Shown piece by piece: positions 1 to 64,000 of a stretch of DNA of 64,000 nucleotides; within the stretch, counting starts at the first letter, position 1, and every line of letters begins with the position of its first letter. Source of the stretch: Halorubrum laminariae (GTDB taxonomy: Archaea; Halobacteriota; Halobacteria; Halobacteriales; Haloferacaceae). The DNA is taken from positions 372,001 through 436,000 of the forward strand of contig NZ_JANHDL010000003.1 in assembly GCF_024494655.1 (NCBI RefSeq). The letters run 5' to 3'. The notes under the pieces are model-generated. The model had not been told where the DNA came from. It did no database searches and saw only the letters and a program-made list of their open reading frames with translations. Made by a program: the position numbers and the translations under genes.

Positions 1-1
1 C

Positions 2-580
2 GCGTTCGGCTTCCTTGCCTTCTTCGGGGGCATGGCCGTCCTCATCGGCGGCGCGTACACCGCCGGCAGCGCGGGATCCGGAGGGTCGAACGCGGGGGGA
101 ACCGGGGGAATGGGTGGCGTCGAGGCGGGAGCCGGCGGCCTCGGCATTGATCCCGGCGTCCTCGCCGCGGCCGCGCTCGTCGGTCTCGGGCTCCTGCTCG
201 TGTACTTCCTCGTGACGTTCTTCGTGCAGTTTTACGCGCACGCCGTCGTCCTCGACGACACCGACCTCGTCGCCGGGTTCCGGCGCAGCGCCGGACTCGT
301 CCGGCACAACCTCCTCAGCGCCGCCGGCTACACTCTGCTCCTCCTCGTGGGAGGGACGGTCTTCGGTGGGATCGCTGCCGTCTCGTCATCCGTGGCCGCG
401 GTCGTGTTCGGCGGCGGAATGCCCGAGGGCAGTCCGATCGCCGAGCTGCTCCCGACGGCGTCGCCGGTGATCGCGGGGGTCGGTCTGATCGTGTACGTCG
501 TCCTCATCGGACTCGTCGGCGCGTTCTACGGAACGTACTCGGTCGCGTTCTATCGGTCGATCTCCGATTCCGCCGCGTGA
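2..580 (+). CDS. Membrane protein, 5' truncated by window edge
   Basis: The reading frame is already open at base 2, so the true start lies upstream and the methionine at 32 is internal. What is visible is about 192 residues: a Gly/Ala/Ser-rich loop, then hydrophobic stretches around bases 160-230, 320-420 and 460-560 that look like three or four membrane segments. Between them is a short basic stretch (FRRSAGLVRHN) that resembles an amphipathic helix at the membrane surface. This arrangement recurs in poorly characterised haloarchaeal multi-pass proteins (DUF7847-like). I do not know the function. Stop codon TGA at 578-580. Confidence 0.75.
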   Translation, partial: AFGFLAFFGGMAVLIGGAYTAGSAGSGGSNAGGTGGMGGVEAGAGGLGIDPGVLAAAALVGLGLLLVYFLVTFFVQFYAHAVVLDDTDLVAGFRRSAGLVRHNLLSAAGYTLLLLVGGTVFGGIAAVSSSVAAVVFGGGMPEGSPIAELLPTASPVIAGVGLIVYVVLIGLVGAFYGTYSVAFYRSISDSAA

Positions 581-662
581 CACCGCCGGACTCCCACGGC
601 AGCCCCCGATCGTTCCCGATGTTATTTATCGTGGCCTGCATTCTCTCGGAGATGCGCGGCCC

Positions 663-3425
663 ATGAACTCATCCCCAGACGCGATCAGCGTTCTCCACGT
701 CGAGGACGATCCGGAACTCGCAGAGATGGTGGCGACGTTCCTCGAACGCGAAGACGACCGGATCGCAGTCGAGACCGCGAGCAACGCGAGCGAGGGACTG
801 GACCGCATCGACGGCGACATCGACTGCGTTGTCTCCGACTACGACATGCCCGGCCGGAACGGTATCGAGTTCCTCGAAGCCATCCGCGACGATCATCCGG
901 ACCTCCCCGTCATCCTCTACACGGGCAAGGGCAGCGAGGAGGTCGCGAGCGACGCGATCGCGGCCGGCGTCACGGATTACCTCCAGAAGGAGAGCGGAAC
1001 CGGCCAGTACGCCGTCCTCGCGAACCGGATCACCAACGCGGTCGAGCAGTACCGCACCGGCCAGCGGGCCGCGGAACTCGACCGGATCCGCACGCTCGTA
1101 AGCGACATCAATCAGGCGATCGTGCGTGCGGACTCGCTGACGACGGTCAAAACGCGCGTCTGTGAGATCATCAGCGAGTCCGATCCCTATCTCTTCGCGT
1201 GGATCGGCGAGGTCGATCCCGAGACGAACCGTATCGAACCGCAGGTGTCCGCGGGCAAGGAACGCGGCTACCTCGACGAGATCACCATCACGGCCGACGA
1301 GAGCCCTACCGGACGGGGCCCCGCCGGCACGGCGATCCGCGAACGGCGGGTCGCCGTCTCGCAGAACGTCGCCGAAGATTCCGACTTCGAACCGTGGCAG
1401 GCGGACGCGATCGAGCGGGGGTTCCGAGCGGTCGCCGCCCTCCCGCTCGAATATCAGGACACCCTGTACGGCGTGCTCGCCGTCTACGCCGACCGCCCGA
1501 ACGCCTTCGACGCGAGCGAGCGCGAACTCCTGGCCGAGCTCGGAGACGACGTGGGGCACGTCCTCCACTCGTTCGAGGTGCGATCGAGACTCCGCGCGGA
1601 GCGTGATTTCATCGAGCAGGCGCTCGACTCGCTCAACGACGTCTTCTACGTCATCAACACCGACGGGACGTTCCGCCGGTGGAACGATCACCTCACGGCG
1701 ACCACCGGTTACACGGACGAGGCGCTCGAAGAACTGCAGGCGACCGATCTCTTCCCCGAGGACGAGCAAGCCCGGATCGCCGCGGCGATCGACGAGGTGT
1801 TCGCCACCGGCGAAACGACCGTCGAATCCGCGTTCCTGACCAAAGATGGAACACGCATCCCCTACGAGTTCACCGGGTCACGCCTGACCGACCGCGACGG
1901 CGACCTGATCGGACTCATCGGGATCGGCCGGGATCTCACGGAGCGCAAACACCGCGAACAGCAGTTGGCGCGACTCGTCGATAACCTTCCGGGAATGGTG
2001 TACCGATGTGAGAACGCACCCGGATGGCCCATGGAAGACCTCAGGGGCGAGGTGCGGGCCCTAACGGGCTATCACCCGTCCGAGTTGGAGACCCGATCAG
2101 ACGTGTACGGTGAGAAAGTCATCCATCCCGACGATCGAGACGCGGTGTGGCGGACGATACAGGACGCGATCGACGGGCGCGAGCCGTTCGAGGTCACCTA
2201 CCGAATCCGCACCAAAGACGGGGAGATCAAATTGGTGTGGGAACGCGGTCAGGGGGCGTATACCGACGACGGCGACGTGGAGGCACTGGAGGGGTTCGTT
2301 ACGGACGTAACCAAGCGGGAACGGCACAGGCGAGCGATCAACGCGTTACACGAGACCGCGGAGTCGGTCATGCGCGCCGAGACGCCGGAGCGAGCCGCGG
2401 AGATCGCCGTCGACACCGTTCACGATGTCCTCGATATGCCGGCGAGCGCCGTCCACCTCTACGACGAGGCGGAAGACGAACTCGCGCCGGCGGCGTGGAC
2501 GGCGCTGACCGAGGAGATCGTCGGCGAACCGCCGGTCTTCGCGTCCGGCGAGGGGCTCGCCGGAAAGGCGTTCGAGACGGGTGAATCGCTGATATACGGC
2601 GACATCTCGACGGCCCCCGAGCGCTTCAACCCCGACACTCCGGTCCGGAGCGAGATGCTCCTCCCGATCGACGACCACGGCGTGCTCCTGATCGGCTCGA
2701 CCGAACTCGAAGCGTTCGACGAGGTGGACGTGTCGCTCGCGGAGACCGTCGCCGCGCACACGACGACCGCGCTCGATCGCATCGAACGCGAGTGCGAACT
2801 CGAACGGCAGAACGAACGGCTCGACGCGTTCGCCAGCATCGTTTCTCACGATCTGCGGAACCCGTTGAACGTGGCCAGCGGGTACCTCGAACTGTCCCGC
2901 GCCGAGTGTGACAGCGAGCATCTCGACGCGGTGGCCAAAGCGCACGATCGAATCGGATCGCTCATCGACGATCTGCTGGAGTTAGCGCGTGAGGGCGCGG
3001 CTGTGACCGATTCGGAGCCGGTGGATCTGGCCCGTCTCGCCGAGGACTGCTGGGAGAACGTAGACACCGCGTCGGCGACGTTACGGGTCGACGCCGACGC
3101 CACGTTGCGGGCCGATCGGAGCCGGCTCGCACAGGTGCTTGAGAACCTGATCCGGAACGGCGTCGAACACGGCGGCGACGACGTGACGATCGCGGTCGGC
3201 GGTCTCGACACCGGGTTTTACCTCGCGGACGACGGCCCCGGAATCCCCGAAGACGACCGCGAGCGGATCTTCGAGTCCGGGTACTCGACGCGTGCCGACG
3301 GAACCGGGTTCGGCCTCGCGATCGTTCGAGAGATAGTCGACGCACACGGCGCGGAGATCCGAGCCACCGAGAGCGAGACCGGCGGAGCCCGCTTCGAGAT
3401 CACCGGTCTCGAACGGATCGAGTAG
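663..3425 (+). CDS. Hybrid multi-sensor histidine kinase (REC-GAF-PAS-PAS-GAF-HisKA-HATPase)
   Basis: Cytoplasmic signalling kinase of 920 residues with no membrane segment. An N-terminal receiver domain (about 8-120) has the acidic pair D15/D16 and the expected phospho-acceptor D59 (VSDYDMP). It is followed by a GAF-like domain (about 145-290), two PAS domains (about 305-420 and 430-550), a second GAF domain (about 560-700), a HisKA domain with H729 in SHDLRNPLN, and an HATPase domain (about 820-915) with N box (NLIRNGVEHG), G1 (DDGPGIP) and G2 (GTGFGLAIV). Having the receiver at the N terminus is common in haloarchaeal kinases and suggests it takes phosphate from another kinase. No partner regulator is adjacent. 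A TATA-like element (TTATTTAT) lies near 620-630. The signal sensed is unknown. Confidence 0.93.
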   Translation: MNSSPDAISVLHVEDDPELAEMVATFLEREDDRIAVETASNASEGLDRIDGDIDCVVSDYDMPGRNGIEFLEAIRDDHPDLPVILYTGKGSEEVASDAIAAGVTDYLQKESGTGQYAVLANRITNAVEQYRTGQRAAELDRIRTLVSDINQAIVRADSLTTVKTRVCEIISESDPYLFAWIGEVDPETNRIEPQVSAGKERGYLDEITITADESPTGRGPAGTAIRERRVAVSQNVAEDSDFEPWQADAIERGFRAVAALPLEYQDTLYGVLAVYADRPNAFDASERELLAELGDDVGHVLHSFEVRSRLRAERDFIEQALDSLNDVFYVINTDGTFRRWNDHLTATTGYTDEALEELQATDLFPEDEQARIAAAIDEVFATGETTVESAFLTKDGTRIPYEFTGSRLTDRDGDLIGLIGIGRDLTERKHREQQLARLVDNLPGMVYRCENAPGWPMEDLRGEVRALTGYHPSELETRSDVYGEKVIHPDDRDAVWRTIQDAIDGREPFEVTYRIRTKDGEIKLVWERGQGAYTDDGDVEALEGFVTDVTKRERHRRAINALHETAESVMRAETPERAAEIAVDTVHDVLDMPASAVHLYDEAEDELAPAAWTALTEEIVGEPPVFASGEGLAGKAFETGESLIYGDISTAPERFNPDTPVRSEMLLPIDDHGVLLIGSTELEAFDEVDVSLAETVAAHTTTALDRIERECELERQNERLDAFASIVSHDLRNPLNVASGYLELSRAECDSEHLDAVAKAHDRIGSLIDDLLELAREGAAVTDSEPVDLARLAEDCWENVDTASATLRVDADATLRADRSRLAQVLENLIRNGVEHGGDDVTIAVGGLDTGFYLADDGPGIPEDDRERIFESGYSTRADGTGFGLAIVREIVDAHGAEIRATESETGGARFEITGLERIE

Positions 3426-3450
3426 CCGAGGCGAGCGCGTCGGGACCGGG

Positions 3451-4791
3451 TTACGCCACCAGACTGTCGCCGTCAAGCGACTCGTCGACGTCGATGTCCA
3501 TGAGATCGAGGATCGTCGGCGTCACGTCGAAGAGGTTCGCACCCTCGACGTCGATGTCGGGGTCGGTCGCGTACAGAAGCGAGTTCTCGAACTTGTGCAT
3601 CCCGTTTCGCGGTCCCTCGGTGAAGACGGCCTCCTTCCCGGAGAAGCCGGACTTGAGGTCGAATCCGTCGGCGGGAATGACGACGAGGTCGGGCGCGATG
3701 TCGTCGTGGTCGCCGTCGAACACCGTCTCGCCTTTCACGATCCGCTTGCAGACCTGCCGGCCGTCGGGGCCGGTGAGCGACTCCAGGTCCTCGATGAGTT
3801 CCTCGCGCGTCGCCTCGTACTCGGACTCCGGAACCGAGCCGTTCGGTTCGCGGCCCTCCAGATTGAGGTAAAACCGGCCGGGAATGAGCGAGTACGCGCG
3901 GGCGTCGTCGCCGATGTCGACGAGCGCGTCGTGGTCATCGCCGTCGTAGGTGAGCCACCCCTCCTCGGCGAGGAACTGGTTGCAGTTCACTTCCCACTCC
4001 AGTTGGGTGAAGCCGTGATCCGAGGCGACGAGCAGCGTGGTGTCGTCGTCGAGCGCTTCACGGATTTCGCCGATGTACTCGTCGAGGGTTCGGTAGAATT
4101 CGAGGAACTCCGATTTGTACTCGCCGTCCGTCGCGTAGTCACCGAACAGGAAGTGGTTCACGCGGTCGGTGCTCATGAAGACGCCGAAAAACAGGTCCCA
4201 GTCGTCCTGGGCGAGGTAGTGCGAGAACGCCTCGTACCGCGCGTCGAGGGTCTCGTAGGCGTTCTCGACGAACGCGGTCTTGTCGTCGTGCCCGAGCTTG
4301 GCGTTAACGTCGATCCGGTAGTCGAGCCCGTCGAGGACGCGGCGGACGGAGTCGTCGCTCGACGCCGATTCGAGGTCGGGTGAGAGAAACCCAGAGACCT
4401 GTCGCTGGATCCGCGTCGAGGGCGGGAACGTGACCGGGACGTTAAGCACGGTCGCGTCGCGCCCAGCGTCGGTGACGCGGTCCCACACCCGAGTGGCCTT
4501 CACGTGTTGGCCCATCGGAACGTACGTCTCGTAGGAGCCGATCTCGCGGTCTTGGAATCCGTACACGCCGGTTTCGCCGGGGTTGACGCCGGTGGTGAGG
4601 CTCGGCCAGCACGCGCTCGACTCCGGCGGAACGATGCTTTCCAGTCGCCCGGAAGCGCCCGTCTGCGCGATGTCTGTCAGGTTTTCGAAGACATCGGGGT
4701 GGTCCTCGACGAGGTCGAGCGGTACGCCGTCGATCCCGAGGAAGACGACGCGCTCGTCGTCATCGCCGCTGAGCCGATCGAACAGTCCCAT
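3451..4791 (-). CDS. Alkaline-phosphatase-superfamily phosphodiesterase/nucleotide pyrophosphatase
   Basis: The 446-residue protein begins GLFDRLSGDD and then FLGIDGVPLDLV, the first metal-binding Asp of type I phosphodiesterases. The likely nucleophile Thr is in ACWPSLTTGVNPG, and ASDHGFTQLEWE supplies the Asp-His metal ligands. No signal peptide is visible, so it probably acts in the cytosol on phosphodiester or pyrophosphate substrates. The open frame extends 63 residues further upstream, but that part is Arg-rich and non-homologous, so the ATG at 4791 is preferred. The gene is divergent from the PP-loop gene at 5004. The substrate cannot be deduced. Confidence 0.88.
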   Translation of the reverse strand: MGLFDRLSGDDDERVVFLGIDGVPLDLVEDHPDVFENLTDIAQTGASGRLESIVPPESSACWPSLTTGVNPGETGVYGFQDREIGSYETYVPMGQHVKATRVWDRVTDAGRDATVLNVPVTFPPSTRIQRQVSGFLSPDLESASSDDSVRRVLDGLDYRIDVNAKLGHDDKTAFVENAYETLDARYEAFSHYLAQDDWDLFFGVFMSTDRVNHFLFGDYATDGEYKSEFLEFYRTLDEYIGEIREALDDDTTLLVASDHGFTQLEWEVNCNQFLAEEGWLTYDGDDHDALVDIGDDARAYSLIPGRFYLNLEGREPNGSVPESEYEATREELIEDLESLTGPDGRQVCKRIVKGETVFDGDHDDIAPDLVVIPADGFDLKSGFSGKEAVFTEGPRNGMHKFENSLLYATDPDIDVEGANLFDVTPTILDLMDIDVDESLDGDSLVA

Positions 4792-5003
4792 ACTCGGAGG
4801 TTCGCTTCCGCCGACATATCGCTTGTGCTCTGGCGATTCACGCCGCATCGCCGGCGATCCGGCAGGAACCACCGGAGTCCCGGAGTAGCAGCGAACGCGG
4901 CCGCCGACCCGGAGCCATGGCGACTCCCGCCGCCGTCGCCGTCGAGTGGCAATCGCGACCGATTCAGAAGGCCTATTCACCTCGGCGGAGACATATTCGG
5001 CGT

Positions 5004-5975
5004 ATGAGCGATGACTTCCCGGCGAACGTCGATGTCGACTACGACGACGGCGAGGGCGAAGACCCGTCCGACTACCCGTCGTTGCAGCACAAAATCGAGA
5101 AGGCGATCGAGGTCACCCGACGCGGGCTCGAAGAGTACGACAACCCCGCGGTGATGTGGACCGGCGGAAAAGACTCGACGCTGACGCTGTACTTCATCAA
5201 CCAAGTGGCCGAAAAGTACGGCTACGAGAAGCCCACGGCGGTGTTCATCGATCACTACCAGCACTTCGATTCGATCACCGACTTCGTCGAGCACTGGGCC
5301 GACGAGTGGGACATCGACCTGGTGTACGCCCGCAACGACGACGTGGGCGCGTACGTCGACGAACACGACTTAGAGCCGGGCGACGACATCCCCGTCGACG
5401 CGCTCTCGGAGCACAACCAACACCACATCCGCGACATCTTGGAGTACGAGGAGGACACGTTCCCGTTCCTCTTGGACACGTACGTCGGGAACCACCTGCT
5501 GAAGACGGTCGCGCTCAACGACGCCTTGGAGGAGTACGACATCGACGGGGTCATCTCGGGCGTGCGCTGGGACGAACAGGAGGCGCGCGCGGACGAGACG
5601 TTCTTCTCGCCGCGACACGACCCGGATCTCTTCCCGCCGCACGACCGCATCCAGCCCATCCTGCAGTTCGCTGAGGCCGACGTGTGGGAGGCGTTCTGGA
5701 ATTACGTGGTGCCGGACACGGTCGAGGCGTTCCCGGACGAGGGATACGTCCCGCAGGCCGACGACGACCTGCCCGAGGGCGTCACACAGGAGGACGTTCC
5801 CATCTCGCCGAAGTACTTCGCCGGGTTCCGGTCGCTCGGCAGCGAGGTCTCAACCGAGAAGACGACCGGAGAGCCCGCGTGGCTCCAGAACCTCGAAGAC
5901 ACGACCGAACGCGCCGGCCGTGCCCAAGACAAAGAGGACCTGATGGAGCGGCTACGCGACCTCGGCTACATGTGA
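5004..5975 (+). CDS. PAPS reductase/ATP-sulfurylase (CysD-like) PP-loop family protein
   Basis: A 323-residue cytosolic protein of the PP-loop ATP pyrophosphatase superfamily. The P-loop is MWTGGKDSTLTL near residues 49-60 (SGGKDS type), followed by a FIDHYQHF segment and a conserved VRWDEQEAR region like that of PAPS reductase and sulfate adenylyltransferase subunit 2. Haloarchaeal members are usually annotated as phosphoadenosine phosphosulfate reductase family. No CysN, sulfite reductase or transporter gene is nearby, so a role in sulfate assimilation is not proven and a thiolation role remains possible. The ATG at 5004 is chosen over an upstream in-frame start because CCTATTCAC lies about 27 bases before it, as for a leaderless transcript. 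Confidence 0.82.
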   Translation: MSDDFPANVDVDYDDGEGEDPSDYPSLQHKIEKAIEVTRRGLEEYDNPAVMWTGGKDSTLTLYFINQVAEKYGYEKPTAVFIDHYQHFDSITDFVEHWADEWDIDLVYARNDDVGAYVDEHDLEPGDDIPVDALSEHNQHHIRDILEYEEDTFPFLLDTYVGNHLLKTVALNDALEEYDIDGVISGVRWDEQEARADETFFSPRHDPDLFPPHDRIQPILQFAEADVWEAFWNYVVPDTVEAFPDEGYVPQADDDLPEGVTQEDVPISPKYFAGFRSLGSEVSTEKTTGEPAWLQNLEDTTERAGRAQDKEDLMERLRDLGYM

Positions 5976-6117
5976 TCGTCACGGACGAGTAGACGCTCCC
6001 ATCGACGCGAACGACCGCGACCGCGCCTGTAGTGCGAACCACCGCTGACGAGTCCGAGCGCCTCCGCTGACGAGTCCGATCCGGTGGCTTCACTTACGCC
6101 CCCGCCGACCGCGGCGT

Positions 6118-6618
6118 ATGAACAAACGCGGCCACGTCCTCAACGCTCTCTTGCTCGCGCTCGGACTCGGCGTCGTCATCGAGCCCGGACTCGACGCGGC
6201 CACGGCGCGGACCACAGCGCAGATCACCGTTCCGATCGTGTTGGGCGCGCTGTTCCCCGACGTCGACACGGCGTTCGGTCGCCACCGAAAGACGCTCCAC
6301 AGCCTGCCCGTGCTCGGTGTCTTCCTCGCGTACCCTATCGTCTTCGGCAACCTCCAGTACGTCTGGATCGGCGTGTTGACTCACTACGTGCTCGACGTGG
6401 TCGGGAGCCGGCGCGGCATCGCGCTGTTCCATCCGCTGTCGGACGCGGAATACGGGCTCCCATCTGGCGTGACGACGAGCAGCAAGTACGCCGACCTCGT
6501 CACGGTCGTCGTCACTGCGGTCGAACTCGCGGCCTTCTGGGCGCTTCACACCTACGTCGTCACGCTCGATCTCGACCTGTCGGCCGCCTCGGAGGCCGCG
6601 GCCGGGATCGGCATCTGA
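6118..6618 (+). CDS. YdjM/DUF457-type membrane-bound metal-dependent hydrolase family protein
   Basis: A 166-residue protein with about four hydrophobic segments. It carries the pattern of the YdjM (DUF457) family: NKRGHVLNALLLA at the N terminus, GALFPDVDTAFG (Pro-Asp-x-Asp), HRKTLHSLPVL, and THYVLDVVGSRRGIALFHPL. The conserved His and Asp residues lie near membrane boundaries and are thought to bind metal. The biochemical activity of the family is unproven. It is a single gene, convergent with the PHP gene on the other strand. Confidence 0.85.
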   Translation: MNKRGHVLNALLLALGLGVVIEPGLDAATARTTAQITVPIVLGALFPDVDTAFGRHRKTLHSLPVLGVFLAYPIVFGNLQYVWIGVLTHYVLDVVGSRRGIALFHPLSDAEYGLPSGVTTSSKYADLVTVVVTAVELAAFWALHTYVVTLDLDLSAASEAAAGIGI

Positions 6619-6667
6619 CGGGACGAATCGAACGGAGAACGCGCCTTCGGTCGCCGCAGCCACATCC

Positions 6668-7459
6668 TCACTTCGGGCGGTAATCCGACAGCGTCCCGGA
6701 GTAGACGCTCACGTCGGTGAATCGTCCCTCGTAGGCGACGTTCGTCGGAAGCGTCGGCTCGTCGCCGGACAGGAACAGCCGGTCGAGCTTCTCCCACGTA
6801 TTCTCGTACGCGAGGTGAGCGAACTCGACGAGTCCGCGGAGCTGATGTGCCGCGCCGCCGCGGTGGACGACCGTCCGCGACAACCCAGACCGGAACGCGT
6901 CGACGACATCCTCGACGCCGTCGAGAGCCCCGTCGAACTCGGTCCACGCCTCGCCGACCGTGCCACGCAGGTGAGAGTACGACGAGCCGAACCCCGGCTG
7001 GTCGGTCGCCTCGGCGATCCGTCGCGTCCTCGAGTTCTGGTGCGGGAGCAGCTTCGTGTTGTACGTCTCTATCGCGTCAAGCCTGTCGGCGTGCGCGGCT
7101 ATCTCCGGACGGGTGAGCGAGATGGTCGCGAATCCAGGGTGTGGGACGAGCACGGCCGCGTCCTGTCGATCGAACTCGGCCATCGCCGCCTCGAAGGTGA
7201 TGTAATCCGGAACGGGATCGGAGAGGCCGAGCGCGAGAACGTGACGTCTGTTGCCCCAGTCGCCGGTGAATACCTCGCGGGCGGGGACGACGGTAAGATC
7301 GTCGTCGGAGTACCGATCCGCACGGTCTCGTATCGTCGGCAGGCGGGTGAAGTGCGGCGCGTACACGAGCGCGTCGATCCCTCGTTCCTTCGCGAGGGCC
7401 ACGACGTCGTCGTCGAGCACCTTCACGTGTGCGTCGACGCGCGTTCTCGTTGTGGTCAC
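6668..7459 (-). CDS. PHP-domain metal-dependent phosphoesterase-like protein
   Basis: A 263-residue protein starting at GTG 7459 (VTTTRTRVDAHVKV). The frame is open to a TTG at 7486, but the GTG gives the usual short N terminus. PHP-type signatures are RVDAHVKV, the modified first metal site, where the typical HTH of PHP proteins is replaced by DAHVK; VYAPHFTRLP; VVPAREVFTGD; and VPHPGF. A conserved Asn/His-rich segment near ETYNTKLLPHQNS follows. Such proteins hydrolyse small phosphate esters or nucleotides, but the first motif is altered so the activity is uncertain. Its start faces the zinc-finger gene at 7557. Confidence 0.78.
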   Translation of the reverse strand: MTTTRTRVDAHVKVLDDDVVALAKERGIDALVYAPHFTRLPTIRDRADRYSDDDLTVVPAREVFTGDWGNRRHVLALGLSDPVPDYITFEAAMAEFDRQDAAVLVPHPGFATISLTRPEIAAHADRLDAIETYNTKLLPHQNSRTRRIAEATDQPGFGSSYSHLRGTVGEAWTEFDGALDGVEDVVDAFRSGLSRTVVHRGGAAHQLRGLVEFAHLAYENTWEKLDRLFLSGDEPTLPTNVAYEGRFTDVSVYSGTLSDYRPK

Positions 7460-7556
7460 GAGTGGACGATGTGTATCACCGAGCAAAGGCGTATCGTTCG
7501 CGGTCGCTCATCGTCGGGGGAAACCGTTAATCCCCCTCGGCGGCGACACCACGGGT

Positions 7557-7853
7557 ATGCCCCGCTGGACGTGCGGTATCGACGGCTGCGACGCCGCCTT
7601 CGACGACGTGGAATCGGCCATCGTCCACCAGACGAACGGCCACCAGCGCCACGAGTGTAAGGTGTGCGGAACGATCGTCCCCGACGGCTACTTCGCGATC
7701 CGGCACGCGTTCGACGAGCACACCCGCGCCGAGTTCGTCCGAGCGTACGACGCCGACTCCGCTGCCGTCCGTCGCCGCGAAGAGATCAAACGCGATATCG
7801 AGGGGGAGGCGGACTTACAGAGCGTCGTCGAACAGTTGGACCGCAACGAGTGA
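7557..7853 (+). CDS. Small double C2H2 zinc-finger protein
   Basis: A 98-residue protein. Two zinc-finger-like units follow each other: C-x4-C-x12-H-x4-H near residues 6-31 and C-x2-C-x12-H-x4-H near 35-58. A charged, helical C-terminal half follows (RRREEIKRDIEGEADLQSVVEQL). Small zinc-finger proteins of this type are widespread and often conserved in haloarchaea; several act as nucleic-acid or protein-binding regulators. No target can be predicted here. The start is supported by CGTTAATC about 30 bases upstream and by the first Cys lying close to the N terminus. Confidence 0.8.
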   Translation: MPRWTCGIDGCDAAFDDVESAIVHQTNGHQRHECKVCGTIVPDGYFAIRHAFDEHTRAEFVRAYDADSAAVRRREEIKRDIEGEADLQSVVEQLDRNE

Positions 7854-7874
7854 GATCCCTCCCGTCTGCGGTGC

Positions 7875-8780
7875 TCAAATCACCCGCTTTCCGAACGCAC
7901 TCGCCGCGAGTTCCGTCGCGAGTTCGGCCGTCTCGTTGTGCTGGTCGAGCGTGGGGTTCACCTCGACGAGTTCCATCGACCTAAGCGACGCCGTCTCGTC
8001 GACGATCTCCATCGCGCTGTGTGCCTCTCGGTAGGTGACGCCGCCGCGGACGGGCGTCCCGACGCCGGGCGCTTCGTTGGGGTCGAGCCAGTCGAGATCG
8101 AGGCTGACGTGGACCCCGTCGACGCCCGCAGCGGCCGTCGCCATCGCCTCCTCCGTGACGGCCGTGATCCCCCGCTCGTCGATGTCTGACATCGTGTAGA
8201 CGGCGAAGTCGCCCTCGCGGAGGAGGTCCGCCTCCGCGCCGTCGACGGACCGCAGTCCGACGAGCGCGACGTTCTCGGGCGAGAGTCCGGACGCGTTCGC
8301 CCACTCGGTGTCGGCGAACTCGCCGAGCCCGAGCGCCGCCGCGAGCGGCATCCCGTGGACGTTCCCCGACGGCGTCGTCGACGGGGTGTTGAGGTCGGCG
8401 TGGGCGTCGAACCACACCGCGCCGATCTCGGCGTCGCGCGCCGACCCGACGAGCGATCCGATGGCGATCGAGTGGTCGCCGCCGAGCGCGAGCGGGACGT
8501 TCCCGGCCGCGAGCGTCTCGTCCACCTCCTCGGCGAGGCGGCGACAGACGTCGGCCGTCTCGCGGAGGAACTTCGCGTTCCACTCGCTCGGGGCGTCAGC
8601 GTCCGGGTCGCGCTCTTCTGCGCGGGGAACGACGAGGTCTCCCGCGTCGACGGGATCGACTCCCGCGCTCGTCAGTTGGTCTGCGAGGCCGGCGTACCGG
8701 ATGGCGGACGGTCCCATGTCGACGCCGCGCCGATTTGCCCCGTAGTCGGTCGGCGCGCCGATAATCCTGACTGTGGACAT
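7875..8780 (-). CDS. rocF: Arginase
   Basis: A manganese-dependent ureohydrolase of 301 residues. Metal ligands are visible in [10 protein letters not shown] (H103), WFDAHADLN (D125, H127, D129) and [10 protein letters not shown]. The [15 protein letters not shown] segment after the DAHAD motif is the arginase signature rather than that of agmatinase, so the expected reaction is L-arginine to ornithine plus urea. The window also holds a pyruvoyl arginine decarboxylase (20557-21117), which would need an agmatinase to complete the route to putrescine, so some agmatinase activity cannot be excluded. Single gene; ATG at 8780. Confidence 0.9.
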
Positions 8781-8881
8781 ACCCGAACGCCGGACGTGCC
8801 GCGGCTTGAATGGTCGGGTTCACCGAGTTCGACGCCGCCGAACCGCCCACCGTTTTGACGCTGCGCACCGAACGCTGAGGT

Positions 8882-9172
8882 ATGAGCGACGACGGGCGCG
8901 GCCCCGCCGAACGCACCAACGCAGCCGACGACGGTGCCGACGTTCGTGAGGAAGACGGCGAATACGATCCGACGGACATCGATCCGTCGTCGATCACGCC
9001 GATAGCGGGACTGATCGTCGTCGCGTTTACCGGGGCCGTGATCGGACTCGTCGGAGCCGCGGCATCAGTGTTCGTCGCGGACCTCGGACTGGCGCTCATC
9101 GGCGTCGGCGTCGTGGTCGCGCTGTCGAGTCCGATCGCGTACCTCCGGCTCCGCAGACGGCAGAGGCGCTAG
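8882..9172 (+). CDS. Small two-helix membrane protein, haloarchaeal hypothetical
   Basis: A 96-residue protein of unknown function. The first 40 residues are acidic and polar. Two membrane segments follow (about 41-63 and 67-86), and the protein ends in a very basic tail (RLRRRQRR), which by the positive-inside rule puts the C terminus in the cytoplasm. It lies 67 bases upstream of the HTH regulator on the same strand, but that gene has its own promoter. Confidence 0.75.
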   Translation: MSDDGRGPAERTNAADDGADVREEDGEYDPTDIDPSSITPIAGLIVVAFTGAVIGLVGAAASVFVADLGLALIGVGVVVALSSPIAYLRLRRRQRR

Positions 9173-9186
9173 CGTCGCGTACGGGC

Positions 9187-9216
9187 TTTTATAATGGGGT
9201 TCCATCGCATTTAAGC
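9187..9216 (+). promoter_or_regulatory. Promoter of the HTH regulator gene (two TATA-like boxes)
   Basis: Two AT-rich boxes stand out in a G+C-rich background: CTTTTATAATGG at 9186-9197 and CATTTAAGC at 9208-9216. The second is centred about 27 bases before the ATG at 9240, the spacing expected for a leaderless haloarchaeal mRNA. The first may be a second promoter or part of the BRE/operator region. Confidence 0.6.
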
Positions 9217-9239
9217 GGTACCGACCTGTATTCGCTCGT

Positions 9240-9773
9240 ATGTCATCGATCGAACTCACGTCGAGTCAGAAGAGCATCCTCTCGGCCCTCATCAACCTGT
9301 ACGGGGAACAGGAGGACGCCGTCAAAGGCGAGGCGATCGCCGAGGAGGTCGACCGAAATCCCGGAACGATCCGAAACCAGATGCAGAGCCTGAAGGCCCT
9401 CCAACTGGTCGAGGGCGTACCGGGGCCGAAAGGCGGCTACAAGCCCACCTCAAACGCGTACGAGGCGCTCGACATCCAGCGGATGGACGAGCCCGCCGAC
9501 GTGCCGATCTTCCACGAGGGCGAGGAGCTGACCGGCGTCAACGTCGACGGGATCGACCTCTCCAGCGTGCACCACCCCGAGCTGTGCCGCGCGGAGATTC
9601 ACGTCCAAGGCTCCGTCCGTGAGTTCCACGAGGGGGACTCGGTCACCGTCGGCCCGACGCCGCTCTCGAAACTCGTCATCGACGGTACCATCGACGGCAA
9701 AGATGACACCGCGAACGTTCTCATTCTCCGCATCGACGACATGCGCGCGCCGGACGAGCCGGCAGAGCACTGA
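9240..9773 (+). CDS. Winged-helix transcriptional regulator
   Basis: A 177-residue protein. Residues 1-80 form a winged-helix DNA-binding domain (SSQKSILSALINLYGE, then the recognition-helix region RNPGTIRNQMQSLKAL, then a GPKGGYKPT wing). The second half (about 85-177) is a small beta-rich domain (IHVQGSVREFHEGDSVTVGPTPLSK) that may bind a ligand or mediate dimerisation. Related haloarchaeal and methanogen proteins are annotated as HTH or Rrf2-like regulators. The ligand and targets are unknown. Confidence 0.82.
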   Translation: MSSIELTSSQKSILSALINLYGEQEDAVKGEAIAEEVDRNPGTIRNQMQSLKALQLVEGVPGPKGGYKPTSNAYEALDIQRMDEPADVPIFHEGEELTGVNVDGIDLSSVHHPELCRAEIHVQGSVREFHEGDSVTVGPTPLSKLVIDGTIDGKDDTANVLILRIDDMRAPDEPAEH

Positions 9774-9874
9774 CGGAGAGCGAGACACGTCCCTCACAGG
9801 GCGCAATCGCTCCAAGCGATCCCGTACAGTCACGCGATCCGACCACCTTCTCTCTCGTTTTCTGCGGACTAGGA

Positions 9875-9892
9875 CGCGCCGTTTGCGGCGCG
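9875..9892. terminator. Strong hairpin between convergent genes
   Basis: A perfect 7-bp stem (CGCGCCG / CGGCGCG) with a TTTG loop lies between the convergent HTH regulator and NDH-2-like gene. A T-rich run (CTCTCTCGTTTTCTG) precedes it on the + strand. It could end transcripts from the regulator gene or stabilise 3' ends. Archaeal termination does not require such hairpins, so the role is inferred. Confidence 0.4.
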
Positions 9893-9992
9893 GTCACGTC
9901 AGTCGCGGATGGAGCTGTCGCTGGTTTGTCGGTGGAATACGCAGAAATTTGGATCGAATTTCGCGGCCCGCGCCGAGTCTGTCTTTCGCTAC

Positions 9993-11177
9993 TTACATGT
10001 CACCGAACGCGCTGACGCCGCGTCCGGTCGAGGAGACCTTGGCGATCCAGCGCGTGGCGATGGCCTTCTTGAGGAGCTTCGCTGGCGTGCCGCCGAACGT
10101 CCGGATCGGCATTCCCTTCACGTCGTGTGCGACCGCCTCCTCGCCGACGGAGATGACGGTGCCTTTGTCCTCGTGGGTCCAAGACTTGAGGGGCGCGCCG
10201 CGGGCGGCGCGCGCGAGGTTCTCGCCGGCGACCTCCGCGGCCTGCCAGGCGGCCTGTGCGGTCGGCGGGGCCACGTCGTCGTCGTCATCCTGCTCGACTA
10301 GGGCAGTATCGCCGATGGCGAACACGTGGTCGTCGCTCGTCGTGAAGTCGGAGCCTGCGTGGACGCGGTGTGAACGCTCGTCCTTCTCGACGTCGACGTC
10401 TTCGATCTCCGGCTGCCCGGTGATGCCGCCGGTCCAGACCAGCACGTCGTAGCCCAGTTCCTCGGATGCCTCATCCTCGCCGCCGCCGAGGTAGACGGCC
10501 TCTTCGTCAGCCTTCGAGATGAAGTCGCCGGTGCGGATCTCGATGTCGGCGTCCTCGATCCGCTGACGGAGCGCGCCTTGCACCTGCGGGTCGTTGTTGG
10601 GGAAGATTTCGTCGAGCCCCTCGACCAGCGTGATCTCGATCGGCGCGCGGTGTTTGTCGCGGTACTCGGCTATCTCGCCGGCGGTTTGGATACCCGAGAG
10701 GCCGGCCCCGCCCACGATGACCTCGACCGGGTCGGAGCGCGTCGCTTCCGCGGCGGCCGAGCGGATGTCCTCGTGGATCGCTTTCGCATCGTCGAGGCCC
10801 TTCAGCTGGTGGGCGTTCTCTTCTAAGCCCTCGATGCCGAAGAAGGCCGTCGTCGAGCCGACGGCCAGAAGGAGGAAGTCGTAGTTGACGGTCGTTCCGT
10901 CGTCGGTCTCGACGACTCGGTCGTCGGTGTCGACGTCGGCGACGCGTCCCTGCACGAACTCCGATTCGGGCGATTTGATCTCGTCGACCGGGATCGTGAT
11001 CTTGTCTTCGACCGCCGGGGTGCGGATCGCGCGGTGGACCTCGTGGAGCACGAGGTGATAATCGTGTTCGGATATCCACGTGAGCTCTGCCTCGCCCTCG
11101 CCGACCTCCTCTTCGAACGCCTTCACCGCGCCTGCGCCGGCGTACCCGGAGCCGACGACGACGATCTGGGTAGTCAT
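9993..11177 (-). CDS. ndh: NAD(P)/FAD-dependent oxidoreductase, type II NADH dehydrogenase-like
   Basis: A 394-residue flavoprotein. The N-terminal FAD-binding Rossmann motif is VVVGSGYAGAGAVKAF; a second NAD-binding motif, VIVGGAGLSGIQTAGEIAE, lies near residues 154-172; the C-terminal FAD contact is HVFAIGDTALVE. This order matches pyridine nucleotide-disulfide oxidoreductases of the NDH-2 / sulfide:quinone reductase type. No CxxC redox pair is visible, so a non-proton-pumping NADH:quinone oxidoreductase at the inner face of the membrane is the best guess. The C terminus has KLLKKAIATRWIAKV, an amphipathic segment suited to membrane attachment. It is a monocistronic gene. Confidence 0.85.
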   Translation of the reverse strand: MTTQIVVVGSGYAGAGAVKAFEEEVGEGEAELTWISEHDYHLVLHEVHRAIRTPAVEDKITIPVDEIKSPESEFVQGRVADVDTDDRVVETDDGTTVNYDFLLLAVGSTTAFFGIEGLEENAHQLKGLDDAKAIHEDIRSAAAEATRSDPVEVIVGGAGLSGIQTAGEIAEYRDKHRAPIEITLVEGLDEIFPNNDPQVQGALRQRIEDADIEIRTGDFISKADEEAVYLGGGEDEASEELGYDVLVWTGGITGQPEIEDVDVEKDERSHRVHAGSDFTTSDDHVFAIGDTALVEQDDDDDVAPPTAQAAWQAAEVAGENLARAARGAPLKSWTHEDKGTVISVGEEAVAHDVKGMPIRTFGGTPAKLLKKAIATRWIAKVSSTGRGVSAFGDM

Positions 11178-11235
11178 GCCTGCCAGTCCGACGCGCGCGG
11201 GTAAAGTCGCTTTGGAACGGTCGCGATTCGCCCGA

Positions 11236-12096
11236 CTACAGCGACAGCCCGGCGTGCCAACGGTCCGCCCCGGCCTCGCGTTTAACCTCGTCCATGCGAG
11301 CGAGAAGTGCCACCGCGAGGCTCGCGGTCTCGGACGCGCGCGACTCGCCCTCAGTCCGGAACTCGCCCGTGATCCGGTTGGCGTAAACGGAGCAGACCGC
11401 GCCCGCGCGGAGGCCGTAGACGCTCGCGACCGTGAGGATCGCCGACGCCTCCATCTCGATGTTCTTCACGTTCGCGTCCTGTAGCTCCGCGACCAACTCG
11501 GCCGAGCCGGCCGCCTCAAACCCCTCGAATCCGAGGCGACCCTGTCCGGCGTAGAAGGAGTCGGCACTCATCGTGACGCCGGTGTGATAGTCGTATCCGA
11601 GCCGTTCCGCGGCGGCGACGAGCGCGGCGACGACCTCGCCGTCGGCCGCGGCCGGGTAGTCCTCGCGGACGTACTCGTCGCTCGTCCCCTCTTGTCTGAC
11701 CGCGCCGGTCGTGATGACCAGATCGCCTACCTCCATCCCCGGTTGAATTGCACCGCAGGAGCCGACGCGAACGAAGGTGTCGACGCCGACTCTGGCGAGT
11801 TCCTCGACGGCGATGGCGGCGGAGGGGGAGCCGATCCCGGTGGAGGTCACGGAGATCGGCGTGTCGTCGTAGCTGCCGGTCGCGGTGCGGTACTCTCGGT
11901 GTGCGGCGACTTCTTCGTGGTCGTCCCACAGCGCGGTTATCGTGTCGACGCGCTCGGGGTTTCCGGGCAAGAGCACGGCGTCTGCCACGTCACCCGGCCC
12001 GACCTCGACGTGGTACTGGACCTCGTCGCCCGGGTCTTTGCTGTCGCCGCCCGTGCCCTTGATGCCCTCGGAGGTCTCGTCGGTCTCGTCGGTCAT
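11236..12096 (-). CDS. udp: Uridine phosphorylase family nucleoside phosphorylase
   Basis: A 286-residue cytosolic enzyme that splits a nucleoside with phosphate into a base and ribose-1-phosphate. Family features: VLLPGNPERVDTI (phosphate-binding Gly-Asn-Pro), GIGSPSAAIAVEEL, FVRVGSCGAIQPG, and KNIEMEASAILTVASVYGLRAGAV with the ribose-binding MEA. The first 30 residues are a charged, acidic extension. The next gene on the same strand is cytidine deaminase, so the two make a pyrimidine salvage pair: cytidine to uridine to uracil. Substrate range cannot be read from sequence alone. Confidence 0.9.
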   Translation of the reverse strand: MTDETDETSEGIKGTGGDSKDPGDEVQYHVEVGPGDVADAVLLPGNPERVDTITALWDDHEEVAAHREYRTATGSYDDTPISVTSTGIGSPSAAIAVEELARVGVDTFVRVGSCGAIQPGMEVGDLVITTGAVRQEGTSDEYVREDYPAAADGEVVAALVAAAERLGYDYHTGVTMSADSFYAGQGRLGFEGFEAAGSAELVAELQDANVKNIEMEASAILTVASVYGLRAGAVCSVYANRITGEFRTEGESRASETASLAVALLARMDEVKREAGADRWHAGLSL

Positions 12097-12187
12097 GTCC
12101 CCGACCTTCGAGGAGGCGTTTCAAAGCCGTTCCGCCTCGTTGCCGGTCGCACCGGGCCGCATTCGGTCGTCAGGTGCCTCGTGTGCG

Positions 12188-12592
12188 TCACTTGGTCTTG
12201 GCGTCGTCGAGCGTCCCCTCGTGTATCGCGTTCGGCAGCAGTTCGCCGAGCGTGTACTCGCTCGTCTCGTCGCCGCCCTCATCACAGACGACGACGAGGT
12301 CTGCGGCGGCGAACTCGCTGAGCGTCTGTCGGCACATCCCGCAGGGCGTGACGCCGTCGCGGACCCCGGAGGAGACGGCGATCCGATCGAACGTGCGGTG
12401 ACCGTTCTTCACCGCCTCTGCGACGGCGACCTCCTCGGCGTGGAGGCTGTTGGAGTAGTTAGCGTTCTCGATGTTACAGCCCGTGTAGACGGTACCGTCG
12501 GCGGTCCGGAGCGCGGCACCGACGCGGTACTCGGAGTACGGGACGTGGGCATCGCGGAGCGCGTCGCGCGCGGCCTCGATCAGGTCGTCCAT
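12188..12592 (-). CDS. cdd: Cytidine deaminase
   Basis: A 134-residue zinc enzyme converting cytidine or deoxycytidine to uridine forms. It carries the canonical H51-A-E53 motif (NSLHAEEVAV) and P-C84-x2-C87 (TPCGMCRQTL), giving the zinc ligands and the proton-shuttle Glu, plus the substrate-binding CNIENANYSNS. The length is normal for the homotetrameric short form. The ATG at 12592 is preferred over the 35-residue upstream extension, which has no homologous character. Its product is the substrate of the uridine phosphorylase 91 bases downstream. Confidence 0.95.
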   Translation of the reverse strand: MDDLIEAARDALRDAHVPYSEYRVGAALRTADGTVYTGCNIENANYSNSLHAEEVAVAEAVKNGHRTFDRIAVSSGVRDGVTPCGMCRQTLSEFAAADLVVVCDEGGDETSEYTLGELLPNAIHEGTLDDAKTK

Positions 12593-12736
12593 ACGCGAAG
12601 TGGTCGGGCGGCGGGGCGATAACTGTGGTGTCCTCCGTGAGCTGATACTGACGGTCGAGTACGAGCGGCTACGATCGGTTTCGTCGCGGACGGCCACATC
12701 ACGGAGCCTGCCGTGCAGTACGACCCGTGACCGCGG

Positions 12737-13393
12737 TCACCTGCCTGCGAGCCCCAGTGCCTGTATCGTCGGGAGTTCCCAGCCGTACGCAACCGCGGCG
12801 AGCCGCGTCCCGACGGTTACCGCTGCACACACCGCGGCGGCGGTGCTCCCCGGAAAGCCGGCGACTGAGGCGAGCCAGTACGCGCCGCCGCCCAACACCG
12901 CACAGCTCGCGTAGAAGTCGTCGAAGAGGATGAACGGGGACCGGTCGAGGAGGATGTCGGCGAACGCGCCCCCGCCGACCGCGTTGATCGTCGCGACGGC
13001 CACGACGCCGAAGGCCGACACGCCCGCGCCGGTCGCGACGATCGCGCCGGTCGTGGCGAACGCCCCGAGACCGACCGCGTCCGAGACGACCGTGATCGGG
13101 TGTGTGTCCGGAGACGCGAGCACGACGCGCAGCCCGATCGCGAAGGCGACGCCGAGCAGTCCCAGACCGATCTCGATCGGCGACTGCAGCGCCAGCGGCA
13201 CGCGCGTCACGAGGAGGTCGCGCGTGACGCCCCCGACGAACGCCATGGCGAGTCCGACGACTGTGATACCGAACAGGTCGAACTCCTCGCGGATCGCCTT
13301 GGTCGACCCGACGAGCGCGAACGCGATCAGGCCGATGGTGTTCATGACGGCGAACGGGTCGCCAAAAAGCACCGTGATGAGATCCGGCGTCAC
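12737..13393 (-). CDS. TRIC/UPF0126 family channel-like membrane protein
   Basis: A 218-residue protein with about seven hydrophobic segments. It shows the internal duplication of the UPF0126 (YadS/TRIC) family: two similar halves with Gly-rich hairpins, GGVTRDLLVTRVP in the first and GGGAFADILLDRSP in the second. Prokaryotic TRIC proteins form trimeric monovalent cation channels. A GTG at 13393 (VTPDLITVLFGD) is chosen as start; the 31 upstream residues are Arg-rich and unlike the family. It lies just downstream of the cdd gene's 5' end, on the same strand. Confidence 0.85.
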   Translation of the reverse strand: MTPDLITVLFGDPFAVMNTIGLIAFALVGSTKAIREEFDLFGITVVGLAMAFVGGVTRDLLVTRVPLALQSPIEIGLGLLGVAFAIGLRVVLASPDTHPITVVSDAVGLGAFATTGAIVATGAGVSAFGVVAVATINAVGGGAFADILLDRSPFILFDDFYASCAVLGGGAYWLASVAGFPGSTAAAVCAAVTVGTRLAAVAYGWELPTIQALGLAGR

Positions 13394-13482
13394 TGGCCGC
13401 AACTCCGTGGACCGGCGTCTTGAAGGCTGTGTTCGGCGTCGAACGTCCCACACCGGATTTGACCGGTAACTACCTAGCCGCC

Positions 13483-14073
13483 TCACCGACCGGTGTCGTA
13501 CTTGTATGTCGCCGAGTCGGGATCGATGCCGAAGTCCTCCGGTGACTCCGTCGCATCCGTCTCTCCGCCGTCTGCGGGCTCGGCGGCCTTGAACGCCTCG
13601 CGGAACCGGTCGTCCATCGAGAACTCATCGACGCCGAGTTCGAGTCCGACAACCCCGCCGCCGAGGAACTCCCGTTTCTCTGGCAGCCGGTCGGAGAGCG
13701 CCGGCGGGAGGTCGTCAGTGTCGACGCGCTCGAAACCGAACTGCGTCAGGTATTCGGGCTGGTCAGTGAGCACATACACCGTCTCGAACTCCTCGGCTGC
13801 GGCGGTGTCGACGAGCCGCTCGACGATGTGCGCGCCAACGCCGCGACCGCGCCACTCGGGGAGCACCCCGATCCCCGTGAGTTCGATCCGGTCCGCCTCG
13901 CCCTCGTCGCCGCGATGGAGCCGGAGGCGACCGAACCCCGCGCGGTCACCCGAGTCCTGATCGACCGCGATAACGTAGTCCCGCGACCGAAAGGCGACAT
14001 CATCGAGCCCGAGTCGCTCAATCGCGTCCAGTAACCACGCCTCGTCACGGTTCTTGGCGTCGCGGACGTACAT
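13483..14073 (-). CDS. GNAT family N-acetyltransferase
   Basis: A 196-residue GNAT protein. The acetyl-CoA binding motif A is visible as TGIGVLPEWRGRGVGAHIVERLV (R/Q-x-x-G-x-G/A pattern in WRGRGVG), followed by YVLTDQPEYLTQFGF with the conserved Phe-Gly-Phe of motif B. A 50-residue acidic C-terminal tail ends in TYKYDTGR. The substrate is unknown. A TATA-like CTGTTTTTACG at 14095-14105 lies 27 bases before the ATG at 14073, which fixes the start against a longer open frame. Confidence 0.85.
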   Translation of the reverse strand: MYVRDAKNRDEAWLLDAIERLGLDDVAFRSRDYVIAVDQDSGDRAGFGRLRLHRGDEGEADRIELTGIGVLPEWRGRGVGAHIVERLVDTAAAEEFETVYVLTDQPEYLTQFGFERVDTDDLPPALSDRLPEKREFLGGGVVGLELGVDEFSMDDRFREAFKAAEPADGGETDATESPEDFGIDPDSATYKYDTGR

Positions 14074-14104
14074 ACCGGAACGTATGCGGGGCCACGTAAA
14101 AACA

Positions 14105-14356
14105 GTTCCCCGGTGGCATGGAACATTCTTTCTTGCGGTGCGAAACAAGTAGGAGAGGAACGCTCCGAATCAACCTCCTCAGAATCGCAAGGCGATTCTA
14201 ATGTGCGGACGAGAACTCTGCTCTCGTCAACGCCTGTGGAGACTGCGCTCCCTACGGAAACCACTACGGTTCCTGCAACGCGCGTCGTGGAAACAGGAGG
14301 CCCCCGCTCAAGGAACGAACCGCTATCGCGGTGAGCGAGCGAGTAGGGTAGTTCAC
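14105..14356 (+). mobile_element. Decayed IS200/IS605 (IS1341-type) element: right-end remnant
   Basis: The segment between the GNAT promoter and the M29-like gene contains only the 3' end of a tnpB gene and what looks like the element's right end. It has the subterminal hairpin ACCGC-TATC-GCGGT at 14319-14332, then GAGCGAGCGAGTAGGGTAGTTCAC, the style of tail found after haloarchaeal tnpB genes. No tnpA and no tnpB catalytic region remain. The likely boundary at about 14356 falls inside the stop codon of the neighbouring gene. In intact TnpB elements this 3' region encodes the reRNA (omega-RNA) scaffold, with the guide just past the right end. Confidence 0.65.
14113..14334 (+). pseudogene. 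tnpB: TnpB C-terminal fragment
   Basis: Only about 70 residues remain of a protein that is normally around 400. The stretch ESQGDSNVRTRTLLSS followed by TPVETALPTETTTVPATRVVETG matches the disordered, Thr/Val-rich C-terminal tail typical of haloarchaeal TnpB, in particular the RVVETG(S/G)P ending. The RuvC motifs and zinc-finger knuckle are absent. The family is an RNA-guided nuclease; this copy cannot be active. Recognition rests on recalled family tails, not on an alignment. Confidence 0.6.
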
Positions 14357-15357
14357 AGGGTTTGGGCGTATTCGAGTACCGCGTCTTCACGGAACGTACC
14401 GTCTTCGAGAACGGTGAAACCGTCGAAGGTGACCGTTGTCCGGGTGAGCGTCATATCGAGATGGAGATCGCACTCAACATTCCCACCGAGCGTGATATTG
14501 TCTCCAATCGCGATGTGCATCGTGCCCCGCTTCTTTTTATCGGTGGCCTGATTCCCCGTGAGTTGGACATCCGGGTTCGTACCGATAGACGGGGCTTCCG
14601 CGATGTTACGGGCGCAGTCGCCTGTGGATTCGACAAGCGTTGAAAGTTCGTCCGCCTGCGTTCCCCCAGCAATCCTCTTGACTTTCCCGTCCTCAATCGT
14701 GAGTTCCACCGGGCTGTCAAGTTGACCAATATTGTCGATAGAGTAATCTACGACAACAGTGCCTTGCGCACTCCCTTCGACCGGAGTGATCGCGGATTTT
14801 CCGGCAGGAAGGACGACGAGCCCTTGATCGAATCCGTCATCGATCGGGAATCCGCTGCGACCGTTCAGGTCGACGGTCAAATCCGTTCCCCTGTCGTTCG
14901 TTATCCGCGCGAACTCGGCGCTGGTTTGGATCTTGGCGACTGCCCTCGTCACGTCACTCAACGCGTCGTAGTCCGTGTCCATCTGATTGATCAGGATGTC
15001 CTCGGAGACAGCACGCATGAGAACAAAGCGCGTCCCGGCCGCCGATGCGTCTCTCCGGGCGTCCGTATGAGCGATATCGTATGTCCCAATATCGATGACA
15101 ATATCGGCTTCTTTGAGTGCGCCGGCGACTACTGCTGGCTGCTCAACGTTGTGTCCAGTGAGTCTTGGCTTTACTACCAGTGAAGTCGTTGCCCCAACCG
15201 CTCGCGCGGCGCTTGCAAGCGGTCGAGCGACGTGTACCATTAACGGATCAGTGAGGACGACGACCTCTTCATCGGATTGCACCTCGCCCACATTCTCAAT
15301 CACATCTCGACTGACATCGCTGTATTCGAGCTCTTTCACATCGTCAACATGGTGCAT
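14353..15357 (-). CDS. M29-like (leucyl aminopeptidase / NicX-type) family protein, atypical composition
   Basis: A 334-residue protein resembling the M29/AmpS-like superfamily that includes thermophilic aminopeptidases and 2,5-dihydroxypyridine dioxygenase. Pointers are the late GDNITLGGNVECDLHLDM segment, where family metal ligands sit, and the Rossmann-like N-terminal half. The aminopeptidase label is only family-level. G+C is visibly lower than in flanking genes (several lines near half A+T) and codon choice differs, suggesting acquisition by transfer. The 3' end abuts a TnpB element remnant and its TGA stop lies within that element's apparent terminus. A TATA-like TATAGA sits only about 5-10 bases before the ATG, so a GTG at 15339 could be the true start. 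Confidence 0.75.
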   Translation of the reverse strand: MHHVDDVKELEYSDVSRDVIENVGEVQSDEEVVVLTDPLMVHVARPLASAARAVGATTSLVVKPRLTGHNVEQPAVVAGALKEADIVIDIGTYDIAHTDARRDASAAGTRFVLMRAVSEDILINQMDTDYDALSDVTRAVAKIQTSAEFARITNDRGTDLTVDLNGRSGFPIDDGFDQGLVVLPAGKSAITPVEGSAQGTVVVDYSIDNIGQLDSPVELTIEDGKVKRIAGGTQADELSTLVESTGDCARNIAEAPSIGTNPDVQLTGNQATDKKKRGTMHIAIGDNITLGGNVECDLHLDMTLTRTTVTFDGFTVLEDGTFREDAVLEYAQTL

Positions 15358-15513
15358 GATCTATAAGTTCTTTTGACGCTTCATGCGGATCGCCAGAGTC
15401 AGCTCGTGTTGACAGTCACCTCATCGCACCCGGCCCGCTTCTGCAAGACCCACCTCGTGACGAGCCGCGGGCCTCGACCCGACCTCGGTCGGGGAGTCCG
15501 TCCACGAAACGAG

Positions 15514-15801
15514 TCAGTTCGTGCTCGGTCCGTCGGCGTCCGCGTCGTCGAAGTCGTCTGCTCTCGTCGAAGCGTTCGCCTCCGACGGATCGTCTGCGGC
15601 GGCGAGACGGTATAGGCCGACGAGCGCGCCGGCGACGAAGACCGCTCCCTCGGCACGGGCACCGGCGTACACCCATTCGCGCGGTTCGACATCACCGGAG
15701 TTTCGGAACGCGACGCGAGTCCACGCGCGGACAACGAATCGCGGTGCGACGGTCTCGATCAGTCCGACGACGCCGGTCGCCAGCAGCAATAGGGCTTTCA
15801 T
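15514..15801 (-). CDS. Small membrane protein, haloarchaeal hypothetical
   Basis: A 95-residue protein of unknown function. It opens with a hydrophobic helix (KALLLLATGVVGLIETVAP), has a basic amphipathic stretch (RFVVRAWTRVAFRN), a second membrane helix (GAVFVAGALVGLYRLA) and an acidic, Ser/Asp-rich tail. The ATG at 15801 places the first helix at the very N terminus. It is 40 bases downstream of the FilR1-like gene on the same strand and could be cotranscribed with it. Confidence 0.75.
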   Translation of the reverse strand: MKALLLLATGVVGLIETVAPRFVVRAWTRVAFRNSGDVEPREWVYAGARAEGAVFVAGALVGLYRLAAADDPSEANASTRADDFDDADADGPSTN

Positions 15802-15841
15802 AGCTGTCGTTCTCCCGGTGCGAACAAAAGCGATGCGGCGA

Positions 15842-16429
15842 CTACGAGCGCTCGGGATCGACGGGCGGGCCGGAGGCGTCGGCCGCGGCCGAGACGTACC
15901 GCCGACAGACGCCGGCAGCCCACGACCGCACCTCCGGCGCGTCGGTCGTGAGGAGGGCGGCGAGTCCGTCCTCGTCGAACAGGCCGACCACCGCGCGCTC
16001 GCCGACGAGTAGCACCGCGATCGGTGAGTCGCCGTCGTGGACCGTCGCCTCGATCTCGTGTCTCGCGAGTGCCGCCCGAAGCACGTCTCCGGACATCCCC
16101 GACAGTCGCTCGGCCGCGGCCCCGGTGAACACGAGACGCACCGATCGGTCGGGGCCGGTCCCGTCGAGCGCGTCGCGGAGTCGCCGGACGGTCGACACCT
16201 CGATCCGCGGGATGACGCCGACGATCGATCTCTGGCGGCGGCCCGTAGCCGACGCGGTTCCGCCCACGACCGACGAGAGCACGTCGACGGGTTCCGGGTC
16301 ACCGCCGCGTTCTGTGACGACGATTCGGTGGTCGTCGCTCCAGTGTTCTTCTCCGTTTGTCTCCCTGTCCGCGTCGACGGCGCGCGCGACGAGCGAACGG
16401 AGGACCGCGCCCGGACCGCTGTCTGCCAT
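15842..16429 (-). CDS. Stand-alone FilR1/TrmB-type sensor-like domain protein
   Basis: A 195-residue protein without a recognisable DNA-binding domain. The second half (IEVSTVRRLRDAL, RLVFTGAAAERLSG, SPIAVLLVGERAVVGLFDEDG, then APEVRSWAAGVCRRY) resembles the C-terminal sensor fold seen in archaeal FilR1 (DUF1724) and TrmB-like regulators, where the line "leu-val ... arg-ala-val-val ... asp" precedes a helical end. The N-terminal 60 residues are a short helical segment rather than a full winged helix. It is divergent from cinA, with only 58 bases between the starts, so the promoters overlap. The function is inferred weakly. Confidence 0.65.
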   Translation of the reverse strand: MADSGPGAVLRSLVARAVDADRETNGEEHWSDDHRIVVTERGGDPEPVDVLSSVVGGTASATGRRQRSIVGVIPRIEVSTVRRLRDALDGTGPDRSVRLVFTGAAAERLSGMSGDVLRAALARHEIEATVHDGDSPIAVLLVGERAVVGLFDEDGLAALLTTDAPEVRSWAAGVCRRYVSAAADASGPPVDPERS

Positions 16430-16487
16430 ACAGCGAGTTCCGTCCCCGCGGAGGTAAACCCAAGGGCCGCCGCGCCGAGGAGCCGAC

Positions 16488-17009
16488 ATGGGCGAACGCG
16501 ACGGGAACGGAGCGGCGGTGATCGGTGAATTACTCACTGACCGGGAGGAGACGCTGGCGGTCGCCGAGTCGCTGACCGGTGGCCTCCTCGGATCGCGAGT
16601 GACAGACGTGCCGGGTGCGAGCGCGTACTTCGACCGCGGATACGTCACGTACGCGTACGACGCCAAGCGCGAACTGCTCGGCGTGTCCCGCGAGTCGCTC
16701 GACGCGGACGGAGCGGTGAGCGCCGCCGTCGCGGAGGAGATGGCGGCCGGCGCGCGCGATCGCGCCGGCACGACGTGGGCGGTGTCGACGACCGGCATCG
16801 CGGGCCCCGACGGCGGAACCGCAATGAAGCCGGTCGGGCTGGTGTACGTCGGTGTCGCACACGCCGCCCCCTGGGGGACCGAGGCCTCGTTCGTCCGGAA
16901 CGAGCGGTTCCGATTCGACGGCGACCGCGCCGCAGTGAGACGAAAGACTGTCGACGCGGCCCTCGACGTGCTCGATCGCGCGATCGGCGAGGTCGACGAC
17001 GGAGTGTGA
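16488..17009 (+). CDS. CinA-type nicotinamide-nucleotide amidohydrolase
   Basis: A 173-residue single-domain CinA C-terminal family protein. Signatures are LAVAESLTGGLLGSRVTDVPGAS (the AES-x-T-GG motif with catalytic Ser), YVTYAYDAKRELLGV, the conserved VSAAVAEEMAAGAR helix and STTGIAGPDGGT. The family converts nicotinamide mononucleotide to nicotinate mononucleotide, recycling pyridine nucleotides, and acts in the cytosol. The MoeA-like N-terminal domain of some CinA proteins is absent, as in most archaeal short forms. NadM of the NAD pathway lies elsewhere in the window (61354-61884). Confidence 0.9.
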   Translation: MGERDGNGAAVIGELLTDREETLAVAESLTGGLLGSRVTDVPGASAYFDRGYVTYAYDAKRELLGVSRESLDADGAVSAAVAEEMAAGARDRAGTTWAVSTTGIAGPDGGTAMKPVGLVYVGVAHAAPWGTEASFVRNERFRFDGDRAAVRRKTVDAALDVLDRAIGEVDDGV

Positions 17010-17113
17010 CGAGACGGAACGGTGGCCACACGGATCTGACCTCGCCGAGCACGCGACAGCGGACTCGGTCCGGCGCGCGAGCGTTTATTTAACCACCCCG
17101 CGTACGGGAACGT

Positions 17114-17533
17114 ATGATCGAGCGCGTGCTGGTGCCGATGGACGATTCCGAACTGTCCGAACGGGCGCTGCGGTACGCGCTCGACGTTCACGAGGGCGCA
17201 GAGATAACCGTGTTGCACGTCGTGGGTGAGCCCTCGCGGATGATGGGGGCGGCGACGGGGATCGCGCTCTCCGAGAACAGCGAGGAGACGATACGCGAGC
17301 TCGCGGCGGACGTGCTCGACCGCGCCGCCGAGATCGCGGACGAGTACGACGTGACCGTCGAGGGAGAGATCGAGGTCGGCCCGCCGGCGCGACGGATCCT
17401 CGATCGGGCCGAGGCGTTCGATGCGATAGTGATGGGAACCCACGGCGGGTCGCTCGCCGACAGGCTGCTCGTCGGCAACGTGGCTCAGACGGTGTTCCGT
17501 CGATCGTCGATTCCGGTGACCGTCGTGCGCTGA
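17114..17533 (+). CDS. Universal stress protein, UspA family
   Basis: A 139-residue UspA domain protein. N-terminal VLVPMDDSELSERALRYAL and the C-terminal phosphate-binding stretch VMGTHGGSLADRLLVGNVAQTV are typical. The ATP-binding signature G-x2-G-x9-G-(S/T) reads G-x2-G-x9-G-N here, so the last position is Asn, which could weaken or change nucleotide binding. Usually a homodimeric cytosolic stress or energy-sensing protein. A TATA-like GTTTATTTAACC lies about 28 bases upstream of the ATG, consistent with a leaderless transcript. Confidence 0.92.
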   Translation: MIERVLVPMDDSELSERALRYALDVHEGAEITVLHVVGEPSRMMGAATGIALSENSEETIRELAADVLDRAAEIADEYDVTVEGEIEVGPPARRILDRAEAFDAIVMGTHGGSLADRLLVGNVAQTVFRRSSIPVTVVR

Positions 17534-17560
17534 GATCAAACGAAACGGGCAGCGAGACGC

Positions 17561-17764
17561 TCACTCGAGGTATGCGTGGCCGGCGACCGCGACGAGCAGC
17601 GCGGCGACGACGATCCACGAGAGGGGCTCGGCCACGAGCAGCCTGATCGGGCGGGCGACCGACTCGTCGAATCCGAACAGCGCGCCGGCCGCTAGCGCGG
17701 CCGTCAGCACGAGCGCGGCGACGACGCCGGCGACGCCGACGAGCGCGGAGTCGGTCGAGTCCAT
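17561..17764 (-). CDS. Two-helix small membrane protein
   Basis: A 67-residue hypothetical protein. Two hydrophobic helices (about 8-31 and 45-64) are joined by an acidic and basic loop (FDESVARPIRLLVAEP). Its composition is very high in Ala, Val and Leu. It is convergent with uspA, with only 27 bases between the stop codons. No family is recognised. The codon-position G+C pattern and the short gap suggest a real gene, but homologues would be needed to confirm it. Confidence 0.6.
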   Translation of the reverse strand: MDSTDSALVGVAGVVAALVLTAALAAGALFGFDESVARPIRLLVAEPLSWIVVAALLVAVAGHAYLE

Positions 17765-17893
17765 ACGGCCGAATGCGTGCGGAGAGCAAATAAATGGATC
17801 TGCGTGTCTCGTCGTGGCTGCCGAGCGGCCGAGCGGCCCGGCGGCCGCGGCAGAACGGGCACGCTTTTCACGCGACCGCCGCCAGATATCCGT

Positions 17894-18811
17894 ATGGAAA
17901 CGATCGAACGCGGGTCAGCGGGCGCGTCCCGCGTCGCGATCGTCGGCGGGATCCACGGAGACGAGCCCGCGGGCGAAGAGATTGTGCGACGACTCGCCGC
18001 GACGCTCGACGCGACGGGACCGGGGACCGGCACCGTCAGGCTCGTTATCGCCAACGAACCGGCGCTGGCGGCGGCGACGCGCTACACGGACACGGACCTG
18101 AACCGCGCGTTCCCGGGCGACGCCGAAAGCGACGAATACGAGCGCGCGCTCGCGCCCCGACTCGCCGCGGCCGTCGACGGGATGGACGCTGTGCTCGCGC
18201 TCCACACGTCACACAGCGCGCCGCCGCCGTTCGCTATCTACAGCGAGTTGACCCCGTCCGTGCGCCGCAGCGTGACCGGCATGCCGATCGATTACGTTCT
18301 CGACTCGGGGAATCTCCGGTCGACCACGCTCGACTCCGTCGTCCCGCACGCCGTCTCGATAGAGGTCGGGCGACAGGGGAGCGACGCCGCAGTCGAGTTC
18401 GGCTACGAGGCGTGTCTCGCATTCCTGCGGGCACACGGCGCGCTCAACGACGAGCCGCCGACGTTCACGGAGACGACGGTCGTCACGGGTGACGAGGAGG
18501 TTCCCAAAGGCGGCGGCGAGCCGCACGTCTACTTCGAGAACTTCGAGTCGATCCCCACCGATGCCGTGTTCGCGGAAGACGACGTGTACACGCACCGAGT
18601 CGATGAGGAGGGTGTCGTCCCAATCCTCGCGAGCGAGCACGGCTACGAGGAGATATTCGGGATCTACGGTCGCGTTCAAGGAACGCTGAAGCCGCCGGAA
18701 CCAGCAGACGTTCGCGGATCGAGCGGGAGCGAAGAAGCCGGCTCGAAGAAGCGTAACACGGTGTCGAACGGTTCGCGGAACGGCGAGCCAGCGAGAGACG
18801 ACTCTCACTAA
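17894..18811 (+). CDS. Succinylglutamate desuccinylase/aspartoacylase family protein
   Basis: A 305-residue zinc-dependent M14-like amidohydrolase. GGIHGDEPAGEE gives the first zinc ligands (H-x2-E), DLNRAFPGD the conserved Asn-Arg substrate contact, and LALHTSHSAPP the second zinc His. A beta-rich C-terminal domain follows, and the last about 45 residues are a disordered Ser/Lys/Arg tail. The family removes an acyl group from N-acyl amino acids, but the specific substrate is not evident. The ATG at 17894 is chosen over an upstream Arg-rich extension; the family begins right before the GGIHGDE segment. Confidence 0.87.
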   Translation: METIERGSAGASRVAIVGGIHGDEPAGEEIVRRLAATLDATGPGTGTVRLVIANEPALAAATRYTDTDLNRAFPGDAESDEYERALAPRLAAAVDGMDAVLALHTSHSAPPPFAIYSELTPSVRRSVTGMPIDYVLDSGNLRSTTLDSVVPHAVSIEVGRQGSDAAVEFGYEACLAFLRAHGALNDEPPTFTETTVVTGDEEVPKGGGEPHVYFENFESIPTDAVFAEDDVYTHRVDEEGVVPILASEHGYEEIFGIYGRVQGTLKPPEPADVRGSSGSEEAGSKKRNTVSNGSRNGEPARDDSH

Positions 18812-18848
18812 GCGGAGACCGTTCGGTCTGATCAACGTTGGCCCGGAC

Positions 18849-19226
18849 TCACTTCGCGGTCGGCGTCACGTCGCCGACGGCTTCCATCACCTGCATCGCG
18901 GCGCTCGCGGCGAGACCTCGCGCAACCTCATCGGTGTCGGCGTCGGCGATCCCGGCGTCCAGATCGTCGGGATCGGGAGTGAAGCCGGCCGAGACCGGAT
19001 GCCCGGCTGGCGGGTTAACGGCGACGGTCGCCTGCGGCCCGTTCGTCCCGACTGATAGCTCGGAGCCGACGGCGTAGCTGTTGGGGAGATACGACTCGGT
19101 TCGCGAGACGATTCCGGCCACCGCGAGCCGGAGTCGCCGTTCTTGATCGGGGGTGAGGTCGACGGCCGCGGGCTCTCCCGCGTTCGTCACGCCCGGTGCC
19201 CCGGCATACGGGTTGTTGCCGTTCAT
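18849..19226 (-). CDS. DUF5811-like haloarchaeal conserved protein
   Basis: A 125-residue acidic protein without membrane segments. It starts NGNNPYAGAPGV and contains TPDQERRLRLAVAGIVSRTESYLPNSYAVGSEL and QATVAVNPPAGHPVSAGF. This pattern is known to me only as a haloarchaeal family of unknown function (DUF5811). The ATG at 19226 is preferred over an 11-residue upstream extension. It is 49 bases downstream of the MetE-like gene's start region on the opposite side, same strand, so cotranscription is unlikely to be tight. Confidence 0.7.
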   Translation of the reverse strand: MNGNNPYAGAPGVTNAGEPAAVDLTPDQERRLRLAVAGIVSRTESYLPNSYAVGSELSVGTNGPQATVAVNPPAGHPVSAGFTPDPDDLDAGIADADTDEVARGLAASAAMQVMEAVGDVTPTAK

Positions 19227-19275
19227 CGAAGACACGCCGAATACGCGGAGCCCACTCAAAAAGGCGTCGGCGAAG

Positions 19276-20433
19276 TCAGCCGTAGATGCGCTCGGTCGCG
19301 ATCGCGGCCCCCTCGTCGAGTGCGTCGAGTTTCGCCCACGCGATCTCGGGGTCGACCATGCCGATCCCGGCCTGCGTGCCGAAGCCGCAGTCGGGCGCGG
19401 CGACGAGCGAGGTCCCGTCTGGGACCGCGTCAGCGACGCGCTCCAACCGGTCCGCGATTGTCTCGGGGTGGTCGATGATGTTCGTCTTCACGTCGACGAC
19501 GCCCGGAATCAGCGTCCACTCGTCCGGAACCGGATGCTCGGCGAACGCGCGGTACTCGTGCTGGTGACGGGAGTTGGCCTGCTCGACGCTGAGACCGGAG
19601 ATGTCGGCCTCGTAGATCTCCGGGAGCATGTCCGAGAGATCCGTGTCGAGGTGGTGGGGTCCCTCGTAGCTCCCCCAGCAGGTGTGCAGGCGGACCTGCT
19701 CTTCGGGAATCCCGGAAAGCGCCTCGTTGAGCGCCTGCACGTGGAGCCGCGTAGCTCCCTTCACTTCTGCGAGAGGCTCGTCGACGTACGCCGCCGTGTG
19801 ACCGACGGTCAGCAGTTCTGGCGCGTCGATCTGCAGGGTGAATCCCGCGTCGGCGACGATCTGATACTCCTCCGCCATGGCGTCGGCGACGGCGAAGAGG
19901 TACTCCTCGTAGTCGCCGTAGTGGTCGTCGACGTGCGTGGCGGTGACGACGCTCGGCGACGCCGCGGTGACGAACGTGTCCGCGAAGTCGGCGTCGACGG
20001 CGTCGAGCGCGTCGCGGAACTCGGCCAACTCGGCTTCGGCCTCGTCCCGGCCGGTGTACTCGACGGGGCCAGTCACGACGGGGTGTTCTGCGAGGTCGAT
20101 AACGTCGGTCTTGAACGTCTCCTCGGCATAGTCGGGAAACTCTTGGAGGTCTGCCCACAGCTCCTGTTCGCGTTTCCCCTCGATACCGCTGAGCCGGTCC
20201 GCGACGTACCAGTTGAACGAGACGCGGGACTGTTCGCCGTTGTTGGCGATGTCGACGTCCGCCTCGGCCTGTCGCTCGACCACGTCGCGCGTGGCGGCCG
20301 CGACAGTCGCGTCCCACTCCGACTCATCCACTGGTTCGCCCTCCTGCCGCTGCGTGAGGAGATCGAGCAGTTCGGGCGGGCGCGGGAGGCTGCCGATATG
20401 CGTCGTCTGGATCCGGTCGTCGTTGGCCGTCAT
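19276..20433 (-). CDS. Cobalamin-independent methionine synthase-like (MetE C-terminal domain) protein
   Basis: A 385-residue single-domain protein of the MetE catalytic-domain superfamily (UROD/MetE-like barrel). It begins IQTTHIGSLPRPPELL, the family's substrate-binding entry. The zinc site is suggested by VRLHTCWGSYEGPHH (His-x-Cys) and the late APDCGFG (Cys). Single-domain archaeal versions transfer a methyl group to homocysteine, using a donor other than polyglutamyl-folate in some cases. Other members are uncharacterised YxjG-type proteins, so the methionine synthase role is probable, not certain. Confidence 0.82.
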   Translation of the reverse strand: MTANDDRIQTTHIGSLPRPPELLDLLTQRQEGEPVDESEWDATVAAATRDVVERQAEADVDIANNGEQSRVSFNWYVADRLSGIEGKREQELWADLQEFPDYAEETFKTDVIDLAEHPVVTGPVEYTGRDEAEAELAEFRDALDAVDADFADTFVTAASPSVVTATHVDDHYGDYEEYLFAVADAMAEEYQIVADAGFTLQIDAPELLTVGHTAAYVDEPLAEVKGATRLHVQALNEALSGIPEEQVRLHTCWGSYEGPHHLDTDLSDMLPEIYEADISGLSVEQANSRHQHEYRAFAEHPVPDEWTLIPGVVDVKTNIIDHPETIADRLERVADAVPDGTSLVAAPDCGFGTQAGIGMVDPEIAWAKLDALDEGAAIATERIYG

Positions 20434-20556
20434 CGGTGTCGGTGTCTCGCCGCTCGTCGTGCGTAAAGGTCGCGAAACTCGCAGTTCGACTCGCTCGTCC
20501 GATTCGATCCGCGCGTTTTTGCTTTGCTCCCGTCCGATCTCTCCGGAACCGCCGGC

Positions 20557-21117
20557 CTACACATCGGCCGCCGAGAGGATCGCCTCTGACTCGCCGTACG
20601 CGGCGATCACGACCGCCGTCGTGTACCGGCCCGGCTCGGCAGCCGCGCTCTCGACGCAGAACGCTCGGTCTGGGAGGTCCCACTCGCGGAGATCGCTGCC
20701 TGCCGCGAGTCCCGCCTCGATGCGCTCGCGCACGTCGTCGGGGTCCTCGCCTGTCACCTCGTAGAAGAGGCCGGGGCCGGGGCCGGTCGCCCACCCGAGA
20801 CCGGCCGCCACGTCGGGTCGGCGTCGGGGCGCGCGCTTCGATTCTGCGTCCTCCGCGCCGGCGCGGCCGCCCTCTCGAAAGTCGACCTCGTCTCGGGGGC
20901 CGACCGTCCGCCGCGCCTCGACCACCGTGAGGCGGTTGCCGGCGGGGCCGAGATTGGGGGCCTCGTCGATCGCGGTGACGGTTGCCTCGGCGGGAACGAC
21001 GGAAGAGACGGCGACGAGGTTGTAGTTGTGGAGGTTCGCGTCGGCGAGCGCGGCGTCGTAGGAGGCCATCGCCGTGTCGGCGACGCCGACGCCGCCGGCG
21101 ACGTGGATGGTGTTCAT
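20557..21117 (-). CDS. pdaD: Pyruvoyl-dependent arginine decarboxylase
   Basis: A 186-residue proenzyme that converts arginine to agmatine. The self-cleavage site is the Ser38-Ser39 pair in NLVAVSSVVPAEA, where backbone cleavage creates the pyruvoyl group on the new beta-chain N terminus. GLGWATGPGPGLFYEVTG and the C-terminal YTTAVVIAAYGESE match the family core. A low-complexity basic insertion (residues about 78-105) interrupts the fold. In archaea agmatine feeds polyamines and the agmatidine modification of tRNA-Ile. Arginase, the competing enzyme, is at 7875-8780. Confidence 0.9.
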   Translation of the reverse strand: MNTIHVAGGVGVADTAMASYDAALADANLHNYNLVAVSSVVPAEATVTAIDEAPNLGPAGNRLTVVEARRTVGPRDEVDFREGGRAGAEDAESKRAPRRRPDVAAGLGWATGPGPGLFYEVTGEDPDDVRERIEAGLAAGSDLREWDLPDRAFCVESAAAEPGRYTTAVVIAAYGESEAILSAADV

Positions 21118-21180
21118 GACCCGTGATCCGCCGTCGGACCGCTAAGGGGTTACGAACCGGGCTCTGCAGACGGTGACCGA

Positions 21181-22404
21181 TCAGTACTGGTAGTTGATTA
21201 CCTGTTCTTCCGTCTGGTCGGCGTCTTGTAACTTCTCGCGGGCCGCCTCAAAGTCCGCTTGTGTCACCTCGGTGCGACCATCGCGGATGGCGAACATCCC
21301 GGCTTCTGTCGCCAGCGAGGCGATGTCGGCACCGCTGTACCCCTCCAGATCGGCCGCGACCTCGGTCACGTCCGTCCCGTCCGCGACGTTCACGTCTTGC
21401 GTATGGATCTCGAGGATGCGCGCGCGACCCTCGACATCCGGCTCCGGCACCTCGATGAGCCGGTCGAAGCGCCCGGGACGCAGGATGGCCTCGTCGAGCA
21501 TGTCGAAGCGATTGGTCGCGGCCATGATGCGTATTTCGCCGCGCTCGTCGAAGCCGTCCATCTCACTAAGTAGTTGCATCATCGTCCGCTGAACCTCGGC
21601 GTCGCCGGAGGTCTTTGAGTCCGTCCGCTTGGCGGCGACTGCGTCAATCTCGTCGATGAAGATGACGGCCGGTTCGCGCTCGGCGGCGAGTTCGAAGAGA
21701 TCGCGGACGAGTCGCGACCCCTCGCCGATGAACTTCCGAACCAGTTCGGAGCCGGCCATCTTGATGAACGTCGCGTCGGACTCGTTGGCGACCGCCTTCG
21801 CCAGCATCGTCTTCCCGGTACCCGGTGGGCCGTGCAGCAGCACGCCGCTCGGTGGTTCGACGCCGACGGCCTCGAACTGTTCGGGGTTCTCAAGTGGGTC
21901 TTCGACGGCCTCGCGCACCTCGCGGATCTGGTCGTCGATACCGCCGATATCCGCGTACTCCACGTCGGGCGATTCGGTGACTTCCATCGCCTGTGCGCGC
22001 GAGTCGGTCTCGTCGTCGAGCACCTGCTGGACCGCGAACGAATCGTTGATCGCGACGCGGTCGCCGGGACGGAGGTCCTCATCGAGCCGCGTGGCCGCCT
22101 GTGTCAACACCTCTTGGTTGTTGCCGTGCTGTTTGATCACGACGCCGTCGTCGGTGATCTCTTCGACGGAGGCGATGTACAGCGAAGAGGTCTTCAGCAC
22201 CTCGTTTTCGCGCTTCAGATCGTCGACGTCGGTCTTCAGCTCGCCGCGGCGGTTCTGTGCGTCGTCAAGCCGGTCTTCCAGTTCGTCGTTCACCTGCAGG
22301 ATCCGCTGGTAGTGCTGACGGATCGCCTCCAGCCGTTCCATCTCGCTCATCTCCGGATCGAGCTCCAAGCGAGGACGGTCGGGCAATGAGGGACTGTGAG
22401 ACAT
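21181..22404 (-). CDS. pan: Proteasome-activating nucleotidase (PAN)
   Basis: A 407-residue AAA+ ATPase that unfolds proteins for the 20S proteasome. N-terminal coiled coil (about 20-72), OB-fold domain (about 73-135), Walker A GPPGTGKT (192-199), Walker B VIFIDEIDAVA, and second region of homology ATNRFDMLDEAILRPGRFDR. The C terminus ends Tyr-Gln-Tyr. The strict HbYX gate-opening motif needs Tyr at the penultimate position, which here is Gln. The start is the ATG at 22404, with GAGGTG six bases upstream as a Shine-Dalgarno sequence; a GTG three codons earlier lies inside that sequence. Confidence 0.94.
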   Translation of the reverse strand: MSHSPSLPDRPRLELDPEMSEMERLEAIRQHYQRILQVNDELEDRLDDAQNRRGELKTDVDDLKRENEVLKTSSLYIASVEEITDDGVVIKQHGNNQEVLTQAATRLDEDLRPGDRVAINDSFAVQQVLDDETDSRAQAMEVTESPDVEYADIGGIDDQIREVREAVEDPLENPEQFEAVGVEPPSGVLLHGPPGTGKTMLAKAVANESDATFIKMAGSELVRKFIGEGSRLVRDLFELAAEREPAVIFIDEIDAVAAKRTDSKTSGDAEVQRTMMQLLSEMDGFDERGEIRIMAATNRFDMLDEAILRPGRFDRLIEVPEPDVEGRARILEIHTQDVNVADGTDVTEVAADLEGYSGADIASLATEAGMFAIRDGRTEVTQADFEAAREKLQDADQTEEQVINYQY

Positions 22405-22567
22405 TCGTTGCACCTCGCTACGGCTCGCGCGTAAATGTGCCTTTGGGTCACGACAGTCTGCCCGTCAGCTGCACGACCCATCTCGCCCGTGGGACGCCAC
22501 GCACAGCCGCGTCTCGGATTCATTCGTTCAGATCTGTGAATACCGATTTTGATAATGCAAGCTCAAG

Positions 22568-22576
22568 ACTTTAATT
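22568..22576 (+). promoter_or_regulatory. TATA box upstream of the mini-ORF and response regulator
   Basis: ACTTTAATT lies in an A+T-rich stretch and is centred about 28 bases before the ATG of the 41-codon ORF at 22600. The response regulator start is 122 bases beyond that ATG, so the mRNA either begins with the small ORF or has a long leader. Confidence 0.55.
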
Positions 22577-22599
22577 CAGGACGCGTCTTTTCGCTGTAT

Positions 22600-22725
22600 A
22601 TGACAGTATGCTCGCCTTCCGAACGCGTTTCAGCTAGCCTCGTCGAGCGTAGCCTCGTGGCGAGCGATTCTGCGGCGAGCAGTTCTGCCGCGCTCGATCC
22701 TCGAACCGAGGTCGACTGTTCATGA
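22600..22725 (+). CDS. Possible 41-residue leader ORF coupled to the response regulator
   Basis: An ATG at 22600 opens a 41-codon frame whose TGA (22723-22725) overlaps the ATG of the response regulator (22722) in an ATGA arrangement, typical of translational coupling. The start lies the expected distance after a TATA box (22568-22576), as in a leaderless haloarchaeal mRNA. The peptide is Ser/Ala-rich with two Cys (residues 4 and 40) and an acidic end; no family is recognised. It may be a real small protein, an upstream regulatory ORF, or chance. Confidence 0.4.
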   Translation: MTVCSPSERVSASLVERSLVASDSAASSSAALDPRTEVDCS

Positions 22726-23282
22726 GTGGCGAGCAAACGCGCCACACGGTACTCGCGGTCGACGACGAGCCCGACCTCGCGGAGCTGTACCGGGTGTATC
22801 TCGACGGAGCCTACGACGTTCGGATCGCCACCGGCGGCGAAGAAGCACTTTCGAAGATGGACGACTCTGTCGAGGTCGTGCTACTGGACCGACGGATGCC
22901 CGACATGTCGGGGCACGAGATCCTCGAACAGATACACGCAGCGGGCTACGACGCCCGAATCGCGATGTTGACTGCGGTCGAACCGGACGTGGACATCGTC
23001 GACATGCCGTTCGACGACTACAAGACGAAGCCGGTGACCAAAGAAGACATCCTCACGCTGGTCGAGGTGTTGTTGCATCGGGCGAACTTCGACGAGCGCA
23101 GTCAGGAGTTCTTCGCGCTGGCGTCGAAGAAGGCGGCCTTGGAGGCGTCCGGCGCGACCGATTCGGAAGAGTACGAGGACCTCATCGAGAAGATGGAGGC
23201 GGTCCGAATCGAGGTCGACGACACGCTCGACCGGCTCTCGGCGCGCGACGCGTTCGTCGAGGTACCCGGCAGCGTTCCATAG
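22722..23282 (+). CDS. Response regulator with HalX domain
   Basis: A 186-residue two-domain signalling protein. The receiver domain (residues 8-120) has D14/D15, phospho-acceptor D56 (LLDRRMPD), the conserved Thr in AMLTAVEP and Lys in YKTKPVTK. The C-terminal HalX domain (about 125-180) is a helical region of unknown function restricted to haloarchaea (YEDLIEKMEAVRIEVDDTLDRL). No cognate kinase is adjacent. GAGGT sits nine bases before the ATG, so it can be translated from a leadered mRNA. The frame upstream has stop codons, which fixes this start. Confidence 0.92.
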   Translation: MSGEQTRHTVLAVDDEPDLAELYRVYLDGAYDVRIATGGEEALSKMDDSVEVVLLDRRMPDMSGHEILEQIHAAGYDARIAMLTAVEPDVDIVDMPFDDYKTKPVTKEDILTLVEVLLHRANFDERSQEFFALASKKAALEASGATDSEEYEDLIEKMEAVRIEVDDTLDRLSARDAFVEVPGSVP

Positions 23283-23355
23283 CGGTCTCGCTTCGCTCGA
23301 CCGGCAAAAATCTGCACCAAAAACCCCGCCGATCGAGGACGACGAACACCTCCCC

Positions 23356-24435
23356 TCAGAACCCGTCCTCGAACACGAACGTGCCATCGCGCTGCACGAC
23401 CTCGCCGTCGACTTCGATCACGGAGTCGTCGCTCATGTCGACGATCATGTCGACGTGTTCGGCGGACTCGTTGACCACGTTCTCTCCGCCGACCGTCTCC
23501 GGGTACGCGGATCCGACCGCCATGTGGACCGTGTCTCCCATCTTCTCGTCGAACAGCATGTTGTAGGTGAACTGGTCGATCTGGCGGTTCATCCCGATCC
23601 CGAGCTCGCCGAGTCGCCGCGAGCCCTCGTCGGTGTCGAGGATACCCGTCAGGAGGTCCTCGTTGCGCTCGGCGGAGTGGGAAACGACCTCGCCGTCCTC
23701 GAACCGGAGTCTGACGCCCTCGATCTCACGACCGTAGCGATACAGGGGCAGGTCGAAGTACACCTCACCGTCGACGCCGTCGCGCACCGGTGCGGTGAAC
23801 ACCTCGCCGCCGGGGAGGTTCTTCTCGCCGTCGTCGTTGAGCGTGCGGTTGCCGGCGAGATCGAGCGTAAGATCCGTCTCGTCGCCCGAGCGGATCCGAA
23901 CCTCGTCGGCGTCGTCGAGGATATCGACCATCTGCGCCTGATGCTCGCGTTGGGCGTCCCAGTCGAGCGAGACGGCGTCCCACACGAAGTTCTCGTACGC
24001 CTCGGTGCTCATGCCAGCCAACTGCGCGTGGCTCGCGGTCGGATACTGCGTGAGACACCAAGTCTTCGAGAGACGCGTCCGCTTGACCTCCTCTAGGGCA
24101 CGGTTGTACGCCGCGTTCGTCTCGGGGTCCACGTCGGCGTCCTCCGTCGCGTTCGACCCGCCGCGGGCGATGACGAACACGTCGGCCTCCTCGTAGAGCG
24201 CCCGGCGGTGGCTCGGCTCGGTGAACTCGTCGGACGCGCGCTTGAACGCCCGCTGCGCGCGCTTCGAGTAGTTGAGATACACGGGGTTGGCACCGCGGTC
24301 TCCACAGATCTCGTGGAGGGCGACCGCCAAGTCTTCCGCCTCTCTCGGCAGTTGAATGACGACGTCGTCGCCCGCCTCGATGCCCGTGGAGTGGTCAGCG
24401 ATCGTCTCGGCGTGTTCGCGGATGCGTCCGTCCAT
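23356..24435 (-). CDS. Aminopeptidase, peptidase family M29-like
   Basis: A 359-residue cytosolic metalloaminopeptidase of the M29/AmpS family. An N-terminal alpha/beta domain (GIEAGDDVVIQLPREAEDLA) is followed by the metal-binding C-terminal half: LPGGEVFTAPV (Glu ligand), ELGIGMN, DEKMGDTVHMAVGSAYPETVGG (Glu and His ligands) and HVDMIVDM (His and Asp ligands). All of these positions match M29 enzymes, unlike the divergent copy at 14353-15357. The family cleaves N-terminal residues with broad specificity. Single gene with normal local base composition; ATG at 24435. Confidence 0.9.
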   Translation of the reverse strand: MDGRIREHAETIADHSTGIEAGDDVVIQLPREAEDLAVALHEICGDRGANPVYLNYSKRAQRAFKRASDEFTEPSHRRALYEEADVFVIARGGSNATEDADVDPETNAAYNRALEEVKRTRLSKTWCLTQYPTASHAQLAGMSTEAYENFVWDAVSLDWDAQREHQAQMVDILDDADEVRIRSGDETDLTLDLAGNRTLNDDGEKNLPGGEVFTAPVRDGVDGEVYFDLPLYRYGREIEGVRLRFEDGEVVSHSAERNEDLLTGILDTDEGSRRLGELGIGMNRQIDQFTYNMLFDEKMGDTVHMAVGSAYPETVGGENVVNESAEHVDMIVDMSDDSVIEVDGEVVQRDGTFVFEDGF

Positions 24436-24508
24436 ACGATCACTCGTCCCCCGGAGGGATTACCGCTTGTGGAAGCGGACGGCGCGAGCGACCAGCGCGG
24501 TATCTGAC

Positions 24509-25222
24509 TCAGGCCGCGAGCACGTCCGCGAGCGCCTCGGTGTCGTCGACGACGATGTCGGGGCGCTGTGGCCACCCGCCGTAGGGGTTCTCGTGACGAT
24601 TCAGGAAGGCCCCGCGCATGCCGACCGCCTTCGCGCCCACGAGGTCGAACGTGTGGGCGGTCGCGAACACCACCTCGTGCGGTGCCACGTCGAACGCCTC
24701 GCACGTGAGGTCGTAGGACGCCCGATGGGGCTTGTACGCACCCGCGTCGGCGACTGACACGACGCCGTCGAGTTCGGTCTCGAAGTTCGGACGGACGGCT
24801 TCCAGCATATCCGGATCGCCGTTCGAGAGCCCGACGAGCGTGTACTCCTCGCTCAGTCGATCCAGCGCGGCGTCGACGTCCGGGTACGGCTGGAGGGTCT
24901 TCCACTGTCGGATGACCGCTCGGACCTCCTCGTCGGGCACGTCGAGGCCGATCTGGTCGAGCCGGTAGCCCAGCGCGCGGCGGCTGATCTCCTTGAACGG
25001 CGTGTGCGGTCCCGGAATAAGCGAGTCGATCATCGAATCTCGGAAGTGCATGGCGAGGTACCGGCGGAGCAGGATCTCTGGGTCATAGTCGCTCCCGTGG
25101 TCGTCGAGCAGCGCATCGAGCGCGGGCACGAGCGTCGCTTCGCGATCGAGAAGCGTGTCCCAGAGGTCGAACGCGATCACGTCGGCCTCCTCGCGGATCG
25201 TCTCCGCAGCGATTGTGGACAT
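24509..25222 (-). CDS. HAD superfamily hydrolase, haloacid dehalogenase type II-like
   Basis: A 237-residue HAD protein. Motif I is AFDLWDTLLD, with the nucleophile Asp at about residue 19; motif II is LVGLSNGD (Ser/Asn); the Lys of motif III is in AYKPHRASYDLT; the acidic motif IV is weak, near FATAHTFDLVGAK, where dehalogenases have AHxxDxxGA. This His-Asp arrangement is that of (S)-2-haloacid dehalogenases rather than of phosphatases. The natural substrate may be another small acid. The ATG at 25222 follows an A+T-rich promoter region (TTTAATC near 25251-25260). The longer open frame upstream is not protein-like. Confidence 0.85.
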   Translation of the reverse strand: MSTIAAETIREEADVIAFDLWDTLLDREATLVPALDALLDDHGSDYDPEILLRRYLAMHFRDSMIDSLIPGPHTPFKEISRRALGYRLDQIGLDVPDEEVRAVIRQWKTLQPYPDVDAALDRLSEEYTLVGLSNGDPDMLEAVRPNFETELDGVVSVADAGAYKPHRASYDLTCEAFDVAPHEVVFATAHTFDLVGAKAVGMRGAFLNRHENPYGGWPQRPDIVVDDTEALADVLAA

Positions 25223-25467
25223 GTAGCAATCAAAGTGGCGTCTCGATGGCGCTTTAATCTGACGTATGCGGAATAAAATCTGAATATTTTGTAATATCGG
25301 ACGGGAACGGACGGAGAGAATATTCATTCGCCACTGTCGAACGATAATCTGTGTCAACTCGATCCCCATCTCTACTGAGACCGGCCACGACGACATCGTT
25401 ACCGCAGGGAACACTGCCAGTCGATGCCCTCGGCCGTGTGTTCGCTATCGGTGAACGCGAAGGATCG

Positions 25468-26235
25468 TCAGAGGTAGGTGAGGTTGAGCGTGATGTCCTC
25501 GACCGCACCGATCAGTTCGTCGCGGTATCGCTCTCGTATCTCGCCGTTCGACGTGAGCCTGTGTGTCGGTCCGGAGACGCTGATCGAGCCGATCACGCGT
25601 CCCTCAGCCGAGCGGATCGGCGCGCCAACTGCCGTCAGTCCGTCGACGGTCTCGCCTTCGTTCGTCGCGACGCCCGCGTCTCTGATCGCGTCTAACTCCG
25701 CGAAAAGCGCCGCCTCGTCGGTGATCGTCTGGTCCGTCTGGGCCGGGAGCCCCCAGCGCTCGACTATCTCGCCGACGCGTTCCGACGGAAGGTGCGCGAG
25801 GATCGCCTTCCCGGAGGCGCACATGTGGAGGTAGCGGGGCCTGCCGAGCGACGTGTCGTTCGGCGCGCCGCGGTCGCCCTCTGCCTTCTCGACGTATATC
25901 CCGCGCCCGTGTTCCTCAACCATGAACTGCGCGCTCTCTCCCGTCTCGTCTGCCAGTCGCCGGACGTTGGCTCTGATCACGTCCAGACCCTCGATCCGGT
26001 CTTGCGCGTGGGTCGCGACGCGCAGGAAGCGGTTTGAGACCGCGTACTCGCCGTCGACCGTCACGAGGTACCCGAGATCGTGGAGCGTGGCGAGGTGCGC
26101 GTGGACCGTACTCGGCGAGTAGTCGAGCGCCCGCGCTAACTGGTTCACGCCGCCGTCCCCGTCCTCAACCATTTGTTCGAGTATGCGGACGGACCGCTCG
26201 ACCGCGCCGATCCGCTTGCCCTCACCGGTGTCCAT
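25468..26235 (-). CDS. IclR family transcriptional regulator
   Basis: A 255-residue DNA-binding regulator. An N-terminal winged helix (about 8-65, RIGAVERSVRILEQM then YSPSTVHAHLATLHDLGYL) is followed by an IclR effector-binding GAF-like domain (about 75-250) with GRPRYLHMCASGKAILAHLP and VNVSGP-like ISVSGPTHRLT. Haloarchaeal IclR proteins often control sugar or aromatic catabolism genes nearby, but here the neighbours (HAD hydrolase, top6B) give no obvious target; the HAD gene on the same strand is the closest candidate. ATG at 26235. Confidence 0.92.
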   Translation of the reverse strand: MDTGEGKRIGAVERSVRILEQMVEDGDGGVNQLARALDYSPSTVHAHLATLHDLGYLVTVDGEYAVSNRFLRVATHAQDRIEGLDVIRANVRRLADETGESAQFMVEEHGRGIYVEKAEGDRGAPNDTSLGRPRYLHMCASGKAILAHLPSERVGEIVERWGLPAQTDQTITDEAALFAELDAIRDAGVATNEGETVDGLTAVGAPIRSAEGRVIGSISVSGPTHRLTSNGEIRERYRDELIGAVEDITLNLTYL

Positions 26236-26424
26236 ACCTCCACCACACCGCGGAGGCTGATAAGTTACCGAACCGCTCGGTCGTGCCAGCGGCGATTTCC
26301 GATCGACGCGTCGATTCCGGTGGCGGCGCGAACCTTCGGTCGAGACCGTCCCTCGTGACGGGATACACTTTCACCCCGCTGGCGGTGCGTTTTTAGGTGC
26401 CTCGGCGAAAGGAGGGGACACCGA

Positions 26425-28905
26425 ATGACGTCCTTCCAGTCGACGATCGGCGACGAGGAGGGGATCGCGGAGGAGCTGGCCGAGGGTCAGCGCGAGATCT
26501 CCATCGCCGAGTTCTTCGAGAAGAACAAACATATGCTCGGGTTCGACTCGGGCGCTCGCGGGCTCGTCACCGCCGTCAAGGAGGCGGTCGACAACGCTCT
26601 CGACGCGACCGAGGAGGCCGGCGTCCTCCCCGACATCTACATCGAGATCGAGGAGGTGGGCGACTACTACCGGCTCGTGATCGAGGACAACGGGCCGGGC
26701 ATCACGAAAGAACAGCTTCCGAAGGTGTTCGGGAAGCTCCTGTACGGGAGTCGCTTTCATGCTAGAGAGCAGTCGAGAGGCCAACAGGGAATCGGTATTT
26801 CGGCGGCTGTACTGTACTCCCAGTTGACTTCCGGCCAGCCGGCGAAGATCACCTCGCGCCCGAAAGGGCAGTCACGGGCGCAGTACTTCGAGCTCATCAT
26901 CGACACCGACACCAACGAGCCGGAGATCAGGGCGGACGAGGAGACGACGTGGGACCGGCCGCACGGCACGCGGATCGAGTTGGAGATGGAGGCGAACATG
27001 CGCGCTCGCGGCCAGCTTCACGACTACGTGAAACACACGGCCGTCGTCAACCCCCACGCTCGGATCGAACTGCGCGAACCGGGGCTCGACGAGCCGCTGA
27101 AGTTCGAGCGCGCGACCGACGAGCTCCCGGCTGAGACGGAGGAGATCCGGCCGCACCCGCACGGCGTCGAACTCGGCGCGCTGATAAAGATGCTGGCAGC
27201 GACCGAGTCGTACTCAGTCTCGGGGTTCCTCCAAGAGGAGTTCACACGAGTCGGCAAGAAGACCGCGGACTCGGTCATTGACAACTTCCGCGACATCTAC
27301 TACGGCCGGGAACTCTCGTGGTCGCCACCGCGCGTCCACGGCGACCGCGACATCGAGCGGGCAGTCGCGGACGCGGTCGCCAACAAGGGGAAGCGAGCGA
27401 CGACCGCCTTCGCCGAGGGGGTCGCAGAGATAGTCAGGAACAACGACCGAATCGCCCGCTCGGAGCTCGCGGCCGTCATTGCGAATGTCGCCGAGACCGT
27501 CGAGGACGACACGGGCAAAACGTTCGGCGGGACCGTCCGCGACAACGCGGTCGATGCCGCGTGGGCGGCGATTACGGGAGTTGCCGCCGCTGACGCCGCC
27601 GAGGACGAGGACACCGACGGGGCGGCCGACGCTTCCGAGGACGCGGACGACGACCCGAACGAGTCGCCGCTGGTCGCCGATATCTACGCCCTCGTCGACG
27701 AGGCGACCTCGACGCGAAAGGACGACGCCGCGGTGCAGGCGATGGCCGACGCGCTCGCGCGCCGATTCCTGAACCTCGACGGCGACTCGTTCCGGATCGC
27801 CCGCGACGATCTCGATCGGCTCGTCGCGGACGCCGCGAGCTTCGTCGCCGAACAGCACGACGCGACGTTCGGCGAGACCGCTCGCGAGAACGTCGCCGAG
27901 GTGCTGTGGTCGCGAGCCCGGACGGTTCCGGACGACCCGCCGAAGGTATCGATGAGCGCCGACGACCGCGACGCAGCCGCCGACCTCCTGTCGGCGATGC
28001 GCGAGACCGACATCCTCGCGCCGCCGACCGACTGCCTCGCGCCGATCACGGCCGAACTCGTGGAGGCGGGGCTGCGAAAGGAGTACGACGCGGACTTCTA
28101 CGCGGCGGCGACCCGCGACGCCGAGGTCCACGGTGGCGACCCGTTTATCGTCGAGGCCGGGATCGCCTACGGCGGGGAGATCTCGGCGGAGGGGTCGGTC
28201 GATCTCCTGCGCTTTGCGAACCGCGTTCCCCTCGTCTACCAGCGGGGCGCGTGTGCGACGACCGACGTGATCAAGTCGATCGGGTGGCGCAACTACGGGC
28301 TCGACCAGCCGGGCGGCTCCGGGATGCCGAACGGCCCGGCCGTCATAAGTATCCACGTCGCGTCCACGAACGTGCCGTTCACGAGCGAGTCGAAGGACGC
28401 CATCGCGAACGTCCCGGCGATCGAAGACGAGATCGAACTCGCGGTGCGGGAGGCGGCTCGGGAGCTGAAGTCGTTCCTGAAGAAGCGCCGTTCGATGCAG
28501 CAGCGCCGCGAGAAACAGGATGTCCTCGGCACGATCCTCCCGGAGATGGCGGACAAGGTGTCGGAGGTGACGGGGCGGCCGCGCCCCGACATCAGCGGGG
28601 CGCTCGCGCGGATCATGAACAACGTGAGCGTCGAACGCGAGATAGACGGCGGGACCGTGACGCTCGTCGTCGAGAACCACTCAAACGTGAACGAGGTGGT
28701 GGAGATCACGGACATCGTCTCGACGGAGCCGACGGACCTGTCTGACGGGACGGTCGTGGACATGGACGACGAGTGGTTCGTCCAGTGGACGCCCGAGATT
28801 CCCTCGGGCGACGAGCGGGAACTGACGTATCGGGTGACCGACGACGCCGACTTCGAGGTCAGCGTCGGCGGCGTCGAAACGGAGAAACTCACGGTGAACG
28901 CGTAA
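26425..28905 (+). CDS. top6B: DNA topoisomerase VI subunit B
   Basis: An 826-residue ATPase subunit of the type IIB topoisomerase that relaxes and decatenates DNA. The GHKL ATP-binding fold has [11 protein letters not shown] (N box), EDNGPGI (G1) and [13 protein letters not shown] (G2). The transducer domain carries the switch Lys near [18 protein letters not shown]. At 826 residues it is much longer than archaeal relatives of about 530-670; a haloarchaeal insertion (about 330-520) includes an acidic linker and two similar helical units (see findings). GGAGGGG eight bases before the ATG is a Shine-Dalgarno sequence. Followed without gap by top6A. Confidence 0.96.
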
Positions 28906-29991
28906 ATGACGACAGAAAGCGACGCACGAGACGAACTGATCGACCTAGCGGCGGACTTCTACGACCAGTTCGCGGCCGGCAAGATCCCCGAGATGGAACT
29001 GCCGACGCGGACGAAGAGCAACATCGAGTACGACGAGGAAAGCGGCGTCTGGACCTACGGCGACCGCACGTCAACCCGAAGCGCGAACTCGGTCCGGGGC
29101 GCGCGAAAGCTGTTGAAGGCGGCGTACACGATCGAGTTCCTCGCCGCTCAGCTCGACGAGGACCGCTCGTCCACGCTGCGTGAGCTGTACTACCTCTCCG
29201 AATCGTGGGACAACAACGAGGCGCAGTTCTCCAGCCAGGACGAGTCGAATGACCTCGTCGAAGACCTTGAGATCGTCACGGGTGTGACCCGCGAGGACTT
29301 CCACATGCGGCCGGAAGAGTCGGGCGCGAAGGTGATGGGGCCCCTGAAGCTCCGCGAGCAGACCAACCGCGGCGACCGCGAGATCCACTGTCAGCTCGAC
29401 GTGGGACAGGGCGGCTACCAGATCCCGAACAACCCCGACACGATCGAGTTCCTCGACAACGACGCCGAGTTCGTCCTCTGCGTCGAGACCGGCGGCATGC
29501 GCGATCGACTCGTCGAGAACGGCTTCGACGAGGCACACGACGCCTTGGTCGTCCACCTCGGCGGACAGCCGGCGCGCGCCACGCGTCGGCTGACGAAGCG
29601 GTTCCGGGACGAACTCGACCTCCCCGTGGTGGTGTTCACGGACGGCGACCCGTGGTCCTATCGGATCTACGGCTCTGTCGCCTACGGCTCTATCAAGTCG
29701 GCGCACCTCTCGAAGTACCTCGCGACGCCCGAAGCGCGCTTCATCGGCATTCAGCCCGAAGACATCGTCGAGTACGACCTGCCGAGCGACCCCCTCTCGG
29801 ATTCGGACGTGAACGCGCTCGAATCGGAGCTTGAGGACCCGCGCTTTCAGACCGACTACTGGGAGGAACAGATCGAACTCCAGCTCGACATCGGTAAGAA
29901 GTCCGAACAACAGTCGCTCGCGAGCCGCGGCCTCGACTTCGTGACGGACACGTACCTCCCCGAGCGGCTCGGCGAGATGGGCGTGCTGTAA
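28906..29991 (+). CDS. top6A: DNA topoisomerase VI subunit A
   Basis: A 361-residue Spo11-homologous subunit that cleaves and rejoins DNA. The catalytic Tyr lies in the [10 protein letters not shown] motif (Tyr95/Tyr96) of the CAP-like domain. The TOPRIM metal site is formed by [12 protein letters not shown] (Glu) and [13 protein letters not shown] (Asp-x-Asp). The ATG immediately follows the TAA of top6B (no spacer), so the two subunits are translationally coupled and made in equal amounts for the A2B2 enzyme. The length is normal. Confidence 0.97.
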
Positions 29992-30128
29992 CGTAGACAG
30001 CCACGATCAGCCGACCAGCCACAATTGCCCACCGGCGGCGCGCCGCCGAGCGGCCGACAGGCCGCGAGGAGCCCGCGAGGGAGGTCGGCGGCGGCCGCGC
30101 TGCGGTGCTGTCCGCGGCCGCCGCCGAC

Positions 30129-30152
30129 CGAGGCTGGGGAGGCGTGAGGTGC
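30129..30152. repeat. Dispersed 24-bp repeat, copy A
   Basis: Begins CGAGGCTGGGGAGGCG and is identical over 24 bases to 47894-47917. Both copies lie in gene-free DNA next to G+C-rich inverted repeats. A match of this length is far beyond chance in 64 kb, even at high G+C, so it is probably a dispersed intergenic element of this genome. Confidence 0.75.
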
Positions 30153-30170
30153 GGTCGCGGTCAGGGCGGG

Positions 30171-30233
30171 ATTCGAATTGAGGGCTTTGAGATTCGAATT
30201 GAGGGCTTTGAGATTCGAATTGAGGGATTCGAG
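30171..30233. repeat. Three 21-bp tandem repeats, each with an ATTCGAAT palindrome
   Basis: Copies at 30171-30191, 30192-30212 and 30213-30233. The first two are identical (unit starting ATTCGAATTGAGGGC); the third differs near its end (ATTCGAG instead of CTTTGAG). The 8-bp palindrome therefore recurs every 21 bp, which is two helical turns. Confidence 0.9.
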
Positions 30234-30306
30234 GGTTCTCACCCGCACACTCGACCGTACGCAGGTGCGAAACCGTGACCCCACACAGGTGCGAATCCGC
30301 GACCGC

Positions 30307-30543
30307 TCACTCTTCTTCGTATACGATCTCGTCGATCGCGCGTCGCTCGCCGTCGGCATCGTCGTTTGCGTACTTGTAGACGACGCTCTCTGCCTCGTCC
30401 GCGGTCGCGTTGTGCGAGCCGTCACAGAGCGCCCCGTCGTCGGAGAGCCCGCACCGACAGACGTAGATCTGGTCGTCGTCGCCCATGTCTGACTCGTCGA
30501 GCACCGTCGGTCCCTGCGCCTCGTGGGTCACTTCGCGTGCCAT
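30307..30543 (-). CDS. CDGSH iron-sulfur domain protein
   Basis: A 78-residue protein carrying one CDGSH domain: C29-x-C31 ... C40-D-G-S-H44 (VCRCGLSDDGALCDGSH), which coordinates a [2Fe-2S] cluster through three Cys and one His. The common Pro of the loop is Ala here. There is no membrane anchor, so it is soluble. Such small proteins act in electron transfer, cluster transfer or redox sensing; the partner is unknown. It is divergent from msrB, whose gene starts 125 bases away, which fits a shared oxidative-stress theme. Confidence 0.92.
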   Translation of the reverse strand: MAREVTHEAQGPTVLDESDMGDDDQIYVCRCGLSDDGALCDGSHNATADEAESVVYKYANDDADGERRAIDEIVYEEE

Positions 30544-30667
30544 GGTCGCGGATCGGCCGCGGGAGTCAAACCGCTTGCGTCGCGAGCGGTGCGGGATTTC
30601 CCTGCCCCCTCACGCCGGTGAGCCGACCCGCCGCAACCCCCTTGTCTGTGGGGTGCGTATCGAAGGT

Positions 30668-31081
30668 ATGAGCGAGACGGGCGAGCGCGATCCGAGCGAG
30701 TTGACCGACGAGGAGTGGCGAGAGGGGCTCTCAAAAGAGGAGTATCGGGTCCTCCGCGAGAGCGGCACGGAGGCGAAATTCTCCGGCGAGTACGTCGATC
30801 ACCACCCCGACGACGGGGAGTACCGCTGTCGTGCCTGCGGAACCGTGCTCTTCGACGCCGAGACAAAGTACGAGTCCGGGTGCGGGTGGCCCGCCTTCTA
30901 CGCGGCCGAGGAGGAGGCGGTGACGACGACGCTCGACACGAGCCACGGGATGCGGCGCACCGAGGTGCGGTGTGCGACCTGCGACTCCCACCTCGGGCAC
31001 GTGTTCGACGACGGCCCCGAACCGACCGGCAAGCGATTCTGTATCAACTCCGTCGCGATGGAGTTCGACGGCGACGCGTAG
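30668..31081 (+). CDS. msrB: Peptide-methionine (R)-S-oxide reductase
   Basis: A 137-residue cytosolic repair enzyme that reduces the R form of methionine sulfoxide in proteins. The catalytic Cys125 is in GKRFCINSVAM; zinc is held by C54-x2-C57 and C102-x2-C105; the GCGWPAFY segment (C72) lines the active site and could serve as the resolving Cys. Length and motif order are normal for stand-alone MsrB. The ATG at 30668 gives the family's usual N terminus; upstream in-frame residues are unrelated. Confidence 0.95.
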   Translation: MSETGERDPSELTDEEWREGLSKEEYRVLRESGTEAKFSGEYVDHHPDDGEYRCRACGTVLFDAETKYESGCGWPAFYAAEEEAVTTTLDTSHGMRRTEVRCATCDSHLGHVFDDGPEPTGKRFCINSVAMEFDGDA

Positions 31082-31135
31082 CGCGACCGATAGCAGGCGT
31101 GACCGACAGCAGGCGCGGCCGGTCTGCGGACCGCG

Positions 31136-32278
31136 TCAGTTCCGATCTGCCACGAAGTCTGCGATCCGATCGGTCGCCTCCTTCAGTTCGCGCATCGAGG
31201 TCGCATACGAGACCCGAAGATGGCCTTCGCCGCCATCGCCGAAGACGGAGCCGGGGACGACGGCGACCCCTTCCGACTCCAGCAGCTCCTCGGCGAACGC
31301 CTCGTCGTCGCCGCCGCAGTCGGGAAACGCGTAGAACGCCCCGCCGGGCTCGAACGTGTCGAGGCCCATCTCGTTGAACCGCGAGACGACGAGCCGGCGG
31401 CGACGGTTGTACTCGTCGACCATCTCCGCGACCTCGTCGTCACAGCGGTCGAGCGCTTCGATCGCCGCGTACTGGGGCGTCGTCGGAGCCGACAGCATCG
31501 TGTACTGGTGGATCCGGTTCATCGCGTCGATAGCCTCCGCCGGGCCCAAGGCGTACCCCAGCCGGAGCCCGGTCATCGCGTACGCCTTCGAGAACCCGTT
31601 GACGACGACCGTGCGCTCGCGCATCCCCGGCTGCGTGGCGATCGAGGCGTGATCGGTGCCGTAGGTGAGCGCGGCGTAGATCTCGTCGGCGATCACCCGC
31701 AGGTCGTTGTCGCGGCAGAACGCGGCGACCGCGGCGAGCTGCTCGTCGCTCATCGTCGCGCCCGTCGGATTGTTCGGGTAACAGAGCACGAGGAGATCCG
31801 CGTCCGCGGCACCTGCGGCTTCGAGCCGCTCGGGCGTCAACGCGAAGTCGTCTTCGGCTCGGGTCGGAACTGACAGCGGATCGCCGCCGGCCAGCTCGAC
31901 GCCGGGGCCGTACGAGATGTACGTCGGCTCGTGGATCGCCACGGTGTCGCCCGGGTCGACGAGCGCGCGGAGGGCCAGATCGACCGCCTCGCTCGCGCCG
32001 GTCGTGACGAGCACCTCCTCTGCGGGATCGTACCGCTGGTCGTACCGCTCGTGGTGAGCGGCGATTCGCTCGCGGAGGGGGGCCATCCCGCGGTTGGAGG
32101 TGTAGGAAGTCCTGCCTCGCTCCAGCGAGTCGATCGCGGCAGTGCGGGCGGCCCACGGTGCCGAAAAATCCGGCTCGCCGACGCCGAGCGAGATGACGTC
32201 GTCGCGGGCCTCCGCCAGCTCGAAGAACTTGCGAATCCCCGACTCGGGGATCTCGCGGGCGCGGTCCGACAGCCTCAT
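31136..32278 (-). CDS. Pyridoxal-phosphate aminotransferase, class I/II
   Basis: A 380-residue fold-type I aminotransferase. Features: VISLGVGEPDF near the N terminus, YPNNPTGATMSD (Asn contacting PLP), VIADEIYAALTYG (Asp and Tyr), and VNGFSKAYAMTGLRLGY with the Schiff-base Lys. The C-terminal LRVSYA supplies the carboxylate-binding Arg. Sequence suggests an aspartate/aromatic-type transaminase, but the substrate cannot be fixed. The start ATG overlaps the stop of the upstream Lrp-type regulator by four bases, so the two are translationally coupled and probably functionally linked. Confidence 0.92.
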   Translation of the reverse strand: MRLSDRAREIPESGIRKFFELAEARDDVISLGVGEPDFSAPWAARTAAIDSLERGRTSYTSNRGMAPLRERIAAHHERYDQRYDPAEEVLVTTGASEAVDLALRALVDPGDTVAIHEPTYISYGPGVELAGGDPLSVPTRAEDDFALTPERLEAAGAADADLLVLCYPNNPTGATMSDEQLAAVAAFCRDNDLRVIADEIYAALTYGTDHASIATQPGMRERTVVVNGFSKAYAMTGLRLGYALGPAEAIDAMNRIHQYTMLSAPTTPQYAAIEALDRCDDEVAEMVDEYNRRRRLVVSRFNEMGLDTFEPGGAFYAFPDCGGDDEAFAEELLESEGVAVVPGSVFGDGGEGHLRVSYATSMRELKEATDRIADFVADRN

Positions 32279-32763
32279 GGCGACACGGAGAGGCGGTCGT
32301 CGTCGTCGCCGTCCTCGAACCGCACCCCGCCGTCCTTGTACGTCTCCATAATGTAGTGAGTCACCGTCTGGGTGACTTCTGGCATGGGCGCGACCTGCTC
32401 GGAGATGAACTGTGAGACGTCCTGCATCGTCTCACCGAGCACCTCTACGGCGAAATCGTAGTCACCGGAAACGAGGTGTAAGGCGTCGACCGCCGGGAAC
32501 TTCGCGATCTGGTCTGCGACCTCCTCGTACCCGGTCTCGCGGTCGAGTTCGACGTTGATCTCGACGACAGCGCGAATCTTCCCCTCGTCGACGCGGTCCC
32601 AGTCGATCACCGCTTGGTAGCCGTGGACGACGTGATCCGCTTCGAGCGTCTCGATCGCCCGCTCGACGGCTGCCGCGTCGAGGCCCGTCTGGGCCGCGAT
32701 GTCGTCGATGTCCTCGCGGGCGTTCCGCGCCAACACGTCGAGTACCTCGCGCTCGGCGTCCAT
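32275..32763 (-). CDS. Lrp/AsnC family transcriptional regulator
   Basis: A 162-residue regulator: N-terminal helix-turn-helix (about 1-50, IDDIAAQTGLDAAAVERAIETLE) and C-terminal RAM ligand-binding domain (about 62-140, IRAVVEINVELD through SGDYDFAVEVLG, then TQTVTHYIMETYKDGG). RAM domains usually bind amino acids. Its TGA overlaps the ATG of the aminotransferase (ATGA), so it is the first gene of a two-gene operon and probably senses the transaminase substrate or product. The protein ends in an acidic tail. Confidence 0.94.
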   Translation of the reverse strand: MDAEREVLDVLARNAREDIDDIAAQTGLDAAAVERAIETLEADHVVHGYQAVIDWDRVDEGKIRAVVEINVELDRETGYEEVADQIAKFPAVDALHLVSGDYDFAVEVLGETMQDVSQFISEQVAPMPEVTQTVTHYIMETYKDGGVRFEDGDDDDRLSVSP

Positions 32764-32863
32764 ACCCGACGATCGATCGGGGGCGGTTTAGTAGTAGCGA
32801 CCTCCGCAAGTCGGAGAGCGTCAGGGCGGGCGCTCACGGTATCTCGCGTGGCCCGCAGAGAAG

Positions 32864-32974
32864 TGCTCGGTCAGGGATTTGAACCCTGGTCGTCGGCTGT
32901 CTTCCAAACCGGTGTGCCGACACACCGCGTCTGTCGAAAGGCCAACATGATTGGCCGGACTACACCAACCGAGC
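32864..32974 (-). tRNA. tRNA-Glu (anticodon TTC) with intron
   Basis: On the minus strand the exons fold into a 75-base tRNA: acceptor stem GCTCGGT/ACCGAGC (discriminator A at 32864), D arm GTGTAGTCCGGCCAATCAT, anticodon stem TTGGC/GCCGA with loop CTTTCGA, and T arm CAGGG-TTCAAAT-CCCTG. The anticodon TTC reads Glu codons GAA and GAG. CCA is not encoded. A 36-base intron interrupts the gene after position 37 (see separate entry). Confidence 0.93.
32899..32934 (-). other. 36-base archaeal tRNA intron with canonical BHB motif
   Basis: The intron lies between positions 37 and 38. A bulge-helix-bulge forms: central 4-bp helix CTTT/GAAG, 5' bulge C-G-A and 3' bulge A-C-A, each cut after the second base, flanked by the anticodon stem and the inner helix CAGAC/GTTTG. 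The intron core is a 7-bp hairpin CGGTGTG-TCGG-CACACCG. This is the form recognised by the archaeal splicing endonuclease. Confidence 0.9.
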
Positions 32975-33234
32975 GCGATTTACGCTAGCGGTGCACCCAA
33001 TTTAACTCTTCTCAACTCCCGTCTCTGTGTGACTCGACACCACGGCCGTCGACATGCGGTTCGTCGCTGCGTAGTCTGCCCACTCGCCGGTTCCGTGTCG
33101 GTCGCGCCGCCCGTTCGGTCCGAGCGAGTTCCGACAGCGTGTATCGCATCCGATCGAGGGAGACTATCCTAGAATAAATAGAGATATATAGATATGGATG
33201 TGTCTCCAAATCCTTCCGATCGTGTCGGGTGTGT

Positions 33235-33254
33235 CAGGTGGATTTGGCCACCTG
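33235..33254. promoter_or_regulatory. Inverted repeat upstream of the PhoU-like gene (possible operator)
   Basis: CAGGTGG-ATTTGG-CCACCTG is a perfect 7-bp inverted repeat, 36-56 bases before the distal TATA-like box and about 84 bases before the start codon. It could bind a dimeric regulator or the gene product itself, which has an AbrB-type DNA-binding domain. Confidence 0.45.
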
Positions 33255-33289
33255 TGTCGTCTGTATCTATTTGCTTCCATAAGTGCGGG

Positions 33290-33314
33290 TATATATTTTG
33301 GAACAGATTTATAG
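33290..33314 (+). promoter_or_regulatory. Promoter boxes of the PhoU-like gene
   Basis: Two boxes: GGGTATATATTTTGG (33287-33301) and ATTTATAG (33307-33314). The second is centred about 27 bases before the ATG at 33338, consistent with a leaderless transcript; the first would give a transcript with a short leader. Confidence 0.6.
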
Positions 33315-33337
33315 TGAATAGACAGATAGTGTGTCGT

Positions 33338-34336
33338 ATGGAGACGAGGAAGGTGCAAGTCACCGGCGGTTCGACGTATACGGTCTCGATTCCGAAGACG
33401 TGGGCGACCGACAACGACGTGGAGGCCGGGACGGAAATCGAGTTCCACCCGGACGGTGACTCGCTGTTTCTCACGCCGCAGTCCGAATCGGAGCGGACCC
33501 GCGGGACGCTCGACATTTCGGACCTGTCGGGACAGGCGCTCGCTCGGGCGGTGACGACGATGTACGTCAGCGGATTCGACACCATCGAACTGACGAGCCC
33601 GGATCTCACCACCGAGCAGCGATCGATGATCCGCGACGCGGTACAGAGTCTCGTCGGACTGGAGGTGTTAGAGGAGACGCGTGACACGGTCGTCATTCAG
33701 GACCTACTCGACTCCTCGGAGCTGTCCATCCATAACGCCGTCACGCGAATGCGGCTGATATCGCTGTCGATGCTCGAAGACGCGATCGCCGCGCTCTCCG
33801 ACCACGACCACGACCTCGCCCGCGACGTGATCGGTCGCGACGACGACCTCGACCGGCTGTGGCTCGTCGTCTCGCGCATCTTCCGTGCGACGCTGCGCAC
33901 GCCCAAGGCGGTCGAAGAGCTCGGACTGCCACGCGAGGTGTGTTTCGACTACCACTCCAGCGCTCGACAGCTGGAGCGGATCGGGGACCACGCGACGAAG
34001 ATCGCCCACCTGACGCTAAACATCGAGGAACCGCTTCCCGACGAGGTCGTCGAGGCCGTCGACGAACTCCACGCTGACGCCGTCGAGGTGATAGACACCG
34101 CCATGGACGCGCTGTTCGACGAGGACAGCGAGTCCGCCACTCAACGGGCGAACGAGGCGCGAACGGGGGTCAGGGCGATCGACGAGCGCGTGCGCGCCAT
34201 CGACGAACTGCTCCGGGACCTCGATCCGGCCCGCGCTCAACTGCTCGGGCTCGTGGTCGATTCGGTGTTGCGGTCGGCCGACTACGGCGGCAACGTCGCG
34301 GAGACGGCCCTGCAGAAGGCGGCTCCGACGCCGTGA
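33338..34336 (+). CDS. AbrB/SpoVT-PhoU fusion, phosphate-uptake-type regulator
   Basis: A 332-residue protein. Residues 1-50 form an AbrB/SpoVT DNA-binding domain (KVQVTGGSTYTVSIPKTWA, with EAGTEIEFHPDGDSLFL). After a connector, two PhoU-type helical domains follow (about 125-330), with HNAVTRMRLISLSMLEDAI and the metal-binding ERIGDHATKIAHL. This is a common archaeal fusion, probably linking phosphate or another transporter signal to transcription. No pst genes are near. The ATG at 33338 is fixed by the AbrB homology; the open frame continues upstream through the promoter. A strong regulatory region precedes it. Confidence 0.88.
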   Translation: METRKVQVTGGSTYTVSIPKTWATDNDVEAGTEIEFHPDGDSLFLTPQSESERTRGTLDISDLSGQALARAVTTMYVSGFDTIELTSPDLTTEQRSMIRDAVQSLVGLEVLEETRDTVVIQDLLDSSELSIHNAVTRMRLISLSMLEDAIAALSDHDHDLARDVIGRDDDLDRLWLVVSRIFRATLRTPKAVEELGLPREVCFDYHSSARQLERIGDHATKIAHLTLNIEEPLPDEVVEAVDELHADAVEVIDTAMDALFDEDSESATQRANEARTGVRAIDERVRAIDELLRDLDPARAQLLGLVVDSVLRSADYGGNVAETALQKAAPTP

Positions 34337-34430
34337 TCGGTATCGAGGCACCGCTTCCGAGAGCCCGATAGCTCACGGTCGTGCGGTCAAGTCGCGTGGG
34401 TTTTTCACCGTCCCGGCCGGACGGTGCGAT

Positions 34431-34814
34431 ATGCCACAGATCGAACTCGGCGTGCCGAAGGGCGTCGTCGAGTCGCTGCCCGAAGAAGAGGGCACGGCCG
34501 AACGCGACATGCGTCGAGCGATAGCCGGCATTCAGTCGCGGCTGAACGAGGAGATCGAGGGAGACGACGCTGCCGAGGCGGCCGAGGTCGTCGCCGACGC
34601 CGTGGAGCGCATGGAACAGCAGGCGAGCACGTACCACGAGTTCGTTCCGGAACTGCGGGCGTGGGGGCAGTCGCCCATCTACGCGATCGCGTGGCGGAAC
34701 CTCTACGTCGAACTGATCGGCCAGCTGTACGACCACGACTGGCTCGGCGGCGACCTCGACCGCGAGCGGAACTTCCGGCTCGTCGAAGACGGGATTCGCC
34801 TGTCCGACCTGTAG
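34431..34814 (+). CDS. Conserved haloarchaeal hypothetical protein
   Basis: A 127-residue soluble, acidic protein predicted to be mostly helical. It contains ERDMRRAIAGIQSRLNEEIEG, AAEVVADAVERMEQQASTYHEF and WRNLYVELIGQLYDHDW. I recognise no enzyme motif. It is the first of a same-strand row (34431-36020) with a ubiquitin-like protein and two overlapping unknown genes; a 50-base gap with a TTTTTAAGCC box before the next gene suggests separate promoters. ATG at 34431 follows GGGTTTTTCACCG, a possible TATA region about 27 bases upstream. Confidence 0.75.
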   Translation: MPQIELGVPKGVVESLPEEEGTAERDMRRAIAGIQSRLNEEIEGDDAAEAAEVVADAVERMEQQASTYHEFVPELRAWGQSPIYAIAWRNLYVELIGQLYDHDWLGGDLDRERNFRLVEDGIRLSDL

Positions 34815-34864
34815 CGATCGCCGTCGTCGCCCGTTTTTAAGCCGTCGCGTCCCGATGTACGTAT

Positions 34865-35146
34865 ATGGAACTTGAACTGCGGTTTTTCGCCACGTTTCGC
34901 GAGGCCGCCGGCGGGAAGACCGTCGAGGCGTCATTCGCCGACGGCTCGACCGTCGGCGACGTGTTGCGCGAGTTGGAAGACGAGTACGAGGGGATGGCGG
35001 GTCGACTGATCGTCGACGGCGATCTCGCTCCGCAGATCAACGTCCTGAAGAACGGACGAGAGGTGCTCCACCTCGACGGGCTCGACACGCCGCTGGCTGA
35101 CGGCGACCGGCTCTCCGTGTTCCCGCCGGTCGCGGGGGGAACATGA
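34865..35146 (+). CDS. Ubiquitin-like small archaeal modifier protein (SAMP/MoaD-like)
   Basis: A 93-residue beta-grasp protein. It begins MELELRFFATFREAAGG and ends VFPPVAGGT, strongly resembling archaeal SAMP proteins (closest by eye to the SAMP3 type) and MoaD. Their C-terminal Gly-Gly is adenylated by the E1-like UbaA and joined to target lysines or used for sulfur transfer. Here a Thr follows the Gly-Gly, so the diglycine is not terminal unless it is trimmed or tolerated. Its TGA overlaps the ATG of the next gene by four bases. A TTTTTAAGC box lies 27 bases upstream of the ATG. Confidence 0.88.
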   Translation: MELELRFFATFREAAGGKTVEASFADGSTVGDVLRELEDEYEGMAGRLIVDGDLAPQINVLKNGREVLHLDGLDTPLADGDRLSVFPPVAGGT

Positions 35147-35550
35147 CCGATTCGGCCGAGGAGGCCGAGGAGGCCGACGAGACGGGTGTCCCCGACGACA
35201 CCGTCGAGGCCGATGAGGCGGACGAGAGCAGCGGTCCGGGCGAGTCCGACGACCGTCCGCCGGCCGAACCGGGATGGGAGCGCAAGACGGTCGCGTACCG
35301 CGGCATCTCGCGGCGGCTCGCGGCCCACTACCTCGTCAACCTCGGCGGCGAACTCGTTGGTACGGACGACCCTGCGGACGCGACTCGGGTCGACGGGGAC
35401 GGGTGGCGCGCGACGCTGCGTGCGGACTCCGTGACCGCCGCGGGATCATTCAGTCTCACCGAGGTCACCGTCGAGTTCGCCGGCGACCCGACTGTCCTCG
35501 CGGAACTGCTCCCCAGGTACCGCCAGAAAGCGATGCGGGCTGGCGGATGA
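35143..35550 (+). CDS. Hypothetical protein coupled to the ubiquitin-like modifier
   Basis: A 135-residue protein. The first 45 residues are an acidic, disordered run of Glu, Asp and Ala. The rest is a compact basic domain: WERKTVAYRGISRRLAAHYLVNLGGELVG, then alternating strands WRATLRADSVTAAGSFSLTEVTVEF, ending LPRYRQKAMRAGG. The end again carries a Gly-Gly. It overlaps both neighbours by four bases (ATGA junctions), so it is made together with the modifier. The fold resembles a small MoaD-associated domain, but I cannot name it with confidence. Confidence 0.72.
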   Translation: MTDSAEEAEEADETGVPDDTVEADEADESSGPGESDDRPPAEPGWERKTVAYRGISRRLAAHYLVNLGGELVGTDDPADATRVDGDGWRATLRADSVTAAGSFSLTEVTVEFAGDPTVLAELLPRYRQKAMRAGG

Positions 35551-36020
35551 TGTCCAGAGACGATAGAGCAGAGCGGTCGGACGAGCCCGGGGATTCGGAC
35601 GTGGATGCGGATGGGGACACGGGCACGGGTGTAGACGGTGGTTCCTATCCCATCGAAGGGCCAGCGCTCGTCACGTCGGCTGCGCTGGCGAGCGTCCCCG
35701 CGTCGCGACTCCCCGAACTGCTCGGGCGGGTCCAAGCCGACCTCGGTCCGCGGATAGACGCGTATCGACGGCGATACGAGCGGATCGCCGCCGATCCGGA
35801 CCGCGAGGCGTTCCTCGTCGAGCCCGATCACTGGGAGACCGTCGCCGCGCGGTTAAATCTCACCGCCCGCGAGCGCGACGCCGTCGTTCGGGCGCACGAA
35901 GCTGCTGTCGTCCGCGTCGGCACGAGTAGTGCGAAAAGCGAGGAGTTCGAGACCGCCCTAGAGATCCGTTCCGGCGTCGTCATCGGGACCGATAAGGCGG
36001 ATCAGAGGGCGGATGAGTGA
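35547..36020 (+). CDS. Hypothetical protein, third gene of the modifier operon
   Basis: A 157-residue protein of unknown function starting at either ATG 35547 or ATG 35550; the first gives the four-base overlap seen at the previous junction. After 40 acidic residues comes a helical domain: LASVPASRLPELLGRVQADLGPRIDAYRRRYERI, EPDHWETVAARLNLTARERDAVVRAHEAAVVRVG and EEFETALEIRSGVVIGTD. The middle resembles a helix-turn-helix (AARLNLTARERDAV), but DNA binding is not certain. Cotranscribed with the ubiquitin-like protein. Confidence 0.7.
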   Translation: MMSRDDRAERSDEPGDSDVDADGDTGTGVDGGSYPIEGPALVTSAALASVPASRLPELLGRVQADLGPRIDAYRRRYERIAADPDREAFLVEPDHWETVAARLNLTARERDAVVRAHEAAVVRVGTSSAKSEEFETALEIRSGVVIGTDKADQRADE

Positions 36021-36101
36021 CGGATGTTCGCTGGCGGCCCGAGATAGGGATTCACCAACCCGAGACAAGTTTCTACCGACGCCTTTTCACGCCCGCGGAA
36101 T

Positions 36102-36108
36102 GAGGTGA
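36102..36108 (+). promoter_or_regulatory. Shine-Dalgarno sequence of the FAH gene
   Basis: GAGGTGA lies four bases before the ATG at 36113 and confirms that start. This gene therefore has a leadered mRNA, unlike many neighbours. Confidence 0.7.
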
Positions 36109-36112
36109 GCGC

Positions 36113-36829
36113 ATGCGACTCGCACGCCTGCTCACTCCCGACGGCCCGGTGTCCGGACGCTACGAGGACGGCGCGATCCTCGCCGCCGACGGCAGCTATG
36201 AGGTCGGCCGCGACGGCCGCCTGCTCCCGCCGTGTGACCCGAGTGCGCTCTACTGCGTCGGCCGGAACTACGTCGAGACGCTCGATCAGATGGAGTACGA
36301 GCGACCCGAGGAACCGGACTTCTTCATCAAGCCGCCGACGAGCCTACTCGCGCACGGTGAGGCGATCCGCTATCCCGACTGGACCGACGAGCTGACCTAC
36401 GCTGGCGAACTCGTCGCGGTGATAGACGAGCGATGCCGGGACCTTGACCCCGAAGACGTGCCGAGTGTCGTTCGCGGGTACACGATCATGAACGACGTGG
36501 ACGCACTCGATCAACAGGGGCGGACCGCGCGGAAAGCCTTCGACGGATCGGGACCGCTCGGTCCGTGGATCGAGACCGACGTGGACCCGACGAACCTCGA
36601 CATCTCAACCACGGTCGGTGGCGAACTGCGACAGGACGCCAACACCGAACTGATGCTTTTCGGCCCCCACGAAATCGTCGCGTACCTCTCGGAGCGGTTC
36701 ACGTTCGAGCCCGGTGATTGCATCGCGTTCGGGAGTCCCGCAAACCCCGGCTTGGTCGAGCCGGGCGAGACGGTCGAGATCACCTATGAGGGCGTTGGAA
36801 CGCTGTCGAACCCGGTCGTCGAACCGTAG
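36113..36829 (+). CDS. Fumarylacetoacetate hydrolase family protein
   Basis: A 238-residue FAH-superfamily enzyme. Typical stretches: LYCVGRNYVETLDQM, PDFFIKPPTSLLAHG, YAGELVAVIDER (metal-binding Glu), GYTIMNDVDALD, KAFDGSGPLGPWI and the closing DCIAFGSPANPGLVEPGETVEI. The family cleaves or decarboxylates beta-diketo acids in aromatic catabolism, and many archaeal members are acylpyruvases. The metal site E-x-E/D pattern is partly altered (GELV rather than ExEL), so the exact reaction is open. The start is set by the Shine-Dalgarno sequence at 36102. Confidence 0.88.
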   Translation: MRLARLLTPDGPVSGRYEDGAILAADGSYEVGRDGRLLPPCDPSALYCVGRNYVETLDQMEYERPEEPDFFIKPPTSLLAHGEAIRYPDWTDELTYAGELVAVIDERCRDLDPEDVPSVVRGYTIMNDVDALDQQGRTARKAFDGSGPLGPWIETDVDPTNLDISTTVGGELRQDANTELMLFGPHEIVAYLSERFTFEPGDCIAFGSPANPGLVEPGETVEITYEGVGTLSNPVVEP

Positions 36830-36856
36830 CGAGCGGACGCGCTTTTCGGCCCCGAC

Positions 36857-37768
36857 TCAGTCGAGATCGAGGTCGACGCCGCGTTGTAACCCGGCAGCTT
36901 TCACCGTGTTGTACAGCAGCATCGCGCGAGTCATCGGTCCGACGCCACCGGGGACCGGCGTGATCGCGCCCGCGACTTTGCTCGCGGAGTCGTAGTCGAC
37001 ATCGCCCACAAGCTCGTACCCCTTGTCCGTGTCCGCGTCGACGCGGTTGATGCCCACGTCGATCACGGTCGCGCCCGGATTGATCATCGAACCGTCGATG
37101 AACTCCGGGATCCCGGCGGCCGCAATCACGAGGTCGGCATCTCCGAGCTTCTCGTCCAGATCCTCGGTTCGCGAGTGACAGACGGTCGTGGTGGCGTTGC
37201 CGACAGGCGACTTCTGTATCAGGAGGTTCGCCATCGGCTTCCCGACGATGTCCGAGCGGCCGACGACGACCGCGTCCGCGCCCTCCGTCTCCACGTCGTA
37301 CGCGTCGAGCAGTTTCTGTACGCCGTGGGGGGTGCAGGGCTTGAACCGCGCGTCGCCGGCGACGAGCCGACCGACGTTCTCCGGATGGAAACCGTCGACG
37401 TCCTTCTCGGGATCGACCTGTCGCAGGACGCTCCGCTTGTCGACGTGGTCCGGGACGGGGAGTTGGACCAAGATGCCGTGAACGTCCTCGCGCTCGTTCA
37501 GGTCGTCGATGGTGTCGTACAGTTCGCTCGCGGGGGCGTCGGCGTCGATCTCGACGTGGATCCCGTCGATCCCGACCTCCTCGCAGTCGCGCTGTTTCAT
37601 CGACACGTACGTCTCGCTCGCGGGGTCTTCGCTCATCAGCACGGTGGCCAAGCCGGGCGTCACATCGGCGGCGGCGAGTGTCTCGACGTGACCCGCGACC
37701 GCCTCGCGAACGTCCGCGGCGACGGCGTTTCCGTCAATGATCTCAGGGTCGTCGCTGGTCTCGGTCAT
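36857..37768 (-). CDS. folD: Bifunctional methylenetetrahydrofolate dehydrogenase/cyclohydrolase
   Basis: A 303-residue enzyme that interconverts methylene-, methenyl- and formyl-tetrahydrofolate. Signatures: YVSMKQRDCEEVGI with the catalytic Lys and Tyr, VHGILVQLPVPDHVD, PCTPHGVQKLLDAY, VVGRSDIVGKPMANLL (NADP site) and the C-terminal GVGPMTRAMLLYNT. Full length. Haloarchaea use folate-type one-carbon carriers, so it fits core metabolism. Single gene; the ATG at 37768 is next to the first acidic residues. Confidence 0.95.
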   Translation of the reverse strand: MTETSDDPEIIDGNAVAADVREAVAGHVETLAAADVTPGLATVLMSEDPASETYVSMKQRDCEEVGIDGIHVEIDADAPASELYDTIDDLNEREDVHGILVQLPVPDHVDKRSVLRQVDPEKDVDGFHPENVGRLVAGDARFKPCTPHGVQKLLDAYDVETEGADAVVVGRSDIVGKPMANLLIQKSPVGNATTTVCHSRTEDLDEKLGDADLVIAAAGIPEFIDGSMINPGATVIDVGINRVDADTDKGYELVGDVDYDSASKVAGAITPVPGGVGPMTRAMLLYNTVKAAGLQRGVDLDLD

Positions 37769-37944
37769 ACCGGACCGACGGAGAGCCGATATAAAAACTG
37801 CGCGGGATCGTGTGCATATATTGGTTGTATGCTCACTATATATCCATGGAAGTGGATCGATCTGTCGTGTTCGGGGCGATGACCATCGTCCCCGTGACCG
37901 TCAGGTCGGTCTCGGAGATCGCGAGGTTCGCCCAGGGAAGCCGA

Positions 37945-40029
37945 TCAGTGCTCGTCGGTCTCTTCCGCCTTGTCGATCTCTTCCGCCTTGTCGGTTTCTC
38001 CCGTCTCGTCGGTTTCTCCCGTCTCGTCGGTTTCTCCCGTCTCGTCGGTTATGTCCTCGTTTTCGGTGGCTTCGCCGTCTCCGGTCTCACTAGTGGTGTC
38101 GTCGTCGGTGTCGCCGTCGTCGCTACTGCTATCGGCGTCGTCGTCACTGATGACACCGTCGTCACCACCGCTGTCGCCGTCCGCTTGGGGTTCGGGTGGA
38201 TCCGCCGGGTCGGCTGGTTGGAATCCCGCGGTCTCCAGTTCGGCTTCCGGCCCGTCTCGCGGGTCGTAGCCGCGCTCTCGGAGTATCTCGCGGACCTCTT
38301 CTCTGTTGACGGTCCCCGAGACTGTCCGAGGAAGTTCTTCGGCGTACGCGATTGTCTTCGGGATCTTGAACCCGGCGAGCCGCGTCCGGAGGACCGACAG
38401 GAGTCGCTCGTCGTCTACTGACGCGGGGTCGCTTTCACCGACATCCGCCGTTCGCACGGCGTCAGAATCGCCGACTCCGGTGTCGTCGTCATCGCCGATT
38501 TCGGTCGCCTCGGTGTCGTCGTCAACGTTCCCGCCGTCGCTCTCATCGCCACCGTCGTCGTCGGTTCCGTCGTCACTGTCGTTGCCTTCGTCACTGTCGC
38601 CGCTATCGTCGTCACGGTCGCCGTTACCTTCGTCGGTGTCGTCGCCCGCGCTGGGGGCGTTGGTTCCGACGACCCCCGAGTCGGCGACGAGCAGCGTGGC
38701 GACGCGCTCTCCCCACACGTCGTCGTCGAGACCGACGACGGCGGCCTCTTCGACGCCCGGAACGGCGTGGAGCGCGTCGAGCACCTCGCCCGGCTCGACG
38801 TTCTCGCCGCCGCTGATGATCCGGTCGTCGAGACGGTTGAGCACGTACAGGTATCCGTCCTCGTCGACACGCCCCACGTCGCCGGTGTGTAATCCGTGTT
38901 CGCCGAACGCCGACCGATCTAGTCGATCCGGCGCGTCCGGATCGACGTAGCCCGGCGTGATCGTCGGTCCGTCGACCACGATCTCTCCCGTCTCCCCCGG
39001 GTCGACCGGCGTTCCGTCCTCGTCGACGACCGTGACGGTAGTGCCGAACAGGGGCCTGCCGACGGTTCCGATCCGATCGGTCGTCTGGGTCGGTGTCGCG
39101 GTGGCGATCTGCGAGGCTGATTCCGTCATCCCGTAGGTCGGATACACCGGCACCGAGTAGTCGCGACACCGTTCAAGCAGGTCGTCCGGCGCAGGCGCGC
39201 CGCCGAGGAGCACCGCGCGCAGCGAGTCCGAGAGCGTTCCACGCCTGTCGAGCATCTGCGTGAGCATCGTCGGCACGAGCGACACGCCGGTCACGTCGTA
39301 GGCGTCGATGTCGTCCGCCGTCTCGCCCGGCTGGAACCCCTCGCGGAGCACGAGGGTCGTTCCGTACAGCACCGACCGATACACCGGTGCGAGCCCGCCC
39401 ATGTGATGTAACGACAGGGACACGAGCCAGCGGTCGTCCGGGTCCACACCGAGCCTGAACGCGGACGCGACAGCGGAGCTGTACACGTTTCCGGCGGTGA
39501 GCGGAACGCCCTTCGGATTGCCCGTCGTGCCGGAGGTAAAGAGCAGACAGAGGTGATCGGAGAACCCCCACTCGACCGGCTCTACGGGCTCCGGATCGAC
39601 AGCGTGGACGGCCTCGACGGCGTCGCTCGTCGGGTCGTCGACCGAGTACACCGGCGTGTTCGCGACATCGTCGACCGCAACGATCGCGGCATCCTCCGTC
39701 GGTTCCGCGCAGACGACGGCCGACAGATCGGTCCGCTCGACGCGCTCTCGCAGCTCGCGTCCCGTGAGATCCGGCCCGAGAGGCACGAACGTCGCGCCGA
39801 TCCGCATCGCCGCGTGGACGAGCCCGACCGTCCCGACGTACGGCGGCGTGAGCACGCCGATCCGATCGCCTTCAGAGATCCCGCGTGCGACGAGCCGACC
39901 CGCCGTCTCTGAAACGAGACGGTCGAGGTCGGTGTATGTCCACGCCTCGCCGTCTTCGGCCCGCACGAGCGCGGTCTCGTCGGGCGAGGAGACGACCCGG
40001 TGAGACAGCCAGTCCCGCACGGGGATCAC
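37945..40029 (-). CDS. menE: Acyl-CoA synthetase (AMP-forming), o-succinylbenzoate-CoA ligase-like, with acidic insertions
   Basis: A 694-residue ANL-superfamily enzyme. The AMP-binding P-loop is LLFTSGTTGNPKGVPLT; A5 is YPTYGMTESAS; A7 is GLHTGDVGRVDEDG; A8 is LDDRIISGGENVEPGEV. The arrangement resembles MenE of menaquinone synthesis. Two oddities: an acidic, Gly/Ser-rich insertion of about 75 residues splits the C-terminal lid domain, and the protein ends in an acidic tail of about 90 residues with six-residue repeats (GETDET, 18-bp tandem repeats in the DNA). The A10 motif reads LPRTVSGTVNRE: the catalytic Lys is Thr573. GTG start at 40029. Confidence 0.78.
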   Translation of the reverse strand: MIPVRDWLSHRVVSSPDETALVRAEDGEAWTYTDLDRLVSETAGRLVARGISEGDRIGVLTPPYVGTVGLVHAAMRIGATFVPLGPDLTGRELRERVERTDLSAVVCAEPTEDAAIVAVDDVANTPVYSVDDPTSDAVEAVHAVDPEPVEPVEWGFSDHLCLLFTSGTTGNPKGVPLTAGNVYSSAVASAFRLGVDPDDRWLVSLSLHHMGGLAPVYRSVLYGTTLVLREGFQPGETADDIDAYDVTGVSLVPTMLTQMLDRRGTLSDSLRAVLLGGAPAPDDLLERCRDYSVPVYPTYGMTESASQIATATPTQTTDRIGTVGRPLFGTTVTVVDEDGTPVDPGETGEIVVDGPTITPGYVDPDAPDRLDRSAFGEHGLHTGDVGRVDEDGYLYVLNRLDDRIISGGENVEPGEVLDALHAVPGVEEAAVVGLDDDVWGERVATLLVADSGVVGTNAPSAGDDTDEGNGDRDDDSGDSDEGNDSDDGTDDDGGDESDGGNVDDDTEATEIGDDDDTGVGDSDAVRTADVGESDPASVDDERLLSVLRTRLAGFKIPKTIAYAEELPRTVSGTVNREEVREILRERGYDPRDGPEAELETAGFQPADPADPPEPQADGDSGGDDGVISDDDADSSSDDGDTDDDTTSETGDGEATENEDITDETGETDETGETDETGETDKAEEIDKAEETDEH
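37990..38043. repeat. Three 18-bp tandem repeats coding for GETDET units
   Basis: Identical units (GTCGGTTTCTCCCGTCTC) at 37990-38007, 38008-38025 and 38026-38043, within the 3' end of the acyl-CoA synthetase gene on the minus strand. Related imperfect KAEEID/KAEETD units flank them. The length keeps the reading frame. Confidence 0.9.
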
Positions 40030-40107
40030 CGCGTCCCGTAGCGGAACGACGCCGACCGTTCGACGGATCGCCGCCGGGTGCGGATCGCCGGTAACCCTCC
40101 CGACCCG

Positions 40108-40542
40108 CTACTCATCCGTCGGCTGCCGAACCGTCAGTACGGGAACGTCTGCGGTCCGAACGACACGCTCCGTGACGCTGCCGAGGAGATACCGGTCAAG
40201 TCCCTTGCGACCGTGGGTACCCATGACGATCATGTCGATGTCGTTCGACTCCACGTAGTCGCGGATCGACTGGTAGGCGGTCCCCGTCGTGACGGTCGTC
40301 TCGCAGTCGACGCCCGCCTCGGCGGCGGCGTCCGAGATGCGGTCCGTCGCCTCCGTACCCTCCTCTTCGAGCGCCTCGACGACGAGCTCTGCGCCGGCTT
40401 CGAGCGAGGAGTACGCGCTTCCGTCGACCACGTAGAGCGCGTGGACTCGCGCGTCGTACCGTGCGGCGAGGTCGAGCGCGTGTTCGATCGCCGCGTCGGA
40501 CGCTGAACTGCCGTCAGTCGGAACGAGAATCTCCGAGTACAT
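40108..40542 (-). CDS. Universal stress protein, UspA family
   Basis: A 144-residue single-domain UspA. It begins YSEILVPTDGSSASDAAIEHAL and carries the full ATP-binding signature G-x2-G-x9-G-S (MGTHGRKGLDRYLLGSVTERVV), unlike the copy at 17114. Probably a nucleotide-binding stress or metabolic sensor. The ATG at 40542 is preferred over a 14-residue extension. It lies 82 bases upstream of the TFB gene's 3' end on the same strand. Confidence 0.93.
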   Translation of the reverse strand: MYSEILVPTDGSSASDAAIEHALDLAARYDARVHALYVVDGSAYSSLEAGAELVVEALEEEGTEATDRISDAAAEAGVDCETTVTTGTAYQSIRDYVESNDIDMIVMGTHGRKGLDRYLLGSVTERVVRTADVPVLTVRQPTDE

Positions 40543-40624
40543 TTCGGATGACGGTACGGCCGAAGTGAATAAAAACCCGATCACCGGTGTCGAACGCGAG
40601 CCTCCCCCGCCGCGGACCGCCCGA

Positions 40625-41578
40625 TCACCGGAATCCCATCGCTTCGATCTGCTCTTGATACCGGTTGCGGATGGTGACTTCGGTCACTTGCGCGACATCT
40701 GCGACCTCGCGCTGGGTCTTCTTCTCGTTGCAAAGCAGCGACGCGGCGTAGATGGCGGCAGCGGCGAACCCCGTCGGGGACTTCCCGGAGAGCAGTCCCT
40801 GTTCGGCGGAGACGTCGATGATCTCAGTCGCCTTCGACTGGACCTCCTCGGAGAGCTGGAGCGCAGAGGCGAAGCGGGGAACGAACTGCTTCGGATCGAC
40901 CGGCTTCAGTTCCAAGCCGAGCTCTTGGGAGATGTACCGATACGTCCGTCCGATCTCCTTTTGCGGCACTCGAGATACGTCCGCGACCTCGTCGAGCGAG
41001 CGGGGGATTCCCTCCTGTCGGCACGCAGCGTAGAGGGCGGCGGTGGAGACGCCCTCGATGGAGCGGCCGCGGATGAGATCTTCGTTGAGCGCGCGACGAT
41101 AGATGACGGAGGCGACCTCGCGTACCGACCGGGGTACCCCCAGTGCGCTCGCCATCCGATCGATCTCCGAGAGCGCGAACTGGAGGTTGCGCTCGCCCGC
41201 ATCCTTCGTTCGAATCCGCTCTTGCCACTTGCGAAGCCGATGCATCTGCGACCGCTTCTCTGAGGAGAGCGAGCGGCCGTACGCGTCCTTGTCCTTCCAG
41301 TCGATCGTCGTCGTCAGCCCCTTGTCATGCATCGTTTCGGTGATCGGCGCACCGACGCGCGACTTCGACTGCCGCTCCGAGTGGTTGAACGCCCGCCACT
41401 CTGGCCCGCGGTCGATGTTCCGTTCGTCAAGCACCAGCCCGCAGTCCTCACAGACGAGCTCTTGGTCGGCGTCGGTGACGATCTCCGTCGAATCACACTC
41501 CGGACACGAGACCGTCTCCTCGTCCGACTCTCGCTCCGTGTCCCGCTCCTGTTGGCGCTGACGGCTCGGACGTTCCAT
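40625..41578 (-). CDS. tfb: Transcription initiation factor IIB (TFB)
   Basis: A 317-residue basal factor that bridges TBP-DNA and RNA polymerase. Zinc ribbon C25-x2-C28 ... C43-x2-C46 (SCPECDS, VCEDCGL), B-reader/linker ([24 protein letters not shown]) and two cyclin-like repeats (about 125-210 and 220-312). The second ends with the BRE-contacting helix-turn-helix ([20 protein letters not shown]). Haloarchaea carry several tfb genes; this one has the complete domain set. A TATA box (CATTTAAGT, 41602-41610) lies 28 bases before the ATG at 41578, so the mRNA is probably leaderless and the 18-residue upstream extension is not used. Confidence 0.96.
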
Positions 41579-41600
41579 TATAAGGTTTCTGGTTACTGCC

Positions 41601-41610
41601 GCATTTAAGT
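41601..41610 (-). promoter_or_regulatory. TATA box of the tfb gene
   Basis: On the minus strand the sequence reads GACTTAAATGC. It is centred about 28 bases before the tfb start codon, matching a leaderless transcript. Confidence 0.65.
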
Positions 41611-41907
41611 CTTTGTCCGATCGGGCGGTCACGTGTCTCTGTCACGTCGGTGGGCCCGCGAACCGATCGCCCGACTGCGACGCCGCGATGGCGGTTCCGC
41701 GCATCGCTGTCGTGGCCCCGTGCTTCCGCGAACTGGCACGCAGCCCGTGTGGCGAACACGAAACGTGACCGTCGCTCGCGGTCGGGAGTCCCTATCGCCG
41801 TCTGCCGGCCCAGTTCGTCACGCGCTCGTGCCGGCTATCGCGCCGGCGTTCGTCGTTCGACGGCGATCGTCCGAGCGTGAGTATTACTTTTGAACATTCA
41901 CGAACTG
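41611..41907. other. Gene-free stretch between tfb and the METTL5-like gene
   Basis: About 300 bases between divergent promoters. Open frames here are Arg/Ser-rich shadows without homology or ribosome-binding signals. I see no repeat or RNA gene. It becomes A+T-rich only near 41880, at the promoter of the next transcript. Confidence 0.55.
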
Positions 41908-41936
41908 TTTTATCTTACTCTCTCGTGCGTCGCGGT

Positions 41937-42065
41937 ATGCACACGACTGGGTCCGGCGGTGTCGACCAAGACAGTGTTCGGAATCTGAGGATCGGTGTGA
42001 GCGACGGACGAACCGAGACGATCGGACGGGTTATCCACCGTATCAGCGGCTCGAACGACACCTGA
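41937..42065 (+). CDS. Possible 42-residue leader protein before the methyltransferase gene
   Basis: An ATG at 41937 opens a 42-codon frame (MHTTGSGGVDQDSV ... RISGSNDT) that ends three bases before the ATG of the methyltransferase. A TATA-like TGTTTTATCTT (41907-41917) is centred 26 bases before this ATG, so the transcript should begin right at the small ORF. The peptide is polar with a basic middle (GRVIHRIS). It may be a real small gene cotranscribed with the methyltransferase, or just its leader. No family is recognised. Confidence 0.4.
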   Translation: MHTTGSGGVDQDSVRNLRIGVSDGRTETIGRVIHRISGSNDT

Positions 42066-42068
42066 CAG

Positions 42069-42692
42069 ATGGCGTCGAAACGCTCGCTCGCGGCCAAACT
42101 GGGCGTCGTCACGGGCTTCGAGAACCCGCAGGCGTCCCTCGAACAGTATCCGACGCCGCCCGAGTTGGCCGCCCACGTGATTCACCTCGCCGACCTCCAT
42201 GGCGACATCGACGGTCGGACCGTGATCGATCTGGGTACCGGCACGGGAATGCTTGCGCTGGCGGCGGCCCTCCGCGGACCCGCCCGCGTCTTCGGCGGCG
42301 AGATTGACCGCGCCGCGCTGGCGACCGCGACCGAGAACGAGCGCCGCGTCGCCGCGAGCGCGCCCATGCACTGGATACAGGCCGACGCGACGCGACTTCC
42401 GCTTTCTGTCCCCGACCCCGTCACCGTGGTGATGAATCCGCCGTTCGGCGCGCAGGACGGCCACCGAAACGCGGACCGCGGCTTCCTACTGACCGCGAGC
42501 CGCGTCGCCGACGTCTCCTACTCGGTGCACAACGCCGGGAGTCAGGAGTTCGTCGAGGCGTTCGCCGATGACGAGGGCGGCGAGGTGACGCACGCGTTCG
42601 CGGCCGACTTCGCGATCGACGCCCAGTTCGACCATCACACCGAGGCGTCCCGCGAGATCGACGCCGAGGTGTACCGGATCGTCTGGAGTTGA
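42069..42692 (+). CDS. METTL5-family RNA N6-adenine methyltransferase-like protein
   Basis: A 207-residue SAM-dependent methyltransferase. SAM-binding motif I is VIDLGTGTGMLALAAAL, an acidic residue ends strand 2 (VFGGEIDRAAL), and the catalytic motif IV is MNPPFGAQDGHRNADRGFL, the NPPF form used by N6-adenine methyltransferases. The N-terminal KLGVVTGFENPQASLEQYPTPPELAAHV is typical of archaeal METTL5-like proteins; the eukaryotic relative methylates 18S rRNA. The substrate here is probably rRNA, by inference. It immediately follows a possible small ORF. Confidence 0.9.
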   Translation: MASKRSLAAKLGVVTGFENPQASLEQYPTPPELAAHVIHLADLHGDIDGRTVIDLGTGTGMLALAAALRGPARVFGGEIDRAALATATENERRVAASAPMHWIQADATRLPLSVPDPVTVVMNPPFGAQDGHRNADRGFLLTASRVADVSYSVHNAGSQEFVEAFADDEGGEVTHAFAADFAIDAQFDHHTEASREIDAEVYRIVWS

Positions 42693-42728
42693 TCACGGCG
42701 ACCCGTCACGGTGCGGGGTAGTCCGTCC

Positions 42729-44537
42729 TCACTGCCGTCCCTCGTACTGCTCCTGCCGGGCGATCTGTATCCGCGTTCCATCCCGTTCGGCGTACACCCG
42801 AGACTCTTCCCGAACGACCGAGATCCCCAGTACCGTGACCGACTCGTTCGTCGCGGGGAGCGGTGCGGCCTCGGTCCGTTCCTCGTGTTCGACGCGGAGT
42901 TCGAACCCCTCGTCGACGGGAGCGATAGAGGCGTTTCGGCCGTCTATCCGACCGTCCACGCGCGCCGGTTCGCTCGCGAACAGGGTTGACCGCGTCTCGT
43001 TTCGGATCGCGTCGACCCGATACGCCGTCTCGCCGCCGGCGGCGACCCAGCCCGTCCGCTGGATCCAGACGGTCTCGCGCCAGCCCGTTCCTCCCACGTC
43101 GACGGCGCGGTACCCCCAGAACGCCAAGTTCCCCCGCGAGACGGCGGTCGTCCAGATCTCTCGATCCGGATTCGAGACGATCACCCCCGACGTGTTCACC
43201 GATGTCGACCGGCCGAACGCCTCGACGTCGACGGCGCTCACGAGTCGGTTCTCGACGTTCTCAGCGTAGGTGATCTGGTACCCATTGATCTCGATCGGGT
43301 CGCCCGGGAGATCGCCGCCGTCGTCGACGGTCACGAGGTTCGGAACGACCGCGGGACCCGCGACGGCGGCGAGCGCGGCGAGGAGACAGAGCAACCCGAC
43401 CGCGGCCGGCGTGGCTGACCGGACCGCGTCGCGGACCGTCTCGGAGCGCGAGACGGCTCGATCGGGCCACAGCGGCTCGTCGCGACCGACGGCTGCGACC
43501 GCGACGATCGCCGCCAATAGGGCGAACAACCCGAGCCCGAGCGCGCGGTACAGCTCGAACCGCTCGCCGCCGAGATACCAGTAGATCGCCCAGAGTCTAC
43601 GGGACGCGCCGAACAGCAGCACGCAGCCGAACACGGCGAGTGTGGCGACTCCCGACCGACCGTCGCCGGTGGGGACGCGAGAGCGGGCGTCGGAGCCGAA
43701 GCCGGAACCGAAGTCGAGCCCGGAGCCAGACCCCTTCTCGCGTCGGCGACGAACCAGCCACACCGCGGCGAGCGCGCCGACGATGAGCCCGAGCGCGTGC
43801 CCTTGCACGGCGACGTTCGCCCACCCCGGCGGGCCGTACGAACCGCTCGCCTCGCCGAGCGCCACCGGGCTGCGGAGCGTCCAGTAGACGACGCTCGCGA
43901 GGGTCGGGCCGGTCAGCGCCGCGAGCGACCGGACCGGGTAGTGGACCAAGGCGAACCCCCAGAGCGCGAAAACGGCGGTCGAAAAGCCGATCACTGGGCC
44001 GAGCGTGAACAGCGACGAGAGCACCGCGAACCCGAGGATTGCCCCCGGAACGACGACGAACGCACGGACGTACGGGTTCGAGACGAGCGCGCGGTCGCCG
44101 GCAGACTCGTCAAGGAGGTTGTCCGTGATCGAGGTGGTGCGGTCGCGTCCGCCCGCCCCGTGGCCGTAGGCGTACTCGGCGATACCGCCCGCGACAAGCG
44201 CGGACAGAAGGTTGCCGGTGAGGTGTCCCAGTCCAGAGTGTGCGAGCCCGGCCCACAAGAGCCCCTCCGGGTAGAAGTACGACCATGACCGAAACGGAAT
44301 CACGACGGGTCGGTAGGGATTACTGATCCCGTCTTGGACGAACAGATAAACCGCGACGACGACCGCGAGCGAGATGAGCGTGCCCCACGGGACGCCGTAG
44401 AGGAACCGCGATCGCATCGCGCGCGTCCACGCGCCGTCGGGCCGGTCGAGCGCGTAGACGACGAACACCGCGACGGCGACGAGCGCGAGGCCGACGGCGA
44501 GGTGCGCGGCGTCCGAAAACACCACCCCAGTCACCAT
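42729..44537 (-). CDS. Rhomboid family intramembrane serine protease with long C-terminal extension
   Basis: A 602-residue multi-pass protein. The first 280 residues are a rhomboid domain: LAHSGLGHLTGNLLSAL (the HxxxHxxxN loop, N109), GFSTAVFALWG with the probable nucleophile Ser186, and VQGHALGLIVGAL with the catalytic His247. The rest contains further membrane helices and a beta-rich, probably extracytoplasmic domain of about 190 residues (IEINGYQITYAENVEN onward). It cleaves within or next to membrane helices; the substrate is unknown. A GATATGC box about 28 bases before the ATG at 44537 supports this start over a TTG at 44567. Confidence 0.88.
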   Translation of the reverse strand: MVTGVVFSDAAHLAVGLALVAVAVFVVYALDRPDGAWTRAMRSRFLYGVPWGTLISLAVVVAVYLFVQDGISNPYRPVVIPFRSWSYFYPEGLLWAGLAHSGLGHLTGNLLSALVAGGIAEYAYGHGAGGRDRTTSITDNLLDESAGDRALVSNPYVRAFVVVPGAILGFAVLSSLFTLGPVIGFSTAVFALWGFALVHYPVRSLAALTGPTLASVVYWTLRSPVALGEASGSYGPPGWANVAVQGHALGLIVGALAAVWLVRRRREKGSGSGLDFGSGFGSDARSRVPTGDGRSGVATLAVFGCVLLFGASRRLWAIYWYLGGERFELYRALGLGLFALLAAIVAVAAVGRDEPLWPDRAVSRSETVRDAVRSATPAAVGLLCLLAALAAVAGPAVVPNLVTVDDGGDLPGDPIEINGYQITYAENVENRLVSAVDVEAFGRSTSVNTSGVIVSNPDREIWTTAVSRGNLAFWGYRAVDVGGTGWRETVWIQRTGWVAAGGETAYRVDAIRNETRSTLFASEPARVDGRIDGRNASIAPVDEGFELRVEHEERTEAAPLPATNESVTVLGISVVREESRVYAERDGTRIQIARQEQYEGRQ

Positions 44538-44636
44538 GTCGTACAGCAGCCGACCGTCGCATATCAATCCGCGGGTGGTTCTCCCTGCAACGAGGGTGGG
44601 CGTCCCGGTAATCTTCGGATGGCTCCCGATACCCGT

Positions 44637-45392
44637 TCAGTCGCGCACGACGCGCGTCTGGCCGTCCTCGACGACCACGTCGAGCCCGTGGTCGTGGACG
44701 AACGCGGCGGTGTGGTCGGGGACGACGCGCTCGGCGGCGAACCGAGCGCGCAACATCGGAATCGCGTCGAGCAGATCGCCGCCGTCGGAAAGCGACGGCG
44801 CGGGTTCGACGAACTCGACGTCGAGGCCGGCGTCGCGGCCGCGGGCCGCCAGCGTCGGGAGGCTCGGCGCGTCGAACGCCCCGTCGAAGTCTATCGGCTC
44901 GGTGAACCCCGCGTAGTAGGTCCGGCCGCGGGTCGAGGGACCGAGCACGACCTCGTTCGTCCGGAGCTTCATCGCGGCCGAGTCGACGAGGGTCCGCGAG
45001 AACAGTGGTGCGCTCGGCGTGACGACTGCGACGGAGTCGGCGTTCTCCTCGCGCAGCAGGTGCGTGACGGTGTTTCCGGCGCGCGCGCCGAACGACGAGC
45101 CGACCTGTCGCTCGAAGCGGACATCTTCGGTGCCGCCAAGCGTGTCGGCGACAAGCGACCGGAGTTCGGCCTCCGGGGCGATGTCGGTGCGGTGCTCGGC
45201 GGGGAGGTCGTCGTCGACCGGGTAGTTGACGAGGAGGTCGCCGCCGGAGCGGTCGACCGCGAGGACGGCGTCGCGGAACAGCGCCTCGTACAGTTCGGCG
45301 GCCTCGGCGGTCGACAGCGGTGTCGACTCCGCGATCCCGGTCGCGACGAGCCCCTCACGGGGCGGCTTCGCCAGCACGACGACGACGGTCAT
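44637..45392 (-). CDS. DUF2064 family glycosyltransferase-like protein
   Basis: A 251-residue protein of the nucleotide-diphospho-sugar transferase-like fold (DUF2064, TIGR04282 type). It begins TVVVVLAKPPREGLVATGIA, the usual opening strand of this family, with VAVVTPSAPLFSRTLVDSA replacing the common GxDxP segment and VVLGPSTRGRTYYAGFTEP in the substrate region. The usual acidic DxP metal motif is altered (TPSAP), which may mean a changed activity. Function unknown; probably cytosolic. It lies upstream of the rhomboid gene on the same strand, with a 99-base gap. Confidence 0.75.
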   Translation of the reverse strand: MTVVVVLAKPPREGLVATGIAESTPLSTAEAAELYEALFRDAVLAVDRSGGDLLVNYPVDDDLPAEHRTDIAPEAELRSLVADTLGGTEDVRFERQVGSSFGARAGNTVTHLLREENADSVAVVTPSAPLFSRTLVDSAAMKLRTNEVVLGPSTRGRTYYAGFTEPIDFDGAFDAPSLPTLAARGRDAGLDVEFVEPAPSLSDGGDLLDAIPMLRARFAAERVVPDHTAAFVHDHGLDVVVEDGQTRVVRD

Positions 45393-45459
45393 GTCTTGAA
45401 GCCAGTCGCCCGCGCGCCTTCAACTCGCCGTTTCGGTCGCGGCGGCGGCCGGTCCGAGA

Positions 45460-46110
45460 TCAGGCGAAGTCGCGCCGCATCGCGATCTCGAACCACGGGC
45501 ACAGCCGGAGTTGTCGGTACAGTGCCGGATTCTCGTGGAGGTGTTCGTAATCGGCCCACAGCATGCCGCCGATCTCCTCCTCGTCGGGGTCGATGTCGGT
45601 GTCATCAAGGGTGACTTTCAGCACCGCACAGACTTCCCACTCGACGCCCTCATTGGGGTAGTAGCGCTTGTACTCGAACTTGTCCGTCATCCGGAGATCG
45701 TCGTACTGGTCGGGCGTGATACCGAGTTCCTCTTCGAGCCGCTTCGCGGTCGCGTCTTCCTGTGACTGCCCCTCGACGGGGTGGGAGGCGACCGTGCCGT
45801 CCCAGTGGCCGTCCCACAGCCGTTTGTTCGGCGCGCGTTGGGCGAGTAGGATCCGCCCATCGGTGTCGTACACGAGACAGGTGAACGCGCGGTGCCGGAT
45901 CCCGTCGCCAGTGTGGGCGTCGAGCCGGTTCACGGTTCCCTGTTCGACATCGTCGGGGTCGACGGCGATCACATCTTGGCTCGCATTTTCGTGCGGGGAG
46001 CCAGTGGCGGCTCCGCCAGCGTCGTCTTCGTCTGTGGCGGCCGCACCGGCGTCGCCGAGTGCGGCCTCGTCTCCGGCGTCTCCGGCGTCGACCGCGTCCT
46101 CAGTGCTCAT
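45460..46110 (-). CDS. idi: Isopentenyl-diphosphate isomerase type 1-like Nudix protein
   Basis: A 216-residue Nudix protein. After a 45-residue acidic, Ala-rich tail comes VEQGTVNRLDAHTGDGIRHRAF, matching the entry of type 1 isomerases, then a Nudix helix-like region (EDATAKRLEEELGI) and EWEVCAVLKV with the catalytic Glu. The proton-donor Cys of bacterial and eukaryotic enzymes (in a Cys-x-His-Pro motif) is replaced: the motif is VASHP with Ala108. IPP/DMAPP isomerisation is needed for archaeal lipids, and this protein may work with altered chemistry or have another Nudix role. Start ATG 46110, divergent from the AAA ATPase gene. Confidence 0.8.
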   Translation of the reverse strand: MSTEDAVDAGDAGDEAALGDAGAAATDEDDAGGAATGSPHENASQDVIAVDPDDVEQGTVNRLDAHTGDGIRHRAFTCLVYDTDGRILLAQRAPNKRLWDGHWDGTVASHPVEGQSQEDATAKRLEEELGITPDQYDDLRMTDKFEYKRYYPNEGVEWEVCAVLKVTLDDTDIDPDEEEIGGMLWADYEHLHENPALYRQLRLCPWFEIAMRRDFA

Positions 46111-46234
46111 GCTACACCGGTCTCTCACCAAGGATAATAAGCGTTCGATACGCGAGGTGGCGAGCGAGGGACGTGCGCGAACGGTCGGACGCAGTTCGAC
46201 GCGCTTAACAGCGTCCCGGAGCTATATCGTGCGG

Positions 46235-47653
46235 ATGAGTGATCCGGCGCTCGACGTCGTCGAGTTCGTGTTGACGACGCACCTCTACACCGAGAACCGC
46301 GATCTCGACGAAAACGACCTGCCACCCAGGTTCCGTCAGGTGTTCTGGTCCGACGACGCGGCCGAGGACGCGCCGGGCGGCGTCGATCGACCGATAAAGG
46401 CGACCGACGGGGTGACTCGCACCGCCACCGGCGTCGACCGTCCGTGGGAAGCCGTCTCAGAGCTGCTTTTCACCCAGCGAACCGACTTCTCCGGCGAGAT
46501 ATCGCTGACCCAGCCCGAGATGGCGCTGGAGTGGTACGTCGACCACGCGGACGACGACAGGATCGGGGCCAACCCGACGATCGTCGCCGCCCTCGCCGAC
46601 GCGGACGACTTCGACGCGCCCGTGACGCACGAGGAGTCTAGGGACAACGTGCGTCCGGTGCAAGCCGATCGCGTCTGGATCGACGCCCTGCTCGATGAGT
46701 ACTTCGACGAGGAGGAAGACGCCGAGATGCTCGATCTGGTCAACGTCCGCGCGCCCGAGGAGATCGAGACGACCCTCGACGACCTCGTGCTCACCGGCGA
46801 CCAAGAGGGCGAGATCCAGAAGATCGTGAAGGCGATCGAACACCGCGAGTACCTCGCGAGCATCGGGCTCCGCGAGATCGGGAAGCTGCTGTTCGTCGGA
46901 CCTCCGGGAACCGGAAAAACGACGATATCTCGCGCGCTCGCACACGAACTCGGTCTCCCGTTCGTCGAGGTGAAGCTCTCGATGATCACGAGCCAGTACC
47001 TCGGTGAGACGGCGAAAAACGTCGAGAAGACGTTTGAGGTGGCGAAGCGTCTCTCTCCGTGTATCCTCTTCATCGACGAGTTCGACTCCGTCGCGAAGAC
47101 CCGCCGGAGCGACGAACACGCCGCGCTGAAACGCGCCGTCAACACCCTGCTCAAGTCGATCGACGAGGTCTCGCTGATCCGCGACGAGGTCCTGTTGATC
47201 GGCGCGACCAACCACCCCGATCAGCTCGACGCTGCCGCGTGGCGTCGGTTCGACGAGATTGTCAACTTCCCCAAGCCCGACCGCGACATGCGCGCCGACA
47301 TCCTCCGTGTCGTCACAAAGGAGATGGAGATCGCCGACTTCGACCCCGAGGAGGTCGCCGACCGGACGAGCGGGCTCACGGGATCCGACCTCCGGATGGT
47401 GCTCCGCGAGGCCGTTCTTGGCGCACTCACCGAAGACCGGATGACGATCACACAGGAGGACGTGATGGCGGCCGTCGAGGACTTTGAAGAGCGCGATAAC
47501 CTGAAGAATATGGATATGATCGACGGCGAGGGCGCAGAACTACTGGGAGAGACGGGCTCCGACGAACAGGACCACGCCCACGACGAGTCGACTGACGACG
47601 GCGCGCACGATCACGATCACGACCACGCCGCGCACGGCCCCTCACACGATTGA
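46235..47653 (+). CDS. AAA+ ATPase with haloarchaeal N-terminal domain and His-rich tail
   Basis: A 472-residue protein. The N-terminal 180 residues are an acidic domain I do not recognise (DPALDVVEFVLTTHLYTENRDL). The AAA module has Walker A GPPGTGKTT (222-230), Walker B CILFIDEFDSVA, sensor 1 LLIGATNHPDQLD, a missing or shifted Arg finger region near AAWRRFDEIVNFPKP, and a C-terminal lid (TGSDLRMVLREAV). The last 30 residues are rich in His and Asp (HDHDHDHAAHG), a possible metal-binding tail. This form resembles proteasome- or Cdc48-like unfoldases with one ATPase ring. Substrates unknown. ATG chosen at 46235. Confidence 0.87.
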   Translation: MSDPALDVVEFVLTTHLYTENRDLDENDLPPRFRQVFWSDDAAEDAPGGVDRPIKATDGVTRTATGVDRPWEAVSELLFTQRTDFSGEISLTQPEMALEWYVDHADDDRIGANPTIVAALADADDFDAPVTHEESRDNVRPVQADRVWIDALLDEYFDEEEDAEMLDLVNVRAPEEIETTLDDLVLTGDQEGEIQKIVKAIEHREYLASIGLREIGKLLFVGPPGTGKTTISRALAHELGLPFVEVKLSMITSQYLGETAKNVEKTFEVAKRLSPCILFIDEFDSVAKTRRSDEHAALKRAVNTLLKSIDEVSLIRDEVLLIGATNHPDQLDAAAWRRFDEIVNFPKPDRDMRADILRVVTKEMEIADFDPEEVADRTSGLTGSDLRMVLREAVLGALTEDRMTITQEDVMAAVEDFEERDNLKNMDMIDGEGAELLGETGSDEQDHAHDESTDDGAHDHDHDHAAHGPSHD

Positions 47654-47968
47654 ACCGCGCCGTGACTCTGTGAAGCGGCGTTCGATAGAACTCCGCAAGA
47701 GAGTAGAGTATATAACCGGACCCGAGCGACGGCGACGATCGTGGATAACTGTAAACAACTGGCGTTGCGGTGCGGTCGGCGCGCCGGTGAGCGACGCGAC
47801 GCGGCGCGAACCGCCCGCGAGGGATGCGGCGAGCGAGGTGTGAGCGAAGCGAACACCTCGATTGCGAGCGGTGAAACCGCGAGCAGTGAGCCGCGAGGCT
47901 GGGGAGGCGTGAGGTGCTGGGCTGTGCGGTGAGACCCGAGAGGACAGCCGCGATACCGATAGTGTCGA
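47654..47968. other. Gene-free region with a TATA promoter, hairpin and dispersed repeat
   Basis: No protein gene is supported in these 315 bases. A good TATA box (GTATATAACC, 47708-47717) has no real ORF downstream. A 63-codon frame from GTG 47741 starts at leaderless distance but is Arg-rich and low in complexity. An 8-bp hairpin (CGAGGTGT/ACACCTCG, 47834-47860) and the 24-bp repeat shared with 30129 follow. It could encode a small RNA. Confidence 0.5.
47894..47917. repeat. Dispersed 24-bp repeat, copy B
   Basis: Identical over 24 bases to 30129-30152 (begins CGAGGCTGGGGAGGCG). It sits after the 47834-47860 hairpin in gene-free DNA. In both places the sequence ends in the same GTGAGGTGC. 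Confidence 0.75.
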
Positions 47969-48973
47969 CTACGCGAACGTGTCGATCACCGTTCCCGTGT
48001 CCTCGCCCGTGGTGTAGTAGTAGCCGTTCTCTTCGGAGAGGGTTCCCCAGTCGGCCCAGCTCCCCTCGTAGTTGCGCACGTCCTCGAAGCCGAACTGATC
48101 GAGGACGAACCAGCCGACCGACGCTCGGATAGCGGTCTGGCAGTACGCGACGACCGTCTCGTCGCGCGAGAGGTCGGCGTCGTCGATCCACAGCGTTTCC
48201 AGTTCCTCGGGCGTTCGCAGCCGACCCGCCTCGTCGTCGATGCTCTGGACGAAGTTGAGATTGGTCGCGCCGGTGACGTGCCCGAACCGGCCGAGGTCAC
48301 CGCGCTGATCGACACCGTAGTACTCCGCGGGCGAGCGCATGTCGAGTATCGGGACCGACGCGTCCGACTCGTCGACGTTCTCGGCGACGAACTCGCGGGT
48401 GGCTACCACGCCGGTGTCGAGTTCCGGCTCGTAGGTCGCGTCGCCCGACTCCGGTGACGAACCCGTCGTCTCCTCGCCCGCGGCGTCCCAGACGGTGAAT
48501 CCGCCGTCGAGCAGACTCACCTGTCCCTCGTGGCCGAGGGCGTTGAGCGTGTAGATGGCGTACGTCTCCCAGAGGTTCGATTCGGCACCGTACACCACGA
48601 CGTCGTCGCCCGATTCGATCCCAGCCTGCGAGAGTGTCCACGCGATCACGTCGGGGGATACCTCGAAGCCGTCCGGCGTCTCCTCGGCGTAGCTGTCGAG
48701 CATCTCCGAGTCGGGGAAGTGATGTGCGCCGGGAATATGCGCGTCGCCGAACGCCCCCTCGTCGCGGACATCGAGGAGGTGTACGTCCTCCAGATTCTCC
48801 GAGAGCCACTGGCTGTCGACGACGCCGTCAAACTCCGCCGCGGCGGGAGTGGTGTACGCCGCTGGCGGCTCGCTGTCGCCGCTCGAACCGAGGCAGCCGG
48901 CCGTCGCCGCGATCGCCGCGCCGGCCGAAGCCAATACCGCCCGTCTGGAGGTCCGCGTCTGTCGGTCCTGCAT
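47969..48973 (-). CDS. Tat-exported lipoprotein rhodanese (sulfurtransferase)
   Basis: A 334-residue protein with a twin-arginine signal (TSRRAVLASAGAAIAATAGC) and a lipobox-like AGCLG, so it is probably folded in the cytosol, exported and anchored to the outer face of the membrane by the lipid-modified Cys. Two rhodanese domains follow. The N-terminal one (about 55-165) lacks the active Cys (VVVYGAES). The C-terminal one (about 195-330) has it in VVAYCQTAIRAS. Thiosulfate or mercaptopyruvate sulfurtransferase activity is expected; the external location suggests sulfur compound or cyanide handling. Confidence 0.9.
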   Translation of the reverse strand: MQDRQTRTSRRAVLASAGAAIAATAGCLGSSGDSEPPAAYTTPAAAEFDGVVDSQWLSENLEDVHLLDVRDEGAFGDAHIPGAHHFPDSEMLDSYAEETPDGFEVSPDVIAWTLSQAGIESGDDVVVYGAESNLWETYAIYTLNALGHEGQVSLLDGGFTVWDAAGEETTGSSPESGDATYEPELDTGVVATREFVAENVDESDASVPILDMRSPAEYYGVDQRGDLGRFGHVTGATNLNFVQSIDDEAGRLRTPEELETLWIDDADLSRDETVVAYCQTAIRASVGWFVLDQFGFEDVRNYEGSWADWGTLSEENGYYYTTGEDTGTVIDTFA

Positions 48974-49095
48974 TCACTGACAGACACGGGCGTCACGGGC
49001 ATAACCCTGTTACAGGAGGTCCGTCTTACCGCCGCGCGTGACGGAACCCCGCGCCTCGTCGCCGGCACCGGCCAGTCTTGCGAGGTCACGGAAAG

Positions 49096-49677
49096 TCATA
49101 TTTTTCGTTTGACACCTGCGACCGTGTAACCGACGCCGCGGTCGACGATCCGCGGATCGAGCCCGGCGTCGTCGAGGGCGGCTGCGAGGTCGCTCGGAGC
49201 GCGGAACCGCGATGACATCCCGATCGCGTGCTCGGCGGCGACGAGGCCGCGGCCCAGCGGATGCGTCGGGTCGAACTCCCGGATCACGACCGCACCGCCG
49301 GGCGCGAGGACGCGCGATATCTCGTGAATCGCCGCCCCGTGGTCAGGCAGGTGGTGGAAGGCGTCGACGATGGTGACCGCGTCGACGCTCGCATCGCGGA
49401 TCGGAAGTCGCCCGGCGTCGCCGGCGACGGCCGACAGCCCCCGCTCGCGACGGGCGCGAGAGAGCATCTCGCGGGAGGCGTCCACCACGAATATCTCCGG
49501 TCCCGCCAGCGCGGCCGCGGCCCGCCCGGACCCGCCGCCCACGTCGAGCAGTCGGTCGATCGGTCTGGTCGCGTGGGCGAGGCCGGCGGCCAGCGCCTCG
49601 CCGTCCGCCGGCGGCATCGCGAGGTCGTACAGCGGTGCCAACCGGTCGAAGAATCGAACGTCGCCGAGACCGTGCAT
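49096..49677 (-). CDS. Class I SAM-dependent methyltransferase
   Basis: A 193-residue Methyltransf_11-type protein. Motif I is LLDVGGGSGRAAAAL, followed by VVDASREMLSRAR (acidic motif II end), GDAGRLPIRDASVDAVTIVDAFHHL (motifs post-II and IV) and LAPGGAVVIREFDP. Substrate unknown; the VRFFDRLAPLYD N terminus is like UbiE/menaquinone-type methyltransferases, so a small-molecule substrate is likely. It is divergent from the GNAT gene at 49819. Confidence 0.88.
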   Translation of the reverse strand: MHGLGDVRFFDRLAPLYDLAMPPADGEALAAGLAHATRPIDRLLDVGGGSGRAAAALAGPEIFVVDASREMLSRARRERGLSAVAGDAGRLPIRDASVDAVTIVDAFHHLPDHGAAIHEISRVLAPGGAVVIREFDPTHPLGRGLVAAEHAIGMSSRFRAPSDLAAALDDAGLDPRIVDRGVGYTVAGVKRKI

Positions 49678-49818
49678 ATCTGCGTTCGGACCCGGCAGAA
49701 CCTAAATCCTCTCGCGGAACGATTCCGGTTTGCATTCCGCGCGAGCCGACCAGACGCGGCCGCAGATGAGTCGTCGACCGTCCGGTCGCATATATGCGAC
49801 CGAGCCGTAGCCGCCGGC

Positions 49819-50424
49819 ATGGAGTACGCGCTCGTCTGTGAGCCCGGGGCGGATGCCACGTTGCGGCTCGACTACCGGGCGTTCGCGTACGCCGGGAAGT
49901 TCGTCCTCGGCGCGCCGGGAAAGGCGGTGTTGCGGACGGCGGACGGCTCGCCGGCCGTTCCGGAGTGGGAGCCCGACGAACCGCTGGCTCCGGCCGTCGA
50001 CGAGAGCGCGTTCGACGACGACGTGGTCGCCGCCGTCTCCTTTTCACCGGACCGGACCGATCCGGACCGCTGCCGGATCCGATACGTCACGGTCCACGTC
50101 GCGCGGCGCGGCGAGGGACTCGGGCCGCGGCTGATCGATCGCACCGTCGAACGGCTGGCGAAGGCGGGCTACGACCGGGTTCGGATCGCGGTCAACAACC
50201 CGTTCGCGTACGCGGCGCTCTACAAGTGCGGGTTCGCGTACACCGGCGAGCAGACCGGAATCGCGGAGTTGGAGTTGGCTCGCCCGGCCGACGCGCCGGC
50301 CGACGACGACGCCGAACGCTACCGATCGGGACTCCGGGCGTTCCGCGAGACCGACCGCGACCTCGATCCGAGTGAGGCGCGATTCATCTCGGAGCGATTG
50401 GACGACGACGCCGGTCGTTCCTGA
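49819..50424 (+). CDS. GNAT family N-acetyltransferase
   Basis: A 201-residue GNAT-fold protein. The N-terminal half is atypical (a beta-rich region, YAGKFVLGAPGKAVLRTADG). The acetyl-CoA motif A follows at about residues 92-115: IRYVTVHVARRGEGLGPRLI, with R-R-G-E-G-L-G in place of the canonical Q/R-x-x-G-x-G/A, then VRIAVNNPFAYAALYKCGFAYTGE for motif B. The C-terminal 45 residues are charged. Substrate unknown. A TATA-like ATATATGCG box lies about 27 bases upstream of the ATG. Confidence 0.85.
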   Translation: MEYALVCEPGADATLRLDYRAFAYAGKFVLGAPGKAVLRTADGSPAVPEWEPDEPLAPAVDESAFDDDVVAAVSFSPDRTDPDRCRIRYVTVHVARRGEGLGPRLIDRTVERLAKAGYDRVRIAVNNPFAYAALYKCGFAYTGEQTGIAELELARPADAPADDDAERYRSGLRAFRETDRDLDPSEARFISERLDDDAGRS

Positions 50425-50845
50425 TCGAGCTGGCCGGTGTCGCCGGCGGTCGCATCCGGACTCGATCGCGAGCGTAGAGCGATGTGGTCTGTGCGAACAG
50501 AACGCTCGGCGATTTCTCTCACTTCGTTCGAGAAATGCGCCGGCCGGGACTCCCGCGAGCGAAGCGAGTGGGAATACGGGCGGCGCACGACCGAAGGGAG
50601 TCTGCTGAGCGAAGCGAAGTAGACGTTGACTGACAGAGTCAGTCAGAAGTGCGCCGGCCGGGATTGTGAACCACGGTCGCTCTGCTCGCTTCGCTCGCGA
50701 CGCTCCCTGATTCAAATCCCTCGCGCATCTTCCCGCACGCCTCACTCGTCGCTATCGCTCCTCGTTCGTAGTGGAGAAGATGCGCCGGCCGGGACTCCCG
50801 CGAGCGGAGCGAGTGGGAGTACGGGCGGCGCACGACCGAAGGGAG
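50425..50845. other. Gene-free region with decayed tRNA-Gly 3' ends
   Basis: No real gene is visible in these 420 bases. It holds two 67-bp near-identical repeats (50535-50601 and 50780-50846), a third partial copy of the tRNA 3' end (50650-50671), an inverted partial copy (50709-50732), a 10-bp inverted repeat (GCGCATCTTC at 50723, GAAGATGCGC at 50776), and several GAGCGAAGCGA motifs. Open frames here are repeats of the same sequence in different frames. Confidence 0.7.
50535..50601. repeat. 67-bp repeat, copy 1 (contains tRNA-Gly 3' end)
   Basis: Begins ATGCGCCGGCCGGGACTC and matches 50780-50846 with two mismatches. Its first 15 bases are the acceptor and T-stem end of the tRNA-Gly gene, in the same orientation as the tRNA. 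Possibly an attachment-site remnant of an element that once integrated into the tRNA. Confidence 0.75.
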
Positions 50846-50846
50846 T
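50780..50846. repeat. 67-bp repeat, copy 2, ending at the tRNA-Gly discriminator base
   Basis: Same unit as 50535-50601. Its last base is the first base of the tRNA entry (the discriminator position on the minus strand), so the repeat unit spans exactly from one tRNA 3' end copy to the next. Confidence 0.75.
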
Positions 50847-50916
50847 GCGCCGGCCGGGATTTGAACCCGGGCCATGAGCTTGGAAGGCTCAGGTCCTACC
50901 ACTAGACCACCGGCGC
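50846..50916 (-). tRNA. tRNA-Gly (anticodon TCC)
   Basis: On the minus strand a full cloverleaf forms: acceptor GCGCCGG/CCGGCGC with discriminator A, D arm GTCT-AGTGGTA-GGAC, anticodon stem TGAGC/GCTCA around loop CTTCCAA (anticodon TCC, reading GGA and GGG), and T arm CCGGG-TTCAAAT-CCCGG. No intron; CCA is not encoded. Several partial copies of its 3' end lie downstream (50535-50845), a pattern left by integrative elements that target tRNA genes. Confidence 0.96.
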
Positions 50917-51034
50917 GCGTCTACACGTAGGCCGAACTGTTTTGATAAACGTTCCGTGTTCCGACGCCGTTGTGCACGTGTCGACCGATGCGTCATATAA
51001 AATACCACAGTATCGCGGGCCGTTCCAGCGCTCT

Positions 51035-51067
51035 TAGAACGGTTTTCAGACGTTTAGAACCGTTCTA
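51035..51067. promoter_or_regulatory. Perfect inverted-repeat operator upstream of doxX
   Basis: TAGAACGGTT (51035-51044) and its exact complement AACCGTTCTA (51058-51067) are separated by 13 bases. It lies just before a TATA-like TTTCTATAGG (51069-51078), in the position where a regulator would block or recruit TFB. Half-sites are centred 23 bp apart, about two helical turns. No regulator gene is adjacent. Confidence 0.7.
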
Positions 51068-51103
51068 GGTTTCTATAGGTGTAGCCACCCAACGTGCACC
51101 TGT

Positions 51104-51110
51104 GAGGTGA
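51104..51110 (+). promoter_or_regulatory. Shine-Dalgarno sequence of doxX
   Basis: GAGGTGA five bases before ATG 51116 decides between that start and an upstream GTG at 51107, which overlaps the site. The same sequence (51641-51647) precedes the second gene of the pair. Confidence 0.75.
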
Positions 51111-51115
51111 CGACG

Positions 51116-51640
51116 ATGTCATACCAAGCAAGCAATCCCCTGGTCGAAGACGTCGAGTTCGCCCTGGACGGTCCGTGGGCGGCGTACTGGATCGCGTTCC
51201 TGCGCGTCGTCACCGGGTGGTGGTTCCTCCACGCGGGGATCACCAAGCTCATCGAGGACGGGCTCTCGTACACCTACGGCACCGCGTACATGCAAGAGAT
51301 GTCGGGAACGGCCCTCGGCGGCATCCCGGTCTGGATGGGGAACAACCTCGCGTGGCTCATCGAGCCGGGCGTGCCCCTGTTTGAGACGCTGATCGGGCTT
51401 GCGCTGATCGTCGGCGCGTTCACCCGCTTCGCCGCATTCGGCGGGGTCATCTTCATGGTCCTGTTCTGGATCGGCAACGCGGACTTCGCCAACGGCGTCG
51501 TCAACGGCGACTTCATGGGCCTGCTGTTGTTCATGACGGTGATCGCGCTCGCGGCCGGACGATACTACGGGCTCGACGCGGTCATCGAGAAGCTCGATGT
51601 CGTCGAACGACACCCCAAGCTCCGATACCTGCTCGGCTGA
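51116..51640 (+). CDS. DoxX family membrane protein
   Basis: A 174-residue protein with four predicted membrane helices. It carries the DoxX pattern IAFLRVVTGWWFLHAGITKLIEDG in helix 1, a GVPLFETLIGLALIVGAFTRFAA helix and a VIALAAGRYYGLD ending. DoxX proteins relate to the small and large subunits of thiosulfate:quinone oxidoreductase and to redox stress membrane complexes. It is followed 13 bases later by a second small membrane protein, which looks like its partner. Expression is likely controlled from the inverted-repeat operator at 51035-51067. Confidence 0.9.
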   Translation: MSYQASNPLVEDVEFALDGPWAAYWIAFLRVVTGWWFLHAGITKLIEDGLSYTYGTAYMQEMSGTALGGIPVWMGNNLAWLIEPGVPLFETLIGLALIVGAFTRFAAFGGVIFMVLFWIGNADFANGVVNGDFMGLLLFMTVIALAAGRYYGLDAVIEKLDVVERHPKLRYLLG

Positions 51641-51653
51641 GAGGTGACCACCA

Positions 51654-51944
51654 ATGACAACCACTGACATCATCGACAGAGCGGCGATGGCGCTGAGCGC
51701 GGGACTCATGCTGCTCGGCATCGTCGGCATGGGGATCGTCGAGATCCTCGCCGGCCAGCCGTACAGCCCGGTTCCGATAACCAACGAGGCGGGCGAGGTC
51801 GTGGCGACCCCGCTCATCTCGCCACAGCTCCGAACCGGCGTCGTGCTGGTCGGTATCGTGGTGCTCGGGCTGTACGCGGCCTACAAGATCGTGGTCCCGG
51901 TCCCCGAGGAAGAACGGACCGGCCACGAGACCGTCGCGGACTGA
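51654..51944 (+). CDS. Small two-helix membrane protein, partner of DoxX
   Basis: A 96-residue membrane protein. Helix 1 is MALSAGLMLLGIVGMGIVEIL and helix 2 is TGVVLVGIVVLGLYAAYKIVV; the loop between is polar (PYSPVPITNEAGEVVATP), and the tail is acidic. Because it has its own GAGGTGA Shine-Dalgarno sequence (51641-51647) and sits 13 bases after doxX, the two form an operon. A DoxD/DoxA-like role is possible, but no motif proves it. Confidence 0.78.
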   Translation: MTTTDIIDRAAMALSAGLMLLGIVGMGIVEILAGQPYSPVPITNEAGEVVATPLISPQLRTGVVLVGIVVLGLYAAYKIVVPVPEEERTGHETVAD

Positions 51945-51952
51945 GCCCGCGG

Positions 51953-54547
51953 CTACTCTTCTGCGTCCACGTCGCGACCGCCAGCGACTCCGTCTCTGTT
52001 CTCTGTCGTGGCCGAGTCGGTCAGATCGGTCGCGTCGTCGTCTGGTGAACCGTCAGATCCGGAATCGGAATCGGCTGAGTCGCGGTCGATCCCGCCGTCG
52101 GCGCTCATCGCGCCCTCCGCCTCACCGTCGCTTCCGGCGTCCCCATCGACGCCGCTCGTCCCGAAGTCGAACTCGGTGTCTGCGGAGCGGTCACGTGCGG
52201 AGTCTCTGTCGGCCTCGTTCTCGCTGTCGTCGAAGGCGATATCATTCCCGTTGTCGGCGTCGACGCCGGACTGACTCGCGTCGTCGGTACCAGTCGCGAT
52301 GTCGCCGGCAGCGTCGGTCGCGACCTCGAACCCCTCGGTCATCCGCCGCAAACTCCGCGCTCGGTTGGTCAGGTCGTGCGCCTGATCGGAGACTTCGCCG
52401 AGTGTCGCGGCCTGCTCCTCGGCGGTGGAGGCGACCGTCGTCGCCTCCGCGGTCGTCTGTTGGCTCACGCCGGCGAGGTCGTCGACCGCGCCGGTCACCT
52501 CGCTGACAGACGACGCCTGCGCGTCCATCGCGCCCGATATCTCCTGAACGCCGTCGTCGGCCTGTGTCACCCGCTCTTCTACCTCGTCCAGCGCGTCCTC
52601 TGCCCGCTCGACGGTCTCGACGCCGTCGTCGATCCCCTCGCGGATCGCCTCCATCTCGGCGACCGTCGCATCGGTGCGCTCGCGGAGTCCGTCGATCAGC
52701 GCCTCGACCTCGGCAGCCGATTCTTGGGTTTCTTCGGCGAGTGACTTCACCTCCTCCGCGACGACGGCGAACCCGGAGCCGGCCTCGCCGGCGCGGGCGG
52801 CCTCGATGCTCGCGTTCAGCGCCAGCAGGTTGGTCTGATCGGCGATCTCGGAGATGGTCTCAACGATCGCGTCAACCTCCTCCATCTCCGCCTCCAGCCG
52901 TGATATCGTCTCCGCGGCGGATTCCGAGCGGTCCTCGATGTCGTGGAGCTGCTCTGTTGCCCCGACGGTCGCCTCGCGTCCCGTCTCGGTGACCTCGCTC
53001 GCGCGCTGTGACGTGGTCGCGACCTCCTCGGCGGACGACGCGACCTCCTCGACGGTCGCCGACATGTCCTCCATCTCTCCGGCCACCTCGGAGAGACGGC
53101 GGCTCTGTCGCTCCGCGCCAGCCGATATCTCGTCGACTGCGTCGCTCGTCTCTCGACCCGCCTCGGCGACCTCGTCTGCGCCGTCGGAGACCGCCTCGCT
53201 CTTCTCTGCGACCGCCGCGGCGAAGGTGTCAACCTCGGCGATCGCCGTCTCGAGTTCGTCCATGGCTTCGTTGAACCCATCGGCTATCTCCCTGAGCGCC
53301 TCCGGGTCGTCGGCGTCAGCGTCGAGCCGGGCCGTGAGGTCACCGTCGGCGCAGTCGTCCATCGTCTCGCCGAACGCCGCCGCTCGCGCCTCCAGCTGCT
53401 CTGCGAACGCCTCGCTCTCCGATTTCGCCGTCTCAGCGCGTTGCCGCTGCGTTTCGGCCGATTCGATCTGCTCGCGCAGGGAGTCGCGCATGGTCGAGAA
53501 CGCGCCGTAGAGGTCGCCGAACTCGTCGCGGCGGTCCGTGTCGAACGCCACGTCGAGTTCGCCCGATTCGAGCGTCCTCGCCTTCCGCTTGAGCTGGTTC
53601 AGTTCAGTGACGGTTCCGCGGCCAAGCGTCAGTCCGAACAGCCCCAATCCGACGACCGCGACGCCGACGATCAGAAGCAGATTTCGCCCGATCATCCCAG
53701 AGAGCGCGTACGCCTCTGTGAGCGGGACGTGGACCCCGACGTACCAGTCCTCCGTGGCGACCGGCGCGTACGCGGTGAAGTACTCGGCGTCGTCGGTGAA
53801 CGCGAACATCGCAGAGGATACGTGACCGACCGCGGACCCGTTGACCATCTCGTCTCGCATTCCGTCGTCGTATCGCTCGCCTGCGACGGCGTCGCGATCG
53901 CTCGCGCCGATCGTCCCGTCGGCCTCGACAACCGTGGTGAACGATCCCGCCGTCGGCTGTCGGAGATCCCCGATGATCGACGCGAGCGATACCTCCATCA
54001 TGAGGTAGTTGCGCCCCGGCGTGTGGGCGGCGTACGCGACGTGTCGCTCGCCGTCGCGCTCGTACGTCGGAGAGGTGTACGTGTCGGAACCGACTAGGAG
54101 GTCGTCGCTCATCCAGTCCCGATCGACGAGCGCGGCACCTCGGTCGTCGTCGGTCGAGGCGATAAGCGTCCCCTCCTTGCGGTTGACGTAGTGGAGCGCG
54201 ACGATATCGTCGGCCTGCCAAGAGAGATGAGAGGTGAGGTAACTCTCTACTTGTTCGGGCTCCCTGTCGAGTCCGAAGGCGTCGTGGTCAGCGAGATCCC
54301 GGGCGGTCGTGCGGCGCTCGTTCGTCCACACGTCGATCTCCGTACCGCTCAGCTCCGCGACCGCGGTGTAGTCCTGTTGGGCAGACGATTCCAAGCTGTC
54401 GGTCGTCTCCGCGTACGTGACCGCCCCGACGGCTCCGATGGCTCCGACGACGAGCAGAACGACGATCGCGAACTTCGCGAGGTAACTGCGGGTGATCGCG
54501 TCGGGGGTCACGCGGCGGACCAAGCGACCGAGCGGCGTGGGACTCAT
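51953..54547 (-). CDS. Methyl-accepting chemotaxis transducer (halobacterial transducer type)
   Basis: An 864-residue membrane receptor. Helix 1 (about 23-44), an extracytoplasmic dCache-like sensor (about 45-285; [25 protein letters not shown]), helix 2 (about 290-312), HAMP units (about 313-370 and 400-450), and a long signalling coiled coil with the conserved tip [41 protein letters not shown]. The C-terminal 130 residues are an acidic Ser/Asp-rich disordered tail. It steers motility through CheA/CheW, which are not in the window. A TATA-like GATTAAAGC is centred 28 bases before the ATG at 54547. Confidence 0.95.
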
Positions 54548-54607
54548 TGTTCCGACGGGGACATCGAGGGTGCTTTAATCCTCACTCGAATATATCTGAT
54601 CTGATAA

Positions 54608-55240
54608 TCAGGAGTCGTCGCCAGCGACGACGGCGTAGCAGTTCCCGCTGGAGATGGTCGATTCGACGACGGTGAGGTCGCTCTCGGCGAGGTCAGACTC
54701 GAACTCCGGCGGCGCGTAAATGTGATAATACCGAGGGACGGTCTCACCGCCCGGTAACGTCCAGTCGACGGTCGTGTCGAATCCCTCCTCGCGGTCGAAG
54801 CGATCGTGCGCCGTGCTCCACGCGCTCACCAGCGCGACTCCGTCGGCGTCGAGGACTCGGGCCAGCTCATCGAGGCTGCGGACGCGCGCGTCCCGCGAGC
54901 GCAGGTGGTGGAGGGTCGCGACGTACACCGCGAGTCCGACCGCGTCGTCGGCGATCGGGAGCACTGCGGCGTCACCGTGGACAAACGACGCAACGTCGGC
55001 GAATCCCCGCTCCCGCGCTCGCTCGACGGCCTCGCTGAGGAGTCCGCGACTGAGATCCACACCGACAGCGGAGTGGGTGCGGTCGGCGAGCAGTTCCGTG
55101 TGTCGTCCGTTACCACACCCTACGTCGAGCGCGACCGCAGCCGTCCGGTCCGCGAGGAACGACTCGACCTCCGGCCACGGGTGCTCTCGCGTCTTCGAGA
55201 AGTGCACGGCGATGCGGTCGTAGGTCGCCTGCGGGTCCAT
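54608..55240 (-). CDS. Trm9/ABH8-like SAM-dependent methyltransferase
   Basis: A 210-residue class I methyltransferase. Its N terminus, ATYDRIAVHFSKTREHPWPEVESFL, has the YDxIAxHFSxTR-x-PWP-x-V-x-x-F signature of Trm9/ALKBH8 enzymes that methylate wobble uridine (cm5U to mcm5U) in tRNA. Motif I is ALDVGCGNGRHTEL; motif IV region is AVYVATLHHLRSRDARV; a late ETVPRYYHIYAPPEF strand is typical. Archaeal members are not well characterised, so tRNA wobble methylation is inferred. A C-terminal Trm112-binding surface cannot be judged by eye. Confidence 0.85.
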   Translation of the reverse strand: MDPQATYDRIAVHFSKTREHPWPEVESFLADRTAAVALDVGCGNGRHTELLADRTHSAVGVDLSRGLLSEAVERARERGFADVASFVHGDAAVLPIADDAVGLAVYVATLHHLRSRDARVRSLDELARVLDADGVALVSAWSTAHDRFDREEGFDTTVDWTLPGGETVPRYYHIYAPPEFESDLAESDLTVVESTISSGNCYAVVAGDDS

Positions 55241-55389
55241 ACGGACGGCTCGGTGCCCGGCGATATAGGTCCGGTGACAGCGTCCGGTGCGTGGCGGAAG
55301 CCGCGATCGATCGGCGGGGCGGCGCTGGCGGCCTGCGAGGCGACGCGGCGCGGACGCCCTGGCGTATCGCCTCCGAGGTCGGCGCGGCC

Positions 55390-57549
55390 TCAGACGAGGC
55401 CGATCAGGAGGAAGGCGACGAGCGTCACTGCGAGCAGCACGACGACGTGTTTCACGCCGTCACGGACCGATCCCTCGCCGAGCTGTCCGGCGACCAGCCC
55501 GGAGCAGACCGCCTGCACCGCCGCCGCGTGGAAGAACAGCTGCTCGTAGGCGAACGCCTCGATGTCGCCCAGCCCGTCCACGATCCCGGACTGGCCGCCG
55601 GGGAGGCCGCCGCCGGCTGGGTCGCTCGGGATCGCCGCCGACTCGACGGCGGGAATGAACGACACCGAGAGCGCGGCGATGATCCCGAGGAAGACGAAAA
55701 AGGAGATGTAGATCACGACGAGGTACGTGAGCATGACCTGCCGGCGCTCGCGCCGAAGCGACCACGTCGCGCGCGACTCTTCGGCGGCGATCCGGAGCAC
55801 AGGGCCGATGTCGCCGCTCGCGTACATCGCGTTCGCGACGAGCGTGACCGCCCGCGAGACCATCGGCGATCGGACGCGCCGCTCCAACCGCCATAGCGCC
55901 GTGGCGGCGTCGGCTCCCCAGTCGATGTCGCGTCGCGTCCGTCGCACGTCCGCCGTCAGCGCCTCCAAGTTCGAGTCGGCCACGCGTCGGATCCCTCCGA
56001 CGACCGAGGTTCCGGCCTCGTTGACGCTGGCGAGCCGATCGAGGAAATCGGGGACCGCCGCCTCCCGTCGCCGTACCCGGCGTTTGCCGACCTCGTAGAC
56101 CGCCGCGTACGCGCCGAGCACGGCCGCGGTCGCAGCGATGAACGGCGTATCGAACTGATCGACCACCTCGGTGGGCGTTCCGCCCGTCACCGGAAGCACC
56201 GCCGCGAGGAATCCGACGAGGGCGACCGGCACGGCGACGACAAACACCGTGTGCGGCTCGGCGAGGACGCTCGCGAGCGGCGATTGTATCCACTCGCGGA
56301 CCCCTCGGAGGCGGTCGTACACGCGGAGCCGCTCCCGGCTCGCCGTCCACGGATCGGTCGAGCCCCCGCCCGCGCGCTCGACGCCGGCCGCGTCCGGAGC
56401 GCGGGCCGTCGATCCGCCGTCGGCCTGTGTCGCCGCCGAACGGTCCAGCGCCGCGCCGCCGCGGGGCGACTCGCCGTCGGACGCGTCGGAGACGGTGACG
56501 GTCTGGGTGCCGCCCACACCCTGCGCGACGCTGTCCACGTAGATGACGAACCCGAAGGTCGCGAGGGGTAAGCCGACGTACACGACCACGCGGAGCAGCG
56601 GGAGCGTGTCCTGTAACACGAGCCCGATCACGACGAGGATCGTGATGAAAAACAGCGGCCCGGCGACGAGCGCGGTGACGTACGCCTCCGCGAACGTCGA
56701 GAGCAGTTCGAGGTACTGCTCCTGTTTCGACTCGGCCTCCTCTTGATACCGATCGTACTGATCGCTGAGAAACGTCGATATCGGCTGCCCGGTGCCGAGC
56801 ACCGACGCGAGGTTCTCCGCGAAGTCGGCGAGATCCTCGCTCGGCGTCCGGCGTGCGGTTCGCTGGAGCGCGGTGAGCGCGTCGGTGCCGAACGCGTTCA
56901 TGTCGCGCACCGCGATCGACAGCTCCGTCGCGGCCTCGCCGTAGACGGCCTCGTTCTCCGCGACCGTGTCCATCACCCGAGGGAAGGCCATCCCCGACCG
57001 CGAGAGCGCGTACATGAACGCGACGGTCCGCGGGAGCGTGGCGTCGATCTCCGTCGACCGCGTGTGAGCGCGCTGGCGCAGCAGCTCCCAGCGACCGTAG
57101 TACGTCCCCGCCGCGAGCACGCTTCCGACCGTCGCCGACGCGAACGCCAAGAGGAGGAACAACCGTAGCGGTCCAATCTCGGTGAGTCCCGCGACGCCGG
57201 CGAGAAACGAGAGCGCCTCGGGGAGCACGCCGCGCAGCGTCGCCTCGCCGACCTCCAGCATCGAGAGGAGCCCGCCGACGGCGTACACCGCGATGACGCT
57301 GCCGGCGACGCCAAGCACGCCGGCATATAAGAGCGTCTTGGACGCGTACACGCGGTGGGTCCCGGCGACGTGCGCAGCGCGAAGCCGGTCGCGCTGTCGT
57401 TGCCGGCGCTCGGCATCGGTGACGACCGCGTCGCCGAACGCCAGCAGCGCGATTCGGGTGACGAACAGGTTTGCCCGGCGGCTGACTGCCGGAAGCAACA
57501 CGCCCATACACAACGCGATCGCGACGATAAGCGGGAGGTACGCGATCAT
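55390..57549 (-). CDS. Type II/IV secretion (TadC/PilC/FlaJ-type) membrane platform protein
   Basis: A 719-residue protein with two T2SSF domains (about 150-330 and 480-640) and about nine membrane helices, as in haloarchaeal PilC proteins of type IV pili. The joining region (about 350-430) is a Ser/Gly/Asp-rich disordered stretch. The ATG at 57549 overlaps the stop of the ATPase gene by four bases, so the two proteins are translationally coupled. They would form the motor base of a pilus or secretion system. No pilins, prepilin peptidase or accessory genes are seen within 5 kb. Confidence 0.92.
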   Translation of the reverse strand: MIAYLPLIVAIALCMGVLLPAVSRRANLFVTRIALLAFGDAVVTDAERRQRQRDRLRAAHVAGTHRVYASKTLLYAGVLGVAGSVIAVYAVGGLLSMLEVGEATLRGVLPEALSFLAGVAGLTEIGPLRLFLLLAFASATVGSVLAAGTYYGRWELLRQRAHTRSTEIDATLPRTVAFMYALSRSGMAFPRVMDTVAENEAVYGEAATELSIAVRDMNAFGTDALTALQRTARRTPSEDLADFAENLASVLGTGQPISTFLSDQYDRYQEEAESKQEQYLELLSTFAEAYVTALVAGPLFFITILVVIGLVLQDTLPLLRVVVYVGLPLATFGFVIYVDSVAQGVGGTQTVTVSDASDGESPRGGAALDRSAATQADGGSTARAPDAAGVERAGGGSTDPWTASRERLRVYDRLRGVREWIQSPLASVLAEPHTVFVVAVPVALVGFLAAVLPVTGGTPTEVVDQFDTPFIAATAAVLGAYAAVYEVGKRRVRRREAAVPDFLDRLASVNEAGTSVVGGIRRVADSNLEALTADVRRTRRDIDWGADAATALWRLERRVRSPMVSRAVTLVANAMYASGDIGPVLRIAAEESRATWSLRRERRQVMLTYLVVIYISFFVFLGIIAALSVSFIPAVESAAIPSDPAGGGLPGGQSGIVDGLGDIEAFAYEQLFFHAAAVQAVCSGLVAGQLGEGSVRDGVKHVVVLLAVTLVAFLLIGLV

Positions 57550-59246
57550 CCCTGTCCGACGCCGCCGTCGGTGGCTCCCGTCACCTCTTCGCCGTCGTCG
57601 GTGGCTCCCGCCCCGTCGCCAGCGTCGTCCCTCTCGTCGACGCGCGATTCGAGCCGCTCCATCACGCGTTCGGCGTCCGCGTAGTACTCGTTGACGAGAG
57701 AGGTGAACGTCCGGTAGTCGGTGACACCGAGGTCTCGGAGCAGTTCGAGGAAGCGCTCGCGGCGCTCGATCTCGCGGAGCAGCTCCGATCGAGACCATCC
57801 CCGCTCGTCGGCGATCTCGTCCATGAGCGACGAGTCGTTCCGTCGGAACTCGTCGCTGTCGGCGCGCCACTCGAACGCCGAGGAGTAGTCGAGTTCGCCG
57901 GTTCGCTGATCGATCCCGCCGATCTCGCCGATGGTCTTCGCGCGGCGCACGCGCTGCTCGCCTGACCGCGTCAGTGTCTGGATCGAGAGGATGTCGAGCG
58001 ACTGCACCATCGCGCGCGGGACATTAATCGGCTCGTTCTCCAGCCGGTTGATCACCGTCTCGATCGAGTCGGCGTGCATCGTCGAGAACGTCGTGTGCCC
58101 CGTGTTCATCGCCTGAAACAGCGTGATTGCTTCGTCGCCGCGGACCTCGCCGACGATGATGTACTCCGGGCGGTGTCGCAGCGCGGAGCGGAGCAGGTCG
58201 TACATGTCGATATCGGTGCCCTCGTAGCGACGCTCACGGGTGACAGAGGAGAGCCAGTTGTCGTGGTACAAGGAGAGCTCTCGCGTGTCCTCGATGGTGA
58301 GCACCTTCGCGCGCGGCGGGACGAACATCGACACCGCGTTCATGGACGTGGTCTTCCCGGAGGCGGTGCCGCCCGCGAAGATGAGGCTCTTGTTGTGCTC
58401 GATACAGAGCCAGAAGTACGCCATCTGCTCGATCGAGAAGGTGCCGTACTCCACGAGATCGATCGGCGTGAACGGGTCCTCGGCGTACTGGCGGATGGTG
58501 AACGCGGAGCCGCGAGGCGTCACCTCCTCGCCGAGCGCGAGCTCCGCGCGCGAGCCGTCCGGCAGCGTCGTCTCCACGATCGGGTCGCCGACGGAGACGT
58601 GTCGGCCGGACTGCTGTGCGAGCCGGATCACGTAGTTGTCCAAGTCCTGTTTGCCGAACGAGACGTTCGTCTCGATGTCGGTGTACTCGTCGTGGTAGAC
58701 GAATATCGGCAGGTCGTAGCCGTCACACGAAACATCCTCGATGTGGCGGTCGTTGAGGAGGGGATCGATCCGTCCGTAGCCGCGGAAGTCGCGGTAGAGG
58801 TAGTACGCGAGCGCGTGAAAGGTGTCCATCCCGGCGTCGACGCCGTAGCTTTCGAGCAGCGACTCTAGTTCCTCGCGGAGCGTCGCCGTGTCGGTCTTGC
58901 CGGTCCCTTCGCGGTAGAGAAGCGGGTCGCGGATGTCGTCGACGACGCGGTCGAGGAGGTCGGTCTCGAACCGGTCCAAGTTCGGCTCGACCGTGTAGTA
59001 CCGGTGTTCGCTGTCAGCGTCGTCGTAGGTGACGACGACGTACGCGTACGGCGCGTTCACCCAGTATCGGTCGACTTCGCGTTCGCCCTCTGGGACTGTG
59101 AAGGACGCGACCGGGCCGTCCTCGCCCGGCCGAAACGGGCGGATATCGATGTCCACGCCACGCAGCGTCTCCCACACGCGCGCGAGCCGTCGCCGAAGGT
59201 GCTCGACGCTGCCTCCGGCATCGGTCCTACCGGTGTCACTCGCCAT
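57546..59246 (-). CDS. Type II/IV secretion system ATPase (PilB/TadA/FlaI-type)
   Basis: A 566-residue hexameric ATPase that drives pilus or filament assembly. Walker A GGTASGKTTS (292-301), Asp box ILTIEDTRELSLYHDNW, Walker B-like ALRHRPEYIIVGEVRGDEAI, and His box NTGHTTFSTMHADSIETV all match the archaeal GspE/PilB group. The N-terminal 60 residues are a variable region; the C-terminal 70 an acidic tail. Its stop overlaps the start of the platform gene. The ATG at 59246 is next to a stretch without competing starts. It is divergent from the DUF5793 gene. Confidence 0.95.
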   Translation of the reverse strand: MASDTGRTDAGGSVEHLRRRLARVWETLRGVDIDIRPFRPGEDGPVASFTVPEGEREVDRYWVNAPYAYVVVTYDDADSEHRYYTVEPNLDRFETDLLDRVVDDIRDPLLYREGTGKTDTATLREELESLLESYGVDAGMDTFHALAYYLYRDFRGYGRIDPLLNDRHIEDVSCDGYDLPIFVYHDEYTDIETNVSFGKQDLDNYVIRLAQQSGRHVSVGDPIVETTLPDGSRAELALGEEVTPRGSAFTIRQYAEDPFTPIDLVEYGTFSIEQMAYFWLCIEHNKSLIFAGGTASGKTTSMNAVSMFVPPRAKVLTIEDTRELSLYHDNWLSSVTRERRYEGTDIDMYDLLRSALRHRPEYIIVGEVRGDEAITLFQAMNTGHTTFSTMHADSIETVINRLENEPINVPRAMVQSLDILSIQTLTRSGEQRVRRAKTIGEIGGIDQRTGELDYSSAFEWRADSDEFRRNDSSLMDEIADERGWSRSELLREIERRERFLELLRDLGVTDYRTFTSLVNEYYADAERVMERLESRVDERDDAGDGAGATDDGEEVTGATDGGVGQG

Positions 59247-59381
59247 CTCGTTACCGATGGTATGCGCCGGGGCGATTTAAAATCCCCTCGGCGAATATTG
59301 GTACTGAGACCCGGTCGTGGTTGGGGAGGTCTCCCCGCCCGTCAAGTTGATACGGGACGGCCGCAAAGGATGAGACAGGCA

Positions 59382-59834
59382 ATGCGGCGTGACTACTTCG
59401 AGTTGACCGTCGAGGGCGTCGACGACGCCCGGGCGACGCCCCTCGTCCGCATCGACTTCCGTGGACCCGAGGGGCTGTTGCGCAACCGCCTCTCGGACAG
59501 CGACGGCGATCTGCTCGACGCGAGCGACATCGACGTGGCGTATCGCCTCCGTGAGCCGCTCGCCGAGGCCGACGACCCCGACGGCGTCGTGGCCGTGACG
59601 AACCGGTACACCGGAGACTTCGTCCTCGAACTCAACGAGACCGCCACCGATGTCCTCCCCTTCATCCACGCTGCTCGCGACTCCGCGGGCGACGAAGACG
59701 CGCACTACCGCGTCGAGATTGACGTCGAGGGCGACCGGCTCGTCGCCTACGACAAAGACACGTTCCTCGTGTATGACCACGAGGGGAACCTCCTGCGAAA
59801 CGAGAGCTTGATCCCCTCGGGCGTCGAACTCTGA
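59382..59834 (+). CDS. DUF5793 family haloarchaeal protein
   Basis: A 150-residue acidic protein, mainly beta strands by eye (RRDYFELTVEGVDDARATPLVRIDF, YRLREPLAEADD, YTGDFVLELNETA, HYRVEIDVEGDRLVAYDKDTFLVYDHEG). It matches a family known only from haloarchaea (DUF5793); function unknown. Soluble, no signal. ATG 59382 gives the usual family N terminus; an in-frame ATG at 59370 would add four residues. It could act near the pilus genes it is divergent from, but nothing shows this. Confidence 0.78.
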   Translation: MRRDYFELTVEGVDDARATPLVRIDFRGPEGLLRNRLSDSDGDLLDASDIDVAYRLREPLAEADDPDGVVAVTNRYTGDFVLELNETATDVLPFIHAARDSAGDEDAHYRVEIDVEGDRLVAYDKDTFLVYDHEGNLLRNESLIPSGVEL

Positions 59835-59910
59835 GCGGTTCTACATAAGGATCGTTCCACCGACTCGGGTCGACAGAACGCTTATTCGGCCGTATCTACT
59901 ACTGAAAGCT

Positions 59911-60114
59911 ATGAGCACGGGCCACGAGATCCGCCTGATCGAGGAAGACGATGGCGGCTGGTCGGCGATCCACGAGGAGTTGAACGTCGCCAGCCAAGGC
60001 GAGACGCGTGAGGAAGCCCTCGCGAACCTCGACGAGGCGGTGGAGTTGACCAAAGAGGCCCGCGAGGCTGACACGGACGCACCGGAGCCGGACGCCCCGT
60101 GGTTCGAGGGATGA
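59911..60114 (+). CDS. hicB: HicB-like antitoxin
   Basis: A 67-residue HicB-fold protein: IRLIEEDDGGWSAIHEELNVASQGETREEALANLDEAVELTKEA, the partial RNase H-like domain that covers the toxin, but without the C-terminal DNA-binding domain of longer HicB proteins. The next gene starts inside its stop codon (ATGA overlap). A TATA-like CTTATTCGGCC lies about 27 bases upstream of the ATG. It should neutralise HicA and may need another factor for autoregulation. Confidence 0.9.
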   Translation: MSTGHEIRLIEEDDGGWSAIHEELNVASQGETREEALANLDEAVELTKEAREADTDAPEPDAPWFEG

Positions 60115-60362
60115 GTGGCCCGCCTCGAAACTTCTCTGGACGAGAGATCGTCGGCGTTCTCGCTTCATTCAATTACCGTAAAGACCGCCAGCGCGGGAGC
60201 CACGTGGTTCTGAAGTACACGAACCCAGACACTGGCGAGGTCCGAACTGTCACCGTTCCGCTGCACGACCGGGTGAAGATCGGGACGCTCCAGTCCATCG
60301 CCGACCAGTGCGAGGCGGAGGATTTCGACGCGTGGTGTAACTGGATCGACGAGCATCGCTGA
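60111..60362 (+). CDS. hicA: HicA-like mRNA interferase toxin
   Basis: An 83-residue HicA-type protein: FSGREIVGVLASFNYRKDRQRGSHVVLKYTNPDTGEVRTVTVPLHDRVKIGTLQSIADQ. The catalytic His is in GSHVVLKY, the position used by HicA ribonucleases with their double-stranded RNA-binding-like fold. ATG 60111 overlaps the antitoxin stop. The order antitoxin-toxin is the reverse of many bacterial hicAB loci but is frequent in archaea. The toxin should cut mRNA when the antitoxin is degraded. Confidence 0.92.
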   Translation: MSGPPRNFSGREIVGVLASFNYRKDRQRGSHVVLKYTNPDTGEVRTVTVPLHDRVKIGTLQSIADQCEAEDFDAWCNWIDEHR

Positions 60363-60476
60363 TCACTCGAAGAAGACTTCACCGGATTTGGCGAAATTGC
60401 CCTCGTCGCGGAAGATCTCGCAGACGACTTGCTGGTGATCGTTTGGCCCACTCAGTCGAGACAGGCCGATTCTCAC
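60363..60476 (-). CDS. Possible 37-residue ORF coupled to the SAM hydrolase gene, or gene remnant
   Basis: A GTG at 60476 overlaps the stop of the SAM hydrolase gene (GTGA) and opens a 37-codon frame ending at the last base before the hicA stop. The peptide (RLSGPNDHQQVVCEIF then RDEGNFAKSGEVFFE) looks like real protein sequence rather than random high-G+C translation, with balanced composition and aromatic residues. It may be the C-terminal remnant of a gene deleted when hicBA arrived, or a small coupled gene. No family is recognised. Confidence 0.35.
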   Translation of the reverse strand: MRIGLSRLSGPNDHQQVVCEIFRDEGNFAKSGEVFFE

Positions 60477-61309
60477 AGACTCACGTTGTCGGCGACGAAC
60501 CGCACCGAGTCACCGGGACGCGCGTCGAACGCGCCGTCGCCGCGGCCGTCGTTCACGTCGCACTCGACGTAGCCGTGGCTCCCGACGGTGACGAGCCGCT
60601 CGCCGGGATCGACCGCACCGAACGTCTCGACGACCGGCGTGAGGTCGCCGTCGACGCGGATCCAGTCGCGCTCTGCGATCAGTTCGCCCGGCACGTTGGT
60701 TATCACGTTCCCGAACCGATCGATCGCGAGCACCTCGCCGTCGACGGCGGTCACGCCGTCGTCGTCGCGCTCGACGCTCGGCTCTGGAAAGACGAGGTCG
60801 ACCGGGTCTGGCGCGGGCGAGAGGTCCTCCAGTCCCGCGAGCGCGTCGACGACCGCCGTCGGTCCCATCTCCGAAACGGATCCGTCCGTCTCGTCGGCGA
60901 GCGCCCCGTGGACGCGCGCCGCGGTCGGTGCGAACACGTCGCGACCGTGAAACGTCGCGCTCGGCGGATCATCAACGTCGATCGTCCAGATGTCAACATC
61001 ATCCTCGGCCGCCGCCAGCGCCCGCGCGGGCGGCATTGCGAGGCCGTTGTCGGGAGCGACGACGACGTGCGAGCCGGCGCGAACGACGAGGGCGTCGCGC
61101 CCGGTCCCGACGCCGGGGTCGATCACGGCGCAGTGGACCGCCGGGGGGAACTCCGGGAGGACGAACCGGAGCCAGAAGGCGGCCGCACGCGGGTCGCCGC
61201 GGGGCAGGTCGTGGGCCACGTCGATCAGTTCGGCGCTCGTGTGCCGGCGGATCACTCCCTTCATCGCGGCGGGATACGGCGAGCCGAAGTCGGAGGTGAG
61301 CGTGATCAC
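60473..61309 (-). CDS. S-adenosyl-L-methionine hydroxide adenosyltransferase (DUF62)
   Basis: A 278-residue enzyme of the SAM hydrolase/fluorinase fold. It begins ITLTSDFGSPYPAAMKGVI (Asp and Ser/Thr substrate contacts), has IDVAHDLPRGDPRAAAF, CAVIDPGVGTGRDALVVRAG, VAPDNGLAMP and TFHGRDVFAPTAARV, and a C-terminal beta domain with FGNVITNVPG. The active-site triad Asp-Arg-His (in ITLTSDFG, GTGRD, FHGRD) fits water-dependent cleavage of SAM to adenosine and methionine rather than halogenation. A GTG at 61309 is the start. nadM lies 45 bases upstream on the same strand, so they are probably cotranscribed. Confidence 0.9.
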   Translation of the reverse strand: MITLTSDFGSPYPAAMKGVIRRHTSAELIDVAHDLPRGDPRAAAFWLRFVLPEFPPAVHCAVIDPGVGTGRDALVVRAGSHVVVAPDNGLAMPPARALAAAEDDVDIWTIDVDDPPSATFHGRDVFAPTAARVHGALADETDGSVSEMGPTAVVDALAGLEDLSPAPDPVDLVFPEPSVERDDDGVTAVDGEVLAIDRFGNVITNVPGELIAERDWIRVDGDLTPVVETFGAVDPGERLVTVGSHGYVECDVNDGRGDGAFDARPGDSVRFVADNVSL

Positions 61310-61353
61310 ACGCGATCCGAGTCGGGCAGGTGCTTAAAAGGGGCGGCGTCGCG

Positions 61354-61884
61354 TCACTGATCCGACGGTCCCGCGCCGTTCGAGTCGGTCTCTGCGATCC
61401 GTCGGATCCGCTTTACGCCGCCGATCTCCTCGACGACGCTGACGACGGCCTCGGGGACGAGCGTCTCCCAGTCGCGGCCGTGAATCATACGCTCGCGGAG
61501 TTCTGTCCCCTCCAACACGTCGCGGCGAAACATCGGCGACTGGCGCACCTCGACGCCGGCCTCCTCGAACAGCCGGACGACGAGCGGGTTGTTCGAGTAC
61601 GCCACCTCGAACCGCGGCGTCATGCTCTGGACGTGGCTCACCCACACGGAGTTGCGGTCGAGGTCCTCGATGGGGACGACGTAGGTCGTGACCGGGAGAT
61701 TCTCGACCGCCTTTGTCACCATCATCACGCGCTCGCCGGCGGTGAACGGGTTTCGGGTGGTGTGAGAGTCGCCGGCGGAGCCGATCCCCAAGACGAGTTC
61801 GTCGACCTCCGCCGCGATCTCTTCGACCATGTGTTGATGACCGTCGTGAAACGGCTGGTACCGCCCGATGTAGAACCCGCGCAT
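61354..61884 (-). CDS. nadM: Nicotinamide-nucleotide adenylyltransferase
   Basis: A 176-residue archaeal-type NMN adenylyltransferase. It has GRYQPFHDGHQHMVEEIA with the HxGH nucleotide-binding motif, LVLGIGSAGDSHTTRNPFTAGERVMM (the substrate loop), VVPIEDLDRNSVWVSHV and FRRDVLEGTELRERM near the end. It joins NMN or NaMN with ATP to form NAD(+) or its deamido form in the cytosol, and complements CinA (16488-17009) in pyridine nucleotide metabolism. The order with the SAM hydrolase and LonB genes is common in haloarchaea, by recollection. Confidence 0.95.
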   Translation of the reverse strand: MRGFYIGRYQPFHDGHQHMVEEIAAEVDELVLGIGSAGDSHTTRNPFTAGERVMMVTKAVENLPVTTYVVPIEDLDRNSVWVSHVQSMTPRFEVAYSNNPLVVRLFEEAGVEVRQSPMFRRDVLEGTELRERMIHGRDWETLVPEAVVSVVEEIGGVKRIRRIAETDSNGAGPSDQ

Positions 61885-62006
61885 GGATCGACATACTGCG
61901 GGCCTCGTTTATAAACTTCGTGAGACCACTTCGTCGTCGTTTTCGAGGTCGTAACAGCACCTACGTGGCGATCTGTCGGATTCACCGCATCGGCCGCCGG
62001 GGAGAA

Positions 62007-62014
62007 AGTATATC
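62007..62014 (+). promoter_or_regulatory. TATA box of the lonB gene
   Basis: AAGTATATC, centred about 44 bases before the ATG at 62055. Transcription would start about 17 bases before the start codon, so this mRNA should have a short leader. Confidence 0.55.
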
Positions 62015-62054
62015 AGTTGCCGACCCTTCGTTTTCCGTAGCGACACCCGATTCT

Positions 62055-64000
62055 ATGAGTAACGAAAAGGACACGAACGACCCGCCGACCGGGGACTCCG
62101 AGCGTCGCGAGGACGCCGGCTTCGAGGAGTCGGAGCCGACGGACGACGGCGACGACGCCCCGAACCACTCCGGTGACGCCGGGTCAGCGCCCGACGACTC
62201 GCCGGAGTCGCCGAGCGACGACTCCGGCGGTGACGACTCAGCGGAGGTCTGGGACGACACCGTCGTCATCGAAGACGATCCGAGCACCGACGGCGTCAGG
62301 ACGGGACGAGAGGAATCGAACGGAGTCGCCTCCGACGACGCCGAACCGACCGACGACGGCGGCATCGACGATCTCGGCAGTACGGTCGAAGTCGAGGGTG
62401 CCGAGATCGACGACGATCCCGACGAAGACGACCTGCTGGGCGGCCTCAAGATCGACACGACCGCAGAACTCGAGATCCCGGATCGACTCGTCGACCAAGT
62501 GATCGGGCAGGAACACGCCCGCGACGTGATCATCAAGGCGGCCAAACAGCGCCGCCACGTGATGATGATCGGCTCGCCCGGGACCGGGAAGTCGATGCTT
62601 GCGAAAGCGATGTCCGAACTGCTCCCGAAAGAGGAGCTACAGGACGTTCTCGTCTACCACAACCCGGAAGACGGTAACAAGCCGAAGGTACGAACGGTCC
62701 CCGCAGGCAAGGGCGACCAGATCGTCGAGGCGCACCGCGAGGAGGCGCGAAAGCGCAACCAGATGCGGTCGCTTCTCATGTGGATCATCATCGCCGTCGT
62801 GTTGGGCTACGCGCTCATCATCGTCGGCCAGATTCTCGTCGGAATCATCGCGGCCGGCGTCGTCTACCTCGTCTTCCGCTACCTCAATCGTGGTTCGGAC
62901 GCGATGATCCCGAACCTGCTCGTCAACAACGGTGACACGCAGACCGCGCCGTTCCGCGACGCGACTGGGGCACACGCTGGTGCGCTGTTGGGCGACGTGC
63001 GGCACGACCCGTTCCAGTCCGGCGGGATGGAGACGCCAAGCCACGACCGTGTTGAGGCCGGGGCCATCCACAAGGCGAACAAGGGCGTGCTGTTCGTCGA
63101 CGAGATCAACACGCTCGATATACGGAGCCAGCAGCACCTCATGACGGCGATTCAGGAGGGCGAGTTCTCGATCACGGGCCAGTCCGAGCGCTCCTCTGGC
63201 GCGATGGTCCAGACCGAGCCTGTCCCCACCGACTTCGTCATGATCGCGGCGGGGAACCTCGACGCGATGGAGAACATGCACCCGGCGCTCCGGAGCCGAA
63301 TCAAGGGATACGGCTACGAGGTGTACATGGAAGACACGATCGAGGACACCCCCGAGATGCGCCGGAAGTACGCTCGGTTCATCGCACAGGAGGTCGCGAA
63401 GGATGGTCGCCTGCCGGAGTTTACGGCCGAAGCCGTCGAGGAGATCATCCTTGAGGCCAAGCGGCGGTCGGGCCGGAAGGACCACCTCACGCTGAAGATG
63501 CGGAACCTCGGCGGGATGGTCCGCGTCGCCGGCGACATAGCCCGCGGCGAGGACGCCGATCTGACCACACGCGACCACGTGCTGCAGGCGAAGGGGCGCT
63601 CGCGCTCCATCGAACAGCAGCTCGCGGACGACTTCATCGAACGCCGGAAGGACTACGAACTGCAGGTCTCCGACGGCTATGTCGTCGGCCGCGTCAACGG
63701 CCTCGCCGTGATGGGCGAAGACTCCGGGATCATGCTCCCGGTGATGGCCGAGGTCGCGCCCTCGCAGGGCCCTGGCGAGGTCATCGCCACGGGCCAGCTG
63801 AAGGAGATGGCGCAGGAGTCGGTGTCGAACGTCTCCGCGATCATCAAGAAGTTCTCCGACGAGAACATCTCGGAAATGGACATCCACATCCAGTTCGTGC
63901 AGGCGGGTCAGCAGGGCGTCGACGGGGATAGCGCGTCCATCACGGTCGCGACCGCCGTGATAAGCGCGCTGGAGAACGTTGGCGTCGACCAGAGCCTCGC
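62055..64000 (+). CDS. lonB: Archaeal LonB protease, 3' end beyond window
   Basis: The visible 648 residues of a membrane-anchored ATP-dependent protease. Acidic N-terminal region (about 1-130), Walker A GSPGTGKS (173-180), a membrane segment pair inserted between Walker A and B (about 240-276, LMWIIIAVVLGYALIIVG) that is the mark of archaeal LonB, Walker B VLFVDEINTL, and the start of the protease domain. The catalytic Ser is in VDGDSASIT (Ser626); the Lys of the dyad lies beyond the end of the window. LonB degrades misfolded and regulatory proteins, and in haloarchaea affects membrane carotenoid levels. Confidence 0.97.
   Translation, partial: MSNEKDTNDPPTGDSERREDAGFEESEPTDDGDDAPNHSGDAGSAPDDSPESPSDDSGGDDSAEVWDDTVVIEDDPSTDGVRTGREESNGVASDDAEPTDDGGIDDLGSTVEVEGAEIDDDPDEDDLLGGLKIDTTAELEIPDRLVDQVIGQEHARDVIIKAAKQRRHVMMIGSPGTGKSMLAKAMSELLPKEELQDVLVYHNPEDGNKPKVRTVPAGKGDQIVEAHREEARKRNQMRSLLMWIIIAVVLGYALIIVGQILVGIIAAGVVYLVFRYLNRGSDAMIPNLLVNNGDTQTAPFRDATGAHAGALLGDVRHDPFQSGGMETPSHDRVEAGAIHKANKGVLFVDEINTLDIRSQQHLMTAIQEGEFSITGQSERSSGAMVQTEPVPTDFVMIAAGNLDAMENMHPALRSRIKGYGYEVYMEDTIEDTPEMRRKYARFIAQEVAKDGRLPEFTAEAVEEIILEAKRRSGRKDHLTLKMRNLGGMVRVAGDIARGEDADLTTRDHVLQAKGRSRSIEQQLADDFIERRKDYELQVSDGYVVGRVNGLAVMGEDSGIMLPVMAEVAPSQGPGEVIATGQLKEMAQESVSNVSAIIKKFSDENISEMDIHIQFVQAGQQGVDGDSASITVATAVISALENVGVDQSL

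Follow-up and report, generated by a model that had tools for sequence, protein, structure and literature searches.

SAMP3 and a TBP-like, diglycine-ended partner as a probable two-part unit of haloarchaea, encoded as one precursor or as two abutting genes

Based on comparison of one small gene cluster across the haloarchaea, we judge that, on balance, the ubiquitin-like modifier SAMP3 and an obligate partner, here called p2, probably constitute a two-part unit which is repeatedly encoded either as one precursor or as two abutting genes. At the level of sequence, the comparison demonstrates fused open reading frames (ORFs), recurrent change between fused and split states, joint presence or absence of the two proteins, and homology to a Thermus ThiS-DUF1952 protein. 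The features concerned lie as follows in the window, by which we mean the whole 64,000-nucleotide stretch of DNA that was analysed; sequence searches with its genome and related ones assign it to the genus with Halorubrum among its named representatives.

34431 to 34814, forward strand: 'up', a conserved small protein often found beside SAMP3 (tblastn neighbourhood map)
34865 to 35146, forward strand: SAMP3 ortholog, a ubiquitin-like (beta-grasp) modifier of 93 residues (ThiS, SAMP1-model and 2m19 matches)
35129 to 35140, forward strand: V-A-G-G motif, corresponding to the end by which published SAMP3 is conjugated (read from the sequence)
35141 to 35143, forward strand: extra Thr codon (tail) after the diglycine, variable within the genus
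35143 to 35550, forward strand: p2, a TBP-like-fold partner (arCOG06308-type) of 135 residues with an RAGG end (AlphaFold, foldseek, hhalign)
35536 to 35550, forward strand: C-terminal R-A-G-G of p2 and its stop codon (alignment; 141 of 142 SAMP3-linked sequences)
35550 to 36020, forward strand (start possibly 35547): p3, a small, mostly helical conserved protein with invariant W, R and H

The first ORF of the pair encodes a beta-grasp ThiS/MoaD domain that is nearer to the HVO_2177 type than to SAMP1: it matches Pfam ThiS with 67 bits (1.9e-18), and its best solved relative is 2m19 (E 1.2e-36), with the SAMP1 structure 3po0 trailing at 6e-11. These matches, the 107 bits obtained on the NCBIfam SAMP1 model (cut-off 60) and the C-terminus itself, ...FPPVAGG-T, bear out the original prediction of a SAMP/MoaD-like modifier ending in Gly-Gly-Thr, whose gene shares four bases with the next (ATGA, the start at 35143 falling inside 34865-35146). 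The diglycine is not at the extreme C-terminus of the encoded protein, being followed by Thr, and the label 'mature SAMP3' applies to the product only if this tail is removed; in published SAMP3 it is the C-terminal Gly that is joined to target lysines (PMC7305310). As a side observation, the NCBIfam SAMP1 equivalog model also passes SAMP3 proteins, far over its cut-off, so automated annotation likely labels the window gene SAMP1.

The second protein closes with the predicted KAMRAGG, as read in its ORF. In the AlphaFold model, residues 1-42 form an acidic linker of low confidence, followed by a core with pLDDT above 90 and b-a-b-b-b-a topology, and this predicted fold rules out p2 as a beta-grasp ubiquitin-like protein (Ubl). 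p2 thus combines a predicted TBP-like fold, a conserved C-terminal GG and an adjoining MoaD-like Ubl; its assignment to arCOG06308 follows the description in the relevant passages of PMC2948915, and it has no match in Pfam or NCBIfam. Alignment revealed invariant R53, G54, Y63, L64, W88, E107, K129, R132 and G135, with G134 kept in at least 90% of sequences, the exceptions being paralogs that end in RAPG. R-A/S-G-G followed directly by a stop closes 141 of the 142 distinct p2 sequences found with SAMP3, and the lone exception, in a metagenome-assembled genome (MAG), appears frameshifted. Whereas the residues after the SAMP3 diglycine vary freely, p2 stops exactly at GG. The RAPG paralogs occur in two genomes with no SAMP3 nearby (L052:3225-3569, reverse strand; L056:2860-3195, forward strand) and represent a natural control without GG. 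Separately, the p2 frame is broken or frameshifted beside SAMP3 in two MAGs (L061 of genome G025, and L127), possibly through sequencing errors.

A single ORF encodes SAMP3 and p2 in 37 distinct sequences, which come from several families; in it the SAMP3 frame runs through VAGG into a linker of about 8-59 residues, the p2 domain and a terminal RAGG-stop, with FPPVAGG invariant here too. Such stop-free ORFs are found in Halostella (Halostella pelagica), Halobaculum (Halobaculum gomorrense, Halobaculum saliterrae, Halobaculum litoreum), Halopenitus (Halopenitus malekzadehii, Halopenitus persicus), Haloglomus (Haloglomus halophilum, Haloglomus irregulare), Halospeciosus (Halospeciosus flavus), Halobellus (Halobellus captivus), one Natronomonas, several Halorubrum (Halorubrum alkaliphilum, Halorubrum trapanicum, Halorubrum cibi, Halorubrum aquaticum, Halorubrum halodurans, Halorubrum rubrum) and MAGs. 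An assembly or frameshift artefact was ruled out, since complete chromosomes as well as named strains, from several families, carry the fusions, and since the linker is similar to the acidic N-terminal part of p2 in split species.

Where the two coding regions are not fused, what divides them is a frameshift, an insertion or a stop codon in frame. Halorussus, Haladaptatus, Halomarina and most Natronomonas have one in-frame stop at the SAMP3/p2 junction, in most cases a TAG with an ATG directly behind it, while the window's group and Haloferax are frame-shifted there. On a tree of 141 rows (37 fused and 104 split, with loci L044 and L161 counted as frameshift-split), at least 15 changes between the fused and split states are required, the direction of change being left unassigned, and at least five of them are forced by strongly supported branches. 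How little separates the two states is apparent within Halorubrum, where a fused junction reads VAGG-A-G-D-D-G (L017) and a split one VAGG-A-stop, with p2 beginning M-S-D-D-G on an overlapping ATGA (L006). The comparison indicates that a small indel distinguishes them and that the window Thr sits where the linker starts. A further observation concerns stop-codon usage: TAG ends SAMP3 in 27 of 34 in-frame-split loci as against 5 of 34 p2 stops at the same loci, and GG-TAG-ATG is near-universal at in-frame split junctions (L037, L043, L051, L111, L117, L126-L133 and others). Amber read-through or a restart signal was considered as the cause; shared ancestry together with avoidance of the spurious ATG in GGA-TGA may account for the bias.

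An apparent dependence of SAMP3 on p2 shows in gene content as well. p2 is present in 291 of 392 haloarchaeal genomes and absent from 101, of which 20 were among the genomes listed and the remainder was obtained as the complement of the listed positives. In the 101 negatives, a joint SAMP3-p2 profile finds either nothing or, at best, a match no stronger than the SAMP1 paralog gives (E above 1e-25). Where it is listed, a lone SAMP3 domain reaches about 1e-45 to 1e-50 on this profile; SAMP3 was thus not found without p2 across the 392 genomes (291 with both, 101 with neither). Non-fused p2-positive genomes yield at least three profile matches, as expected for SAMP3, p2 and SAMP1. In a wider sample of 247 genomes of the phylum, all 32 that bear p2 belong to the haloarchaeal order.

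The arrangement nonetheless has a bacterial counterpart. The only significant foldseek match of the p2 model is Thermus thermophilus 1v8c (E 8e-4, probability 1.00), hhalign aligned the p2 family with the DUF1952 domain of that protein (E 5.6e-7, probability 92), and a phmmer search gave a full-length match between the fused haloarchaeal protein and 1v8c, spanning residues 6 to 179 (E 7e-14). Although neither p2, the fused protein nor the window's genome reaches the Pfam cut-off for DUF1952 (PF09189), these results argue that p2 is homologous to the DUF1952 domain of 1v8c and the fused form to the whole ThiS-DUF1952 chain, so that the family is not restricted to haloarchaea. The two share domain order, an internal VAGG and a glycine C-terminus, SRGGG in 1v8c; among the C-terminal invariants of p2, the Arg and GG are common to both and the Lys is not. 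The Thermus protein differs in being bacterial, in having almost no interdomain linker and in belonging to a Pfam model which p2 escapes.

The 1v8c crystals contained the uncleaved two-domain chain, so cleavage cannot be taken for granted in Thermus, which lends some weight to an explanation without processing: SAMP3 and p2 would act as a two-domain protein or tight complex, the internal VAGG being structural and the GG of p2 alone being active. In keeping with this, the GG of p2 is C-terminal in every architecture and that of SAMP3 is often internal or tailed. We regard this explanation as unlikely, however, because in Haloferax the C-terminal Gly of SAMP3 itself forms the isopeptide bond, and UbaA is required for this (PMC7305310, PMC4500146), and because FPPVAGG is preserved without exception within the fused forms.

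The tails themselves and the protease genes bear on whether the Thr could be removed. In split Halorubrum the residues after GG are T, A, S, V, RT, CEV, CEA, CET, GGT, GEP, DE or DD, and never none; Haloferax and Halobium SAMP3 have no tail. SAMP1 of the window's genome also carries one, VSGG-RSD (L060:2982-3263, forward strand, contig C39 of genome G000), as expected if a trimming activity exists; its ORF lies just upstream of a deoxyhypusine-synthase-like ORF. Variable residues behind an invariant GG are the pattern expected of a trimmed precursor. Free variation after the GG might also mark a protein that does not conjugate, but VAGG would then not be expected to remain constant. On another contig the window's genome encodes a candidate desampylase, which scores 151.9 bits on model NF041370 (cut-off 130), contains the JAMM motif (HSHPTGPTHPSETD in the ORF) and is convergent with a ThiF/UbaA-type (E1-type) ORF, one of two ThiF proteins in this genome. 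A desampylase was found in all 17 fused and all 9 split Halorubrum-type genomes tested. More broadly, it was detected in 34 of 40 p2-positive against 12 of 40 p2-negative genomes (Fisher p 1e-6, phylogeny ignored), the six p2-positive genomes without a match having been searched with a single-sequence query that may miss distant copies. For the Haloferax enzyme HvJAMM1, a cut placed exactly behind GG in a linear SAMP1-MoaE fusion is published, both in vitro and in vivo, and SAMP3-MoaE conjugates are likewise cleavable by it in Haloferax (PMC4443979); the literature searched offers no example of a JAMM protease removing just one residue. The suggestion that the residue after GG may need trimming is thus plausible from the desampylase gene, the freely varying tails and the tail of SAMP1. 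The further suggestion that a partner is the processing factor fared poorly, as p2 is TBP-like, neither p2 nor p3 has a recognised protease domain, and the likely processor is on the other contig.

Judged from sequence, the Thr is most likely a linker remnant trimmed by the desampylase. If SAMP3 and p2 form one unit, the Thr and the one- to three-residue tails of relatives would be the remainder of, or the precursor to, a linker at the split point. The desampylase (HvJAMM1 equivalog) would cut behind VAGG, which in fused species would set free the linker-p2 half and in split ones take the tail off SAMP3, and the trimmed SAMP3 would proceed to adenylation by the E1, UbaA. Equal output, by fusion or by overlapping genes, could then serve a SAMP3-p2 complex or relay. 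The C-terminal GG of p2, which the stop codon fixes and nothing extends, would have a function too, perhaps because an E1-type enzyme engages this terminus or because it acts as a docking tail; p3 would take part in some lineages only.

The same GG invites the idea that p2 is a second, structurally unrelated modifier, so that the unit would yield two tags, SAMP3 and the TBP-GG protein, each of which UbaA or the other ThiF protein would activate. RAGG is invariant and exposed, the genome carries two ThiF proteins, and the relevant passages of PMC2948915 suggest that TBP-like GG proteins, frequently fused to E1 enzymes, act as functional Ubl analogs. Nevertheless, the literature searched contains no p2 conjugate, the cluster is without an E1 gene and GG ends are known in non-modifier proteins, and we consider a second modifier distinctly unlikely. 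A similarly low probability attaches to a version in which one precursor would yield a SAMP3 tag and a TBP-fold RAGG tag, separated by the desampylase and both charged by E1; if true, this would be a prokaryotic two-modifier polyprotein combining a beta-grasp tag with a structurally unrelated one.

Ordinary operon coupling is very improbable as the explanation. On this view the overlap would do no more than keep expression in balance, and the Thr would be the sign of a SAMP3 that has lost conjugation in the genus. Gene overlaps are common in haloarchaea, and every split Halorubrum copy examined is tailed with none GG-ended. Yet FPPVAGG is invariant in tailed copies as well, fusion recurs and loss is strictly joint to a degree beyond usual operon behaviour, and 9 of 9 tail-bearing genomes tested retain the desampylase.

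In most descriptions, archaeal SAMPs end at the diglycine and need no maturation. Native fused precursors and post-GG tails would point to a maturation step comparable to that of eukaryotic ubiquitin and SUMO, give the desampylase a possible constitutive job and single out p2 as an uncharacterised protein on which SAMP3 apparently depends. Eukaryotic ubiquitin-ribosomal protein fusions likewise carry the modifier at the N-terminus of a precursor that is cut after GG; the likeness is an analogy, as the partner is unrelated, fused and split forms alternate in haloarchaea, and no common descent of the arrangement is implied. Ubl-MoaE (MoaD-MoaE) fusions resemble the present ones in placing the Ubl ahead of its partner via GG, after which HvJAMM1 cleaves there, and differ in that the haloarchaeal partner is TBP-like rather than MoaE and itself ends in GG. 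The Haloferax volcanii SAMP3 (HVO_2177) system has the same modifier family, VAGG end and E1-type and desampylase genes. Its SAMP3 ends exactly at GG without the Thr, and in the window, unlike in Haloferax, the partner overlaps the SAMP3 gene and is fused to it in congeners. The presence of fused, in-frame-split and frameshift-split species in one order provides a natural test series, with Haloferax as a ready model.

As to novelty, the system is known in outline, and the original view of it as the best candidate for an undescribed system does not hold: SAMP3 conjugation is published, and Makarova and Koonin (2010) listed the neighbourhood and the GG end, with a MoaD-like Ubl as neighbour of arCOG06308, a protein of TBP-like fold with GG at its C-terminus, in the relevant passages of PMC2948915. 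That cluster matches ours in its TBP-like C-terminal-GG protein, MoaD-like Ubl and two small unknown proteins, although the same passages call it unique to Halobacteria and we found a Thermus homolog; they contain no Ubl-TBP fused ORFs of the present kind, post-GG tails, Thermus homolog or joint loss. A survey of fusions in archaea, published in 2024, covers MoaD-MoaE and MoaD-MoeB, and the SAMP3-p2 fusion is absent from the main-text passages concerned. Judged against open-access main texts, novelty appears to lie in the fused form of the precursor, in the loss of both proteins together, in the homolog from a bacterium and in the maturation to which the tails point.

The proposal that the coupled genes work with the modifier is supported for p2 by its tight linkage, seen in co-occurrence in 392 genomes, repeated fusion and the terminal GG, and only partly for p3. 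The latter, which has no Pfam or NCBIfam match and gave none in a fold search against the PDB, is present in 32 of 40 p2-positive and 7 of 40 p2-negative genomes (missing from 8 of the former); it is linked to p2 statistically, phylogeny again ignored, but loosely, and obligate in neither direction. A second four-base overlap, between p2 and p3, would require p3 to begin with the ATG at 35547. Among relatives it is the counterpart of 35550 that is most often ATG, the other position usually being GTG or absent; the overlap is therefore likely a single base (TGATG), with p3 at 35550-36020. Upstream of SAMP3, the 'up' protein bears a ELRAWGQSPIYA-type motif and belongs to no Pfam or NCBIfam family. 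The order up, SAMP3, p2, p3 recurs across haloarchaeal families in the tblastn neighbourhood map, so the arrangement is not confined to a few species and the association spans the haloarchaeal order. In most Natrialbaceae examined, 1.2-2.9 kb with other genes, a transporter-like one among them at locus L169, intervene between SAMP3 and p2, and the gap between p2 and p3 stays at 10-18 bases.
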